Shown here one piece after another: positions 1-64,000 of a stretch of DNA of 64,000 bases; position 1 is the first letter of the stretch, and every line of letters starts with the position of its first letter. Source of the stretch: Powellomyces hirtus (Eukaryota; Chytridiomycota; Chytridiomycetes; Spizellomycetales; Powellomycetaceae); contig JAHLKG010000013.1 in the NCBI GenBank assembly GCA_025526995.1, forward strand, positions 62,001 through 126,000, written 5' to 3'. A model generated the notes under the pieces. The model was not told the origin of the DNA and searched no databases. It was given only the letters and a program-made list of their open reading frames with translations. A program made the translations under genes and the position numbers.

Positions 1-1317
1 GAGAGTGAGTTTGCCTTTATTCTGGTCCTAGCCTTTCTGCTATTGCTAATGGGTTTCCATGTAGTTGACAAGCTCGGCCGCGGACATCAAGGAGATCCCG
101 CCTCAGCGCTGTTAGAGCTTCTCGACCCTGAACAGAACAACTCATTCCTGGACCACTACATGGACGTCCCACTCGACCTCTCCAAAGTGCTGTTCGTCTG
201 CACAGCGAACATGCTTGAAACAATTCCTGCTCCCCTCCTCGACCGGATGGAAGTCATCCGTCTGTCTGGTTACGTTGCCGAAGAGAAGGTCGCGATTGCT
301 GAAAAGTACCTAGCACCCGCTGCTCGCGAGGCCGCCGGCGTCAAAGACGAAGACATCAACTTGTCTCCCGAAGCCATCGAAACCCTCATCCGATACTACT
401 GCCGCGAAAGCGGGGTTCGTAACTTGAAGAAGCATATTGACAAAATCTTCCGGAAAACGGCTCTCAAGATTGTCCAGGAGGAACGACCACAGCTGGCCGA
501 AGGCGAAGTTGCGGCATCCTCTGGAACAAAATATGCCGTGACGGCCGAAAATCTGAAGGACTACGTGGGTAGCCCCATCTTCACTTCGGACCGGATGTAC
601 GATCAGACCCCTCCCGGTGTGGTGATGGGGCTCGCTTGGACTTCTATGGGTACGTGTGATGACACGTTTGACCAGTTTTTATGCCATCCTAATTGACCAC
701 TTCTTTGGTCTGCTCATCAAAGGAGGATCGGCGTTGTACATTGAGTCGGTACTTGAATCTACCATCACCGAATCGAGCAAGCCGGCTTTCCATCGTACGG
801 GACAAATGGGCGACGTAATGAAGGAAAGTTCAACGATTGCCTACACATATGCCAAGTCCTTGATGGCGCGACGGTTCCCGGAAAACACTTTCTTTGAAAA
901 GGCCCAGGTGCATCTGCATGTACCGGAAGGCGCTACTCCCAAGGACGGTGAGTAATACAAAGGCCATAGGTGTCATCTTGCAACTAGCTCTCACTCAATA
1001 GGGTGTCCGTTTTTTGTCTAGGTCCCTCCGCTGGCAGCACAATGGTCTCCTCGCTACTCTCTCTCGCCCTCAACCGACCATTGATCCAAAACGTTGCCAT
1101 GACGGGTGAAATCACCCTCACCGGCAAGATCCTCAAAATCGGCGGCGTCAAGGAAAAGACCATGGCCGCCAAACGCTCTGGCGTCACCACCATCATCTTC
1201 CCCGAAGCCAACCGCGCCGATTGGGAAGAACTCCCGGATTTCATCCGCGCTGACATTGATGTCAAGTTTGTCTCGTGGTATGAGCAGATCTTTGATGTTG
1301 TCTTCCCCGACGCGTAG
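1..1317 (+). CDS. PIM1: Mitochondrial Lon protease, C-terminal part (5' truncated by window)
   Basis: ATP-dependent Lon (PIM1/LONP1) degrades misfolded proteins in the mitochondrial matrix. The part present holds the end of the AAA+ module (Walker B flank, [20 protein letters not shown]), the sensor region (VLFVCTAN) and the whole proteolytic domain. The catalytic Ser lies in DGPSAG and the Lys in GGVKEK, as in the Ser-Lys dyad of the family. Coding segments that keep the frame are 1-4, 65-649, 723-947 and 1022-1317. The introns are 60-74 bp, and the first one splits the Ile codon of the Walker B IDEID, of which only the E and the first base of I lie inside the window. The stop is TAG at 1315-1317. 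The N-terminal domain and Walker A lie upstream of the window. The mitochondrial assignment is from family similarity, since the targeting peptide is not visible. Confidence 0.95.
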
Positions 1318-2576
1318 CAGGGCACTGATGTGCACAACTATGCGGTTGTCATCACTCTGTCACCCGAACCTCCCCCGCACCCCATACATACACGCATTAT
1401 ACTTAAAATCCTTAAATGTAACTGCCGCAATGCAGTAAAGATGGATCAAGTGCAGCGGCATCCATCCTGCCAACGTTAGCTGTCTCAGGCCGATTCTATG
1501 GCAAAACGATTTTTGTTTTGCCAACAATGATTGATATGAAAGACAAAGCACAGAAACTGGACGGTGGTGATGCATAGAAAGAATTACATTCAACTATGAC
1601 TCAAGGATGTAATCGCAATGACAACTTCATCTGACACCCACTGTCGACCTCGACATTTCGAGCGTGACTAGAATCACAGCAAATGCGGAGCAGGGTAGGG
1701 GCCCCAACTCGCATAGGGGTTTTCGTAGCCTTCAACATCTCACCCCCTTCTCCTGGAAGTCAGCCATCTGCGATGGTCGGGTTTCAGACTCCCTTGGGGA
1801 ATGGGTCGGCCGACTTGCAGTACATGTGGCGGGGGCCGAGTCCACTATCCCAGTTGCTTCCTCCCTCCGCCCGCCCAACCCTCCCGCCCCCGCTCACCGG
1901 CCCAATGAGGGGTGGGGACGAGAAGAAGGAGCATCCGTTGTCCACAGGAACGATGAAATGTCAAGATTACTAGAGCGCTATCCAGTTTATGTGGAACTAA
2001 TCAAAGACATGTTATGTAGCACCCTAGTCTCTTCACCGCCACCATCCTGGCCAACATGCTCGCCAGCTTTAAGGTCAAACTCTTCAACGGTACCTCTGTT
2101 GCGGATCTGATTATCCGCAACGAGGTCGCCGCTGGTGTTGTCACCACCGTGGGGTGTATTTTTCTTTTTTTTTGTTTCTGGTAACAATTTAATGTCAACC
2201 GTCCATTTGTCCACTTTTCTCATTGCACAGTAACCACATAAATGTTAACATATAGACACAATGGCACATACACATTGTAGATGTCGTCTAAACTGTCCCG
2301 CCAGCAGCGTTGCACTACCAGTTCCAGCACCATGCTGTGGTATACCAGCACACCCTTTCCCTAGCTGTTGTCCGAAGCGATCTTCCTCTCAGGAGCATAT
2401 TGAGCCCCGAGAGGTGCGGCGAAGGCGCACAGCAAGGGTCCCCGCGAAAGTGCTTACTATTGGTAAGGGTTAGGGTTAGTGCTAACCCTAAGTGCTACTA
2501 CTACCAGTGGTGGCTCATTATATTCAGAGTATATTATGGTGAAACCGCCACATTTAAAGCGTCCTTGCTTTACGAG
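1318..2576. other. Intergenic, convergent 3' ends of Lon and gamma-glutamyltransferase
   Basis: No convincing coding sequence. Open frames here are short and lack family resemblance. The stretch holds a T-rich tract near 2160-2175 and a telomere-like palindrome at 2464-2491, listed separately. Confidence 0.6.
2464..2491. repeat. Interstitial telomere-like motif in head-to-head orientation
   Basis: Two TTAGGG-type units are followed at once by the complementary CCCTAA unit. Bases 2470-2479 (TTAGGGTTAG) and 2482-2491 (CTAACCCTAA) form a perfect 10-bp palindrome separated by TG. TTAGGG is the common fungal telomere repeat. The array is far too short to be a working telomere. Confidence 0.7.
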
Positions 2577-4367
2577 TCAGAGCGCCGCGCCTCTGGCAGA
2601 CAATTGACGGATCTCGGCGGCGGCCAGGAAAGTCCCGTTGCGGAACCGCTGCACTCCTTGGGCAGTGCTCTGGCCCGGAGCAACGTAAGTTGTGATGTGT
2701 CCTTTCTCCTTTAAACTTGAGGCGGTGGCATTGTCAAACCCTTGAAAGCCCGGAATGCTGGGTTCAGCCCATTCGAGGGATGTGACGTTGGGCTGTAACT
2801 GGTTATGAATTCGAGGAGCGTTTATGGATTGCTGAAGGTCGAGTTGCCCGTCAGATGCCAGCACGCGGTACACGTTCTGCAGGACAGCCGTGATGATGCG
2901 GGATCCGCCTGCGGACCCAGTGGCAAGTTCCAACGCTCCAGTTTCCAAATTCTCGACGATGACGGGTGACATGGAGCTGAGCGGTCGTTTCCCCGGACGG
3001 ATAAAGTTTGCCTTGGTAGGAACGTACCCGTAATAGTTCTTGGTGAGAGGAGACGAAAAGTCATCCATGGTATTATCGAGAATGATTCCATCGGGTGTCA
3101 TGATCTGCGATCCCCAGAACGTGTTGACAGAAGTTGTCAGTGTGATGGCCATGCCGGTGCTGTCGACAGCGGATATGTGAGAGGTGCCAGAGTCGGACAA
3201 CACTTCGCTATTCGACGGATTGTACAGTTCGATGGGGTGGGTGGCATTATCAAGGATTTTGCCACTCTTCTCCTTTGCGTACGCTGGAAGCAGGTATGAT
3301 GCTTGGAGTTTTGTGACGTTGCCGACGAAATCCGGGTCTCCGAAGGTGGTTCGTTCGCCGTAACCAAATTTCATGGCTTCAACAAGACGATGTGCGGTCA
3401 GATTCGTTTTCTGTGAGAAGTCAGCGGCAGGAAATGTGTCGAGTGTCTGTAACGCGGACAAGACAACATTTCCTGAACTGGGTGCTACACTTGCCGTGAC
3501 GCGGTGCTTGCCGGCGTAAGTGATGTTGTTAGGCTTCCTCCACTGAAGGACATAGTCTGTCAAATCCTGCCCCGTCATAATGCCGCCGCGAGCCTGCACA
3601 GCAGCGACGGTGGTTCTTGCCAGTTCACCATTGTAAAACACGTCAGGGCCACCCTTCGCAATTTTGTCAAGAGTAATGGCATATCGCTTGTTGCGGATCC
3701 ACTCTCCTTCACCCTTAGCGGTTCCGTTTGGACAATACACTTCCCGCCATATCGGATCTGCGCAAAGGAACGGGTACTTTTTGGCGTTGATCGCGACTGA
3801 GAGCTGATTACCAATCTTGAATCCATTCCGGTTGAGTTCAATCGCTGGCTTGAAGAGTTCCTTCCACGAGAGCTTTCCATACTGCCTGTGCAGATCCTCC
3901 CATGCACGTAGTTCACCAGGGATGGCGACGGCTAACCCACCGACTATTGACGCAGTCGGATTTGTGTTGTTCGAGAACATGGTCTCGTTCGAGGCAGCAG
4001 GGGCAGTCTCACGGAAATCAAACATGCGTTTCGTCCCATCTGCAGTTCGTATCAGGCCAAATCCACCTCCACCGATGCCAGAATGAAATGCCGCCAAACT
4101 ACCGACGCAAAGCGAGGCTCCAATGGCAGCGTCAGCCGCACTCCCGCCTTTCTTCAACAAATCAACACCCACGTTCGAGCACACGTCGACCTCGGTTACA
4201 ACGGCACCCTTGTTTCCCGTCACTGGATATTCTGGAGCTCGGCCTTGTGATCCGGCATTACGATAGGATTTGTGACAGACATCGCCTTGGGGCCCATGGA
4301 TAGGGGCAGCGATCGCCGAAGACGCAGCGACAAGGATTACGGGAACCAGGTGGACGTGAAAAATCAT
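2577..4367 (-). CDS. Secreted gamma-glutamyltransferase
   Basis: Single-exon 596-residue enzyme that cleaves or transfers the gamma-glutamyl group of glutathione. Residues 1-21 are a signal peptide (hydrophobic VILVAASSAIAA), so the protein should enter the secretory pathway and act outside the cell or in the vacuole. The body shows the GGT hallmarks: a GGSAADAAI block near residue 75, the IGGGGFGLI block near 100, the SGTSHISAVD segment whose Thr is the expected self-cleavage and catalytic residue, and the GSAGGSRIITAVLQN segment of the small subunit. Length fits the family (about 570-600). The start codon is the first ATG ahead of the signal peptide. It could take part in scavenging glutathione or in detoxification. 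Confidence 0.95.
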   Translation of the reverse strand: MIFHVHLVPVILVAASSAIAAPIHGPQGDVCHKSYRNAGSQGRAPEYPVTGNKGAVVTEVDVCSNVGVDLLKKGGSAADAAIGASLCVGSLAAFHSGIGGGGFGLIRTADGTKRMFDFRETAPAASNETMFSNNTNPTASIVGGLAVAIPGELRAWEDLHRQYGKLSWKELFKPAIELNRNGFKIGNQLSVAINAKKYPFLCADPIWREVYCPNGTAKGEGEWIRNKRYAITLDKIAKGGPDVFYNGELARTTVAAVQARGGIMTGQDLTDYVLQWRKPNNITYAGKHRVTASVAPSSGNVVLSALQTLDTFPAADFSQKTNLTAHRLVEAMKFGYGERTTFGDPDFVGNVTKLQASYLLPAYAKEKSGKILDNATHPIELYNPSNSEVLSDSGTSHISAVDSTGMAITLTTSVNTFWGSQIMTPDGIILDNTMDDFSSPLTKNYYGYVPTKANFIRPGKRPLSSMSPVIVENLETGALELATGSAGGSRIITAVLQNVYRVLASDGQLDLQQSINAPRIHNQLQPNVTSLEWAEPSIPGFQGFDNATASSLKEKGHITTYVAPGQSTAQGVQRFRNGTFLAAAEIRQLSARGAAL

Positions 4368-5729
4368 TGTTGATAATTTGTCCGTATCGTCCCGACGACG
4401 AAGTCCAGTAACGGTGATGTGGTTGTTACAGTACGGAAGACAATTAGTGCACGGCGCGAGTCACAACTAGACTAAAGGAGACGATGATAGTTCTACTGTA
4501 AGCGGACAGTTATTTTGTAAATCCCTTTTGCCCTCGACGTGCTGGCGCCGTTGCGCGTTATCGACATCAACACTTGCGCAAAGTCCGATTGCGTGCTTAC
4601 TATGGCTTATGGGGCCTCTGCGCGCCGACGACAGCCCGCCAGTTCTTCCGCGAGGGTTCCGCGGTGCGACGTCCCCAACGCCCAAAAGCGCGTCTCGCTA
4701 AGCCACACCTGCCTCACCTGCGCCACATCTAGCTGGGACAAAGTGTCATCCATGTCTTGCGATTGTTGAAAGATCGATGTTGGACAATGATACCGTAACA
4801 GTGAGAAAGACTGGGAAAGTTAGCGCATCGGATGCAACTGTTGCTATGTGGGCGTGCGCAGCTATGGAAAATATCACATACTTCTCTCATGTACATAAAG
4901 GGAAAGACCGGTATGAGGCATACCCACTGTACTTTCCCCGGGCTTGATCAAACTGTAATATTGGGAGAAGCGCTACTACGGCAAGGATCATAATAACATG
5001 TCAGTTTACATTTATGGTGGCCTTTCCGTGAAACGTGGTGGATACCGAACTACTTGGCATACATTTCAAATTTGTCTTCATCTGCGCATCTATCCGAAGG
5101 AGCGCGCCAAATGAGCAAGTCAAAAACAAATGGAATCATGGTCCAAGGCACCTAGATACGCTGTACCACCGGACATGCCCCAATCCACTTATGGAAGGCC
5201 AAAAGTATCTTATTCAAAACGGCCGAATCCCTTATCAGTGATATTTCTGCCATCAAGACTGGGCCATCTGAAGTAGTAGGCATCTATCTGCACGCTCAGA
5301 GTGAGTTGATTCAACGCGCGCGTGTGAAAAATGTAGCGATCCTGCTAGGCAAAATCCCATGCACATGAGAATCTCGTGTCCGCTAGGCTGAGCTAGGACC
5401 GGACGCAGAACCTCAGAGGCTCACCTAAAGATTGCGCGAGCGGACATAACGATGTTGCTCAGTACGTGAAACGTACCCGTACACAATCAGAGCGAAGCGA
5501 TGAAATGACGGGGAGGGGCGGAGAAAAGGAGGAAGTGGGAAAGGAAATATGTTGCGGTACAGGTTTTGAGGACCAATTCAAATGGCATTCATGCAATATA
5601 TGACTAGCTGCTTTAAAGGTGGTTACTGAACTCATCTGAGGCCAAAGTATCATCTGATTCCACCGTCGGACATGTTCTATTTAAACTTGCTACACTATTC
5701 TATCTATGATCCAGATGCGGGATGAGAGG
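4368..5729. other. Intergenic, promoter side of gamma-glutamyltransferase
   Basis: About 1.36 kb between the start of the transferase gene and the 3' end of the decayed gene. Short open frames on both strands show no family resemblance and no splice-consistent continuation. I see no RNA gene or repeat. Confidence 0.5.
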
Positions 5730-6982
5730 CTATCTGGCGGGGCAGTTCCACGCTTGGACGTGCTGAAGTTCTGCCCAGGCGTCGACATTGGGATCGGTAG
5801 TTCCAGCCCACTATAACGGAGACGAGCAATATCGTCAGTAACTCATGATGCGCGTCGTAACTGTGGTTAAGTCAGTAAAATTACCTCTTCATTTCCGGAG
5901 TTCCATAAGCCGGCATACCAGGTCATGACCTTGTTGGGAACGGCTGTAAGGCGTTCCAGAGTATCAAGGCCACGAAGCTACACACGACATTGTACGGGCA
6001 CAAGACTTACCGTCCCAGTATTCAGCTGCACCTTCAATTCCCCTATTGTTACTCGCCGAAAATGCAAGGTACCTCCCCAGCTTGCCAGAATATCCAGTAA
6101 TCCGCCAACTCAGCCGCAACGTTCCAGGTCTTGACCTGCGTGGCTCGTGCGCCATACAGGCCGTTGATTACTTGTTGCTTACAGGCTCTCGTAACGGTTT
6201 TGTCGCACCGCCTTGCCAGTAAACTGGATAAGAGCAGAACTTAGTACCTGGCGCAAGCAAGTGACATAAAAAAACCAGGATCAAAACCTACCTCCTGGTC
6301 AACCTCCGCGTTTCCTAGACAGTGTGCACCCGGCCTGCACATTCCGGGTTCCTGAGCTGCGGATTGAAAAACGTCAATCATCACCGTCAAGAGCAACACT
6401 GTCATCGAAAGGTTTCCTGAGACATACCGTAAAGTATGAGACTTTGCCCAAGTCGGGTGCGGGCCTCATCCTCGCTTTGAATGCGACCACATAGTTGGTG
6501 GGGTTCCACGTATTGGTGTCACCGATCCCACTTCAATTGCCTCCTTTGCTGTGGAAGCCAACCCCAGCACCGTTTCTTTGAACGTGGCCCCAGCTTTGAA
6601 TGCCGCTGGGAACTCCGTTGCTGAACGTGGCTCTGTGAAGCAAAGTTAGTACGGTCCCACTGAAGGCGTTTTAACGGGTTACAAGTCCCAACTCACTCGC
6701 CATGGAAAGTGCACCCAGCCAAGTCGTACGGCTGGCCTCGTTTTTTCAACGATTCGCCGTGAGTACCATGATGAGTAGAGTTTACGCCTTGATTGGCGTA
6801 GTACGCGTCCAAGAAGCTGTTGACCGTTGCGCGGATAGCAGCTTTCTCCTCATCCGGGATATTCGCGCCCTTGTAACGCGGGCGGGGCCGATGAAATCAT
6901 CCGAGGAATCCTTTTTCGCCGGGACCGCACCAACAGCGCAGGAGGCGGCCAGGACAAGGGCGACGGTAACAAGTGACTTCAT
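5730..6982 (-). pseudogene. Decayed gene for a secreted protein of unknown family
   Basis: The frame opens with a clear signal peptide (MKSLVTVALVLAASCAVGAV) at 6982. After DDFIG it must shift frame to continue as GANIPDEEKAAIRATVNSF and NSTHHGTHGESLKKRGQPYD. A GT-AG intron then leads to SGIQSWGHVQRNGAGVGF, where the expected Trp of GN(W)SGIGDTNTW is a TGA stop. Further exons read PGMCRPGAHCLGNAEVDQ and, after another frame change, AAEYWD, VPNKVMTWYAGLWNSGNEE and WAGTTDPNVDAWAELQ, ending with TAG at 5730-5732. Splice sites remain recognisable, so the structure is that of a recently broken gene with at least two frameshifts and one nonsense codon. I do not recognise the family. Sequencing error is the alternative but would need several independent errors, while neighbouring genes read cleanly. 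Confidence 0.6.
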
Positions 6983-8714
6983 TGTGCAAGGGCGGATATG
7001 AGCAGTAAGCGAGAGCTAGGCAAAAACAGCAGGCGGTGATTGTAGTTCTTTTTTATACAGTATTCCCTGGTGCAACTATCAACGGAAACCCGAGCCCACT
7101 TTCGAAATAGATACCGTGCATCTCCAGTTGATGTAACTGAAAGGAAAGACAATGAAGAGACTCAGCAGTCTACCATGGCAGAACCGTCAATCGGATGCCG
7201 GATCGTTCGGTTCTCCGCCTACTCCGAGAGTCCATGAAAGTCCTTTCGACTCCTCTGTTCTCAAAATTTACCTCAAATTTCCGTCTGAAGCGCACAGGAC
7301 ACGCGTACGCCGGAAAGACTGTCGGAGGACGAACCGCAACGAGCCTACAGTACGAGGGGCTGAGCCTACTAGGGGCTGGAACTTGGTACCGACCCGGGTG
7401 AAGTGAGTTTGCGGCATTTGGAGGGTTTGGGTCTTGCTAGTGCCTCGTGTCTGGACCTGCGTGGAGGAGGGCGCCTGTCTAACGCGGCTGTATCGAACTC
7501 TCTACAGTACCTTCCGTCCATATTACGGAGTGTCGGAGTGGCTTCTTTCAAATTCCTTTGAATTGTCTTCATGCATGACTCAAACGCGCCCATGTTCGTC
7601 AGTTAGATTTCCAGAGAGAGACATTCCATTGAATGCTTGACTTGCCGCACCAAAGTCACTGGAAGTGACGGCACCCTCGCACGGTGCTCAGAGCCATCCT
7701 GCGACGAAGAAGATTGACGCGTGGTCGCATTCCTAAACAGGACTTGCCGAAAATCTATGTGTACTCTTTGCCTCCAACCTCTCTACGCTGGTATAATTGC
7801 TGCGTTCATAAAATGGATATCATTGCCGATCGCATGACTTTTGGGCACCTCAGAAATATGCAAGGAGTAGGTAAAAGCACGTTTCTACACGCAGTCCAGA
7901 GAAAGTCCGAATCTGCACGAGAGGGTACGGCGCAACTCGCCCGCCTGGACCTCCTTGCTGTCAAAAATTGGACTGCAAATTGGAGCATCAAGCACATCTC
8001 GCGTTGTAGTTGCACCTTTCAAAGTACCGTAACGTTCCGCATGCGTTGTAGCATGGCTGCTGTTTCCAAAAGCAAAGGAGCAGCAAACGCCGCTCCCGTC
8101 GTCCCTTCAAGCTGACTCTGCCCTCAAACCTCAAAACAGTTTCTTCAAAGTTCCACCTTTTCGGGGTACACTGGTGCTGAGAAGCCGGCTCGATAGAATT
8201 ATTGCAGTATTATTCAGAAATTTGAGCATGGAAATTGCCACCAACATCACTGGCTATTCGAAGAGGGGAACCTCCGCGATGGCACCCGTTTCCATGTCCT
8301 TTGTAAACTACACGCTCTGCTTGACCCTGGACGACTCGTCTGCATAATTGGATGACTGATCATTGCGATTCCCCCGAGAGAGAAAAACAAAAGCCACCTT
8401 GCTGACGGTGCTTTTTGAAAGGGTAAGGTTCTTCCTGAAGAAGAAACAGGAGGGGATGCGAGCGAATGCCGCCTTTTATAGCAGAGAACTCGCTTGCAAA
8501 AAAGAATACGGGCACGTGACCAGATTGCGCAGTTGAGCGCAGCAAGTTCCAGCGCATCAGTAAATAGTCGATGATTTATTCTCTGAGATTTTTCTACATG
8601 GAAGGCGTGTTCCTACTCTAATCTAGTTCTGCTTTTCTAAGCAAAAGATATATACCGCGGGTTATGCCCCTACCAAGACAGCGATTAGATGCCAGCATCT
8701 AAACGCTGAATGAT
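6983..8714. other. Intergenic, about 1.7 kb without recognised gene
   Basis: The stretch carries the promoter side of the decayed gene and the 3' side of the LPMO. A 143-codon open frame at 7684-8115 (+) shows no domain, signal peptide or composition that would support it. No RNA gene is seen. Confidence 0.5.
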
Positions 8715-9992
8715 CTAGATGCGCCTAGCATTGCGACGGCGATTCCAGCGACATTTGAGCTTTCCGCAAGATTCAGCCTTCTTGCCGCACTGGGGGGCGA
8801 TATCCTTGCACTTCTGCACCCAGCCATCAGTACGGATGCAGGAGTTGAATGAGTCCCAGCACGCCTGGGTCTCGGCCCAGCATTTGGGCTGCACGACGCC
8901 ACAGCCGGCGCCGGGAGTCGTGGGTGTGGTAGGGGGTTGAGGCGCAGGGGTGGGGGCCTTGGGCGGTTCAGGAGAAGCGGTAGGAGTAGGGACTTTGGGG
9001 GTTTCCTTAGGTTCTTCAGGAGTGGGCTCAGGTGCGTAAGTCGGCTCGGGAGCGTAGGTTGGTTCGGGGGCGGATGTCGGTTCAGGTGCAGATGTAGGTC
9101 CGGGCGCTACAGTGGCTTGAGAGGGCTCGGCAGGGAGGGTAGCAGAAGGAGAAGGTTCCTCGGGCTCCTCAGGAGTGGTTGGCGGAGCGGCGGAACCCTC
9201 ACCCTTGTAGACTGCGGGACCGGCAATCTTGAAGGTCATCTGGCTCTTGGCCTCGTTGGTGTAGAGGTTGACGCGGATGGAGGGCTCATCGGGCTTGGCG
9301 TAGCCGGGAATAGAAGCCAGGAAACCAGCCGCAGGTGTGGCGGTGCCGGTTCCTCCAACCTTGATCTGAGCGCACTCGGGGTAGAACTGGGGTTCGTTGG
9401 TGGAGTGGAGAGCAAGAAGTTCGTGGCGGATAAGATAGTTTCCGGAGGCGATTCCAGCAGGAATCTTGACATCCCATTTAAGAGTATCCTGGATCACACC
9501 GTTGGCCCACTTGCCATCGCCAACGCTTCCAGACAGAAGACCAGCTTCGTCAATCTTGAACCAGCCCTTGGATTTGCCGTCGCAGGTGGCGAACTCGGCA
9601 GGGCACTTGTACATCCATACGGTTACTGGACCAGGAGCGTGGGTCCACTATGTTGCAGATAAGACAAAAGGAATCAGATTTCTGTTTCGACAATGTCAGC
9701 CCCGCGTTTTAGATCTTACCTGTCCCCAAATGGCTGTAACAGTGCTACCAGGCAAAACGGGAGCGCTAAGAGCAGCGGCAGCGTCACCACCGTTGCAGGT
9801 CATGGTGGGCGAAGTAACATCCAGAATAGGATCGTAGCTAGGCCATTTACGCTGGATGGTGGGCACACCGTTATCGTAGTACCCGTTCATTCCGGGGAAT
9901 TGCTTTCCATCAATCACATAGGAAGTGATGGCTCCGTGTGCAGCCACGGAGGAGGCGAACGAAAGAAGGGCGATGGCGGCGGTCACCTTCAT
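8715..9992 (-). CDS. AA9 lytic polysaccharide monooxygenase with eight-cysteine C-terminal module
   Basis: Secreted copper enzyme predicted to cleave cellulose or related glucans oxidatively. Two exons, 9992-9720 and 9647-8715, are joined by a 72-bp intron at a codon boundary and give 401 residues. The signal peptide ends at VAA, leaving His19 (HGAITSYVIDG) as the N-terminal copper ligand. The second His is in WTHAPGPV near residue 94 and the axial Tyr in QFYPECAQI, as in AA9 (GH61). After the catalytic domain (to about residue 240) comes a Pro/Glu/Thr/Ala linker with tandem PEPTYA and PEPTSA units. A module of about 50 residues with eight cysteines and a basic tail follows. The cysteine module is not a fungal CBM1 that I can recognise; a carbohydrate-binding role is inference. 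Confidence 0.93.
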
Positions 9993-12900
9993 GATTGTGG
10001 AGAGGGGTAAAAGAGATGGGATGATGAGTGATGAATATTGAAAGGGACGCTGTGCACTTCTCTCAGCCTTTATAGAAATCATTGCATTTAGCCTGTCTCT
10101 ACAAAAAATGGAGCATATACCTTGCCGCATCGAAACAGTAAAAACTTTGCCATCACCGACATATCCGTGTGGAACTTGACCCAAAAGCAAAAATGATCGC
10201 ACAGCCGTGACCCTCTTTGATGGCAGCGTGGGGATTCTTGCATGTATCATTTCTGGTTGGTGAGGTCGGCGACAGACTTTTTGTTGAAAGACGCGCGCAA
10301 CGGGGACCGGGGACCGCGTTTGGCTGGTTGAAACGCACGGAGCCCAGCCAGGACCCCGTCAAAAGGGAAAGCGGGATGCGGAGGAACCGCAAAAGAACCT
10401 GTCACTTTGGACCAGTTGGAATCATCGACGGCTTCAATTGGTGGGGACGGTGACACCCAGACGGCTCTCCATGCGTAAAAAATGACCATCCCACTGAACG
10501 GCGAGCCGGCGCAACGACTGGTGCCATTCTTTCCCTCGCAGGCTTTAAAAACTTTGAGGAATCTGCCACAAAAATTGACGCAGTGGCCGCTGGTACAGGG
10601 ATCCAAGACGTCCAACGGTTGTACTAGCGGCGTGCTGGTAACCCGCGAATGAAACTCGCTGTGATACCCTGTACCTACATCCAGAACTTTGACGTGGTTC
10701 TGTGACTCCTGTCGTCGACAATTTGAGTGAGTGAGTTGTGCGAGTGGTACGGGTTTGCAAGGATTCTAGGTTCCGAGATCGAAAGTCCACGAGTTCGTAG
10801 GTGAACGGGGAGAAGGTGACGGATGGTCATCGTCATTTCACGAAATTCAAGCAAACAGCATGTTCGCGACCAGGCGGGCGGGAGTAGTAGTATTGCCGGG
10901 CGGGTACCCTGTTGCAGCCTTTTTTGCAGAAAGAGCAAACGACAGAAAAGAGTGGAGACGAACATCATTCCGACATTGCCACTGGAAAGATTTGCACGGT
11001 TATGACTGGCAGCTCAATGTGGCCGTTCAAGTGTTTGAAGAACCGACTCGGGTCTTTCAGAAGGGCTGTTCTACTGTACTCCTCCTTGACCGAGCCGCTG
11101 CATTGAGTGTTAGGCTGACGGAATTGAACCAGGACAAACGGTTTGATCAGCCCACGGGGAGTTCCAATTGACGTTCAATCTCATGACGGGATTCCGAATC
11201 CTTCGTAACCCTCAACTTGCAATGTGTTGAAGCTACTAGGCGAAAGTTCTCTGAGTTTTTGGAGCAGCCATGAGAAACCAAGCTCGCATTGGGAGGCGGA
11301 TGACCCTCCAGTTAGACCCCAGAGACATTCGAGCCATGCATATACGAAAACTGTTTGGTTGAGACTCATAGTCTCACAAATCGACGGCTTCTGCGTGGCT
11401 TCGAAAGAAATCAATGGCTTTCAGTTCTGCCTGATTATGGGTGTTTCGATGTTCTAATTCTGCAAACTACGGATTGAGATAGAGATGCGTTGACCAATAT
11501 GAACAATCAGACGAGATGTTACGCCGCTGTACGATGTTTTATGATCCGCAGTGCGGCATTGATTAGAGAGATTCGATCTGCTCGGGCGTTATCTTCCCTT
11601 CGCCTGTCCCGCGCTGTTTGGCCATTTGGGCATGACACCATAGTCCTAGCCGCTGTTCCTACGTGTCTTGTGAGGATTTTGAAGGGAGCTGATCCTTTTC
11701 CCGCGTCATTTTGCCTTGGCGCTTCATACGGACGTCTTCGTGGCGTTCAACACCAACATGGGCGGTTCATAGACGTTGTCGGTGAAAAATTCGACTCTTC
11801 AGAGGTCACAAGGCTGGGAAACCGGTTCGTGAAGTGTTGAGAGGAAAGTGGATAACGGGATTCTCCTATTGGTGTCAAACTCGATGCGTTAAGACTGCTC
11901 TCGATAGTGAGCGGTCTACTCTTGGTGGAATCCAAGAGTACGACCATATCGCAATTCACCAGACTAGATCATTCCCTTCCGAGATCGTCCTGCAAGACAC
12001 CATCAAATGGACCATCTCATTGTCATCTCTAAACCGCTCGAGAATCTCTTCCCCCTCTTCTGGCTTGGCGCTGCCGTGATGATAGTTCATTCAATGGCGC
12101 AGATTGATGATGCCGTTCGGCCAGCTCCGTGACGGAATGGTTGGAACTCCTTACGACCGTCCATGTGTAAACTAGCAATCTCTTACATACCTGGTCCGTA
12201 TCCACACCGCGAAGATCTGATGAGCCGGTCGTGATCAACCGATTGTGAACCCGTCTTCGTTTCACGTGCTATGATAGGTTTGACTGACAATACGGGCGTC
12301 GTTGACGTCGATGCACCGCACGGCCTCCTGCGCTGCCCGCGGCAGGGGTGGTCGTTGATGCAACGATGGTGCTGCTTAGCTTTCTGAAAAAAACACACGA
12401 TCCGTTGGCTGGTCCCAAACCCCAAAGAGATGCCAAAGCTTGGTAGTGTTGTCCATCATACATCTCAACACCCCATAGAAAAAGGGGCATCGATATGCGC
12501 GTCCCTGAATATCTGATTTGGCGGGTTGCTGACGGCCGCAATCTCAGTCTGAGGGAGAAGCACTTTGCTCGCAAATGAAGCGGGTTTCTCACTACATCGG
12601 CGCTCATGTGAAGTTGGTTTTCAGTCATCCTAGTCAGTATGTTCAGGCGATTTTCAATGGTTGAGATAGCTGTCATGTCAGTCAGATATCTAGTCAGTCC
12701 AAAGTTCATTCCCGCTACATTTGATACGAGCGTCCTCGTTTTCCATCGAACTTGTCGTTCCGAATATTTTTGACAGTTTGTGCAGGCCGCGTGCAGCTTA
12801 TGTGTGTCACGTGATATAATGGAGTAGCCAATGAGAGCATGCCATGTGCTGACAGTTCTGCCTCCCATATATAGACAATTAATGACAACGTTTCCGTGAC

Positions 12901-13012
12901 TCGACAACTGATGTACGACTGACCGACTGCCCCCTTCAAAAGGTGACAAACGGCAGCTCATCCCCTCCTTGTGTGTTTCCCATCCCTCCCCGCCAATTCC
13001 CACGCAATAACA
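9993..13012. other. Long intergenic region between LPMO and calnexin (divergent promoters)
   Basis: About 3 kb. It must hold the promoters of both the LPMO (leftward) and calnexin (rightward). Open frames up to 280 codons, such as one on the minus strand at 12269-13111, overlap the calnexin start and have no recognisable domains. I found no tRNA, repeat or splice-consistent gene, although a fast-evolving gene could be missed. Confidence 0.45.
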
Positions 13013-15410
13013 ATGAAGCTGACTTACATCGTACCCGCCTATCTGGCTCTCATTTCCGCCGCCCTCGCTGAAGAGTCGGCTGCTGCCGGTGACTCGGCCG
13101 TTCAGTTCCACGTAAGTTTGTCACACCACGCGCAAGATCACCCACTTCAAACGCCCATCACTGGGTCATTTTGACTCGCGAAATGTCGTTCTGTTTGACT
13201 GATCGTTTTCTCTCACTTCCGTGCAGCCCACCAAAGTCACTGCGCCTTTCCTGGAACAGTTTACCTCCGATTGGGAACAGCGATGGACCCCTTCGCACAC
13301 CAAGAAGGTTATTGACGGTGTTGAGGATGAAGACTTGTTGCAGTACAAGGGCAAGTGGGCCGTGGAGGCTCCGGTAGAGTCCCCTGCCATTAAGGGCGAT
13401 GAGGGTCTGGTTGTCAAGGATGCTGCTGCTCACCATGTAAGTTTCACGAAAGATCGACAATTTAAAGTTTGAAAACACTTGCCAAGGCGGGGATCAATGC
13501 GCCAGAAGCATCCATGTCAATGCGCAGCAAGGGTACTATTATGCCGTCCCTGGTCTAAATTGTTCACGAGTGAAGCAAAGCGCGTTTTCTATTTAGTAGT
13601 GCTTGGATTTTGGTTGTCGTCCTCTTTCCTTCTGCGCACCGCTGTCACCTCTTCCGCAGCTATATGTTTTGTTGGCTACTCTCGACCAAACAGCCCGCAA
13701 GACAATCAGAAGCTAACAACATCTTTATCTTTGCGATTAGGCCATCACGGCAAAGTTTGACAAGCCCATTGACACGACTGGCAAGCCTTTCGTTGCTCAG
13801 TATGAGGTCAAGCTCCAGAACGGACTCGAGTGCGGCGGTGCCTACATGAAGCTCCTCACCGCTGACAGCTCCTTTGACCCTGCCAAATTCGGCGACAAGA
13901 CCCCTTACACCATCAGTAAGTTCACGCATATGACTGCCGTATGGTAAATCTGGCAAAATGCTAACGTTCCATAACTCGACTTGCAGTGTTCGGTCCAGAC
14001 AAGTGCGGCATGACGAACAAAATTCATTTCATCTTCCGTCACAAGGTAAGTAGTATTTTGCCCAATACGATGTTTACCTTGCGTTCCTGGCTCAAACCGC
14101 GTGGAATGTCTGCAGAACCCCAAGACCGGAGAGATTGAGGAGAAGCACCTCGATGCTCCTCCCGCTGCCAAGTCCGACAAGAACACCCACCTGTACACGT
14201 TGGTTGTGAACACTGACCAGACCTTTAAGATCCTCGTTGACAATGAGGAGGTGAAGAAAGGCTCCTTGCTTACCGATTTCACACCTCCTGTCAACCCGCC
14301 CAAGGAAATTGACGATCCCAACGACAAGAAGCCCGCCACGTGGGTGGACGAGGCCAAGATGGTTGACCCTGAGGCAACCAAGCCAGAAGACTGGGACGAG
14401 GATGCCCCGTTGGAGATTGTGGACGAGTCTGCAACCAAGCCGGCCGACTGGCTCGACGACGCTCCCCTCACCATTCCCGATCCCGAGGCCGAGAAGCCCG
14501 AAGACTGGGATGACGAGGAGGATGGTGACTGGGTTGCTCCCACCATTTCTAATCCGGCTTGCGAAAAGGCTTCCGGATGTGGGGAGTGGAAGAGGCCAAT
14601 GAAGAGGAACCCTGACTATAAGGGCAAGTGGAAGGCGCCTATGATCGACAATCCTCAATACAAAGGTGTTTGGAGCCCCCGAAAGATCGCCAACCCTGAC
14701 TACTTTGAGGACAAGACGCCGTCCAACTTTGAAAAGATTGTACGTACGCCAGTCGGATGTGCGGATGCGACAGTTTGATCGCTAAACTTACACTCGTTTT
14801 GCCAGGGCGCGATTGGATTCGAGATCTGGACCATGCAGAATGGCATCATGTTTGACAATGTCTACGTAGGCCACAGTGCTAGCGACGCCAAGAAACTGTC
14901 GGACGAGACCTTTGCTGTAAAAGCTAAACTCGAGCAGAAGCAGGAGAAGGAGGAAGAGGCAAAGAAGCCTGCTGCTGAGAAGAAGGTTGGCATTCATTCC
15001 GTTACTTGCTGTGTCCACTATCATCTTGTCCGCGGTATCTGATATAGTCTGGTTCGTAGACTGCCTTGGCGGCCGCCCCACTGGTTGACCAGGTCAAGAC
15101 GCAAGTTGTTAACTTCCTGGAGCGGGCCCGCGAAAGCCCAGTTGACGCCGTCAAGGAACTCCCTCTCGTTGCCGGCGGGCTGGCAGCTGCAGTTTTCCTG
15201 CCGCTGCTCCTGATCTCTAGCCTGTTTGGTGGAGAGTCCAAGAAGAAGACCCAGAAGCCTGTTGCGTCTCCTGTTCCAGGGGAGAAGACTGCTAAAGTAA
15301 CCAAGAAGACTGTTGTCGCTAACGACGAGGGCGATGTAGCCGTTGTGGAGAAGGATGAGGTGGTTGTGAAGAAGAGGGTACCAAAAGTGGTCTCTGCTGA
15401 CTCCGACTAG
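13013..15410 (+). CDS. Calnexin, ER membrane lectin chaperone
   Basis: Calnexin holds monoglucosylated N-glycoproteins in the ER until they fold. Seven exons that keep frame (13013-13111, 13227-13436, 13741-13915, 13987-14045, 14116-14739, 14806-14985, 15060-15410) give 565 residues. The N-terminal signal peptide ([16 protein letters not shown]) is followed by the lectin domain ([47 protein letters not shown]). The proline-rich arm carries the two repeat types: [19 protein letters not shown] units, then [24 protein letters not shown] units. Near the C-terminus a membrane segment ([19 protein letters not shown]) is followed by a Lys-rich cytosolic tail. It starts at the only ATG ahead of the signal peptide and ends in TAG. 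All intron borders are GT-AG. Confidence 0.96.
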
Positions 15411-17869
15411 GTTACTCGGGCGAGGGTGCCGTTGGACGATTGGATTTCCATGTTTCGCGACATATAAGTTTTTGACGGGCGGGGAAGGCGGGCATGTCTT
15501 TCTCTGCCTTCCATCTTTTTGTATACAAATGAATGGTATCTGTGTTTTACGATCATCGAAGGGCTGATTATGCTGTTTGTGTGGATTACGAATTTCCGAC
15601 AGTTAGTGCGAGGGTCTTTCATCCTGTGATACGACAACTCCTCACATTGCATTGGCATGATGGTGACGACGTAGCATTGATATCCGATTCATGTCGATTT
15701 GTGTATATGGGGAATGTTAGTTGAGGTTAGTAACGACCCAACTGGTGTGCCAACCCCAACAAACATGCATATACGATTATCATATTCTGTAACCACTACT
15801 GGCGGACAGTCAAGGCAACCCTCGACAATGGCTCACATCCAGCCAACATTTCCCACTACAAGTACCCCAACATCATCAACTTTGTTAAAGAGATCATACA
15901 CGCGATCATCAATCGGATTAGGACGGGCGAGAGGACGAGGTCTGGACGGGTTGTTGGTGGAGGGACATTACTCAATATTTACGCGACTGCCATGGCTGCC
16001 CCAAGCCAATTGCAATTTTTTCGGACAACATTGCGGTCAACACTTCCTGGGATGTGTTGTCGCTACGAATCAGTTCCCTGCTAGTACTTGACGCGTCAAT
16101 TGCCGGATCAATCGCTGAGCTTGTGCGGCCAGTTAGGGAATAGGATGCTTCACACCGACTACGACTAGTATGGACCCCAACAACACTGCTAGCCCTTCCG
16201 TCCGCAAAGGTCACGGTGTGGGTTCATATACCTCTCTCTCCCCGGGTTGCTCGCATAAATGTATCACAGCGACATTCTGCCACACTTTGATAGTGCGGAA
16301 CTGGAGCGTTCTGACGTCGCAGTATGCGGATTCCGACACCGATGGGAGTGGAACAAACTGGCTGCCTAAGGTGATACTGAGAAACTTCAGCCACGTCGGC
16401 TTGGTGGGCGGCAATATGTAATGGGCCTTTCCTTGAGGAACAGACAATGAAACGCACCAAGTGGCGCAGGGATATCGTCACGCACGTGACCGACGCGCGT
16501 GCTGCGCCCCTTCCATGAGGGAGAAATCTTTGTCATAGCAAATTCGGAGTTGTTGATAGCGAGTCCACGTTCACGTGGAATGAAGGAAACGGACAAACGC
16601 GGCTTCGAAGACATCTTATACCGGGTGGGTATAGCGGGTTTCGCCACGATGAGAAACGATACGACCTCCAATGCGCCTGGACTAGTGTCATTATATGGAG
16701 GAGAAAAAACAACATTGCTCTCCACCGGGGGATCTGTTTCGAATTCGAATTCTTCACAAGCAGCTCTCTTGTCGTCACGGAAACACCTTGGCCCAGGAGC
16801 AAGGAGGCGAGCATGCTGGTGGATGTAATTTGAGGTCGTTCTCATGCTTATAGCACTACCGACGCTCTCGCTGAGGCTCGTAGAGTGGAGCTTCAGACTG
16901 GCAAAGATATCCGCGCTCAGACACCGGTACAACGAGGACGTGAAACCACCCTCGGCAAGACATTTCCTATCACTCCATCAGCTCGCGGATCACCCCTACC
17001 TCACCTGATGGCCCATTCATATTACATATGCGAAAACCCTCAGTGACAAAGGACCTGCTACGATCCTGTAACGACCTTGTCGGCATGTCTGTTCAGTGTG
17101 ATGACATATACATTACTGCCAAAGACAAGGTGGATCCATGTAAGTGAGCTTTGGCCCGGTCCAGCCTACCTGTTCGCCCAGAAAGGGCTTCCAAGCCACT
17201 CATGGCAGGCGAGGAAGGATGTTCAATGACCAACAGAGAGAATGGCCGGCGGTCCTTGTTTGTAACTCTGGCCAAAAACCCCAAAACCTCTGAGGAGGGG
17301 AGCGGCTGAAAACGAGCAGCGGCGATAACCGTCAATTTTTTCCCCATGATATGACCTATTACAGAATGTCAAACCCTGCGTCTTGCCTTCTGCATCTTCT
17401 TTTTTTGCCATACAAATGAATGACATCTGTGGATGACAATCATCTTCTGACTGTGAATTTCCATTGGAACAGGCCAGCCATACAGGTTGGAGTCATTGAT
17501 CCGGGTGGTACAATCAACTTACACCCTCTAGTGAAGAGGACAACTTGACGTTGCCTCATCGTCTTGTCATGTAGATAACCTTGTTAGGGGCCCTGTTGCC
17601 ATTAGTGTCCACTTTAATAGCCGCTGCTTTCTTAGTGGCAACTATAATGACCGGGATATTGTCAGGTGCGGACTGTCGGATGCTGGAAGGATGTGGAAGG
17701 AACGCGCTTGATGACTTTCATGTGAGTCACGCTCACGGGTTCTCTGGCGTCACTAATACTGTGTGCTGCCTGACATGTATAAAAGGGAGAGGAAGTTGTG
17801 ACTTCACAGCACAGAAACCACAAACAACTACGCACGCACACGAACCATAAGCCAGTCAATTACAAAATC
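15411..17869. other. Intergenic region downstream of calnexin with a diverged internal duplication
   Basis: About 2.5 kb. The start is calnexin 3' UTR. A segment near 15510-15560 resembles one near 17385-17445 (shared ATACAAATGAATG, ATCTGTG and AATCATC/GATCATC in the same order), suggesting an old duplication. An open stretch from about 15795 to 16085 (+) reads YKYPNIINFVKEIIHAIIN but has no clear start or family. A TATA-like TATAAAAGG at about 17779 belongs to the next gene. Confidence 0.45.
17777..17788 (+). promoter_or_regulatory. TATA-box-like element of the small repeat protein gene
   Basis: TATAAAAGG lies about 90 bases before the ATG at 17870. It is followed by a CA-rich leader without upstream ATG, the arrangement of a strongly expressed fungal gene. 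Confidence 0.45.
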
Positions 17870-18148
17870 ATGTCCTCTGCAAAAGATCACGAAGCCCCCT
17901 CTGCAAAAGATCACAAAAGACCCTCTGCGAAAGAGCACATCGTTGAACATCTCTACGAGACCCTCGAGGACGCCACCAGCAAGCCGGGAGGCAAGCACGT
18001 TTCCGCAGCGGCCTCCAAATCCACCTCACGACCGCACGGCAAGCCTATTAGTGAGTACCCGCCCAACGTCAACAGGCACGCCCAGGCTGACTTTGGCCAG
18101 GGCAAGGGATTGGGGCCAGGGCTAGGGAGAAAAATGCCGACTCGTTAG
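17870..18148 (+). CDS. Small hydrophilic protein with N-terminal SAKDH repeats
   Basis: An intact 92-codon frame behind a TATA-like box and a CA-rich leader. Residues 1-24 contain three imperfect units: SSAKDHEA, PSAKDHKR, PSAKEHIV. A short helix-prone stretch follows (EHLYETLEDATSK), then a Gly/Pro/Lys/Arg-rich basic tail ending LGPGLGRKMPTR. No signal peptide, membrane segment or cysteine. I do not recognise the family; size and composition are those of small stress-type proteins, which is only a guess. The support is the clean promoter-leader-frame layout and the internal repeat. Confidence 0.55.
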   Translation: MSSAKDHEAPSAKDHKRPSAKEHIVEHLYETLEDATSKPGGKHVSAAASKSTSRPHGKPISEYPPNVNRHAQADFGQGKGLGPGLGRKMPTR

Positions 18149-19031
18149 ATGAAGCGACATTCGAGGCGGGCGCTTGCACGGTTTACGAGAAGATATTCAT
18201 CCGTGCGCATTCTAAGCATATCTTTCCTGCTTTCCCATTATGACCTCTCCTTTGAGGCTGTCCTTGTATATACATAGCGTTTTTTTGATGGTGCCCGTCT
18301 GTAATATACTTCTTGCTGTCTGTGACAGAAAACATAAATGGATGACTCCATGCTTCCATTCTTTTCAGTTCATCGATCGTTAAGGCAAAAAAGAACCCAT
18401 GTCAGAGAGGTAAAGCGATAGAATTTCATCCGCACAACGGGCCCATGACGACCCCTAGGACAGGGATAACTGTTGTTCGATTTGACTCATCACTCTGGGT
18501 TCGATCTCGCGACCGCGCAGTCAACGCGCGCACAAAGTTGCCAATGCGCCAATGCGACGCATTAAAATGGCCATGTTGCAGGATGTCCCAGTTCAACAGC
18601 CGGGACGACTTTTTTGCTTCCGTTGCAATGTGACGGCAATGCTTGACTTCTTGGAAAGACTTTCGTCCGCAGAATATCTGATTCACTGTTTGAAGGCAAT
18701 GTGCGAGACCCTCGAGAACGTTGACGTGTACTCGTAACCTGGCGGCGATTTGGTGGGAGTTTCGAATATTTGGGTGACATGCGCGGTGGTACATTGAGAA
18801 GCTGAAGGTCTATTCCAAGCTGTAAAGTGTGATGAAAGAAGGTCTCGCAAGAGCTGTCGATGTTCTGTTCGCGAAGCAAGAGGGTCCATGCGGTGACGTC
18901 CGCGAAATGTCGAACGGATCGCGGTTGCTTTTGTCATGATTTTGTCCAGATCACCCAGGTCTTCTTCGCTCCAGTGTACCAATATGCTCAACCGCCACAC
19001 AGCAGTATCGTCAAGCTCGCTCTTTCCAACA
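18149..19031. other. Intergenic, upstream of PTPA
   Basis: About 880 bp holding the 3' end of the small gene and the promoter of PTPA. The minus-strand open frames at 18426-18879 have no recognisable features. Confidence 0.45.
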
Positions 19032-20280
19032 ATGCCGCCGCCCGGCCAGCAACACCAGCAGCAGGCACCGCAAGTGTCAATACCACCAGTCGCGCATGTA
19101 GAAGTCCATATTCCTTCCGACCACCAATTTGAGCAGCCCTCCAAACGCATCACTGACCAAGCGTCTCTGAACACATGGCTCATGTCAGCTGCATTTCAAC
19201 GGCTGCTCACGTTTTGTCAAAAGCTCAACCAGGCTGTGCAAGGAAAGAAGGTCTCGGACCCGTGTCCCTTGAACGAGGTATGGGCGAGCCTGCAGCATGT
19301 GCTTGTCGAGTTATAACAGTTGTAACCGTTCTTGATCGCACAGACAATTGAGAGGATACTCGCAGCACTCTCACTGCTAGACTCCTGGATAGATGATATT
19401 CCACCGCAAGAGTCTCCACAACGTTTCGGAAACAAGGCGTTCCGGACTTGGTTCGACAGACTAGAAGAGGTGAGTGCTAGCAGCATATACCTACTATGGA
19501 CTAAATAGTAAATGGCTCAAATCGCTTAGAATGCCGATAAGATCACCAGCGACATATTTCCTACCCGGTCAGCCGCAGTTCCTGAACTCGCTCCTTACTT
19601 TACGGGCTCTTTCGGCAACCAGACCAGAATAGATTATGGTTCCGGCCATGAACTCTCGTTTCTCGCGTTTCTTGCCTGTCTCAACATCCTCGATGCATTT
19701 GAAGAAGAGCACGCTCAAGCTCTTGTCACCCGCGTGTTTGTCAAGTAGGGCCACGACTCTTGCTCAGATTTCCTATGAATATTCCTCATCGCATCTTCCC
19801 TGTCTGCCCAATAGGTACCTTGACCTCGTCAGACGTCTTCAGAAAGTGTACACCCTTGAGCCCGCCGGAAGTCATGGTGTTTGGGGCCTTGACGACCACC
19901 AGTTTCTGCCGTATCTTTTCGGGAGCTCCCAGCTCATTGATCACCCGAGGCTCAAGCCAAAATCAGTCCTTCAACCAGACATTCTCGCACACTTTAGCAA
20001 CGAATACCTCTACCTAGCGGCCATCGCTTCTATACACGAAATCAAGACGGGTCCATTTTATGAGCATTCCCCGATCCTCTACGACATAACCGCCGTCCCG
20101 CATTGGCGGAAGGTCAACACCGGTATGCTGAAAATGTATGTCGCTGAGGTGCTCGCAAAGCTGCCGGTGGTGCAGCATCTGCCCTTTGGGAGTCTACTGC
20201 CATTCGACATGCCTGCAGAGGCAGGAGTTTTTACCGGCCATGCGGAACCTCCACAAAGTCAGACACAAGCGCAGACATAG
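19032..20280 (+). CDS. PP2A phosphatase activator (PTPA), peptidyl-prolyl isomerase
   Basis: PTPA/Rrd proteins activate the PP2A catalytic subunit. Exons 19032-19277, 19344-19469, 19530-19744 and 19815-20280 keep the frame and give 350 residues. The family signature blocks are present: FGNKAFRTWFDRLEE, GSFGNQTRIDYGSGHELSF, LVRRLQKVYTLEPAGSHGVWGLDDH, FLPYLFGSSQL, and the closing MYVAEVLAKLPVVQHLPFGSLLPF. The first 40 residues are Gln/Pro-rich and poorly conserved, as often in this family. The start chosen is the ATG closest to the conserved core; in-frame ATGs at 18936 and 18990 would add only a low-complexity lead. The third intron splits the Lys codon of FVKYLDL. Confidence 0.94.
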
Positions 20281-20458
20281 CCTATTCCGCCACACATCGC
20301 TTTCGCCCATCTTTTTACCTTCCATGTGGTGTTCGCGACATACAATGGGTTTCTATATCTATCTCGTATTTACAAAACTGAAGGCGTAGCGGCTACTATC
20401 TATTCTAGTTGAGCTCCCTGCCTGAGGCGATCTCCTTTTCGGCGGTGTGTAAGCTTGC

Positions 20459-23400
20459 CTAATCTGCTGCCATCAACGAAATCCGTCTACCACGCTTCGA
20501 AGGCGTTCCCGGAAGGGCGTTGCCTGCAAAGCTCATTCTAGTCGACATGCGTGACCCAGCGGTGCCAACCACACCCATTTTCCTCGCCGCGGCGACGGCA
20601 ATCGGGTCTGGAAACGTTGGCATGACAAAGTCTACACCATCTCCCTGCGTGCGGTCGGGCGGTGGAACGAGTGTCACGTAGGAGCTTGGTGGCCGGGACC
20701 GGTGTGGAGAATATACGGTCATGGCGCTCAGCCATTTCTGGGATTGTCGGATGGATTCGGCCTCGGCCGCACGTTGTCGCGCTCGAAGACGAGCAAGTAA
20801 AATCTAAAGCCGACGCGCTTCACATTTAGTTTATGTTCAGATAGTCATCAACAACAATGGAATTACAAACATACGTCTAGCCAGCTTTCCCGGGGGCCTG
20901 TCGGACGAGAGGGGAGCATGTTCAATTGCTGCATTGCACTACGAAGAGCGTGCGTTGTATCTATCCCAAAGTGAGCCAGGCTGTGCATTGCTGCTTTTCT
21001 ACAAGAGTTGAGAGCCATTTCAGATTTCACGTTCCATCTGCGGTGTCCTGTTCCCTGCATCATCGTCTTACCGCACGTCCACATGCTCATCCACCAATCT
21101 TGCCATGAGCGCCTGAATGAGCGGTGCTGCGTAAACACCATACTTGACGAGGTTCTGGCAGAGCCTGAGCCGCGTCTGCCAGTCTCGATCTGACAAACTC
21201 TCTATCTGTGGCATGATGAAGTCCTGCAGCGGATCCCGAAACTCGTCTTTGAACTTCAAGAACAACAGTAGCAGGGCGTCAGATGCTTCTGCCTTTTCTG
21301 ACCAGTAGCCCGTTTTGAGTACTTCAAACAGGACTTGCATCACGTTGGCAAAGTTGATTTCCCGGCCCTGGAAGAATAAGACACAACTGTCAAAACGAGC
21401 CGATACATACTGTCGTAGAAAAATTTGCTGCTCAAACTCACCCCCATTCCAGGGAACCAGAAAGCGGTGAGAATGCCCTGCAATTCCGGTACGATTTTTT
21501 CCAGCACAACCTCTTGCGAGATCTGCGGCCCAACGGGCAGCTCCTTCTTGATCACTCCGCCAGGATGGTCGTGCACAGAAAACTTGGCCTCCTGCAAATA
21601 CGGGAACGGCTGCGGCGGGGTGGCTACTCTGTGTTCTTTCGGCAGCAGGTCAGTATGTGCCGCTGATGGCACCTGTTTATGCGGCTTGATGATAGCCGGT
21701 GGTGTGCCACCACGTTCATGGTTGGCGTTTCGTCGCTCAAATATCACCCGCGTGAGGCCTTCGCTAGACGAATCAGGTCGGACGTCTTGGTGTGCCCCGG
21801 CACGTGCTCCCGACGATGACCGCGATATCGGTGTCATGGCGCGCGGGGGAGGAGGTGGCGCGTGGATGATCTGCAATGGAATCGGACGCTGCTCGCTGCG
21901 ATAATCGACCGACACGACACCCGTGTCGTCGGGCGCAATAACAGTCAGCACGCCCGCGATAGTCACGTCGGAAAAGTTGGCTCGCTTGTGGAACACGGCT
22001 TTGCGGGTTTCCTGCAGCTTTTCGGGTGGGACTCGCCGTGCGGGCGCGGTGGGTGTGCTGGGTGTGCTGGGTGTGCTGGGTGTGCTGGGTGTGGCGGGTT
22101 GGGAAGACTCGGGCTCGGTGGGTGCGATGGGTGGTGTGGTGCCTGTCACGGCGGCTGGCGATGCGACAGCAGAAGAAGGTGCTTCTTCCTCTCCGTTAGC
22201 GGTTTTGGTTGATTCCGTGACGATCGCCACACTGGGAATCACCGGCTGGCCAATCTGGTACCGTGCGTCGCGATCCGACATTTCTCTCCTGAGTCTTCGC
22301 ACTCCTTCCTCCTTCTTGGCCTTCTTTTCCGGCGTCTCGGCCTCTTCCTCCTCATCCTCTTCTAGTAACATGTCGATAGCCCCACCTGCCGCAATCCGAG
22401 CCGCGCGTTCGGCCGCCCGACGCCGCATTACCAGCGCCCGCGCGTTCTCGAGCATTGCCTTGTCCTTCTCCTTTCGGGCGCGTTCTTCGGATTGTTTCTT
22501 GAGGGTGAGGATCGAGGGAGTTTGCCCCGCCACCATGGAGTTAGGGAGGATACCGAGACGTTCCATTCCCCGTCGGATTTGCGCTTGCCTTTCGGCGGCT
22601 TGTTCCTCGGCGGTGAGAGTGGATGGGGCGGCTGCTGACGCCGCTGAGTTCGGTGCGACCGGAACTGCCGACGGTGCGGTTGGTATGACGCCAGGTTTCG
22701 CTGCGAAGAAACAATGCAAAAACATTCAAGATCAGCAGATCATCGCACGACAACGTATTTCTAGCCGTACCTTTTGCTACGAGTGGTTTGGGCACTGACT
22801 CTTTAACAGGCGCCGCACGACGAGCAATCTGCGCCGCCGCCGCAGCTTGAGCTTGTTGCATCGTCGGGATCTCCCTTCCTCGTTCGCCTCTCAATCCCTT
22901 CCTTTGCCTCCCGCTCTCCTGTGGCGTCTGTGGTGCGCTACCATCCTCTTTCCCAGCGTGAGAACTGTCCAACTGCACGGCCTGATTGGCTGAAATCATT
23001 TCTGCATCGCCAGGTTCCCCAGCTTGTGGTTGTTGCTGGGCACCCGGTTGGTTAGGTTGTGGTTCGCCTGATCTGAGCTCTTCGAGACTGCCTTTGTTGC
23101 TACTTTTTTTGCTGGTATCACCGACACACTTTTCGTCTTCTTCCTGCACTCCCATGGCTGACACCCCTCCTCGGCGAATTTTTGCCACCTGGAGGAACAT
23201 GTGCACTCAGTTTGAGTTTCAACATGGTCTCTTTTCTGTCAAGCTTGCCCTACCTTGGCAAACTCTATTGACTCGTTTGTGGGACTGTGGCGAGGGTGAT
23301 GTGCTTCTTGAATGAGGATCTGTCGGTTGCCGAGCTATATGGGACACACATTGATATGATTAGCGGACATTCGACAGGCATACTAGTAAAAATATCGACG

Positions 23401-26400
23401 TGGCAGTACGCTCTCCCTGTCCCGATACCTTGTTCGATCTAGGCTGTAAGCGCACGGACGAACGCATCAGCAACAACGCTCACAGTCAACGGCGAAAGCT
23501 GCGGCATATTCTCGAGACTTACTCCTCGCCTCGCAGGGTGCTGTTCAACCTCATCTTCATCTTCATCCCCCTCGTCCCACAAAGACGGTTTCTCGAACCC
23601 CGCCCATTTCACATCCCCACCCAGCTGCCCATTCGGACCCATCGTGTTCCCCCACAACAGCAACGTGTCCCCATACGACGGGCGTCGGTTCAAGATTGAC
23701 TGTTCGCGAGAAGCCCGTCGGGATGCGATTCGCGACGCAACAGTTGTGCCCAGGAGATGCATCGCTCCTGTGCTGCTGCTGATGGATTCCTCCCGAATGA
23801 CGCGTGCCCGCAGATGTTGTTGTTGTTCGAGTTCAAGGGCCTGGTATCAAGCGTTGAGTTACGAGAATGAGGTTTTTGATTGCTGCGAGAAGGTGCAGGG
23901 GCAGCTGTCCTGGCGTCTTACCTCAATCTGTTCCTCGAGCTGCTTTTCTACACGCTGAATGTCACGGTCAGTGCTCACCAGCTCATTCGGGACTGGTGTC
24001 TCACTACATTGGTCCATAGTAAGTAAATTGCGACCAGAAACACCACCACACAATACATACGGTTTTGCAACGTGCCATGTTGCCCCCGAATTATCTGCAC
24101 CTCGATACAAGCTCCAAAAGTCCAATCCCGAATCAAACGAGTATGGATCTTCCAGAATGTCGTCCGCCCACGGCGCGCCGTCCATCACCGCCCGGAGTTG
24201 CGGACCTGGGAGATAGTCTTCGATTCGCACAGCTACTAGCTCGTCGGGAAGCCCAACCAGGAGATCTCCTCGGGGATTGGCAAAGCAGACGCTACTGACT
24301 GGGTAGGCAAATTGGATCTCTCTATAGCGCAGGCGGAGAAGCTTGTCAGGATCCGATCTGCAAAGCCATGTGCGTGTCTCGATGTCCGTTCTGCGCTCTT
24401 ACCGCAGCAGAACATTCTCAATCCCGTCCCAGATCTTCACAGTCCCGTCATCACTGCCAGATGCTACGACGCCTGTGCCCGCATTGGCCGCCAGACCTGT
24501 AACAGTCCGCGTGTGCTCGTCATCGCGCGCGTGTTGTTTGACGACGGATGCAGCTGCGGATTGACCGACAGCGCACGCTCAATCAACATATGACGATCAT
24601 ATCGAGAGATTGGCTGATGGCCCACGTACCTGAGCCGTTGACATTAACCATAAACACCCGATTTGTGTCTGTCGCAACCGCCAGCCTGTCCCTGCACGCT
24701 CCCCACGCCATTCGCGTCACACAGCCATCAGTGACACCCACGGTCGCCACAAGCGTCAGGCGCAGTGATACGGGTGCTGAATCGTTGTCCCACCCAGTCA
24801 TGATTATTTCTCCGGCGCCTCGTGTCCCGGGTTCCTGATCGTCCTTAGGCAGGATAGTGGCAAGGCAGGAGTTGGCGGGGACACTGACGGACCAGACCTT
24901 GACCACGCGGTCTGAGTTTCAGAAGGTGACATTGGAAATTTAGGGGATCTGATGGGAAGATTAGCGTGGTCAGTGATCAGCAAAGAACATTACCTTTCCC
25001 ACTCGTGAATAGGCGCATTCGACTTTCGTCCCACACGATGCTTGTGATTTCTCCAGCATGTGCCTGCATGCGCGCACAGTTAGCCCCTTGCGTCCACGAA
25101 CATATCTTAATCTGGTCAATTGTCGATCTCAGCACGTCCCCTCTCTCACCTGCACAATAGATTCCTGTCGTGATGGATCTCGTATGTCCACAAGCACGAT
25201 CTGTCCCGCATCGCATCCACCCCATAGCCCATACACGGCCGGCGCATTGCTGGTGCTCACGTCGTACGCGTTGGTCACAGGACCCAGTGCAGATAGAGCT
25301 GTCATGCAGCATATTCGCGCATGTCCAGCTACCAGACGTCGCGGAGAGGATGTTAGTCAGGACCGGAACTGGAAGCGCACGGGTACGATTCGGGAACTCA
25401 CGCGCATGCTTTGTCTCGTCAAGAATCTCACACGGGTTGGTCTGGGTGCTGTAAACGGCAAGGTCTCCATTGTCCAAAAGCAGCCAGGCGCGATCTACGG
25501 GGTCAACCACACTTTAGCAACTTAGTGCAACAAGGGTTCCTCGAAGCATCCTTACTCTTCGCCGGATCATACACCGACGCCAGAATCTTGATGTCCTCCA
25601 TGACTGGGAATCCAATTGTGACCATAATTCCGGACACGGGGCTAAGTATGCGAAGCGATCCATCTTCTGCGACAGACAGAATGCGGGCCGGGCGGTTGGG
25701 GACGTGGATCCGCTGGAGTTGCGTAACTGGTGATCTGAGGATTAGGTGTGAGTTTGGCTAATGGGATTGAGGAAGGGCTTTAATTGACACTTGGGTAGTC
25801 GTACCGCGTATGGGTAAACGACGTGTAGAATCGATTTAGATTCCAAACGCTGATCCTGTCTTTTGCGTAGTGCAAGAAGCTATCGCCTTTCATCCATTGT
25901 AGGCCAAGGCATTCTGAAGGCGTCTGTAAACTACAAATCCAAATTCGGTGTCAACAACGTTTGATTTTATGCAATGACACTGTTGAGTCTGCTGTATCAC
26001 CGCAATCTCACCAGTAAACGCAGACGCCCATATCGGCATCCCACATCCTCACCGTGCCGTCAAGTGAACACGAGAGGAAGAAAGGTGTCGTGGCCAGTGC
26101 TGCTAGCCCCGTCTTGTTGTCGGGCAAAGGAAGCAGCTGTATCCCTGAGACAGAGTGCGTGTGCTCGTGGAGCCGGTGGAGGAGATTGTTTTGCCGGTTG
26201 AAGATTTTGACTGCATTAATAGGGCCAGTTTGTTAGGTCGGAGGCGGGACAATGAGAGAATGAGAAGAGGTACAGAATGGTACTTGCTTGTCGCATCACG
26301 GGATGCCGTGATCAGCAGTCCGAATGGTTCGAATATCGTCATTGCCGTGATGGACAGCTCGTGCACGTCTTTCATGGTTTCGAGTCGCTCTCCCGTTTTA

Positions 26401-27572
26401 TAATCGTATATCTTCAGAGCAAGAGCCTGGTGAGTGATGACTGCTAATGAAGGGGAGTAATCTCTGTGCCCTCGTTTCTCATCAGGTGGCCACTTACATA
26501 GATCATATTACCGATCCCGGCGTACAGCTGATTGTTATGCGCGCTGTGCACCGTATGCGACACCCAATCTTCCTCTTGAAGATCACCGATTGTCAAGCGA
26601 CACCCGTCAAAGCGATAGGGAGCTGCGCTGTGTGTGAAAACGAGTTAGAGTACATGTCTCACATATGTCATTGAAAGCGGGATGGAGGCCAATCTTACAG
26701 ATCGACGCTTTTCTTGAGCTTCCAAACCTATGTGTGCGAGCAATGCATAGACCTGTTGTTAGAGACTGTCTCAACCTTCCGCATAACCATATACCACTAC
26801 GTACACGAATGGTTCCTACGCCTCCCGTTATCAGCTCGTTTTCCGCTTCCACAAACTCGAGGCTGTCGGGCACAGATGAGCTCAGTGTGCAATGGCGAGG
26901 AGTTCAGTATGGTCGAACCTTTGCACTGGCTTTGCACTAGATACCGAGGTGATCTCTTCAAAGAGTGGATTGAGAAGCTGCAACAACAAACGACTATAAC
27001 TAATGGGTCGGCTTAGTATATGTATCGGAAAACATGGATACCTTGATTTCGAGCTGCGCAGTTGCGATGAATAGTCCTTTCAGATTTGGAACATAAAGCC
27101 ATTTCGTCAAGCCGGCAAGCGCTGATCTCGGTGCTTTCGGTTGAGGTACAAGTGGAATGCTTGAGACCTTTGTCTCGTTCTTCCAAACGTTCACATGGTG
27201 GCTATCAACGCTTACAACTCGGTCAGGGATGCCAGGAATGTAGATTGCGGAGCGAACGGTTGGTCGCTGATGCGGGAGCGCACGGGACTGCTGGAAGCCA
27301 TGCGGAATAGTCGTGGAGAGCACATTGCCAGAGTTTATAGCTCCCGTTGCTCGAGCCTGGACCTTTTTCTTGATCGTACGCCATGGGAAAAGAATGTATT
27401 CGCTGGATGTTGGTTCCTCTGATGCGTCTAGATCGTCGGATTCTAGACTCAGAGTGCTGCCTCCCAGCTCCGATACGTCTCCCGACCCAAGGCTCATGGT
27501 CTTTACATTCGTTGGAAGTTTCGACGCGATAAGGCCAGCTTTCGCGCTGAAGACTGGCTGCGGTGGTGGCAT
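20459..27572 (-). CDS. Very large WD40-repeat protein with coiled-coil/Pro-rich middle and HEAT-like C-terminus
   Basis: Start ATG at 27572 (MPPPQPVFSAKAGLIASKL), stop TAG at 20459-20461, with about twenty short introns. The N-terminal half reads as WD40 blades, for example ELITGGVGTIR spliced to VWKLKKSVDL, then ITAMTIFEPFGLLITASRD and SCSLDGTVRMWDADMGVCVYW. The middle contains a charged helix (RARKEKDKAMLENARALVMR), an acidic run and a TPSTPSTPSTPST repeat. The C-terminal part (NVMQVLFEVLKTGYWSEKAE onward) is helical and HEAT-like, ending RRISLMAAD. The join near 23300-23520 (RRG, PRSNK, then ILIQEAHHPRHSPTNES) is the least certain splice; if wrong, these are two adjacent genes meeting there. 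Domain order recalls ciliary WDR87/WDR97-type proteins, but that link is tentative. Confidence 0.6.
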
Positions 27573-27909
27573 ATCAGAGCAGAACAAAGAGATTTAGTGT
27601 TTTTGGTGCAGCGCAGATGTGTAACAACAGCTTCAATGTATCAATGTTTGGTAGACTTATATACTGTCTAGAGCAGTCAGCCACATCTGTCAAAAGCTTC
27701 CAAAAGGCTTGCCAAGGCCCAGGGGTAAAGATTCTGCGATCGGAGGTTGCTTACGCGAGGTTGATTGACAGGTTCGGTATGCGTGCCCGAAAACTCGGTG
27801 GTCGTGTTTTATTTTTTTGGGCATTGGCACTCTGTAAATTCATTTTACATTCTGCATTTATCCATACTCTGTTACAAGTACACTGTTATATTCAGCTCTA
27901 GACGCCAGA
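27573..27909. promoter_or_regulatory. Divergent promoter region between WD40 gene and TRM2
   Basis: A 337-bp gap between two divergent starts, AT-rich near 27800-27900. No individual elements could be assigned with confidence. Confidence 0.5.
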
Positions 27910-30350
27910 ATGACCAACTTCAAGCGTCCTTGGGAAGAGGACGGTAGCAGCTTCTCAAATGTCGACCTCTCCCAAACAGGACCGGCTGAAACCAAAAAAG
28001 TCAAATTGGAGGGGGAAATTCCAGACACCGAGGTGGAGGGCAAAGATGATACTGGTAGAATGGAAGAAGTTCAGGGAGAACCTGAACCAAGCTCCGAGAC
28101 TGCAGGAGCCTCTTCCCTCAATAGTACCGGAGAGAACGGCCGTTTCCGCGTTCGCATAGATAACATGAACTCGTATGCCAACAGCAAAGAAATTCTAAAA
28201 CTCTGCAAGAAGCTCGAAATAAACAATGTTGAAAACTGCAAGAAGGCTCCGAAGTGGGAATACGCTTTCCTTATGTTTAAGGTAGTTATCATTTATGTCG
28301 CGAAGGTGTAACATCAGTAGGGACGTGAGGCACTTGCCCTCATGTGGTTGGAGAAGTACATTGTATATTACAAACGTTGCCTGTTACTAATATGAACGTC
28401 CGCTTTCGTTTTAGACTGAGGAAGACCGAACAGATGCGATCAAGAAACTCAACGGACAGGAGTACAAGAAAAAGATTTTGGAGGTTACGCACGCTAATGA
28501 GGTTCAGGTATGGGACTATCACCCTTTTTTTGTCCTCGAAGCCCATTGAGCTCACATGCGTCACAACAGCGTGCCGGAATGCAAGGCATGCAAGGAAGGG
28601 CTCAGCGTGACGTGGCTGCGGATGGAAAGGATGACGGCCGGACGCCGGCAGAAAGATTAGCGGACCAAATCACGCCACTGTGGAAAATATCCTACGAAGA
28701 TCAATTGAAGAAGAAGCGCAACGAGATGAGGAAAGCAATGGTCCAGTTCCGAGAAGCTTTGACGCGTTACTTCCCGAAGCGCTTCGATTGGAAGAATGCT
28801 ACTCCTCCGCCTGCGGATGCGCCAATTCTCGGAACCGAGGATTCTGAAGCCAAAGCAGTGCGGCAGCTGACCTGGCTTGGTCCTGCTTGCGGCTCCAACA
28901 AGGAGAAGCTGCCGTGTGAGCTGTTGGAAGTCATACCGTCACCGGCGGTGGACAACTACCGGAACAAATGCGAATTCACGTTTGGCTGGAACACGGCAGG
29001 GGAAAAAGTCGCTGGATTTTTGTGTGGATCATTCAAAGACGGTGTTATGACAATCATCGAGGCGAACGTTGCCAAAAACGTGTCTCCAGCGGGTGCAGAA
29101 ATTGCGAAGTCGTTAACCCAGTTTTTGCGAGACTCACCGTTGGAAATCTACGACCGAATCGCCAAGACAGGGTTCTGGCGAATGGCTCTTGTCCGCACGC
29201 ACCGGACAGGGGAAAACATGGTTGTGATGCAGTACAACCCAACCGGGGTCGATACCGAGACCATAGCAGCTGCCCACGATGCACTCCGCGCGCATTTCGA
29301 GCCCAAGAAGGACGAGGCCGGCGGTGTCACTACCCTGCTCGCCCAGGTTCACGATGGCAGTTTCAACGGACTACCGGAAGACGCACCTCTGCACATCATT
29401 TATGGGCCAGGAGTCGTATACGAAACTCTGTTGGGACTGCGCTTTCGAATCTCCCCAACGGCCTTCTTCCAAGTCAATACGGAAGCCACCGAAGTCTTGT
29501 ACTCCAAAGTCAGAGAATGGTGCGCTTTGGACGAAGTCACGGCGGAAAGAAGTCAGAAAGTACTCAAAGCTATCCCAGAGGGAAGAATGCCTACAAAGCC
29601 TGTCACTGCCGCTGTGCCCGCGGCCACGTTGGTGAGCGAGGGTGTAGATGCCGCTACCGTAGATGCAGTTGCTGCCGAGGGTGCTGCTGCGGCCGCTCCA
29701 ACAGACGATGGCGACAAGGCTGCTATAGTGGAGGTACTTCCTACGGAGCCTATCCCCCCGCATCCGAAAGATCTATCACCGCCGGGCACGATCCTGCTTG
29801 ACTTGTGCTGCGGAACTGGAACGATTGGTCTCACGATGGCGCCACACGTCAAAAAGGTCATTGGTGTCGACATGATCAAATTGGCCATCACGGACGCTAA
29901 ACACAACGTCGAGCTCAACGGTGGCGATCCGGAAGGCAAGATTATATACTACGCTGACAAAGTGGAGAAGGTGATTCGCGAAATTGTCCATGAGCACGTT
30001 GGCGTCAACGATGATGTGGTGGTCGTCCTGGATCCACCCCGATCCGGCGTCTACTACGATGTTATCAGAACGATACGAGCTTGCGAAGCAGTCAAGCGCG
30101 TCATCTACGTCGCCTGTGCCGCCAACCAAGCTGTTGGAAACTTTGTTGAGTGAGTATCCTACATCTACGGTGTTCAAATGTGTTGTTGGGAGTAACGCAC
30201 CGATGTTGACTTTTCTTTGTCTTTGATAGCTTGTGCCGACCGACATCCAACAAGTTCAAAGGTGATCCTTTCAAACCCCTCCGTGCACAACCGCTTGACC
30301 TGTTCCCGCACACCGAGCACTGTGAGCTTGTTGTAGAGTTCCGCAGATAG
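27910..30350 (+). CDS. TRM2: tRNA (uracil-5-)-methyltransferase, TRM2/TRMT2A type
   Basis: SAM-dependent enzyme that makes m5U54 in the tRNA T loop. Exons 27910-28281, 28415-28507, 28570-30149 and 30230-30350 give 721 residues. Residues about 78-155 are an RRM-like domain (FRVRIDNMNSYANSKEI, KWEYAFLMFK), as in animal TRMT2A. The methyltransferase shows the TRAM-less RlmD/TrmA core: YRNKCEFTFGW, ISPTAFFQVNTEA, the SAM loop LDLCCGTGTIG, LDPPRSGVYYDVI, a probable nucleophile Cys in IYVACAANQA, and the closing FPHTEHCELVVEF with the general-base Glu. About 65 residues of Ala/Pro/Glu-rich sequence (AVPAATLVSEGVDAATVDAV and onward) are inserted before the SAM loop. The motif around the Cys is ACAAN where relatives usually have SCNP. 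Confidence 0.94.
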
Positions 30351-30881
30351 ATAGGATGTTGAGTGACTGGAATTCTCTGCCTTTTTGCATGACTCTAGTT
30401 TTGATTTCATACTGCATCTTTGTTTGTGTGTAATTGTACAGAGTCAACATAAAAGTGACAGCAAAAAAAGCATTCGAAGGCATTCGGATGTTTTGGGGTC
30501 GCGCCGTGGATAATAGTGTACGAGACGCGCTGCGTGGGGGGGGGGGTGTGGGGGACAGGCTGCTGGCATGTTTGCAATGTGGTGCCCCTTCAAGAACCGC
30601 GGAACCCATGACGGCGTTGGACATGTTCGGCCGCGGGGTTGAACGTAGGGGGTTTGTCAAAAACAACCCCTTTTTTTTGGGCCGCCATCATCGGTTTTTG
30701 CGTGCCGGACGCAGATGAAACGAAAAGAGTGTGCGTGCCTGCTCGGCCAGTCATGTCTCGAGGAGTGAGACGCGGAGGCTTGGGCGGGTTGCGGTACCCA
30801 TTGATGTGTCACCCACGGGAGGCGGGTCGCTTATGCGTCGGGGGAGGAGAATGTTATCTAGCCGACCCCGCCCACTTGGAT
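30351..30881. other. Convergent intergenic region between TRM2 and the PIG-M/PIG-H gene
   Basis: About 530 bp containing both 3' UTRs and an uninterrupted G run near 30537-30547. No gene is seen. Confidence 0.6.
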
Positions 30882-33192
30882 TTATCCAGCACCCCACAGC
30901 AACCGTTCTCCGTCTGCGCGGATCCGTTTCAACATATCCAACCTCGGCATCGAATTCTATATCAACAAAAACAGAGTCCCAAATAAATAAAAGCCCGTTT
31001 TCACTTAACATCCCTCTCTCATCCCGCCATTCTCTCTTTCCCCCGCTTCTTACCTCAAACACAACCACAAGCTCCTCCTGATCCCTCACCACGACCGCGA
31101 GGTAGTACTTTACCGTCAACCGCGTGATGGCTTCATTAATGACCAAGCCCGCGACGTTGGTCAACGGGATGAACCGGGTTTGCGTTGTGTTGGTGTGCAG
31201 CGCGAGACCCAGGTTGCGGATGAACGTGACAGATTCGCTGTGCACGGCGCGCAGCCGGAGTGGGATATGGATGAGAGGGATGAGGAGGGGGCCGAAGGTG
31301 AGGATGGGAAGGGAGGGTGGCGCGGTGGAGAAATACTAACGTGCAATGCAAAATGAAAAAGATGTTAGGACAGGAGAGTAGGTGCGAGTCGATGGGAGGA
31401 ACGTACATGTACGACCGGGACAATGGTGCACAAGGCAGCCAGTACATCAGCGGCTAAATTTGTTCGAGACAATGGGGGAGCCCGACTGACGGTGAATCGA
31501 AGGATGCCCGGCCCCAGTGTCTGTTCGGATAAAATCAATCGCGGTTTCGGCGTTGGTGGCGAATCACAGAGTTCTGGGTGTTGATGTTGGTGTTGCTTCA
31601 ACTTGGGAAACGGCGGAGTGGGTGGTGATGGCTCATCACCCGTGCACTCTTCATTGGAAATCTCCGATACAGACCGTCGCCTTCTCCCACTCACATCGCG
31701 TTGTCCCGCCGCATCCCCAAACACGTCTCTCACACATCCGACTTTATCAAACACCTCCTCAAATCGATGGTACTCTACAAATTTCGCCAGCACGGCCGCA
31801 TTGACGATATAGAACACGGCTCCGGCCACCCACAGCTCTCGGAAGGTGTTCTGGCCGAGATGCTCGAGAGCGTAGGCTTGCGAAAGCCATAGCGCCTGAG
31901 CGCCAACCCATAGTGAGAGGAGAATGAGACCGCCTTTTTTGCGGTCGTTGGTGAAGCGGCTGCTAGGGAGAATGATGGGGAGGAAGCAGAGGTACCACAT
32001 AAAGTACTGTTGAGGCAAAAAGGGGGAGATAAAGTCAATCGGCACTCATGACAAGAAAATATGTCGAAAGACAGAAGTTCTCACTTACTTGCGAAGTGCA
32101 AACCTTGTTCAACATGACGAACGCAAACGTCTGCGCAAAGCACGCAAACACGACATCCTTTGCCAGCACAGCACCCAGAACCGTGACAAGTCCAAACTGC
32201 GGGAGAAAGGAGAGGAGGGAGGACATGGGCGAGGGGGCAGAGGCGGAGGAGAGATACATGTGGTAGAAATAGAGTGAGAAGTTGTGGCGATGGTCTTTGC
32301 GGGTGATGTGGTATAGGTAGGTTTCGTGCAGAAAGTCGGTGCCGTAACTGGGTCAGGCAGTGATTGGGCAGTCAGTAAGAATGGTAAAGAGTGGGGTTGG
32401 TGAGATGGATGGGGATGTGGTCACTTACAGATAGTACATTGCGCCGGTGAGGCCGAGGAAAACGGCCCCGCTCAGGAGCCCAAACTGGAGCCGCGCGCGG
32501 TTGAAAAATTCGCAGAAGGATGTCCATAGGGTGGCAGTGGTCAACGCGCTGCTACTTTTGGTCTTTCTGATAGCATCACGGAAGCTTTTTCGCCGCACGC
32601 CGGTTGCATCAGTCCGGCTGTCATTGGACACCAGCTGCTCCGGCCGCAATAGCAACCAAAACGGCAGGGCGTACACGATCGGAAAGATCTTAAAGTGCAC
32701 ACTCGTTCCAAACAGCACTGCTGCAACAAGCTGCTTCTTGGCTACCAACGCCCACAGCGTCGCCATCACCAACACCGACACCACGCTCTCCGCGTTGCCC
32801 CTGGTCGAAATCGCCACCACAAACGGGTTCAACATCCACACCGCCGCATATTTGGCCGCCCTACCTCCCTCCATCCCTCGCAAACACAAAACAGCGTAGA
32901 TAAACCACCCCGTCAACACATCACATACGCAAAACAGCACCTTGCCCCATAACGGGTGGACTGTTACGTTGGGGCCTACGAGCCACGCGAGAAGAGGTGT
33001 ATAGCGGTACGTTGCGCGCAGGTACGGTGAGGCGCCCGAGGAGACGTACCGCGCCCCGTCGGTGAAGACGAGATAGTCGACGTCCGTGAACTTGACTACG
33101 GGATGCCGATCTTGGATGGAGCCGTAAATGAGGAATGCGCCGTGGAAGAGGATGGAGAGGACGGTGACTAGGGGGAATGTGAAGCGTGGCAT
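30882..33192 (-). CDS. Fused GPI-anchor enzyme: PIG-M mannosyltransferase + PIG-H domain
   Basis: Exons 33192-32429, 32347-32089, 32006-31407, 31335-31054 and 30956-30882 keep one frame and give 659 residues. Residues 1 to about 426 are a full PIG-M (GPI14), the ER-lumenal enzyme that adds the first mannose. They show the DXD-type FTDVDY (Asp37, Asp39), FTDGARYV, SPYLRATYRYTPLLAW, HFKIFPIVYALPFWLLL, HITRKDHRHNFSLYFYHMYL and late membrane segments. A Ser/Pro/His-rich linker (about 427-496) leads to a complete PIG-H/GPI15 domain (about 497-659): membrane hairpin, then RNLGLALHTN, TRFIPLTNVAGLVINEAI, TVKYYLAVVVRDQEELVVVF, SMPRLDMLKRIR. PIG-H is a subunit of the GlcNAc transferase that starts the pathway. 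After Met344 there is no methionine until NSMPRLDM, 25 residues from the end, so PIG-H has no start of its own. Confidence 0.9.
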
Positions 33193-33522
33193 AACCTGAC
33201 AGGTTCCAAAAGGCCCCAAAGGCCCCTTGTGGTGCGGAAGACAGCGGCTGCGGACGGCAAAGTGCCAGAGACCCTCGCTGCGTTTGTTTGTGTGTTTGCA
33301 AAAAGCAGGCAGGAGACAAAGGAGAAAGGAGAAGACCAACCTGTCAATTTCACACTTACGCGTCTTGCGCAAATACTGTCACTGTCACCGTACTGGTATT
33401 TCCTCCAAACCACAAAACTCCTGGTACAATCAACATATTGTCTCTGAAACATAACTTTTGTCTGGCTTCGTTGAATTATCCACCCGCATAGCCCAAAGAC
33501 TCTTGCCACCATCCCTTGCACT
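33193..33522. promoter_or_regulatory. Divergent promoter region between the PIG-M/PIG-H gene and Cdc37
   Basis: 330 bp between two divergent start codons. No specific element assigned. Confidence 0.5.
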
Positions 33523-35252
33523 ATGCCCGTTGGTACGTTTCTTCGAGATCTATAGCCGTGACCAGCTCAATGCAAAGCCACTGACAGGAGTTAACTTCCC
33601 AACCAGACTACAGCAAATGGGACAAGCTGGAACTCAGCGACGACGAAGAATTTGAATGCCAGTAAGTCAAAATTACTCGGAGTCGTCATGAACGTTGTCC
33701 ATGGCGCTGACTTGCGGAATGGCTTTCTAGCCCAAATGTTGACAAGGCGTCCATGGTCCGATGGCGCCAAGCAGATATCCACAAAAAGCGACGGGAACGC
33801 AAAGACAAGCTCGCAGCACTCGCTCGCGAGACTGAAGTCAACACACGGGTCATCACTGCCCTCAAACAGATCACCGCGCCCTCCGAAGGCGAATCCCAAA
33901 TACGCCCACCGGTGCTACTCGGCAAACTGGGTGTCCTCCACCGCGACTGTCATACCTGGGTGGAAGACCTCAAAGAGCAGTACATGGCGTCTCTGTGGAA
34001 AGAGCGTGACGCACGGTGGGGTGAGCCGGACCCGGACCCGTTTGTGGAACAGCGACCGCCGTATGGGGATCTAGTGGAAGCTGTCATGCAGACCGTTGCG
34101 GGTGACGCGACCGCTGGGTCTGTGGAGGATGCGAAGAAAGCCCTGGAGGAGCCCACCTCGCGCGCGATTCATGTGATCAAGGAACGACAGCGCAAAGTTG
34201 ATGAGGAAGTAAAGAGGGAGAATGAAGAAGCGAACAAGAAACTGACGACAGATGATCTGAAGGAAGGGTTCAACAAGACTGTTGTTTCCAAGACGAAGAC
34301 GGACGATGCAGCGCAGGCCGCTGAGAAGCAGTCGCAAAAGGGGAAAGTGGTCGAAACCATCCATTCTCCAAAGGCGGGAGGCCTCACCACCGCCGCGACC
34401 ACTTCCTCCCAGCTAGCAGCAGCCAGCACCGATGACGATGAGGAGGCAGACCACATCACTTACGCACCCGCACAGCAGTTCTCGGAACTGGCCAACATGG
34501 ACGCTAGTTTTCAATTCATTGGCAAACACCCCGAACTCGTATCGCAGCACTATTCAGACATGATTCTTGCGGAAGGATTCCGAAAGGAACTCGACGCGCA
34601 GCCCAAGGCCGCGCAACGGTGTGTAACGCAGGCGCTTTTGCTTCAGTATTGTAGCTTGTTGGGACATGATGGCATATCGCTCTTCTTTGCAAGGTAAGGT
34701 GATCTACACGATCGGCGCGACATGTAGCATCTTGCTAACGACAACTCTCCCCGACCGCAGACTGCGATCTGGCAAACAAAACGCTACCGAGATGTTTAAC
34801 CGCGACGTGGTCGACACGTACAAACGCATCCACGAGCGCGTTAAAGTCATCAAATCCACCCAGAAACAAGAAGAAGAGGCCGAGCAGGCTGCGCTCCTCC
34901 AGCGTCTCCAAGCATGCACCCAACCAGACGGCACGCTTGCGCTTCCCATAAATGAGGAATCCACCGACGAGGAGAAGAAAAGGGCTGAAGTGTTTGCTAC
35001 GTTCCCTCACGACTTCCAACGTGAGTTTCCGATACGACATGGATTACCTGCTTCTGTATGTGTGCAGCGACTAACAAAAACGAAAACTTAGGCGCCCTGC
35101 TGATGTCGGATGTGGACGGTATCAATGCACACCTTTCGTCACTTTCGAAAGAAGATGGACAGAGGCTCGTCAAGATCTGCAATGAGGTGGGCCTGCTTTC
35201 ACTGGAGATGGACGAGGATGAAGAGGGTGAGGGTGCGGAGCAGACTCAGTGA
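33523..35252 (+). CDS. CDC37: Cdc37, Hsp90 co-chaperone for kinases
   Basis: Cdc37 delivers protein kinases to Hsp90 in the cytosol. Exons 33523-33532, 33607-33661, 33731-34693, 34761-35020 and 35092-35252 give 482 residues. The first exon is only 10 bases (MPV plus one base); splicing restores the invariant start MPVDYSKWDKLELSDDEEFE with the Ser of the SDDE casein-kinase-2 site. This is followed by CHPNVDKASMVRWRQADIH and the N-terminal kinase-binding coiled coil. The Hsp90-binding domain carries FIGKHPELVSQHYSDMILAEG, and the C-terminal domain ends in an acidic tail (MDEDEEGEGAEQTQ). The very short first exon is easy to miss but is required for the conserved N-terminus. Confidence 0.95.
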
Positions 35253-35468
35253 ACCACGCGACAGGCGCGATTTACGTGTGTGACAAGAAATGAGGTTGTA
35301 ATGTGTGCCAACTTTCTTTGAGAATATAACACAGTACGACAGCTTTTGGGAGCCCTGGATGTGACAATGGGAACTGTCCACTCTTTCTGCGACAGAGTAT
35401 GTTGTATCAGTGCGTGTATATAAATGCAATGAATTTCTGTAGGTATGCGTGTTTCACTCCATGTGAAC

Positions 35469-36428
35469 TCAATGGTGCAATTCAACTCTGCGTCCCGGTG
35501 CCCACTCGTCAGCAGCCTTCTTGATGTTGCGCCAGTATCGCAGCTGCGTCGCCAGGCGTTTCGCGGCCGGCAGGTCCTTTGCTCGAAAAGCTTCCGACAG
35601 CGCATTCAGTGTCTCGTTTAGCCGTGCTGCAAACAAAATTAGTTCCGCATACTTGATACGGAGCTGCGGCTGTTTGTTCATACCATCGTTCTGCTCCTTG
35701 ACCTTTTGAACTTCAGATTCTCGTGTCGCCTCCTCGAGACTCTCCCGCGCCTCCATGACATCCATCAGGAGCTCGGGATCAGCATCGTTGTCGTGTTCTT
35801 CTATCCTCTGGCCGTGCAGAGAGAGGAGGTAGTTGGCACGGGCGAGTGGGTCTCGGAGCGTTTGGTAGCCTTTGTTGATGAAAGAGGATTGCTGGTCTGC
35901 GCATAACTTCTCCGTCTATAAGACAAGGTCAGCAAAGATCTCTGGACGTGAGTGTAATTGAGGGATACATGCCTGAGAAGCCCGCGCAAACCCGTCGGGA
36001 TGCACTTTGGTCTGCAGCGACAGGAATCTCGCCCGCAACGCTCTGTTATCCACATCAAACGCAAACGGCACATCCTCAGCCGCAATCTCCGGCAGCAGCA
36101 CGTCGTGGTAGGTTGATTCGGAAAACGTGGGTTGGATCTTCCCTTTGGAACAGAACACGGCGGAGCGCGGCAGTGGTTCGTTGCAGTGCCAGCATCGACG
36201 AGAGCCGGAAGTGCCTGTTTTGTGAGTTGTAGAGGAGGAAGAGGAGAAGGAGGAGGTGGAGGTGGAGACGGGGCGGCGGAACGGTGACGTTGGAATTGCG
36301 AATGGGCGTGTTGGTAGTGGGAGGCGAGGCGGGCGGTTGATAGGTGTTGTGGTACATTTCGCACGGGTTCCTCCAACCATTAACCTGCATCGAGCTGCTG
36401 ATCTTCGTGGTATTCTTATACGGATCAT
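35469..36428 (-). CDS. HscB/Jac1, mitochondrial J-protein for iron-sulfur cluster transfer
   Basis: Works with the mitochondrial Hsp70 to release Fe-S clusters from the Isu scaffold. The start at 36428 gives a basic Arg/Ser/Thr-rich presequence (MIRIRIPRRSAARCRLMVGG). A zinc-finger-like CWHCNEPLPRSAVFCSKGK follows, which lacks the fourth Cys seen in many relatives. The J-domain has HPDGFARAS (HPD motif) spliced to EKLCADQQSSFINKGYQTL, then the C-terminal helical bundle ending LATQLRYWRNIKKAADEW. The first intron appears to use a GC donor (CAG/GC at 35972-35971) with a normal AG acceptor before 35915. A second likely intron, 35683-35627, is 57 bp and in frame; removing it joins QND to ARLNETL and gives about 281 residues. 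Confidence 0.9.
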
Positions 36429-36715
36429 GCCTGTGGTATGGTGTACGGCAAAGATGTGAAAGGAGGTTCGAATTCTTCCGATGTGTGAAATGTTCAAAAA
36501 TCACAATTGGGAAAGGCGACGTCATTTCCTTGCATTTTTGACGGTGTTTCATTTGCATTGACAGTATTGTAAAAAAAACGCGCATGGGATTGAACATTTA
36601 CATTTACAGTAGCACATCGTGGACCGCTCGGAGTGAAATAACCAGCATCGTACCCTATTATACCGCGTCGAAGTAAGCAGTCAAAGGTAACAGCTTCACT
36701 CCCGTTACGAAGGCC

Positions 36716-39082
36716 ATGCTCTCGTCTCGTGGGAACACCTCCACCACTCCTCTGTCTGCTTCAACGTCGTCGACCTCTTTGCGCAAAACACAGCCGCCGT
36801 TCCCGCTCGTTCGATCCAAAAGCTTTCTCTCGAGAGAAACCTCCTGCGATAATGCGCTTGATCTGTCGTATGGCAAAGGCCAGCGTCCGTTCAGCGCAGC
36901 ATTTATCGCCGCGTCTCAACGTGACGAACCCCGCGTCAACAATGTGTACCTCCAACGAAATGACCTGCAGCAGCTGCCGGACGAATTACGGCTGATGGTC
37001 AACACGACCTACCTTGATGTATCTTTCAACTCGCTCGCTTCATTTCCGGAAACCCTGTTTCACGCGCTTCCGGAACTCCGCTTCTTGGCCGCCCAGGATA
37101 ATGCGTTGAAAAGCGTGCCCGCGACACTTGCCGAGTGCTCGAGGCTGGAACATCTCATGCTGTTCAAGAACTGGATTGAGCACATCCCTGATGATCTATT
37201 TGAGTTTCTGCCTGAATTGAGGACTTTGGACTTGGCCGTGAACGAGCTGTGCGAACTACCGCAGCAACTTTTTCTCCACTGCGTGAAGCTGCGAGAACTC
37301 TTCCTCAGAAAGAACAGACTGCGTATCATCTCACCAAAGATTGGGAATCTGGTACATCTTACCCGTCTTATCTTGTCCGAAAATGCGCTGGAAACCATTC
37401 CGCAGGAAATCCGGCACCTCGCACGGCTGCAAGTTCTAGATCTGAGCTGCAACAAAATCAGTTTGATCCCCTCAGAGGCATTCGAAGGACTGCTGGTGTT
37501 GGAACATCTGGCGTTGAATGGGAATGAGATTCTGAATCTATCTGGGACATGCTTCAGTGGTCTCTCTGCGCTCCGGATCTTGAATCTTGAGCAAAACCCG
37601 TTAAGCGCCCTGCCTGCGGCTATTGGCACCTTGCCGTCTTTGGAAGAGCTATGGATTGATATCGATGACGACTCGCCCATCATATCTCCGCCTTTAGCTA
37701 TTTGCAGAAGAGGATTGGATGTGGTCAAACTTCATTTGCGCGAAAATGTCAAAAGCGGCAAGGATGTCGGTTGTTGGTCGATCCATGGTTTCCAAGATGG
37801 AGATCAGCTTGCTGTTGCTTTTGAACGGTCTTTCACCATCCAATGTCGAGAGACGGACATGCAATTCATTTCAGCTAGCAAGACAGCAAGCGCAGGCGTG
37901 ATGCTACCAACGGTTCTAATGGAGGAGCTGGACGGATCTGGAGTCCCGGCGCGATCGTACCCGCTTCACCCTTCGCCAGTTTCAGAGGATGGGTCATTCA
38001 CTGTGGTGTATAGTGCGAGGCAGAAGGGAGCACGTCGCATTCAATGTTGCATTGCGGGTGACGAAATCTCCGGCAGTGGAGCAACCGTGATCCTGCTGCC
38101 CCGCCCAGTCTCTCTCGAACACTGTATTTGTCAAGGCGACGCACTGGAGAAAGGGACGGCTGGAGCCATCACGACCTTCAAAATTCTGCCACGCGATGAA
38201 TTTGGGAATCTGTCGACCACATTCCCAGAGAAGAAACCGCCCGTTTGGCGCATACATCTTACCCGTGCAGCAGCAGGGATGAAGAAGTCCGGGTCATCCT
38301 TACACGACAACAGCCGTGCCTCTGTCCGCACAACCTCTGCCGCTGCCAGCGAGACATTCAAATGGGCCGTTACACCAAATGAGGACGGTTCGTACACGGG
38401 TCATTACAGCACTACGCTCGCCGGCCTGTACCGCCTTCGCGTAACGCTGAACGACACTCCCCTATCCATCCTTACTGCCAACACCACCTCTGCCATTGTA
38501 TGTGTCTCTCCAGGGCCCACCGCAGCGTCCCGTTCTACTGCGTCGCTAAACACCGAATTCCGGACCGTTGTTGGAGAGCGGATGGCGTTTACTGTCCGGG
38601 CACGAGATCGATTCGCGAATGACAGGCGGGAAGGTGGGGACCATGTTTTGGCGACACTGAGGAACGCGAATGGGACAGTGGAAGATTGTACTGTCGTTGA
38701 TACAGCGGACGGACAGTATACGGTCTCATGCACGCCGCGCACACCCGGGATCTCGCAACTGGAAGTCCGCATCCGCGCTTCTGCGCAAGAAAGCATATCG
38801 GGCCACAGAGATATCCACGGCTCTCCGATATCATTAAACGTCCTCCCCGCTCCTCGCAGCAGAAGCGATTATGACAATGCTGCAGCTACCATCACCCATT
38901 TGGAAATGGAACTGGTGCGTGTCAACAAACTGTGCACCGACCTAAACCAGCAACTTCATTTGCACACTGCTGGCGCGATATCAAGGGTGGCGGGAACCAA
39001 TACGGTTGCGGCGCGCTTGGGAGCTGGTAGACAGGCAGTGGACGACGTTGGGGCATACTTGTCGATGAATGACACGATATAA
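36716..39082 (+). CDS. Leucine-rich-repeat protein with filamin-type repeats
   Basis: Intronless 788-residue frame. Residues about 75-330 hold about ten LRRs of the SHOC2-like plain type (LPELRTLDLAVNELCELP, LHRL-type spacing, LARLQVLDLSCNKISLIPSE). After a spacer, residues about 340-740 show beta-rich segments with filamin/ABP280 hallmarks: DEFGN, DGSYTGHYSTTLAGLYRLRV, ARDRFANDRREGGDHV, TADGQYTVSCTPRTPGI and ISGHRDIHGSPISLNVLP. The end carries a short coiled coil (THLEMELVRVNKLCTDLNQQL). No signal peptide or membrane segment, so it is likely cytosolic. LRR-filamin chimeras occur in protists and zoosporic lineages; a scaffold role is inference. The start is the first ATG of the frame. Confidence 0.85.
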   Translation: MLSSRGNTSTTPLSASTSSTSLRKTQPPFPLVRSKSFLSRETSCDNALDLSYGKGQRPFSAAFIAASQRDEPRVNNVYLQRNDLQQLPDELRLMVNTTYLDVSFNSLASFPETLFHALPELRFLAAQDNALKSVPATLAECSRLEHLMLFKNWIEHIPDDLFEFLPELRTLDLAVNELCELPQQLFLHCVKLRELFLRKNRLRIISPKIGNLVHLTRLILSENALETIPQEIRHLARLQVLDLSCNKISLIPSEAFEGLLVLEHLALNGNEILNLSGTCFSGLSALRILNLEQNPLSALPAAIGTLPSLEELWIDIDDDSPIISPPLAICRRGLDVVKLHLRENVKSGKDVGCWSIHGFQDGDQLAVAFERSFTIQCRETDMQFISASKTASAGVMLPTVLMEELDGSGVPARSYPLHPSPVSEDGSFTVVYSARQKGARRIQCCIAGDEISGSGATVILLPRPVSLEHCICQGDALEKGTAGAITTFKILPRDEFGNLSTTFPEKKPPVWRIHLTRAAAGMKKSGSSLHDNSRASVRTTSAAASETFKWAVTPNEDGSYTGHYSTTLAGLYRLRVTLNDTPLSILTANTTSAIVCVSPGPTAASRSTASLNTEFRTVVGERMAFTVRARDRFANDRREGGDHVLATLRNANGTVEDCTVVDTADGQYTVSCTPRTPGISQLEVRIRASAQESISGHRDIHGSPISLNVLPAPRSRSDYDNAAATITHLEMELVRVNKLCTDLNQQLHLHTAGAISRVAGTNTVAARLGAGRQAVDDVGAYLSMNDTI

Positions 39083-39999
39083 CATTCTTGTGGGTCTCAT
39101 CAAATACATGGGTCTTTGATAACTTGAAATGTGTACATGTTGGGTGTGTCAGAACGCTACACGCGACAGGGGCTTGCGTGGCGCAGTTCATGATCCCACC
39201 TCTCCCCACTTCGTTGCCCTGAAACCTGCCATACGACTCCAGATTGACACCTGCCACTGTATGCTTTTTAAACACGCAAGCTCTCACGGATTCCCACAAT
39301 TTACCTCGCCGTCGGGAAAAGATAATTTTTCCCGCTTGAACGAGGAGGGTATAGTCCAAAACATGAGTATGGATAACCCTAACCCTATTCTGGAGATTGA
39401 TGTACTAATCCCAAACATCATTGTGATGGTTGCAGCGATCTTCAATAATCTTTGGAAAGCACTGACAAAGCCTTTCCAGAGAACGACGACAAGTGATATT
39501 CCTATCCATCCGCCCAAATATGATCAGTCAGAAACTAGCAAACGAACACATAAGTGCTTGTCTGAAAGTGAGGTACGCACAAACACTCTACTTGTCTGTT
39601 TCTGTGTAGAGACGCTGCAGGAGGTCTTGGACAACATCAAAAACTATCTACAAGAATACGACCTCGCTGCTATTCTTCGAATGCAGGCCGAGCGTGACGA
39701 GCTCATGACGCAAATTTTGTCTAGCCTGGACTGGCGCCGCGATACTTCGGACAACCTGTATTTCCGCTTCCGGACCATATTTCCCTGAGATGAGAAAGCA
39801 TGCTCCATTCTGGAAGAAGATCTCCGCCAGAGGCTCAGCGCCATCGGCTGGGTTGTCTCGGACCTGCGAGTCATCTCCAGCAGCTAGTCACCAGCAACGG
39901 TGAATCTTACGCAGCTGGAGCCCGCAACGGTGAACCTTACGCTGTCGTGGCCCGACGAACAGCATCAGCAAATCAAAAATTTTCGGCGGGATGAAGAGT
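39083..39999. other. Intergenic region with an uncertain small open frame
   Basis: The stretch between the LRR-filamin gene and the ankyrin array contains a frame at 39129-39788 (+) whose most gene-like part starts near 39364 (MDNPNPILEIDVLIPN) and ends in a helical stretch (NIKNYLQEYDLAAILRMQAE). After its stop, another frame continues EEDLRQRLSAIGWVVSDL, which suggests a broken or spliced gene. It also includes a CCCTAACCCTA telomere-like motif at 39377-39387. Confidence 0.35.
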
Positions 40000-41714
40000 T
40001 CAGGAAGATGTATTTTGGTTCCCAAAAAGCGTGAGGGTGCTTCCAGCATACGGTTCTTTTAGTGGAGCAGTTTTTCGGTATATCCTTGGCGCATGAATGT
40101 AGTTGCAACAGCAGTACGTCTGATGCTTTTCTGTTTCTGCTTCAAACACGTTCCCTACTGTATCAATTCTCGGCCCGCAATATATGGCAGTTTGTTCTCC
40201 AATGATGCACACCGTTTTTGGTACTGTCCCGTTGCGGTTACAGAGAGCACGCGATATTGCCGCCTGAATGGTCCACAGCATGACTAATCCGCTCTCATCC
40301 GTCCACCATTCCAATACATCGAGATACCCGTTGACGCTCGGAGCATCTATGGCTAATGTACTATAATCTGGAGGAAGTCCGCTTTCTTCGTGTTACCAAC
40401 GCAATACGTCAACGTGCCCCCTTTCACACTCGCCGCATCGAGGGGCGACTCCGAATAGGCAAGCGGGACTCCACTCTCATCCTTCCACAAACTAAGGATA
40501 TCCACATGTCCTCGGTCAGTAGCAAGATCGATCGAATTCTTAGATTCGGTAATTTTACATCCGCTTTCTGTTTTCCACCAGCGCAACACGTCGACTCCCC
40601 TTGGCACTGGCCGCTGGAACGGCGAAGTTCACGGTAACTTGATCGGCAAAGTCGACAAACCCCGCTCTCCTCCTTCCACCATCGGAGGATATGAACATGT
40701 GCCTCTCCCCCCGGTAGTGCACTATCTGAGTATCGCGTTTCCGTTCCGCTCTCGCGTTTCCACCATCGAACGACATCGAGCTGGCCGAACACTTGCGTCG
40801 TCGCAATATCCAAATGGGACTCCACTTTCGTGCTTCCAACATCGAATGACGTCGAGCTGGCCCCCTAAACTAGCTTCTGCTAAGGTGTTTCCGGAAAATT
40901 CGAGACTGACCCCACTCTCGTCCTCCCACCATTGGAGAATGTCAACGCGCCCCATCCAATTGGCTGCGGCCAATGCCTCATCCGAGTGTTGCACCGCCAC
41001 TCCACTTTCGTTTTTCCACAATCGGAGGGCGGTTACATGACCTCGCCGACTTGCGATAACTAAGGAATCCTCAGAGGATTTTAGCTGAGTTCCGCTTTCT
41101 TCCTTCCACCATTGCAAGACGTGAATATGGCCATGGTGACTTGCCCTCATCAGGGCCTCATCGCAATATCGCAAGGGGATTCCGCTCTCATATCTCCACC
41201 ATCACAAGACATTAATGTGGCACAGCGACTAGCTTGGACCAGGGATGCGCCGGAATAGCATAAAGGAATCCCGCCCTTGTCGTTCCACCATTGTAAAACC
41301 TTCGTCAGACCCATCATGCTCGCTTGAACCATCGCATCCGCGGGACAGTCCTAAAAGACTTCTCGGCCGTTGTCTCTGGTAGACAGAAGACCCCATCTTT
41401 GTTTTCTGCAACGCACCGTTCGGGATTCCGCATTCATCTTTCCACCAGCGGGGAACTTTGAGATGGTCATTGCGCCTGGCTTGACCCACCGCCTTCCGAT
41501 TGTACTTGAGCGGAACTTGACTTTCATCTTTCCACCACTGAAGGAAAACGACTAGGTTGGGGGCGCTGGCGTTCACGAGCGAGCAACTATCCAATGTTCG
41601 CATGAGCGCATTGCGGACGGCAAGACGTCGAAATGCTACCGCACATTGAAAGCCTTTGATTGGGAGTACGAAGCTCAAGATATGATCGAATATCTCCGGA
41701 CGAAACTCTGCCAT
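40000..41714 (-). pseudogene. Decayed F-box/ankyrin-like repeat array (WWK-ESG units)
   Basis: The start at 41714 reads MAEFRPEIFDHILSFVLP, an F-box-like opening. It is followed by a chain of roughly 34-residue ankyrin-like units with a consensus of the form A-GH-VLQWWK-ESG-L-YS-AL: GHIHVLQWWKEESGTQL, GHVTALRLWKNESGVAV, GRVDILQWWEDESGVSL, GQLDVVRWWKRESGT, GHVDILSLWKDESGVPLAYS, and LDVLEWWTDESGL near 40300. The units lie in different frames: at least four frame changes (near 41350-41420, 41210, 40830-40850 and 40650-40680) and a TGA in place of the Gln codon of one LQWW unit (near 41197). Ankyrin-like WWK arrays of this kind are typical of chytrid genomes as I recall, which supports the lineage. 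Function of the intact relative is probably substrate selection for ubiquitination, by analogy only. Confidence 0.7.
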
Positions 41715-41759
41715 CTTCTGATTTCCGTAGTGCGGGTTGCTGGAGTCTTTAATAGGTTT

Positions 41760-43117
41760 CTAAAACCGTCGGAGAGTTGGAGAGTTTTGGAATAAAAGGT
41801 CATCGTAGTTACCGGAAGAATCCGCAGCTGGAGAATAGGAATAGGCGTCGAAACAAGCAACGTTCGGACTCCGGTCGGGGGAGCATGGTCTCTGAGCGGA
41901 ACCGGGGGGCTGTTCATTCCCGCCACGCGAGCCCATCCACCATAGATTTTCAAGCGATATCATAGACCGAAACCCATCGCCGATGTCAGTGGGACCCCAA
42001 GATTGCCCTGATTGTTTGACCATCTCGCCATCAATCCACCAGGCCACAATAAACTGTGTTCCGGTATCATTCAGAGCCAGATCCATGGCCAGCTCGTGCC
42101 ATGCATCGCCTGTAATCAGAATCTGCGAGCCGTCAAGACTGCTCCAGGACACACCGTCAGTTGCTTGCGAAGTCATGTAAACCACGAGTTGATCTTGCTC
42201 TGCTGCCAGTCTGGTCCTGACATCCTCAGCTCCATATCCAATCTCGAAATCCAACTCGTGATAATCGTCGGCATACAAAAATGCTCCGATGCTGGTGATG
42301 TCACCAGGTCTACGAACTGGAGTGAAGATTCGCCACTGATGCCTCCCGCTGCCGCGAATCCGTTCCGTATGTTCCAGTTTGACACGATGACTGCTGTTGG
42401 GATCGACAGCAAAGTGCACCCTGTTCTGCACGAGACCGAAATTTTTGGCGCTGCCTCCTGCCTGTGACGCATCTATCCACGAGGACAAATTGTCGAAAGT
42501 CTCCATGATAGCAGTTTGATTGATTCTAGCAGAGTTTTAAACAAAGGGAGATGAGAATAAGTTTGCGTTCAGTTGGTTATGAATAACACATACCTGCTGC
42601 GCATTGTGGGCGCACTCGGCCCCTGTCCGAAGGCAATCGAGTGAAGAGTGTAAGCCCCCAAAACGCTGAAATGCTCGAACAAGATGACTGACAGAGATTC
42701 CTTTTGCAGAAAGGAGAAGACATTGAAAGGGACCTGAAAAGCTTGGGACCCTCCGTCAAAAGTGACAAACGCATCGGACCGTTGCATGTGAGTGAGTTCA
42801 ACTCCCGAAGGACGGTCCTTTAACACGAGAGAAAATACTGCTCCAGGTGGTGCTGTCATGTTGAAAATCAGCCCTGTACATGAATCGATGCCGGGCGCGG
42901 GGCAAGGCAGAGTGGTGTACAAGTACGAGTGGTCAATATTCGGCACAAATTTCAAGCCTCCCGTCGAACCAATCTCCCATATCTGCATGGTGTTGTCCAT
43001 TGCAACCTCATGACCGTAAGCATTCAGCAAGTTTGAAGCATTGTAGACGAGGGCCATCTCGTCGCTCATTTCAAGCTTGACTAGGCTAGGCGTCGTATGC
43101 CAGTTCCGACCACACAA
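41760..43117 (-). CDS. GH16-like (concanavalin-fold) protein with N-terminal beta-sandwich domain
   Basis: Two exons are supported: 43117-42594 and 42525-41760, joined in frame (SAPTMR, then SRINQTAIMETFDNLSSW, with one Arg codon split). The C-terminal domain of about 250 residues has GAFLYADDYHELDFEIGYG. The ELDFE string fits the E-x-D-x-E catalytic pattern of GH16 glucanases, but the rest is too diverged to assign a substrate. The N-terminal part (MQIWEIGSTGGLKFVPNI, then SVILFEHFSVLGAYTLHSIAF) looks like a jelly-roll carbohydrate-binding domain. The true start is unsure: the open frame upstream of MSDEMALVYN has no ATG, and a short signal-peptide exon may lie between 43118 and 43400. The gene ends 45 bp from the start of the decayed array on the same strand. 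Confidence 0.65.
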
Positions 43118-43418
43118 CTATGAGCAGCGGGGACCAACTGTGAATATGGTATTTAAACGTTTTTGTAATCGATCGGCACTCTCGTTAGGTGGGGACGAGA
43201 AGAGAAAGGAATGCTAATGTTGGTGACGAGTACCTCACTGGTTGCTATTAGTCAGTGGCAGAAAGAACTCTCACGCGTTGTTTTCGCCGTCGTTTGTTGG
43301 CCGAAATGCCTCACTCAACCGTCAAATTATAAAAACTCACCGGTCCTGACGCCCGCTCTTCGTCAACAAAACACCACTCGGGGCTTAACTAACACCTGTA
43401 CCCGCCATTAAAACAACT
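43118..43418. promoter_or_regulatory. Divergent region between GH16-like gene and copper ATPase
   Basis: About 300 bp between divergent genes; may also contain the missing first exon of the GH16-like gene. No element assigned. Confidence 0.4.
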
Positions 43419-46400
43419 ATGACAGAAACGCTCACTTCAGTGACCACCGCGTTCGACACTTGTCGCTGCGTTCATTGCACATGCCTCGCATGCGACAAAC
43501 GACATGAGCGTCCGTATCCCACCACAAAGGGGTCGCCGGACGTTCTACGATATACTCTGAGTTCTTTGGATGGGCAGCTGTTTGATTCAGCCACGTTTTG
43601 GAGCCCGTCTCGGGAAGGGCGAAGGAAGGCGCTCTTGGCCCAAATCCGCGCCTGCCTTAATGTGGCCATTCCGGAAGCCCTGTCGGTAACGTATGCGGAA
43701 GATTCGAAAGATACCAAGGAGCTGCAGGTGAGAAGACTTGTCCGGGTATTTGGCATTTAGTGTGGTGTTGGCGCATGGTGAATGTGAACCGTGGACTTAC
43801 GTCTCTTTACTCTCAGATCGATGTGCAGCCTTCCACATTGGTCGACAACGGATTCGCGGGGCGATGTCGGAACGCTCTGAACGCCGCTCGCTTTGAGATC
43901 GCCCGTATTGAAGTAGATCAGAAAGTGAGATTCATGATGCCAAAGGCCGACCTCAAGCCCAGTGACCACATCCAAGCAACCACGTTCTACGTGGAAGGAA
44001 TGACTTGCGAGTCTTGCGCCAGAACGCTACGCCAAATCATGCGTGATACACCTGGCGTGCGCGAGTCTTCCATTGTCGCATCTTTCGCGGAAGGGATTGT
44101 TCGAGTCGAGTATGATCGCTTCCTTGTGTCTCGAGCAGATGTGCAAGAGAAAATCGTTGGCGCCGGATACGAAGTATCTAGTTGGAACGATCAGACACAT
44201 GTTTCTGGTATCGATGGTGAGTCACATCTGTGGTTTAATGGGTACGTTCATCTTGTTGATTCCTTTAACAGATTCAGATGAGACCGAATACCTGGTTCAA
44301 GCCCAAATGCTCCTCGAAGGTCTATGTTGTGAGTCCTGCGTCCGATCGCTTACGCCCACTTTGAAGGCCATCGATGGCGTCAAAAAAGCCGTCGTGACCC
44401 TTTTGCCGCAAAGAGCCGTGGTAGTTTACGACTCGCGCCGTCTTTCTGCTGAAGAGCTTGGCAGGCGCATCAAAGAAGCAGGATATGACGTGCTCGACAC
44501 GGAAACAACCCTGGCGCATCCAAGAGCAAAGTCAAAGGAGGAGAAGCTAGCCGTTGTCACCAACGATCCTTCGAAAATTGTCATCACTACCACAAAGATA
44601 TCAATCACCGGAATGACCTGCGCTTCTTGTGTAGTCGCCATCGAACAAAACCTCAAGAACCGTCCAGGCGTTCAAGATGTCGCTGTCAATCTCGTGACCG
44701 CCAATGCAACCGTGAAACACATCATGGATGTCATCGGAGTACGCGATATTCTCAACGCAGTAGAAGATCTTGGATACGAGGCGGCGCTTGCTCCTACGAC
44801 CAATCGAGACTCTCTGGCACGTCAACGTGATGAAGCGGAGCTGCGACACCTCGCCCGATTGGTTCTTCTGGCATTCGCTTTTGCTCTTCCAACGGTCATC
44901 TTTTCGATGATCTTCATGATGGCTCTTCCGCCTACACACCCTATTCGAATGGCCATGATGAAAGAAATCATTCCGGGCTTGACCATTGTCGGATTGATCT
45001 CATTCCTGTTGGCGACACCGGTACAGTTTGGATTGGGTGCAAGATTCTACAGAGGAGCTTACAAGTCACTACGATATGCTCGCTCGGCCAATGTAAGTCC
45101 TCAAAGGGACTTATGAACGTTGAGATCATCAGCTGACGGTCGCATTTGATTTCTATTAGATGGACGTGTTGGTAGCGTTGGGAACCTTTGCGGCGTACTT
45201 TTACTCCTTCTATGCCATCATGGCTGACATAGCATCAAAGAACCCCGATGCCGCCGAGCTGTACTTTGAAACCTCGGTCCTGTTAATCTTCTTCATTCTG
45301 CTTGGAAAATATTTGGAGGCATTTGCAAAAGGTACCGAAGTATGTGCGTTCATTAAACATGTTTCTTGATCTAACGGGCTTGTGTTCTCCAGGAAAAACT
45401 TCACAAGCCATCACGAAGCTCATGGCGCTTGCTCCGAGTACTGCTACATTGGTTACGGTAGACCCTGAAGACCTTGACCGCGTCATCAAAGAAGAGTCGG
45501 TCGATATTTCCTTGATCCAGGTCGGAGATGTACTCAAGGTCAATCCAGGAAATAGATTCCCATGCGACGGTGTGGTGTTTCGGGGTCGCACATTTGTCGA
45601 CGAGAGCATGCTCACTGGCGAAGCGCGACCTGTTGCAAAGGCTCCTGGGGACGCTTTGATGGGAGGTTCCGTGAACAACACAACAGGTGTGCTCATGAAG
45701 GCGCTCAAAGTCGGGTCAGAAACCACTCTCGCTCGTATCATTCGGCTGGTGGAAGATGCGCAGACATCGAAAGCACCGATCCAGGCGATCGCCGACACTG
45801 TCTCTCGGTATTTTGTGCCATCTGTGATTGCTTTAGCCGCTGTCACTCTGATGATCTGGTGCGCTGCGGTATTCTCTGGAGCGGTACCAGACGATTGGAT
45901 AGAGGCTGGAAAAAGCAAAGGGCTTTTCGCTCTGAACTTTGGAATCGCCGTTCTGGTTATTGCTTGTCCGTGCGCACTCGGTTTGGCAACGCCCACTGCT
46001 GTGATGGTCGGAACAGGCGTAGCCGCGCAATACGGGATCATGGTGAAAGGTGGCGGCGCGGCGCTCGAATCCGCTCACAAAGTAGCCGCCATTTTATTTG
46101 ACAAAACGGGGACATTGACAGTGGGGAAGCCGGTGGTCACTGACTCGGCTCTGTTCACGAAAGGCACTTCACCCGTCAGTGCTAATGAGCAGGACTTTTG
46201 GAGCCTGGTCGTCGCATTGGAAGGATCGAGCGATCACCCGCTGGCCCAGGCGGCAGTGGCCTACGCTATCGAAAGCAAAGGCGTTCGCCCCCACTCAACA
46301 GTCCTGAATGGCGGCAAGTACAGCATCGGAGATGTCAAGGAGATCCCAGGAAAAGGACTCGAATGTGTCATTTCTGAAGTCAATTCAGAGAGCGGTGCCA

Positions 46401-47287
46401 GTTCCACGGCGTACCTGGGCAGCCAGAAATATGTGTCGGCAGCATGTGGGATAGAAGAAGACTCGAATGGGGCGGCAACAGAGTTCCTCGAGAAAGTGCA
46501 GAACGAAGGAAAGTCGGTCGTTGTTGTCGGACTTCGACAAAACACACCATCAGGTGAGGCAAGTGGGACCCTTCTAGGTGCCCTGGCCATTGCAGACGCC
46601 ATCCGTCCCGAAGCACCAGGCGTCGTGCGCGCACTTCAACGCCGCGGCCTCGACGTTTGGATGCTCACTGGGGACAACGAAAAGACGGCCAAAGCGGTGG
46701 GACGTGCGTTGGGGATCCCAATGAGCAACATCATGGCGCAGGTGCTGCCGGACGAAAAGGCGAACAAAGTGCGCTATCTGCAGCAGACGGTCAAGAAGGG
46801 CAAGAAAGTAGCTATGACGGGAGATGGAATCAATGACTCGGTTGCGCTGGCGCAAGCTGATGTTGGGTAAGTGATGCTCAACTATACTGCGTTTCATGCG
46901 GGCACAAGGTTGAACTTGAACTCTCTTTCTTTATTCAGAATTGCTATTGGAGCCGGATCAGACGTCGCAGTCGAAGCCGCCCAAGTTGTTCTCGTAAAAT
47001 CCGATCTCCGCGATGTGCTCATCATGCTGGACCTATCACGAGTCACCTTCAACCGGATCTTGCTCAACTTCGTCTGGGCGTTTGGATACAACATCATTTG
47101 CATTCCGATCGCGGCCGGCGTGCTATACCCCGTGGCCAAGATCGCCTTGACGCCGTGGATGGCGGGTGTGGCTATGGCGCTCAGCAGCGTGTGTGTCGTG
47201 ACCAGCAGTTTGCTGTTAAAGCTATATCGTCCGCCCAAGATGGATGACGACGAGAAGCCAACCCTCTATGACCAAGTATCTATCTAG
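43419..47287 (+). CDS. CCC2: Copper-exporting P1B-type ATPase (CCC2/ATP7 type)
   Basis: Pumps Cu(I) into the late secretory pathway for loading onto cuproenzymes. Exons 43419-43727, 43817-44216, 44272-45092, 45160-45331, 45393-46866 and 46939-47287 give 1174 residues. The first exon carries an unusual Cys cluster (CRCVHCTCLAC). Three metal-binding domains follow: GMTCESC, GLCCESC and GMTCASC. The membrane Cu site is ACPCALGLATP, phosphorylation DKTGT, and then TGDNEKTAKAVG and GDGINDSVALAQADVG. The family's SEHPL loop reads SSDHPLAQA, Asp replacing Glu. Eight membrane segments are visible. The AA9 LPMO elsewhere in the window is a copper enzyme that such a pump could supply; that pairing is inference and the genes are not linked. 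Confidence 0.96.
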
Positions 47288-48341
47288 TTATCGACATTCA
47301 TATTTCTGATAATGTATACTAAAGCGATCAGTGCTGACAGTAATACCCATAGGAGAAATGTGTTGCATGTAGGCAATGTAGATAAAACTTGAAAATTCAA
47401 AAATAATAGAATGTGCAGTTTATTTGTTTATGAAAACAAAGTTAACAGCGGCATTATATTTCAAATTATTTAACCAGCATTTCAATAAACATATTGTATG
47501 GGTCATCATAACATATCAGATTTAAATGTAACCAATCTATAGTGCAACTACACCACTAAAACATTTGTTGAAATCAGCCGATTGAGAGTGGGGGAAGGAA
47601 AAATTACCCAAAAATGCATCCGTTTCTCTTGTCAAGACGTGGTGAAAAAGCTGTTCTGTCTCTGTGAAAAATTTCTGAAATCCTGAACCGCAACTTCATT
47701 TTGGTTTTTGAGTAAGTGGATAAAACAAAAAAGTCAAAAATGCACAACGTCACTTGTATACTGTTCATATGGGAATTCCATTTACCGCCCCCAACTGTCT
47801 TCCAATAAATATTTGTTTGTATGTAAAAAAAAGTTCAGAGTGAGAGGAAAAAGACACAAAAACCTATTGTGCATGAGTAGGACTATTGATAAGAGATACT
47901 ACCCGACTAAATGTACATGTAGCTCTCCCGCCTCCCCTGTTCAACCGCCGGGGCAAACGACGAGGAGGTGGGTGGCAGTGGTGCGGTATGATGGCGCGTG
48001 GGGAAAATGCGGATAAGTTTATCGCCCCTCCTGTCTTCGTTCTGTTCTTCACTCTTGTCTGTTGATCGACGGCTCGCATACCCGTTTGTGGTTTCACGCA
48101 CGTTTCGGATCGTGGTTTCTTTGCGTATCTGTTGTAATCGTTAAACTCTGATAGTTTCTCATCTCCTTTGCCCCTCCCGCCCAAAAATTGTGTTGCGAGG
48201 CAATGTGGTATGTGTCTCATATGTAGGTTGCGCTGCGTCCGCTCGTGCGTCCGAGTATCTAGTATGAAGTGCTGGATAAAACACCGAGAGACCGACGTCG
48301 GCAGTTATTGCAAGATTTAGTCCATCAGGCTCGGGTTTCGC
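47288..48341. other. AT-rich convergent intergenic region
   Basis: About 1 kb. Bases 47300-47850 are clearly richer in A and T than the surroundings, with runs such as AAATTCAAAAATAATAG and poly-A tracts. No open frame of note. The right half (47900-48300) returns to normal composition. Confidence 0.5.
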
Positions 48342-50352
48342 TCATGTCTTTGCCGGTCGTCTCTGGTCTCTGTTCTTCTTAATCTCGGATTGAACAGCCA
48401 TCAGAAAGTCCTTCCGGTGCTTTGTGGCGTCGTGGCCCTCGAATTTGACGACCATGGAGAAGGAGGCTGGCTCGACCGGTTGGGTGAACGAGTCGAGTGG
48501 ATCACGTTTGCTCGCATCGTATGTAATTCTCACCGAGTCTTTGAAGGCTGAAGAAGAACATGCACGACATGTGTGTGAGTTGCGGGCCAAAGATTGAGCG
48601 ATTAGACGACAGTCTGCAAGTACCTTCTCCTTGCTTTCCCAAATGCTCTGCTTCAATCTCTACCAGATCGAGCCATCTCACGAATTTGTATAAATGCTCG
48701 GCCTTATCGCGTCCGAAAGCCAACACTCCTTTCGCGATTGGATGTGTGACCATCAGCAGATCAGAGCACAGGAACAAGTGCATCGTTTTGCTTATCCGAT
48801 GGTGATCCACGACGTCGACATTGTGAATCAGTTTGCGCGTATGTCGGATCAGGGTTGGTGGACAGTTCTTGGTCTGCTCGAACGCCTCGAACAGTCCAGT
48901 CGCCTCCTCCTCCTTTCGCTTCTTTTCGTTAACGGAAGATGCAAGTTCACTCATTGCTTCCCAGGCTGTCTGCAATTCGGGGGAATCGGGATGGGTATCA
49001 TCGGTACGTTTCTTCAAGTCTATAGTTGGCAAAACGTCAAGTTCCATCCCAAATGAAACGCGATGCGCGGTGAGCACGAACCTTTTAACAGAAGGTGGTA
49101 TCTTGCCGTTCGTTGAACCGGGAGGATCATAAAATCCTTGAGCTGCTGCCGCCCCGTTTCTTTCAACTTTACAGCTTCCTGTAAAGCATATCTACTATAA
49201 GTAAAAGTCTGACGAGGCGCGAAGCGTGAGATGCATTACCTTCATGAAAGCTTGATACGCCGCGTTTTCCTTTTCCTCTCGCTTCATCAGCTTCTGAGAC
49301 ATGGCGTAACTGTCAATAAACTTTGTATACATTTTGACCAAATCGTCTTTCTGAGAACGGATGGCAGTCAGCAATGAGAATCACCCAGCGCAAAGAACAG
49401 ATGAGTTACGCACGAAACGAATGAACAGAGCTCCGATGCGAGTTTCGCTCGTGCTCCATGATCCTACGGCAACGAGCTTCTCCAGCTCTCCGCTAAACTT
49501 TTTGTGGAATGCATACAGATCATCGATGCCGGCAAAGATGAGATTCGCGGCAGTTTCCGAAACAACGCCTTGATCAACAAGTCGTGATCTAAAAAACTAG
49601 TAGGAGACCGGCAACATCAGTCCGTATGGTCGTGGATTTGAAATACAAACGCTCCCGAGACCCACGTTTTGCATAATCCCAAGCTGCGCACAGTAATTGC
49701 GTTCTGTTTCCACCAGATTCCATACGACGTAGCCTGATGTGGAAAGTTCCCATGAGTACGTTCTCTTGACGCATGCCGTCATTTGAAGCCACCAACCTCT
49801 TCCGTCTTTCGTGAGCACCGACTCCACCGTCTCTGGTGCCTTTTTTAGCAACAAATGTCAGTGCTGTGTATCATGAGCTCGGGAGATATAGCAAGACTAC
49901 ACGTACCTTCTTTTCTTCCTCTTTGACAGCAATGACTGGAGCAGCCACTTCGGTAGACGCCCATTCCCAAGCATCCTGATTGCCAAAGCCAATAAGAACG
50001 TGCTGCTTCTGGCCTATCCAAGGAGAGCACCACTCACCGATGGGAGACTTCCAGCAATAGCATCGATCAGGTGAGGATACAGAAACATCATGGCCTCCGC
50101 AGAGTACAGTGGGCTGCGAAGAGTCGGCGGTGGCAGAGAGGGTATTTCTTCTTCCTTTTCCATTGTTTTGGCCGACAAGTTGTTGAATGTCAGCTGCACC
50201 GGAAGGCCAGCGGCTGGTCGGGGAGGCAGGTCCGGTCCGGCGGAAGGCCGTCCAGAAACGTCGTGGAGGGATCTAGAGTATGATGCAGCAGACAGGCGAT
50301 TGCGGCTGAGTCTTGGACTGTAGGAACCCGTGAGGCCATCGGAGCTGTCCAT
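48342..50352 (-). CDS. Rho guanine-nucleotide exchange factor (DH-PH)
   Basis: Activates Rho-family GTPases. The start ATG at 50352 opens a Ser/Pro-rich N-terminus (MDSSDGLTGSYSPRLSRNRL). Exons then give a conserved Dbl-homology domain: the CR1-like VVWNLVETERNY, the NLIFAGIDDLYAFHKKF helix, DDLVKMYTKFIDSYAMSQKL, and the CR3 block LKDFMILPVQRTARYHLLLK. A PH-like domain follows (IHNVDVVDHHRISKTMHLFL, then LLMVTHP), ending with a Lys/Arg-rich tail (KKNRDQRRPAKT). About six introns of 50-100 bp interrupt the DH region; not every border was resolved. Polarity or cytokinesis would be the usual pathway; the exact GTPase cannot be told. Confidence 0.85.
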
Positions 50353-52064
50353 TGCCGACTAAACGGTGGCGAGGTGCGAATCTAAAAGAGTATCAAGCTA
50401 TTGGTCGGTCTCCCGTATCTACGCGAAAGGTTCCATGGAATCCGCCCAATCATACCCCGCCCCGGTTGGTCTTGGACTTTTTGTTCTTGCTATGGCCGAA
50501 ATGGGCCTTGAGTTTTGATAGTTTGGCGGGAGATCACAGTAGAGAGCGTTTTATGAATAGAGTGGAAGGTCCGCGGTATACTGTCGTGGGTAAAACGTTG
50601 TCGAGTGGACCGGGTGTTGTATCGGGTGTATCCGAGACCGAGAAGAAATAAAAACAAGACAAACTACGACAGCCACTCCTGGAAAAACAATCAAATATCA
50701 GGGCAGGCACGTCAGCTTGTACTCTGCCGAGGTGGTTGAATGGGGGCAAATGAGACGGGGCCAATGAGGGGGAGGGGGAGGGGTCTGGTGAGAAAGAAAG
50801 AAGGCTGCAGTAGCTGGGCGATGGGCGTGGCTGTGCAACTATTGTAACGATTCGCACAGCAACTCGATTCTACTATCATATTCGATATGTCAGGCCAGCA
50901 CCAACCATAAGTAATCTTTATCATCATCGCTCGATGGCAGATGGACATGCAACTGTCTGTCTTCCATCTATCGATATCGTTTAATAAAAATGACGGAAGG
51001 ATGTGCGCCCGCGGAGCTTTGAAGCGTTCCAAAACACGGGAAGCATAAAGTTGACTCTTGACGCTCATTTCGTTCTCCTTCTGCGACTCGCTACGTTTGA
51101 TCCGTCGATACTCAGCTGTCAGTCTCACTATGTGCCTTCCTTTCCCAAAAGACCCTCTACACTAGCATATACAAGTACTATCATATATTCTCGCTCGTGA
51201 TGAACAAAAGACCCTCTCACACTATCATGTACAAGTACTATCGATATCATATACTCTGGCTCATGAAGGATTGAATAACACCTGACTTCAACGGATAGTA
51301 TTATTAATCCTCGGGTTCTCATTGCCTCATTCATTCCCATCTATTGAAGTTCCTGTGTGCGTTTATATAGTTGTCTGGCACTGCAATGGGATGGATGGGC
51401 TGAACGTTGCGCCCTGCTGCTGCGCATTCACTGCTTACTCAGCCATGCATGTCATTTGTGTAACCACACAGCCACCCGCAGTCGGTGGCTCAGCATTCGC
51501 CACCAGTGGCACAGCACATTCCCAAAACTCTATAAATCAGATAATGTCCTCCCAATGATTCAGTAAAAGACAACTCGTAGTGACTTCTGCAAGACGGCTT
51601 GCCGCGATGGCAAATTGGATTCTTGCTATCGATATTGTTAGCTGATTAGTCGAAAAGATGTATTATATTGCGCAGATACAGTGCATGTGGCCGCGTCCTT
51701 CGTCTCTCGAACATTGGCAATCATGAGATATCTGGAGCAGCTCGACGACGTTGATGACCAAAGCAAGGTCTCTTGTGGTCTACATGTCTTGCCGGTGAAA
51801 CTCGTGATAATGTATATATTCCTTACTCTCGTTCCGCTAATTCTTGTTGGAGCCAATGAGCTAACAACCTAAGCGGGCGGCATATAAGAAGTGCTTTTGT
51901 GCTGCGAATTGACGGCATTCCATACGACTGGTTGATATTGCCAGTTGGTCATCACCAAGTCACGTGCGCAAATCACGGCGACAGGGTTGGTGTTCCAAGT
52001 TCCTTTCCCGTCAAAAAGTGACGGCAACGAAAGGAAAACGACCTCCCCCACAGGCATCACCAGC
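50353..52064. other. Divergent intergenic region with a local tandem duplication
   Basis: About 1.7 kb between the RhoGEF start and the PDI start. Contains two imperfect copies of a 60-70 bp unit, at about 51147-51205 and 51206-51275 (shared AAAAGACCCTCT, TACAAGTACTATC and ATATTCTC/ATACTCTG). Small open frames are not supported as genes. Confidence 0.5.
51147..51275. repeat. Two-copy imperfect direct repeat, unit about 60-70 bp
   Basis: Both copies begin AAAAGACCCTCT and run through TACAAGTACTATC; the second has a small insertion (GATATC). Between genes, no protein-coding content. Confidence 0.6.
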
Positions 52065-54192
52065 ATGTCCTCCCCACGTCACCAGAGCCATCGGCTGGTT
52101 CTGCTTCTCGGTGCTCTCCTTCTGGCGGCGTTCACTCTTGTCCGCGCCGACGACCTCACAGAGTACGAGAAAGTCAACGCTCTTGTCGACCACATTCCGC
52201 CCAGCAAGTTTGACGAGGTTATCAAAAAGGACGCCCAGCTGGTCTTCTTTGGCTCAAATGGTTGCCCTCACTGCAGACTGTATGTTGGTTCCAAAATGTC
52301 GTTGAGCAGGTCGTTTTGGTGTTGCAACTTTGTAACAGGTTCCGTTGTTTGTAGCTTTACTCCCGTATGGTTCGAAGCGCAAAAGCGGAGTGATGCTATG
52401 GAGAACATGTTGCACCTGCACAAAGTAGAATGTACGGGACGAGCCGAGGACGAAGGTGATTCAAGAACATCTCTAGGGTCACCGCAAAATACTCGCGTTG
52501 ACATGCTTCTTGCGCGCATAATGCAGATCTTTGCGCGGACCAGAAGATTAAGGCGTGGCCAACTGTCAAGCTTTATGTCAATGGCGAGTTCAAGGAAGAC
52601 TTTGAAGGCAGCCGGGACATTGCCTGGCTCAACGACTTCATTGACAAGAAAACCCTCGAGCTGGTGCCCATTGACTCTGCGGTCGCACACCTGACCGCAG
52701 TGGCCAAAGCCGGTACCCAACCGCAGCCGCACATCAACCCTGATGGCAAGATGGTTCATTTGACGCAAGAGACGTTTGCCATCATGACCAACAACACGCC
52801 ATGGTTTGTCATGTTCCATGCGCCGTGGTGCGGACACTGCCAGAAACTCAAGCCCGTGTTTGAGGAACTTGCCCCGTCGTTGAAAGGGTTGGTCAACATT
52901 GGCGCCGTGGACTGCACGACCCAGTCAAGCATCTGCAAGCAGTTTGGCGTTCGGGGTTACCCGACCCTCAACTACCTGCTCCAGCCGCACGTTGCAATCG
53001 AGTACAAGAGCGCGCGTACGTTCCAGCAGCTCCGCGACTTTGCTGTGAGCTTTAGCAGCAAACCGGCGTTCAAGGCCGTCAAGGGAAGCGAGATCCCGGC
53101 CATCTTGGCCGAGAAGGAGGTATCATTCTTTCTCGTACACGACCCACGCACTATGCCAAAAAAAGTCATTGTAAGTGTGCTGTGGTGCCTGCTTTGGATT
53201 TCCCCGGGTATGCTTACAATTCCAATCAGGAGTCATTTGCAGCGGTCGCGGCCGGCATGCGCCACAGCGCCTCTTTCTACGTGACCCCGGACGACTCTGC
53301 GCGCACCCTCCTCCGGGCACCCTCCACAGGGCCGGCCCTCCTCGCCATCAAAGACAACGGCGACCTCACCATCGAACACAGCCACCCTCTTACCACCCCG
53401 TCCGCCCGCAGCGAGATTCGCCACTTTGTCAGCCAACACCGCCACCCGCGCGTCCTCCACCTCGACGCCGATAACCAGGAAGAAATCCTCGGCGGCGACC
53501 GGCTTGTTGTCATTGCCGTCATTGACCCCGCCGTCGAATCCGCGCGCGGCAGCAAATCGGTGCTTAAAACCCTCAAAACCACTGCGGTAGCGTGGACCGA
53601 GAAGGAAAAAGCCGAACGTCTCCACGATCTCGTCGTCTTCACTTGGCTAGATGGCAGCAAGTGGGCGGCGTATGTCGAACGCGTGTATGGACTCACGCCC
53701 TCGCAGTTGCCGACTTTGATCATTGCCGACCCGAAAGAAGACGCGTATTACGACACGGACAATGCGGGACGCGCGATCGCGTTTGGAACCGAGTCCCTTG
53801 TTCAGACCATCAATGAAGTGTTGGACGGCGTCGCGTTGGTATGTCCACATTCTCCCGACGAACCCATCTATGCATAGCGACGTTATCCTTACTTGCCATC
53901 CCTCTTTCCATAACAAATAGCCGAAATACACGTCCGGGTTCATGGGCCGCATCGTGGCCAACATTAACAAATCGGTCAAATCCACATGGGTAAGCAAACA
54001 ACAACCACAACAACATAACGCCGTTTTCCCTCTCCGTTCTACTGTTCAAGACTCCTCTTCTTTCTCCCTCAGGCCTTCCTGCGGTACAACATGGTCTTCA
54101 TGCTCTGTTTCGCCGTCGTCCTCGCGCTCGGATACATGTACGGCGGCATCCCCGGCTTGCGGCGGGCGCGGGCAGACCCGAAAGCCGAATGA
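52065..54192 (+). CDS. Membrane-anchored protein disulfide isomerase with two thioredoxin domains
   Basis: ER oxidoreductase. Exons 52065-52279, 52355-52455, 52527-53170, 53230-53838, 53921-53989 and 54073-54192 give 585 residues. Signal peptide: LVLLLGALLLAAFTLVRA. The first thioredoxin domain has an atypical active site CPHC (Cys67, Cys70), spliced inside the following Leu codon, and ends with WPTVKLYVNG. The second has the classical APWCGHCQKLKPVFEELAP and YPTLNYLL. Redox-inactive thioredoxin-like folds follow. A C-terminal membrane segment (YNMVFMLCFAVVLALGYMYG) ends in a short cytosolic tail, RRARADPKAE, so there is no KDEL. The layout resembles TMX3-like PDIs. Confidence 0.92.
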
Positions 54193-54576
54193 ATTGGACA
54201 TGAACGGGCATTCGCATATATCACCATAACTCTGTAGCGCAATATTTTAGGCATAGATGTTTTGCAAATGTAAGGTAAAACACGAAAACGTGAGGAAGAC
54301 ACAGACAGGACACATCATGCATATGGGAAACCGATACTACGATTTTTCATTGTTAGACATTAGACATGGACATTCACGTCAACAAAACGCTCGAAACTTT
54401 TCCGTGAACAGAGACACGGGGGGGGGGGGGGGAGGGAGGCATTTACATCCAAAATAATCTATATACACTACAGGGTCGAAAATAGGTAGGGGGTTTTAAC
54501 AAGCAGATGGGACCCAGAAGGGGAGAACGCCGGGCGATCATAGCAGTTGCGGGGGACCGAGTCGAACGCTTTCGAG
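54193..54576. other. Convergent intergenic region with a poly-G run
   Basis: 384 bp of 3' UTRs. An uninterrupted run of 15 G at 54418-54432 could impair assembly accuracy and is a possible G-quadruplex. No gene. Confidence 0.5.
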
Positions 54577-56008
54577 CTATTCCGCGGCGCTTGCCATGGT
54601 CTCTCCCGCTTCCTCCTCGACATGTACATAGTCATCCGGCCCGTAAATGTCCGTCCAGTGGTCAATGAGCAGTTCCACAACGAGTTCCATACCGGGGAAC
54701 ATGGATATCGCGAGGTTTTCCGATGTCATTTTGTTTGTGTCCGAGTGGGAGCTGATGCGATGGAGGTGGCGCATGATGTAGCGCAACGTGGCATGGTGGG
54801 CAGAGGTCGGGAGGATAGTGGAAAGGTCGGCGGCAAAGAGTTCGTCGTGGGTTGATGCTGCAACAAACGACGATTTGGTTTAGCCAAAGCTGTACAATTG
54901 TAAAACTACGATGAGCGGTGACGTTTGATATGGAGTTTACATACTTTGTGCGGCTTCCCGCAACCTTTTCCGTGTGTCCGGTGGACCCCACATGCCGTCC
55001 GGCAAGGACGACAGAAACTTTTTCAGCAAGGACGCAACCGTATGTGGGGACTCATGGGCGGGGAACGTGTGTGGAAAGGAACCGGAATCGAGCTGTTCCT
55101 GGTATCCGACGACCCGGCGTATTGAACCCGGAACACGATACAAGCCTTCCTTGTCGATTGCTTGAGGACAAGAAGCGAACGGTGTGAATTGGCGTGACGT
55201 CCTCTGTGCGCTGGCGCGCATGAAAGGGGAGGTTGCTACGTACCATTCATTTCCAACCATGTGCAGCATGTGATGATCAGTCGCGGAACACTGCTGGCTA
55301 TTGGATCGTGGTTGGGGAGTTTGGGATTTGTTTTGGAAAGTTCTCGTTCCCGATCAACCAAGATATCTAGTGGGATGCCGAACGTCCGGACCATTTCGAG
55401 GGATATTGAACGTGGTCCATATTTCCTGCCCGACTCCAGTTGTCCACCGCCGCCGTCACTGACAAAGACCACGCCATGAAACAAAATAGTTGTTTAGACT
55501 CCAATGCTGCGCACTAATGGGGAACGACGCATATCCACAATGTCCGGAATGCTCACCTGTCCCAAGCCTTCATACTGTCAATCCGTGGCGGGACTTTGAA
55601 AGCTTCCGCAGCAACGTCTTCAGCGTCCAAGCTCTTTCCTCGAAATCGCCCCGCAGCCCACTTTGCAACACCAGCCCACCAATCATTTGCAGCAGTGGCC
55701 TTTACAGCGCTGTCGGAAGTAAGAAGGTCCGCTCTTCTCAGCGAGGAGGCGGCACTTCCTGACGGCCGGGAGTGGGTTTCGTCGCTGTGAAAAAACAACG
55801 CTGTCAGCTACAAGCGCAACGGGAGACAAAAGGCGCAAAAAATGCGCAATTTCTGAACGTACCTTTTTCGCAACGCCTGCACTCGCTGACGACGGGGCAG
55901 TGTTGGTGGTGCGGGTATGGTTTCTGCGGGTTCTATTGTGATTAAAGGCGTGGAAGGTATTCTCGGGAGAGAAGCGAACGGACGAGGACTAGGATATGAA
56001 GCGGCCAT
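54577..56008 (-). CDS. RhoGAP-domain protein
   Basis: GTPase-activating protein for Rho-family proteins. The start at 56008 gives a Pro-rich N-terminus (MAASYPSPRPFASLPRIPST), then a polar segment (RPSGSAASSLRRADL). The RhoGAP domain follows: FGIPLDILVDRER, LIITCCTWLEMN, the arginine-finger block AIDKEGLYRVPGS, then PHTVASLLKKFLSSLPDG and the late helices (KMTSENLAISMFPG). Introns of about 50-130 bp separate these. The end is an acidic tail with TAG at 54577. It sits 4 kb from a RhoGEF with the PDI gene between them; a shared GTPase is possible but unproven. Confidence 0.88.
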
Positions 56009-56407
56009 TGTTTTGCGGTCACCACAAATTGAGATTATCGAGAGTCTTTATGGAAGCAGAGCAGAGCAGAGAGTAAGTACGCAGCCTATGTGCCGAGTGG
56101 GTTTGTTGCAAAAGGACTTTGGGAGTGTGTTTTCGGGAGAGGCGAAAAGGCAGATGAATTTGAAAGCCGTTCAAAAAGCTCACTTCAACTCAGCCTTCTC
56201 ACACTCTCTCGCTTGGCCGTCGTTTTACGCGTCGCTCACGCGGCATGTTAAAGGCTGGAGGGTTGTCCTTCTGGCGGGAAAGTGAACATTCCTTTTCGTC
56301 GCTCGTTCGCTGCCAAGACATGACTGGAACATAAGATAGATATCCGCCTCTCCCGACCCCCCGCCCACCCAACTCCCACGCTCGCCCCACCACCTAGACA
56401 GATACTC
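56009..56407. promoter_or_regulatory. Divergent promoter region between RhoGAP and PPP2R3C-like gene
   Basis: About 400 bp, with C-rich stretches near 56350-56395. No element assigned. Confidence 0.45.
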
Positions 56408-58106
56408 ATGACTGGAACTGTTAATTGGCAACAAGCCCTGTCCCGCTACGTGGCTGCTGCCCCATCCCAGCCTCCAAAACAACACGCACAAGAGACAGCC
56501 GCCGAAATAGGGACAGGGCAGCAGCTACGAGCGGATTCAGCCCATAGCAGTCACACTTCAATACCACGATTCTACACTAAGGTGAGGAAGTGGGGCTGTG
56601 CCTTTTGTCTGTAAGAACAGACCTGTGGCAGGGTTGCTGAACGCGTGTGTTGGGACTTTGTGTTATGATACAGAGGAAACCCAAAGAGTCTCCGCTGTCG
56701 CAAAAGTTAGAACGTGCCACGTATGCTCGCTTTGTCCAATCACGCCGGAGCAGCCTCCCCTCCAATGATGAGCTGGACTATCTTTGGGAGACACTTTTGG
56801 AAGCGACGGCGGAAGGAGGTAGCGACGAAGAAAGGGTATGTTTTGATTTCGAGCTGTAGTTCGTTGGTGGAGGCCCACTCTACGCCGTGCTAACTCTTTT
56901 GTTTCATAAGCGCATAGATTTTGTAGAATTTCAGCAAATTCAGCAATTGGTGCCGAAAAAGTTCCAGTCCTTTTTCGCGCCGTCTATATTCCTACAACTT
57001 CTGCAGGGAGCTGAGGCAGAAACGATTGCAATCGTGCAGTTCTTCAATTACGTCCTGCGGAAAGGTGGCGCGGCGATTTGCTCAGTATGTGCTTGATGAT
57101 GTGCAGACCGGTAACACATTTCGTCTACACAGTCTCGTTGCTACAAGCAAGAATCGAGCTCGGCGTATATGATCTAGATTGTGACACTTATCTCAATGAA
57201 GAGGTTGGTCGGGCCGTGCTGCACGTTGGTTGGTTGTCGAGACATGATTTGCTAATGCATCTCGTACCTTCCGCAAAGGACATACAAGCGTATGTTGCGG
57301 ATTTGATGCCCGCGCTCAATCTCGAGACGTTGAGTAGCTCGTTCCACAAGTTTTACCTCTGCACAGCTTCTCGGAAATTTTCCTTTTTCTTGGACCCTAT
57401 GCGTCGTGGTGCGTTGTGGCTGGATGCTCACTGTCTCGCTTGTACGTCACTGAACGCATTTGGACTTGTTGGATCATCAGGGAAGATAAAAATTCAGACA
57501 ATTCTGCTTTCGCCCATCCTCACCGAGCTGTTTGAATTGCGTGAACCCGAGCTACCCAAAGATTTCGAGCGCACAAACTGGTTCTCTTCTTATTCTAGCT
57601 TGCGAGTGTACGGGCAGTTTCTCAATCTCGACACGGACCGCAACGGCATGTTGAGTCGCGAAGAGCTGTCCAACTACAATGGTGGATCTCTCACCTCTGT
57701 CTTTCTCGACCGCGTGTTCCAAGAATGCCAAACGTACGGGGGCGAGATGGACTATCGAGGGTTCCTAGATTTTGTGCTGGCAATGGAAAACGTGCAGACG
57801 CCAGAAAGCATGGCTTACTTTTTCCGCGCGCTCGACATCAATGGCGAGGGATATCTCGATGGACCGACCGTCATGTTCTTCTTCAAAGCGGTGGTCGACA
57901 AGATGACGGCAATGGGTCACGAGTCGATTGGAATTCGTGACGTCAAGAACGAGATATTTGATATGGCCAACCCGAAAGTGGATTCACGAATATCCCTGGA
58001 TGATCTTGTGCGGAGTGGGGTGGGCGGCACCATCATCAAAGTATTGAGCGATGTGGAAGGGTTCTGGGCATATGAATCTCGCGAGAGCTTCGAGCCACAA
58101 AAGTAG
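56408..58106 (+). CDS. PP2A regulatory subunit B''-gamma (PPP2R3C/G5PR family)
   Basis: EF-hand regulatory subunit of protein phosphatase 2A. Exons 56408-56581, 56674-56835, 56911-57064, 57133-57203, 57279-57408 and 57481-58106 keep frame and give 438 residues. Family landmarks, in order: FFAPSIFLQLLQ, VSLLQARIELGVYDLDCD, KFYLCTASRKFSFFLDPMR, TNWFSSYSSLRVYGQFLNLD, the EF-hand DTDRNGMLSREELSNY, FLDRVFQECQTYGGEMDYRG, VKNEIFDMANPK, and VLSDVEGFWAYESRE. The two last introns are multiples of three and can be read through as coding, but skipping them restores the conserved spacing (YLNEEDIQAY and MRRGKIKIQ). Plants and animals keep this subunit but yeasts have lost it; that fits an early-diverging fungus. 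Confidence 0.93.
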
Positions 58107-59573
58107 GCTACGAGGTCCTTGTACCGCACGCATATCCCAAACATACGCATCGCGCTTTTGAGACATCCCAACGAATCTGGCATCTCATACGCCGTGACTG
58201 ATTCTGGTGCTGTAAAGAATCTCCTTTCCGTACAGTTTGCATAGCACTTCATTTTATTGTTTGTTATTGTTCTTCCTGGTTGGGCTTTGATATGCGATTG
58301 ATGATTTGCAAATGATTACAGGAAAGCCCCCGGCCGCTTACATTTCTGTGCAAGCCATACTGGATATCAAAGTGAACAGCCAACGTCCATATGTGCAGTT
58401 CATGGAGAGTGAAGCAGCACGGATAATGGATGATGCTAGAGGTTTTTTTGTTTATTTATTTTAATTATTTCTCATCATAATTAGAATTTATCTGTTTTTG
58501 CCGGCCTACATGTGGCCATCCTTTTCGTTCTCAGTAGAAGAGTAGTTGTACCTGGGTTCCTTAAACGCATGAATCCTGCATCATTTCAAGTGCGGCAATT
58601 CTGAGGCCCTTGCGGTTGAAAGTACCACTCATGGCTACATTCGGCTTAGGGTTCGGCCGGGCCAAGAAATGTAAGGGGTTCAAAAAAAAAAACTCTGCAC
58701 GCTATCCACGATAAACCGAAGACTTCACTTATCAGCAACAAACTTTCACTACTATCAATGAACATACCCGTCGCAAACTCTACCAACCCTGGTAAGGTCG
58801 TCTGGAGGAGCATTGGGATAAACAAGGAAGCGGAAGGAATCTGGACTACTTTGTATATGCTGACCCCAATCAGGTAGTTTACGGTACTGCACGACAGATG
58901 TTAGACGAGATACGGATCATGTCTTTGTACAAAGCGACTGAGGGTTTGCATTCATATCTGACCAGGTTAAGGCATGGCGAAAGGAAAAGACGATATCTCT
59001 CACTGGTCGGACTTTGAACGAGTGGCAAGTGCGTCCTGCGCCTGCTCCCTCTGCCGCTTCCGCTTGTCAGCAACTCAGACCATAAGCGGTTGAGGCAAGG
59101 GTCTTCTTCCTCCTTGTCATACTGTCCATCGATGTAGAGCACATACCAGTCTTTGATGTCGCCGTCCCCTCCCAGAAGTCTGACGAGGTCTCCTCCTCTA
59201 TTGGAGGTTTCTGGCAAAATCCGGAATTTTTTAGGTGAATGATCATCGCTCTCAGGGTCGGCTAGCGTTGAAAATGAGCAGGCCCCTACTCGGCGATGTG
59301 AACCCAGAACTCGTCCGGCTGACTCTCCCATTATGCATACACTTTGCCCGGACGGCATTCCATAGGAAGACTAAAGATGGAAAAGCCAGTCCTCTTACAA
59401 GATAATGTTACAGTAGGTTGAGGCGCCACCTGACCGCACGAGGGTGGCGTACGGTAAGGCTTTTTTTATTTTTTTATCGCCGCTTCCTGAATCCTTTTTT
59501 CTTTCCAACTCAGCAGCTTGTGAAGATTGTCCATTCCTACTATTACTATCACTCAATTCAACTCAATCATATC
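58107..59573. other. Intergenic, with one unsupported minus-strand open frame
   Basis: About 1.47 kb. A 159-codon frame at 58879-59358 (-), reading RILPETSNRGGDLVRLLGG and DWYVLYIDGQYDKEEEDPC, has plausible amino-acid composition but no recognised domain; it is divergent to the HNH gene. A T/A-rich tract is near 58440-58470. Confidence 0.4.
58879..59358 (-). CDS. Possible hypothetical protein
   Basis: Single open frame of 159 codons starting MPSGQSVCIMGESAG. Hydrophilic, with an acidic stretch (DKEEEDP) and Arg/Ser-rich part. I do not recognise it. The only support is length, composition and its divergent placement 215 bp from the HNH gene; it could be chance. Confidence 0.25.
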   Translation of the reverse strand: MPSGQSVCIMGESAGRVLGSHRRVGACSFSTLADPESDDHSPKKFRILPETSNRGGDLVRLLGGDGDIKDWYVLYIDGQYDKEEEDPCLNRLWSELLTSGSGRGSRRRTHLPLVQSPTSERYRLFLSPCLNLVRYECKPSVALYKDMIRISSNICRAVP

Positions 59574-60881
59574 ATGTCTAGCAGTCGAATTGAGCAGGCA
59601 AGGAGCTTCGTCGCGGCATACCCATTCTCCGGCCAAGAGCAAAAGCAAGCCACTTTTCTGACCGCTTTACTGGACCACTCGCTGGAGCCAGATGCGGTGG
59701 CTCGGGAAATTTTGGATCCGGAGCATGGAGGAAAGTTGCCAGAACTGGCAGATTATTATTGGAATAATGTTATGGTAGCATGTCAGTGATATATCTCTTA
59801 CGGACGTTGTAACGCCGGGAACCTTATCGACTACTGTTCCAAAGTCAGGTGTTCAGGTGGTCGCACGCCTCCTCCCACCTCACATCCATCACGCTCTGAG
59901 GATCCCGATCCGGTGTCCGAGGATGATGGTGCGCAGTTGACCGATCCTCCAGCTGCAAGGAGAGTGCAGGAAAGGCTTCAAAGAGTGGTATATATGCGTT
60001 TGGGTGACAGACTGTATATTTCACTATATCTCTTATCTGCCGCGCTGTTTCAGGTTTTCCATGCAGACGGCCAGCGATGTCTTGTCACAAACAAGTACAA
60101 TGTAGACATCAAGGAGGCCGATGAGGAGGCGGGCGTTGATGAAGAGCGGGAATATGCCTACCTTGAGGCGGCGCATATCGTACCGTACGCTTGTCACGCT
60201 AACGTAAGTGCCACATTTTTTGCCCTCCCAGAACTTAGCAAGGTCGAATGGTTTTCTTCTTCTTTTCCAGGAGCCTTTTCTTATTGCCCTCCATCGACTG
60301 GCACCTGACCATGGCATCCCCGAGAGACTTCTAGGGACAAGAATAAATCATCCATCAAACGTCATGACACTCTCGATGGAAGCTCATAGAGATTTTGGCT
60401 CATGGCGGTTTGTAATCGACCCCGAGGAAGAACTTCGTGGTGACGGTACTTGGGGGGTACGATTTCGGTCATGTCGTGGCGTACATGCGGCGGCTTTGTA
60501 CTGATTGTTATTATCCATATGTAGTTCCGTTTCAGAATTCACGTCTTGCGCTCAAGCCTAACATCACGACGGGTTATTACGGATGATACACGACGGGTTC
60601 CCATACATGGGTTGGAATTGTTGCCAAGGGAACGGAGTGTGGACATCGAACTCCATCCTCTGTTTCTTAGATTGCATGCTGCTCTAGGACGGGTCTTGCT
60701 CGCATCTGGCAGAGCAGAAGAGTTAGATCGTATCTTCGCCGATAGGGAGGACGACGAGGGTTCGCAGGCACTTTCCAACCCGGCCGACACAGAGGGAGTA
60801 TTGGATGCTGTTAGTGCCCGGTTGGCAGTGCTTGCGCGCGCGGAGAATATGGGATCTGCAGCTCGGTCAACAAATGCATAG
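59574..60881 (+). CDS. HNH endonuclease-domain protein (fungal HNH_2-type)
   Basis: Exons 59574-59781, 59857-59987, 60054-60203, 60271-60456 and 60525-60881 keep frame and give 343 residues. The centre has the HNH signature of the fungal family: DGQRCLVTNKYNVDI, YLEAAHIVPYACHANEPF, GTRINHPSNVMTLSMEAHRDF, with the AH(I) and N..H pairs expected for metal and catalysis. The N-terminal 70 residues are helical (RIEQARSFVAAYPFSGQEQ). The C-terminal part is Arg/Glu-rich and probably helical (VPIHGLELLPRERSVDIELH, then LASGRAEELDRIFADRE). Such proteins are numerous in some fungi and their role is unclear; no homing or toxin context is visible. It lies directly next to retrotransposon debris. Confidence 0.85.
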
Positions 60882-60988
60882 GTGATTATTGGCAACACCA
60901 CACGCAACGGCTGACACGAACTCGGTGCGCTCACGCTGTTGTTCTGTGATAGTTTTACCGCCGTCCGAGTGTTGATGCAATCATCCTG

Positions 60989-61073
60989 CTCCCCCCCGCC
61001 AGTCCGAACTGAATAAATCTCCAATAGTGTGTGACCAGACCGCGTTTATTCAGTTCGGGCCGGCAGGGGGGAG
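60989..61073. repeat. Inverted repeat, 29-bp arms with 27-bp loop
   Basis: Left arm 60989-61017 and right arm 61045-61073 are reverse complements with three mismatches (core AACTGAATAAA / TTTATTCAGTT). It lies 110 bp after the HNH gene stop and could act as a strong 3' hairpin or be a small transposon relic. Confidence 0.75.
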
Positions 61074-61423
61074 TATTAAATATCAGTCTTGACAATCATC
61101 CCAGAACAGTTTTTTGACTTTGCTTCTATCTCCTCTCCAATCACATCATAATATCCTTGAGCGATGATCTCCTTATTACTACTAGGGAAACGATTTAAGG
61201 GTCGCGACCAATTTGGCTAATGTTTGACCAGCTCCCGCCAATTGAAACCAATGCGTCTCTCCTATCAGCACATTCCGCATCTCTTATCTTACCGTTCCGT
61301 CGGCAGTCTGTGCGGAAAGGAAATCGCGCACATATGCTTGCTGCATCTCCAGACAAAAGAAAGACAAAAAAGCGTTAGGATTAGATACAACGGATAATGG
61401 CGCTCCTTCTGTTGTCTATCTCG

Positions 61424-61650
61424 TTATTGGAGATGCGCCAAGGATCGTAAACCGAGTTTGCGGACTAAGTGCTGGTGCATGGAGGCAGGTGAGGCTTTCG
61501 TAAAAACATCCGCAATGTTGCCAGCTGATGCGATAGAGGTGACCTCAATTTTTTTGCGGTTGAGTTCACCATTGGGTGAAGGAAAAGTTTGGTGCGTTAT
61601 ATATGCAGATTTGATTTCAAAAATGCACGCAGCAGTATCCTCGTACCGCC
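61424..61650 (-). mobile_element. Ty1/copia-type retrotransposon remnant (end of polyprotein)
   Basis: The minus-strand frame reads VHFEIKSAYITHQTFP, then RKKIEVTSIASAGNIADVFT and KASPASMHQHLVRKLGL, ending in TAA at 61424-61426. It matches the C-terminal end of copia polyproteins, where the RNase H domain closes with N-ADIFTK-L---LGL. Only about 75 codons remain. No clear LTR was found; the stretch down to about 61085 could be a degraded 3' LTR. Confidence 0.65.
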
Positions 61651-62393
61651 CATACCGAGCGGAACTAGGCAGCCGTGCGGGCGACCATTTTTATATACAA
61701 CTTTACCGAGACCCAGAGGCGCGCGCACCGCATTGACCAGCAACACGAAACGTACGGGCTGCGGCCGTAGGTCCGACCGTCCAGCATCCTGCAGCCTGTC
61801 GGGTGAAGCGCGGCGCGGCGAATGACACTTCGAGATCTCGTGTTCAACATTTCGAGATCTTGCACGTAGGATGTCGATTGGAAAGTGGGTTATCAGGGCC
61901 GTGTGGGGCAACGGAGACAGGGCTGCCGGGTCAGACTGACTTCCTTATCTAACTAGCCAGACGCTGAGCAACCTGGAAAACACCGACAACCCGGACAACG
62001 CCGTGACGACCCACAACCGTACGTATCATTCGGAATAAAGCCAATGGATAAGTGTCTGTGTATGGTCGATGCGTTTGCCGCGCAAAGCGAATGACAGCGG
62101 AATGACAACAGGAGACTTCAGTCCGTGTGGGTTACTGCGCCGCCTGCGCCCCTCGCAGCGTGTCTGCGCACCCTGTCAGTTGGTCTCATTGAGGCTGCCC
62201 ATTCCAATTCACACCGACAATCCCTCACCCAACTCACACTCGAGCAGTTACATAAGGTACGGCACACACTACGCTGCGTCACCGGCAGACGGGGATTTTC
62301 TCATTTATGAACCAACACCTTGCCCGATATTCTCAATCTCTCCGCACTTGCATTTGCAGCCAACCTGTCGAAACATACAGTAGGTGAAACAAA

Positions 62394-63258
62394 ATGACCA
62401 CGCCGACACTGCAAGACAAACTCAACACGGGCAGAGCGGAGAAAGACAAGGGCAATGCTGCGTTCAAGGCTGGAGATATACCTCAAGGTGAGTCACGGAC
62501 CGATGGCTGCTTGACAGCGACATCTGTGAGCGACCCCGCGTGGTTACTAACGTTTGGATTCTACCCCGATTTTGTTTCGTGTAGCGCTGCGATCATATCA
62601 CACCGTACGTCGTATCTTGCACTGGGAATGGAATTCATGGAAGCTGACACCATAGTGGGACTATTGCAGGCCACGCTATATTTGACGGGCTTGGACAATG
62701 CATCGATGGCGGCCTTTGTGCCGACAGCGGCACTGACCGATGAAGTCAAGAAGGATATCAAGGAGGTGAGGCTTGTGAAATGCGCTCAATTTTTTGCGTG
62801 TCCTGTGGGTGTCTCGAAGAAAACTACCAACATTTGGCTGACGCGCGCATATGCTATTCTCCCTGATATCAGACGCTAAAAGCTTGTTATAGCAACATGG
62901 CAGGTAAGAGAAAGCAGGCGCAAGCAACATATTGGCTCTCTCAGTACCATTCATCTCACCCCTCATGTCTCCCACCGCAGCTTGCTACCTCCGTCAATCC
63001 AACTGGTCCAAATGCATCGCCCAAACCACCAAAGTCATCACCCTCGACCCATCCAACGCCAAAGCCTACTTTCGACGCGGTCAGTCGCACCTCGAGTTGC
63101 GCGACAACGTGGATGCGGCGTACGCTGACCTGAAAAAGGCGGCTGAACTCGCGCCTCAGGATAGCGGTATTCGGGACGCGTTGGCGAAAGCGACGGCGGA
63201 GATTAGGGACCAGGAGATGAAGAGTAGGGCGGCATTCAGGGGAAAGTTGTTGGGATGA
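62394..63258 (+). CDS. TPR-repeat protein, TTC9-like
   Basis: Exons 62394-62487, 62585-62604 (only 20 bases), 62670-62765, 62873-62903 and 62981-63258 keep frame and give 172 residues. Splicing yields the order AEKDKGNAAFKAGDIPQ, ALRSYHTATLYLTGLDN, LTDEVKKDIKETLKACYSN, MAACYLRQSNWSKCIAQTTK, VITLDPSNAKAYFRRGQSHL and DLKKAAELAPQDSGIRDALA. These are three TPR units typical of Hsp90 co-chaperones and TTC9-type proteins, with the Lys/Asn carboxylate-clamp residues (K-GN, N-A) in place. The 20- and 31-base exons are needed to keep the TPR spacing. Client or partner unknown. Confidence 0.9.
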
Positions 63259-64000
63259 TGGGAAATGAAAGGCCATTTCGTAGGAAAGGGAATGTCGACC
63301 CCGCATTCTCCATGTATGTGGATATGTGTACCTTAATACAGTAGCGGGAGGATAGATGCAATGTATATTATAGGCAAACAAGACAAAATCGAGAACCAGC
63401 ATCTTTTGTGTATTTACCAGATGTGTGTGTATGGGGTATCAGTATGTTGCGTAAAAGTGATATAAGCAACGTGAGGGTATGTAACCCTAGTCGCAGAATG
63501 CCGCTCTGGAAACTGCTCTTCCTATCATTTGCTGTGGTCAAGCGCCTGTAGTATTCGGCAGATCGGACTGCGACCAATGCGGGGAATAATTCTGCGTCTT
63601 TTCCCGATACAAGGCGGTCGTTGCTCACGCCAGCGGTTTGAGTAGAGCGGGCGTTGTTGGTTTTCTTCTATGCCCTTCTGCGGTTAATCTACACATCAGG
63701 GCGGTCGCAAGCTTTCGTGAATCGAAATCGGCTCTGAGACGAAGCACGCAGGAGAGTTCGGGGGGTTGGGGCAATCATAGTGCGGTTTCCAAAAACTTCT
63801 GGTTGTTTCAGTCCTGGACGCCGGTGTGTACGCTCATAGCGTTCGTGGGCGGCGCGTGCGTTTCAATAGAGGATGCTTGATCCGTCCATCCAAGCCTTGG
63901 AGGAGCAATTACCTGGTTTCGCATAAACCACCCTTCCGCTCCTCGCAACTCTCCGTCTCGTCAACTTGCACTCCCTGTTCCAGACAAACACACATTCCTG
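63259..64000. other. Window end, no recognised gene
   Basis: 3' UTR of the TPR gene, then about 600 bp without a supported gene. An 86-codon minus frame at 63368-63628 shows no domain. A gene may begin beyond the window edge. Confidence 0.4.

What the first reader, a model, noticed from the sequence alone, without database searches (positions are those of the whole stretch)
30882..33192. PIG-M and PIG-H fused into one GPI-anchor biosynthesis protein
Seen: one reading frame with five exons runs from a full PIG-M (TDVDY, HITRKDHRHNFS) through a Ser/Pro/His linker to a full PIG-H (membrane hairpin, VINEAI, VKYYLAVVV, SMPRLDMLKR). No stop lies between them. There is no Met from residue 344 until 25 residues before the end, so PIG-H cannot start on its own. 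Known: PIG-M adds the first mannose on the lumenal side, while PIG-H belongs to the GlcNAc-transferase complex that begins the pathway on the cytosolic side. Inference: the fusion couples an early cytosolic and a later lumenal step, or fixes their ratio. I know of no described PIG-M/PIG-H fusion.
Basis: partly seen in the sequence, partly recalled or inferred. Interest (0 to 1): 0.88.

Follow-up and report, generated by a model that had tools for sequence, protein, structure and literature searches.

The report
Conserved PIG-M/PIG-H fusion in chytrid fungi
In one order of chytrid fungi, two proteins that act at different steps and on opposite sides of the membrane in building the lipid anchor of cell-surface proteins are encoded as a single protein, which suggests that the two steps are physically linked.

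Summary
A five-exon minus-strand gene (33192-30882) encodes one 659-residue protein: complete PIG-M, a linker of about 60 residues, complete PIG-H. The join lies inside one exon, and no start Met is left before PIG-H. No other PIG-M or PIG-H was found in the genome. NCBI holds the identical protein from Powellomyces hirtus. It is not unique to this genome: 7 of the 120 PIG-M relatives listed carry both Pfam domains, from six species of Spizellomycetales, and form one clade (100/97) among 38 PIG-Ms; the 10 PIG-Ms of other chytrids in that tree carry no PIG-H. So it is one retained fusion, not an artefact. Topology permits it: solved Gpi14 has both termini in the cytoplasm, so linker and PIG-H can be cytosolic while catalysis stays lumenal. 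Most likely the polypeptide tethers GPI-mannosyltransferase I to the GPI-GlcNAc transferase complex. That coupling is inferred; no RNA or interaction data were available. A lead without a positive control: ARV1, a transferase subunit tied to delivery of the intermediate to PIG-M, was not found. The held-paper searches showed no description of the fusion.

The parts
30882..33192 (-). whole fusion gene, CDS in five exons, 659 aa
   Evidence: identical NCBI protein P0001
32429..33192 (-). exon 1: PIG-M N-terminal part with the DxD motif (TDVDY, residues 36-40)
32089..32347 (-). exon 2: PIG-M middle part (HITRKDHRHNFS)
31407..32006 (-). exon 3: PIG-M C-terminal part, linker and PIG-H N-terminal part in one exon
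31719..32006 (-). end of PIG-M including a C-terminal tail motif that some unfused fungal PIG-Ms also have (residues to about 437)
31539..31718 (-). linker, about residues 438-497, modelled with pLDDT mostly under 50
   Evidence: borders set by eye
31407..31538 (-). PIG-H N-terminal motif and first membrane stretch (residues 498-541)
31054..31335 (-). exon 4: second membrane stretch and core of PIG-H (VINEAI)
30882..30956 (-). exon 5: PIG-H C-terminal end (MPRLDMLKR) and stop; 3 of 7 fusion models include this part
31689..31694 (-). GTGAGT donor-like site inside the linker: a possible alternative splice site

Best explanation
The gene makes one polypeptide of the endoplasmic reticulum membrane: PIG-M (Gpi14, catalytic subunit of GPI-mannosyltransferase I), a flexible cytosolic linker of about 60 residues, and PIG-H (Gpi15, subunit of GPI-GlcNAc transferase). 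Shown: gene structure, both complete domains, no second copy found, one origin, presence in six species of Spizellomycetales. Supported by a solved relative: the C-terminus of PIG-M faces the cytosol, the side where the transferase works. Inferred: PIG-H still assembles with PIG-A and PIG-Q, so PIG-M is tethered at about 1:1 to the complex that starts the pathway. The first sugar transfer and the first lumenal one are then held in one ER patch, where the intermediate (deacetylated, flipped, acylated) meets the mannosyltransferase, and supply and use are matched. It is not direct channelling, as several steps lie between.
For: Gene and domains. Same architecture in 7 of 120 listed PIG-M relatives (567-670 aa) from Powellomyces, Geranomyces (3 proteins), Fimicolochytrium, Spizellomyces and Phlyctochytrium; one clade 100/97 in a 38-row tree. 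PIG-M keeps a tail motif (7 of 7 fusions) found also in 3 of 31 unfused PIG-Ms of the tree, and PIG-H keeps an N-terminal motif in 6 of 7. No Met in the 40 residues before the PIG-H motif in 6 of 7; the seventh has one at the far edge. Linker identity to P. hirtus 19-29% with length changes, PIG-M 59-69%, PIG-H 32-46%. No second PIG-M or PIG-H found. PIG-A, PIG-C, PIG-Q, PIG-P, DPM2 and PIG-X found at other loci, so both complexes can form. Gpi14: both termini cytoplasmic (PMC12653191, passages). Human PIGH binds PIGQ and, in an AlphaFold3 model, PIGA (PMC12182360, passages).
Against: No transcript, protein or interaction data; the DNA of the other five species was not seen. A GTGAGT donor-like site lies in the linker, so transcripts without the join are possible. 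GC3 of the linker (0.47) is below that of the flanking domains (0.72, 0.70), so codon-level constraint is not visible there. Search by the PIG-H part alone found only the P. hirtus protein; the other six came from the PIG-M side. 4 of 7 models lack the last PIG-H part, probably intron read-through in annotation. Mets do occur inside the PIG-H part of the other six proteins. PIG-H is modelled with low confidence. The T. brucei transferase pull-down paper (PMC7971885) holds neither GPI14 nor PIGM in its main text, and the human ARV1 paper (PMC12182360) holds no PIGM, so a general association of the two complexes has no support there. The two steps are not consecutive.
Confidence: 0.57

Rival explanations
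1. Passive fusion: the two genes were joined once by loss of a stop and spacer; both halves work independently in one chain and nothing is gained beyond joint expression.
For: Both domains are complete and separated by a variable linker of low model confidence, so independent folding is plausible; a single origin could be drift. PIG-M is not mentioned as a partner in two papers on the transferase complex.
Against: Kept across six species with PIG-M identity down to 59%; no listed protein named from the order is unfused (rows without a name cannot be judged); fusion forces a 1:1 ratio on subunits of two complexes.
Confidence: 0.25
2. Made as one but used as two: proteolysis in the linker, or alternative splicing from the donor-like site in the linker, gives separate PIG-M and PIG-H.
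For: GTGAGT at 31694 in the linker; linker has low model confidence.
Against: No Met in the 40 residues before the PIG-H motif in 6 of 7 proteins, and in P. hirtus none from residue 345 up to 638; linker sequence is poorly conserved; the records of six species give one chain.
Confidence: 0.12
3. Gene-model artefact: two neighbouring genes merged by annotation or by an assembly error.
For: No RNA evidence here; the linker has lower GC3.
Against: In this genome the join lies inside one exon; the same joined protein in records of six species; no start Met before PIG-H.
Confidence: 0.03
4. The PIG-H half has left the GlcNAc transferase and now serves only to hold or stabilise PIG-M.
For: Fused PIG-H is less conserved than PIG-M.
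Against: No other PIG-H was found in the genome while PIG-A, -Q, -C, -P remain; PIGH is essential for the transferase in mammals (PMC7125958, passages); PIG-X is present.
Confidence: 0.03

Closest known systems
PIG-M / Gpi14 (GPI-mannosyltransferase I catalytic subunit, GT-C; Pfam PF05007)
   Same: Full-length match, DxD motif, best structural match Candida glabrata Gpi14 9wno_A; a PIG-X match lies elsewhere in the genome
   Different: Carries a linker and a whole PIG-H after its C-terminal tail
PIG-H / Gpi15 (GPI-GlcNAc transferase subunit; Pfam PF10181)
   Same: Complete Pfam match and two hydrophobic stretches before it; two unnamed stand-alone models stop at the same place as models that lack the last exon, as if an intron there is shared
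   Different: No start codon of its own; C-terminal part of PIG-M in these six species
DPM2 and ARV1 as links between early GPI steps and mannosylation
   Same: DPM2 is a regulatory subunit of the transferase and, as recalled, of Dol-P-Man synthase; ARV1 is a transferase subunit via PIGQ, and yeast arv1 mutants accumulate the acceptor of PIG-M
   Different: Those are separate proteins; here the link is covalent

Membership tests
PIG-M (PF05007) | Pfam model over curated cut-off | tested here: met
   268 bits against 23.4, residues 128-417, 1-258 of 259 positions; 7 of 7 fusion proteins match at E 0.001
PIG-M (PF05007) | DxD motif (D37, D39) | tested here: met
   Invariant columns in the 38 aligned PIG-Ms
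PIG-M (PF05007) | GT-C fold like Gpi14 | tested here: met
   Model matches 9wno_A, E 3.6e-21, TMt 0.79
PIG-M (PF05007) | 12 membrane helices with cytosolic ends | tested here: inconclusive
   Simple hydropathy finds 9 candidates in the PIG-M part; 12 in the solved relative
PIG-M (PF05007) | mannosyltransferase I activity | not testable with these tools
   needs yeast gpi14 complementation
PIG-H (PF10181) | Pfam model over curated cut-off | tested here: met
   58.3 bits against 25, whole model; 7 of 7 fusion proteins match at E 0.001
PIG-H (PF10181) | membrane hairpin before the domain | tested here: met
   Hydrophobic stretches 525-543 and 549-567; two helices in a low-confidence part of the model
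PIG-H (PF10181) | separate small protein with its own start | tested here: not met
PIG-H (PF10181) | subunit of GPI-GlcNAc transferase | not testable with these tools
   PIG-A, DPM2, PIG-Q, PIG-C, PIG-P matches present; association needs pull-down

The most novel reading that the evidence does not exclude
In Spizellomycetales the fusion builds a standing supercomplex of GPI-GlcNAc transferase and mannosyltransferase I, and takes over the bridging or delivery task that ARV1 has in yeast and mammals. ARV1 was not found in this genome by three approaches (no positive control). If so, the order shows that ARV1's GPI task is to bring the intermediate to PIG-M, and that it can be replaced by a covalent tether.
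Probability: 0.1. Interest if true: 0.87.

Novelty: new variant of a known kind. Interest (0 to 1): 0.63.

Why it matters
How early GPI intermediates made on the cytosolic face reach the lumenal mannosyltransferase is open (the flipping step is listed as unknown in PMC7125958, passages). A fusion with one origin, kept in six species of an order, predicts that the starting complex and mannosyltransferase I lie side by side, perhaps also where they are separate proteins. That can be tested in yeast and human cells by proximity labelling or co-purification of PIG-M with PIG-H and PIG-A. The fusion may also serve as a marker of the order.

Tried and rejected
Search by the PIG-H part against long proteins found only the protein itself among 1522 candidates; taken alone it would have said 'unique', but one search showed six more fusions, so only shows the limits of word-based search for PIG-H.

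Search for stand-alone relatives of the PIG-H part gave 6 of 393 candidates; two bear an organism name (Lentithecium, Pestalotiopsis; ascomycetes as recalled). No named chytrid stand-alone PIG-H was seen, so whether other chytrid orders carry PIG-H separately was not tested.

No solved PIG-H was found by sequence; one search gave three PIG-M chains and one weak match with no apparent meaning. The AlphaFold model is good for PIG-M and poor for PIG-H. In alignment A4 the N-termini of stand-alone PIG-Hs were misplaced, and the alignment used for the model (A3) probably has the same fault, so no conclusion on the PIG-H fold is drawn.

ARV1: the Pfam model, a typed consensus of its N-terminal domain and a degenerate DNA pattern for its YRH motif (two matches; stops lie near both and no ARV1 context shows, by eye) found nothing. 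No eukaryote with known ARV1 could be searched as a control, so absence is not shown. ARV1 is also dispensable for growth in yeast at 25 C (PMC7971885, passages), and its loss in human cells did not lower surface GPI proteins (PMC12182360, passages), so a loss might need no replacement.

Considered and dropped: replacement of PIG-X by PIG-H (a PIG-X match is present). P0042 (PIG-M with PF04719) looked like another fusion; not followed.

Rows left out: the tree used 38 of the 120 listed proteins, chosen by me for spread with all 7 fusions kept; the fold alignment A3 used 45 proteins, 40 and 5 of the 6.

Full report
What is there. On the minus strand a gene of five exons (33192-32429, 32347-32089, 32006-31407, 31335-31054, 30956-30882) with four GT-AG introns encodes 659 residues. 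Pfam finds Mannosyl_trans (PIG-M) at residues 128-417 with 1.5e-79 and PIG-H at 576-635 with 6.3e-16, both over the curated cut-offs. The window lies on contig C13 (800407 bases) of a 29.26 Mb genome. NCBI holds a 659-residue protein from Powellomyces hirtus on a contig of that length, letter for letter the same as the model.

Is the join real? The join lies inside exon 3. Its frame is open, while over residues 426-497 the other two frames have 3 and 6 stops. Openness of 72 codons has a 4% chance by base composition, so the stronger evidence is comparative. Of the 120 PIG-M relatives listed (of 2086 found), 7 carry both PF05007 and PF10181 in the precomputed column: Powellomyces hirtus, Geranomyces variabilis (two), G. 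michiganensis, Spizellomyces sp. 'palustris', Fimicolochytrium jonesii and Phlyctochytrium arcticum. My own scan confirmed both domains in 7 of 7. Powellomyces, Fimicolochytrium, Geranomyces and Spizellomyces belong to Spizellomycetales in the NCBI taxonomy. NCBI puts P. arcticum in Chytridiales, but a 2025 ITS2 study treats it as a synonym of Triparticalcar arcticum and places it within Spizellomycetales (PMC11762872, passages), and my tree places it with Spizellomyces. The DNA of these other species was not available here.

One origin. In a maximum-likelihood tree of 38 PIG-M parts (chosen from the list, all 7 fusions included) the fusions are one side of a branch with support 100/97, in all of 200 bootstrap trees. 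The 10 chytrid PIG-Ms from outside the order in that tree (Quaeritorhiza, two Batrachochytrium, Polyrhizophydium, Podochytrium, Chytriomyces, Rhizoclosmatium, Obelidium, Zopfochytrium, Chytridiales sp. JEL0842) carry no PIG-H domain in the listing.

Both parts are complete. All 7 fused PIG-Ms keep a tail motif after the last membrane stretch, H-x-[FY]-E-x-[VIL] followed by G-x-[VI]-[RK]; it is found in 3 of the 31 unfused PIG-Ms of the tree (Basidiobolus, Halteromyces, Paraglomus) and in looser form in 7 of 31, but in none of the ten other chytrids. The PIG-H part starts with [LF]-x-L-x-E-x-x-x-G-x-G-x-x-x-F-x-V in 6 of 7 (P. arcticum departs), which by eye resembles the N-terminus of stand-alone PIG-Hs. 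There is no Met in the 40 residues before that motif in 6 of 7; the seventh has one at the far edge of the 40. Mets do lie further in, within PIG-H, in the other proteins; in P. hirtus the first is residue 638. Linkers are 57-83 residues as cut (this includes the PIG-M tail), 25-37% Ser+Pro+Thr, and 19-29% identical to that of P. hirtus, against 59-69% for PIG-M and 32-46% for PIG-H. Between the two G. variabilis proteins 56 of 73 linker columns are equal.

Weak points. 3 of 7 models contain the last PIG-H part; the other 4 end soon after VVFEV, which reads like a model running into the last intron (inference). The linker's GC3 (0.47) is lower than in PIG-M (0.72) and PIG-H (0.70); this would fit former spacer DNA but does not show constraint. 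A GTGAGT site at 31694 could be used for alternative splicing. No RNA data were at hand. The fold model has mean pLDDT 74; PIG-M is good, linker and PIG-H poor.

Genome context. PIG-H and PIG-M models match nowhere else in the genome at E 0.001, and a typed human PIG-H rings only at this locus, weakly, at E 0.026. PIG-X (C11), PIG-A (C7), DPM2 (C1), PIG-Q (C22), PIG-C (C16) and PIG-P (C23, with a weaker second match on C9 under the cut-off) are found at other loci. Both complexes can therefore be formed, with the fusion as the shared chain. PIG-L, PIG-W and PIG-Y were not searched.

How it may work. The cryo-EM structure of Candida glabrata Gpi14-Pbn1 shows 12 membrane helices with both ends in the cytoplasm and the DxD motif towards the lumen (PMC12653191, passages). 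The model of the fusion matches that chain best (9wno_A, E 3.6e-21). So a PIG-H hung on the C-terminus of PIG-M starts on the cytosolic side, where the GlcNAc transferase works. [quoted passage not shown] I infer that PIG-M is held near that place at about 1:1. Deacetylation, flipping and acylation lie between the two steps (PMC7125958, passages), so what is gained is nearness and matched amounts, not direct hand-over. Against a general association: the T. brucei pull-down paper holds neither GPI14 nor PIGM in its main text, and the human ARV1 paper holds no PIGM.

The ARV1 lead. ARV1 co-purifies with the transferase in Trypanosoma brucei (PMC7971885, passages) and is called its eighth component in human cells (PMC12182360, passages). 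Yeast without ARV1 accumulates GlcN-(acyl)PI, the acceptor of PIG-M (PMC7125958, passages; the original paper is not held). ARV1 thus already links the two steps. In this genome ARV1 was not found by its Pfam model, a typed consensus or a motif pattern, while PIG-X, PIG-P and DPM2 were found by their Pfam models. Without a positive control this is a lead only.

Comparison with what is known. The parts are ordinary PIG-M and PIG-H. Searches of the held papers that bear on the fusion (listings, with passages of the papers named above) showed no description of it; most subscription papers are not held. The protein records exist in NCBI under names such as 'PIG-M-domain-containing protein'. I file it as a new variant of a known kind: a domain architecture of one lineage.

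Noticed in passing
genome G000 (no place): ARV1 not found by three approaches although other GPI transferase subunits were; no positive control.
   Followed up: partly
window 33711-34694 (+): CDC37-like Hsp90 co-chaperone frame (Pfam CDC37_N and CDC37_M), divergent from the fusion gene; by eye its start lies about 330 bases from that of the fusion.
   Followed up: no
window 28501-30150 (+): tRNA (uracil-5-)-methyltransferase-like frame, convergent with the fusion gene.
   Followed up: no
window 35472-35915 (-): Frame with the HSCB C-terminal domain (iron-sulfur co-chaperone, as recalled).
   Followed up: no
window 36677-39079 (+): Open frame joining leucine-rich repeats with filamin repeats; the pairing was not examined.
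   Followed up: no
P0042 (Entomortierella lignicola, partial): PIG-M with a PF04719 (TAFII28, as recalled) domain in one listed protein; perhaps merged gene models.
   Followed up: no
P0010-P0013, P0003, P0005 C-termini: Several PIG-H models, fused and stand-alone, stop soon after VVF[EP]V, as if the last intron there is conserved and often missed by annotation.
   Followed up: partly
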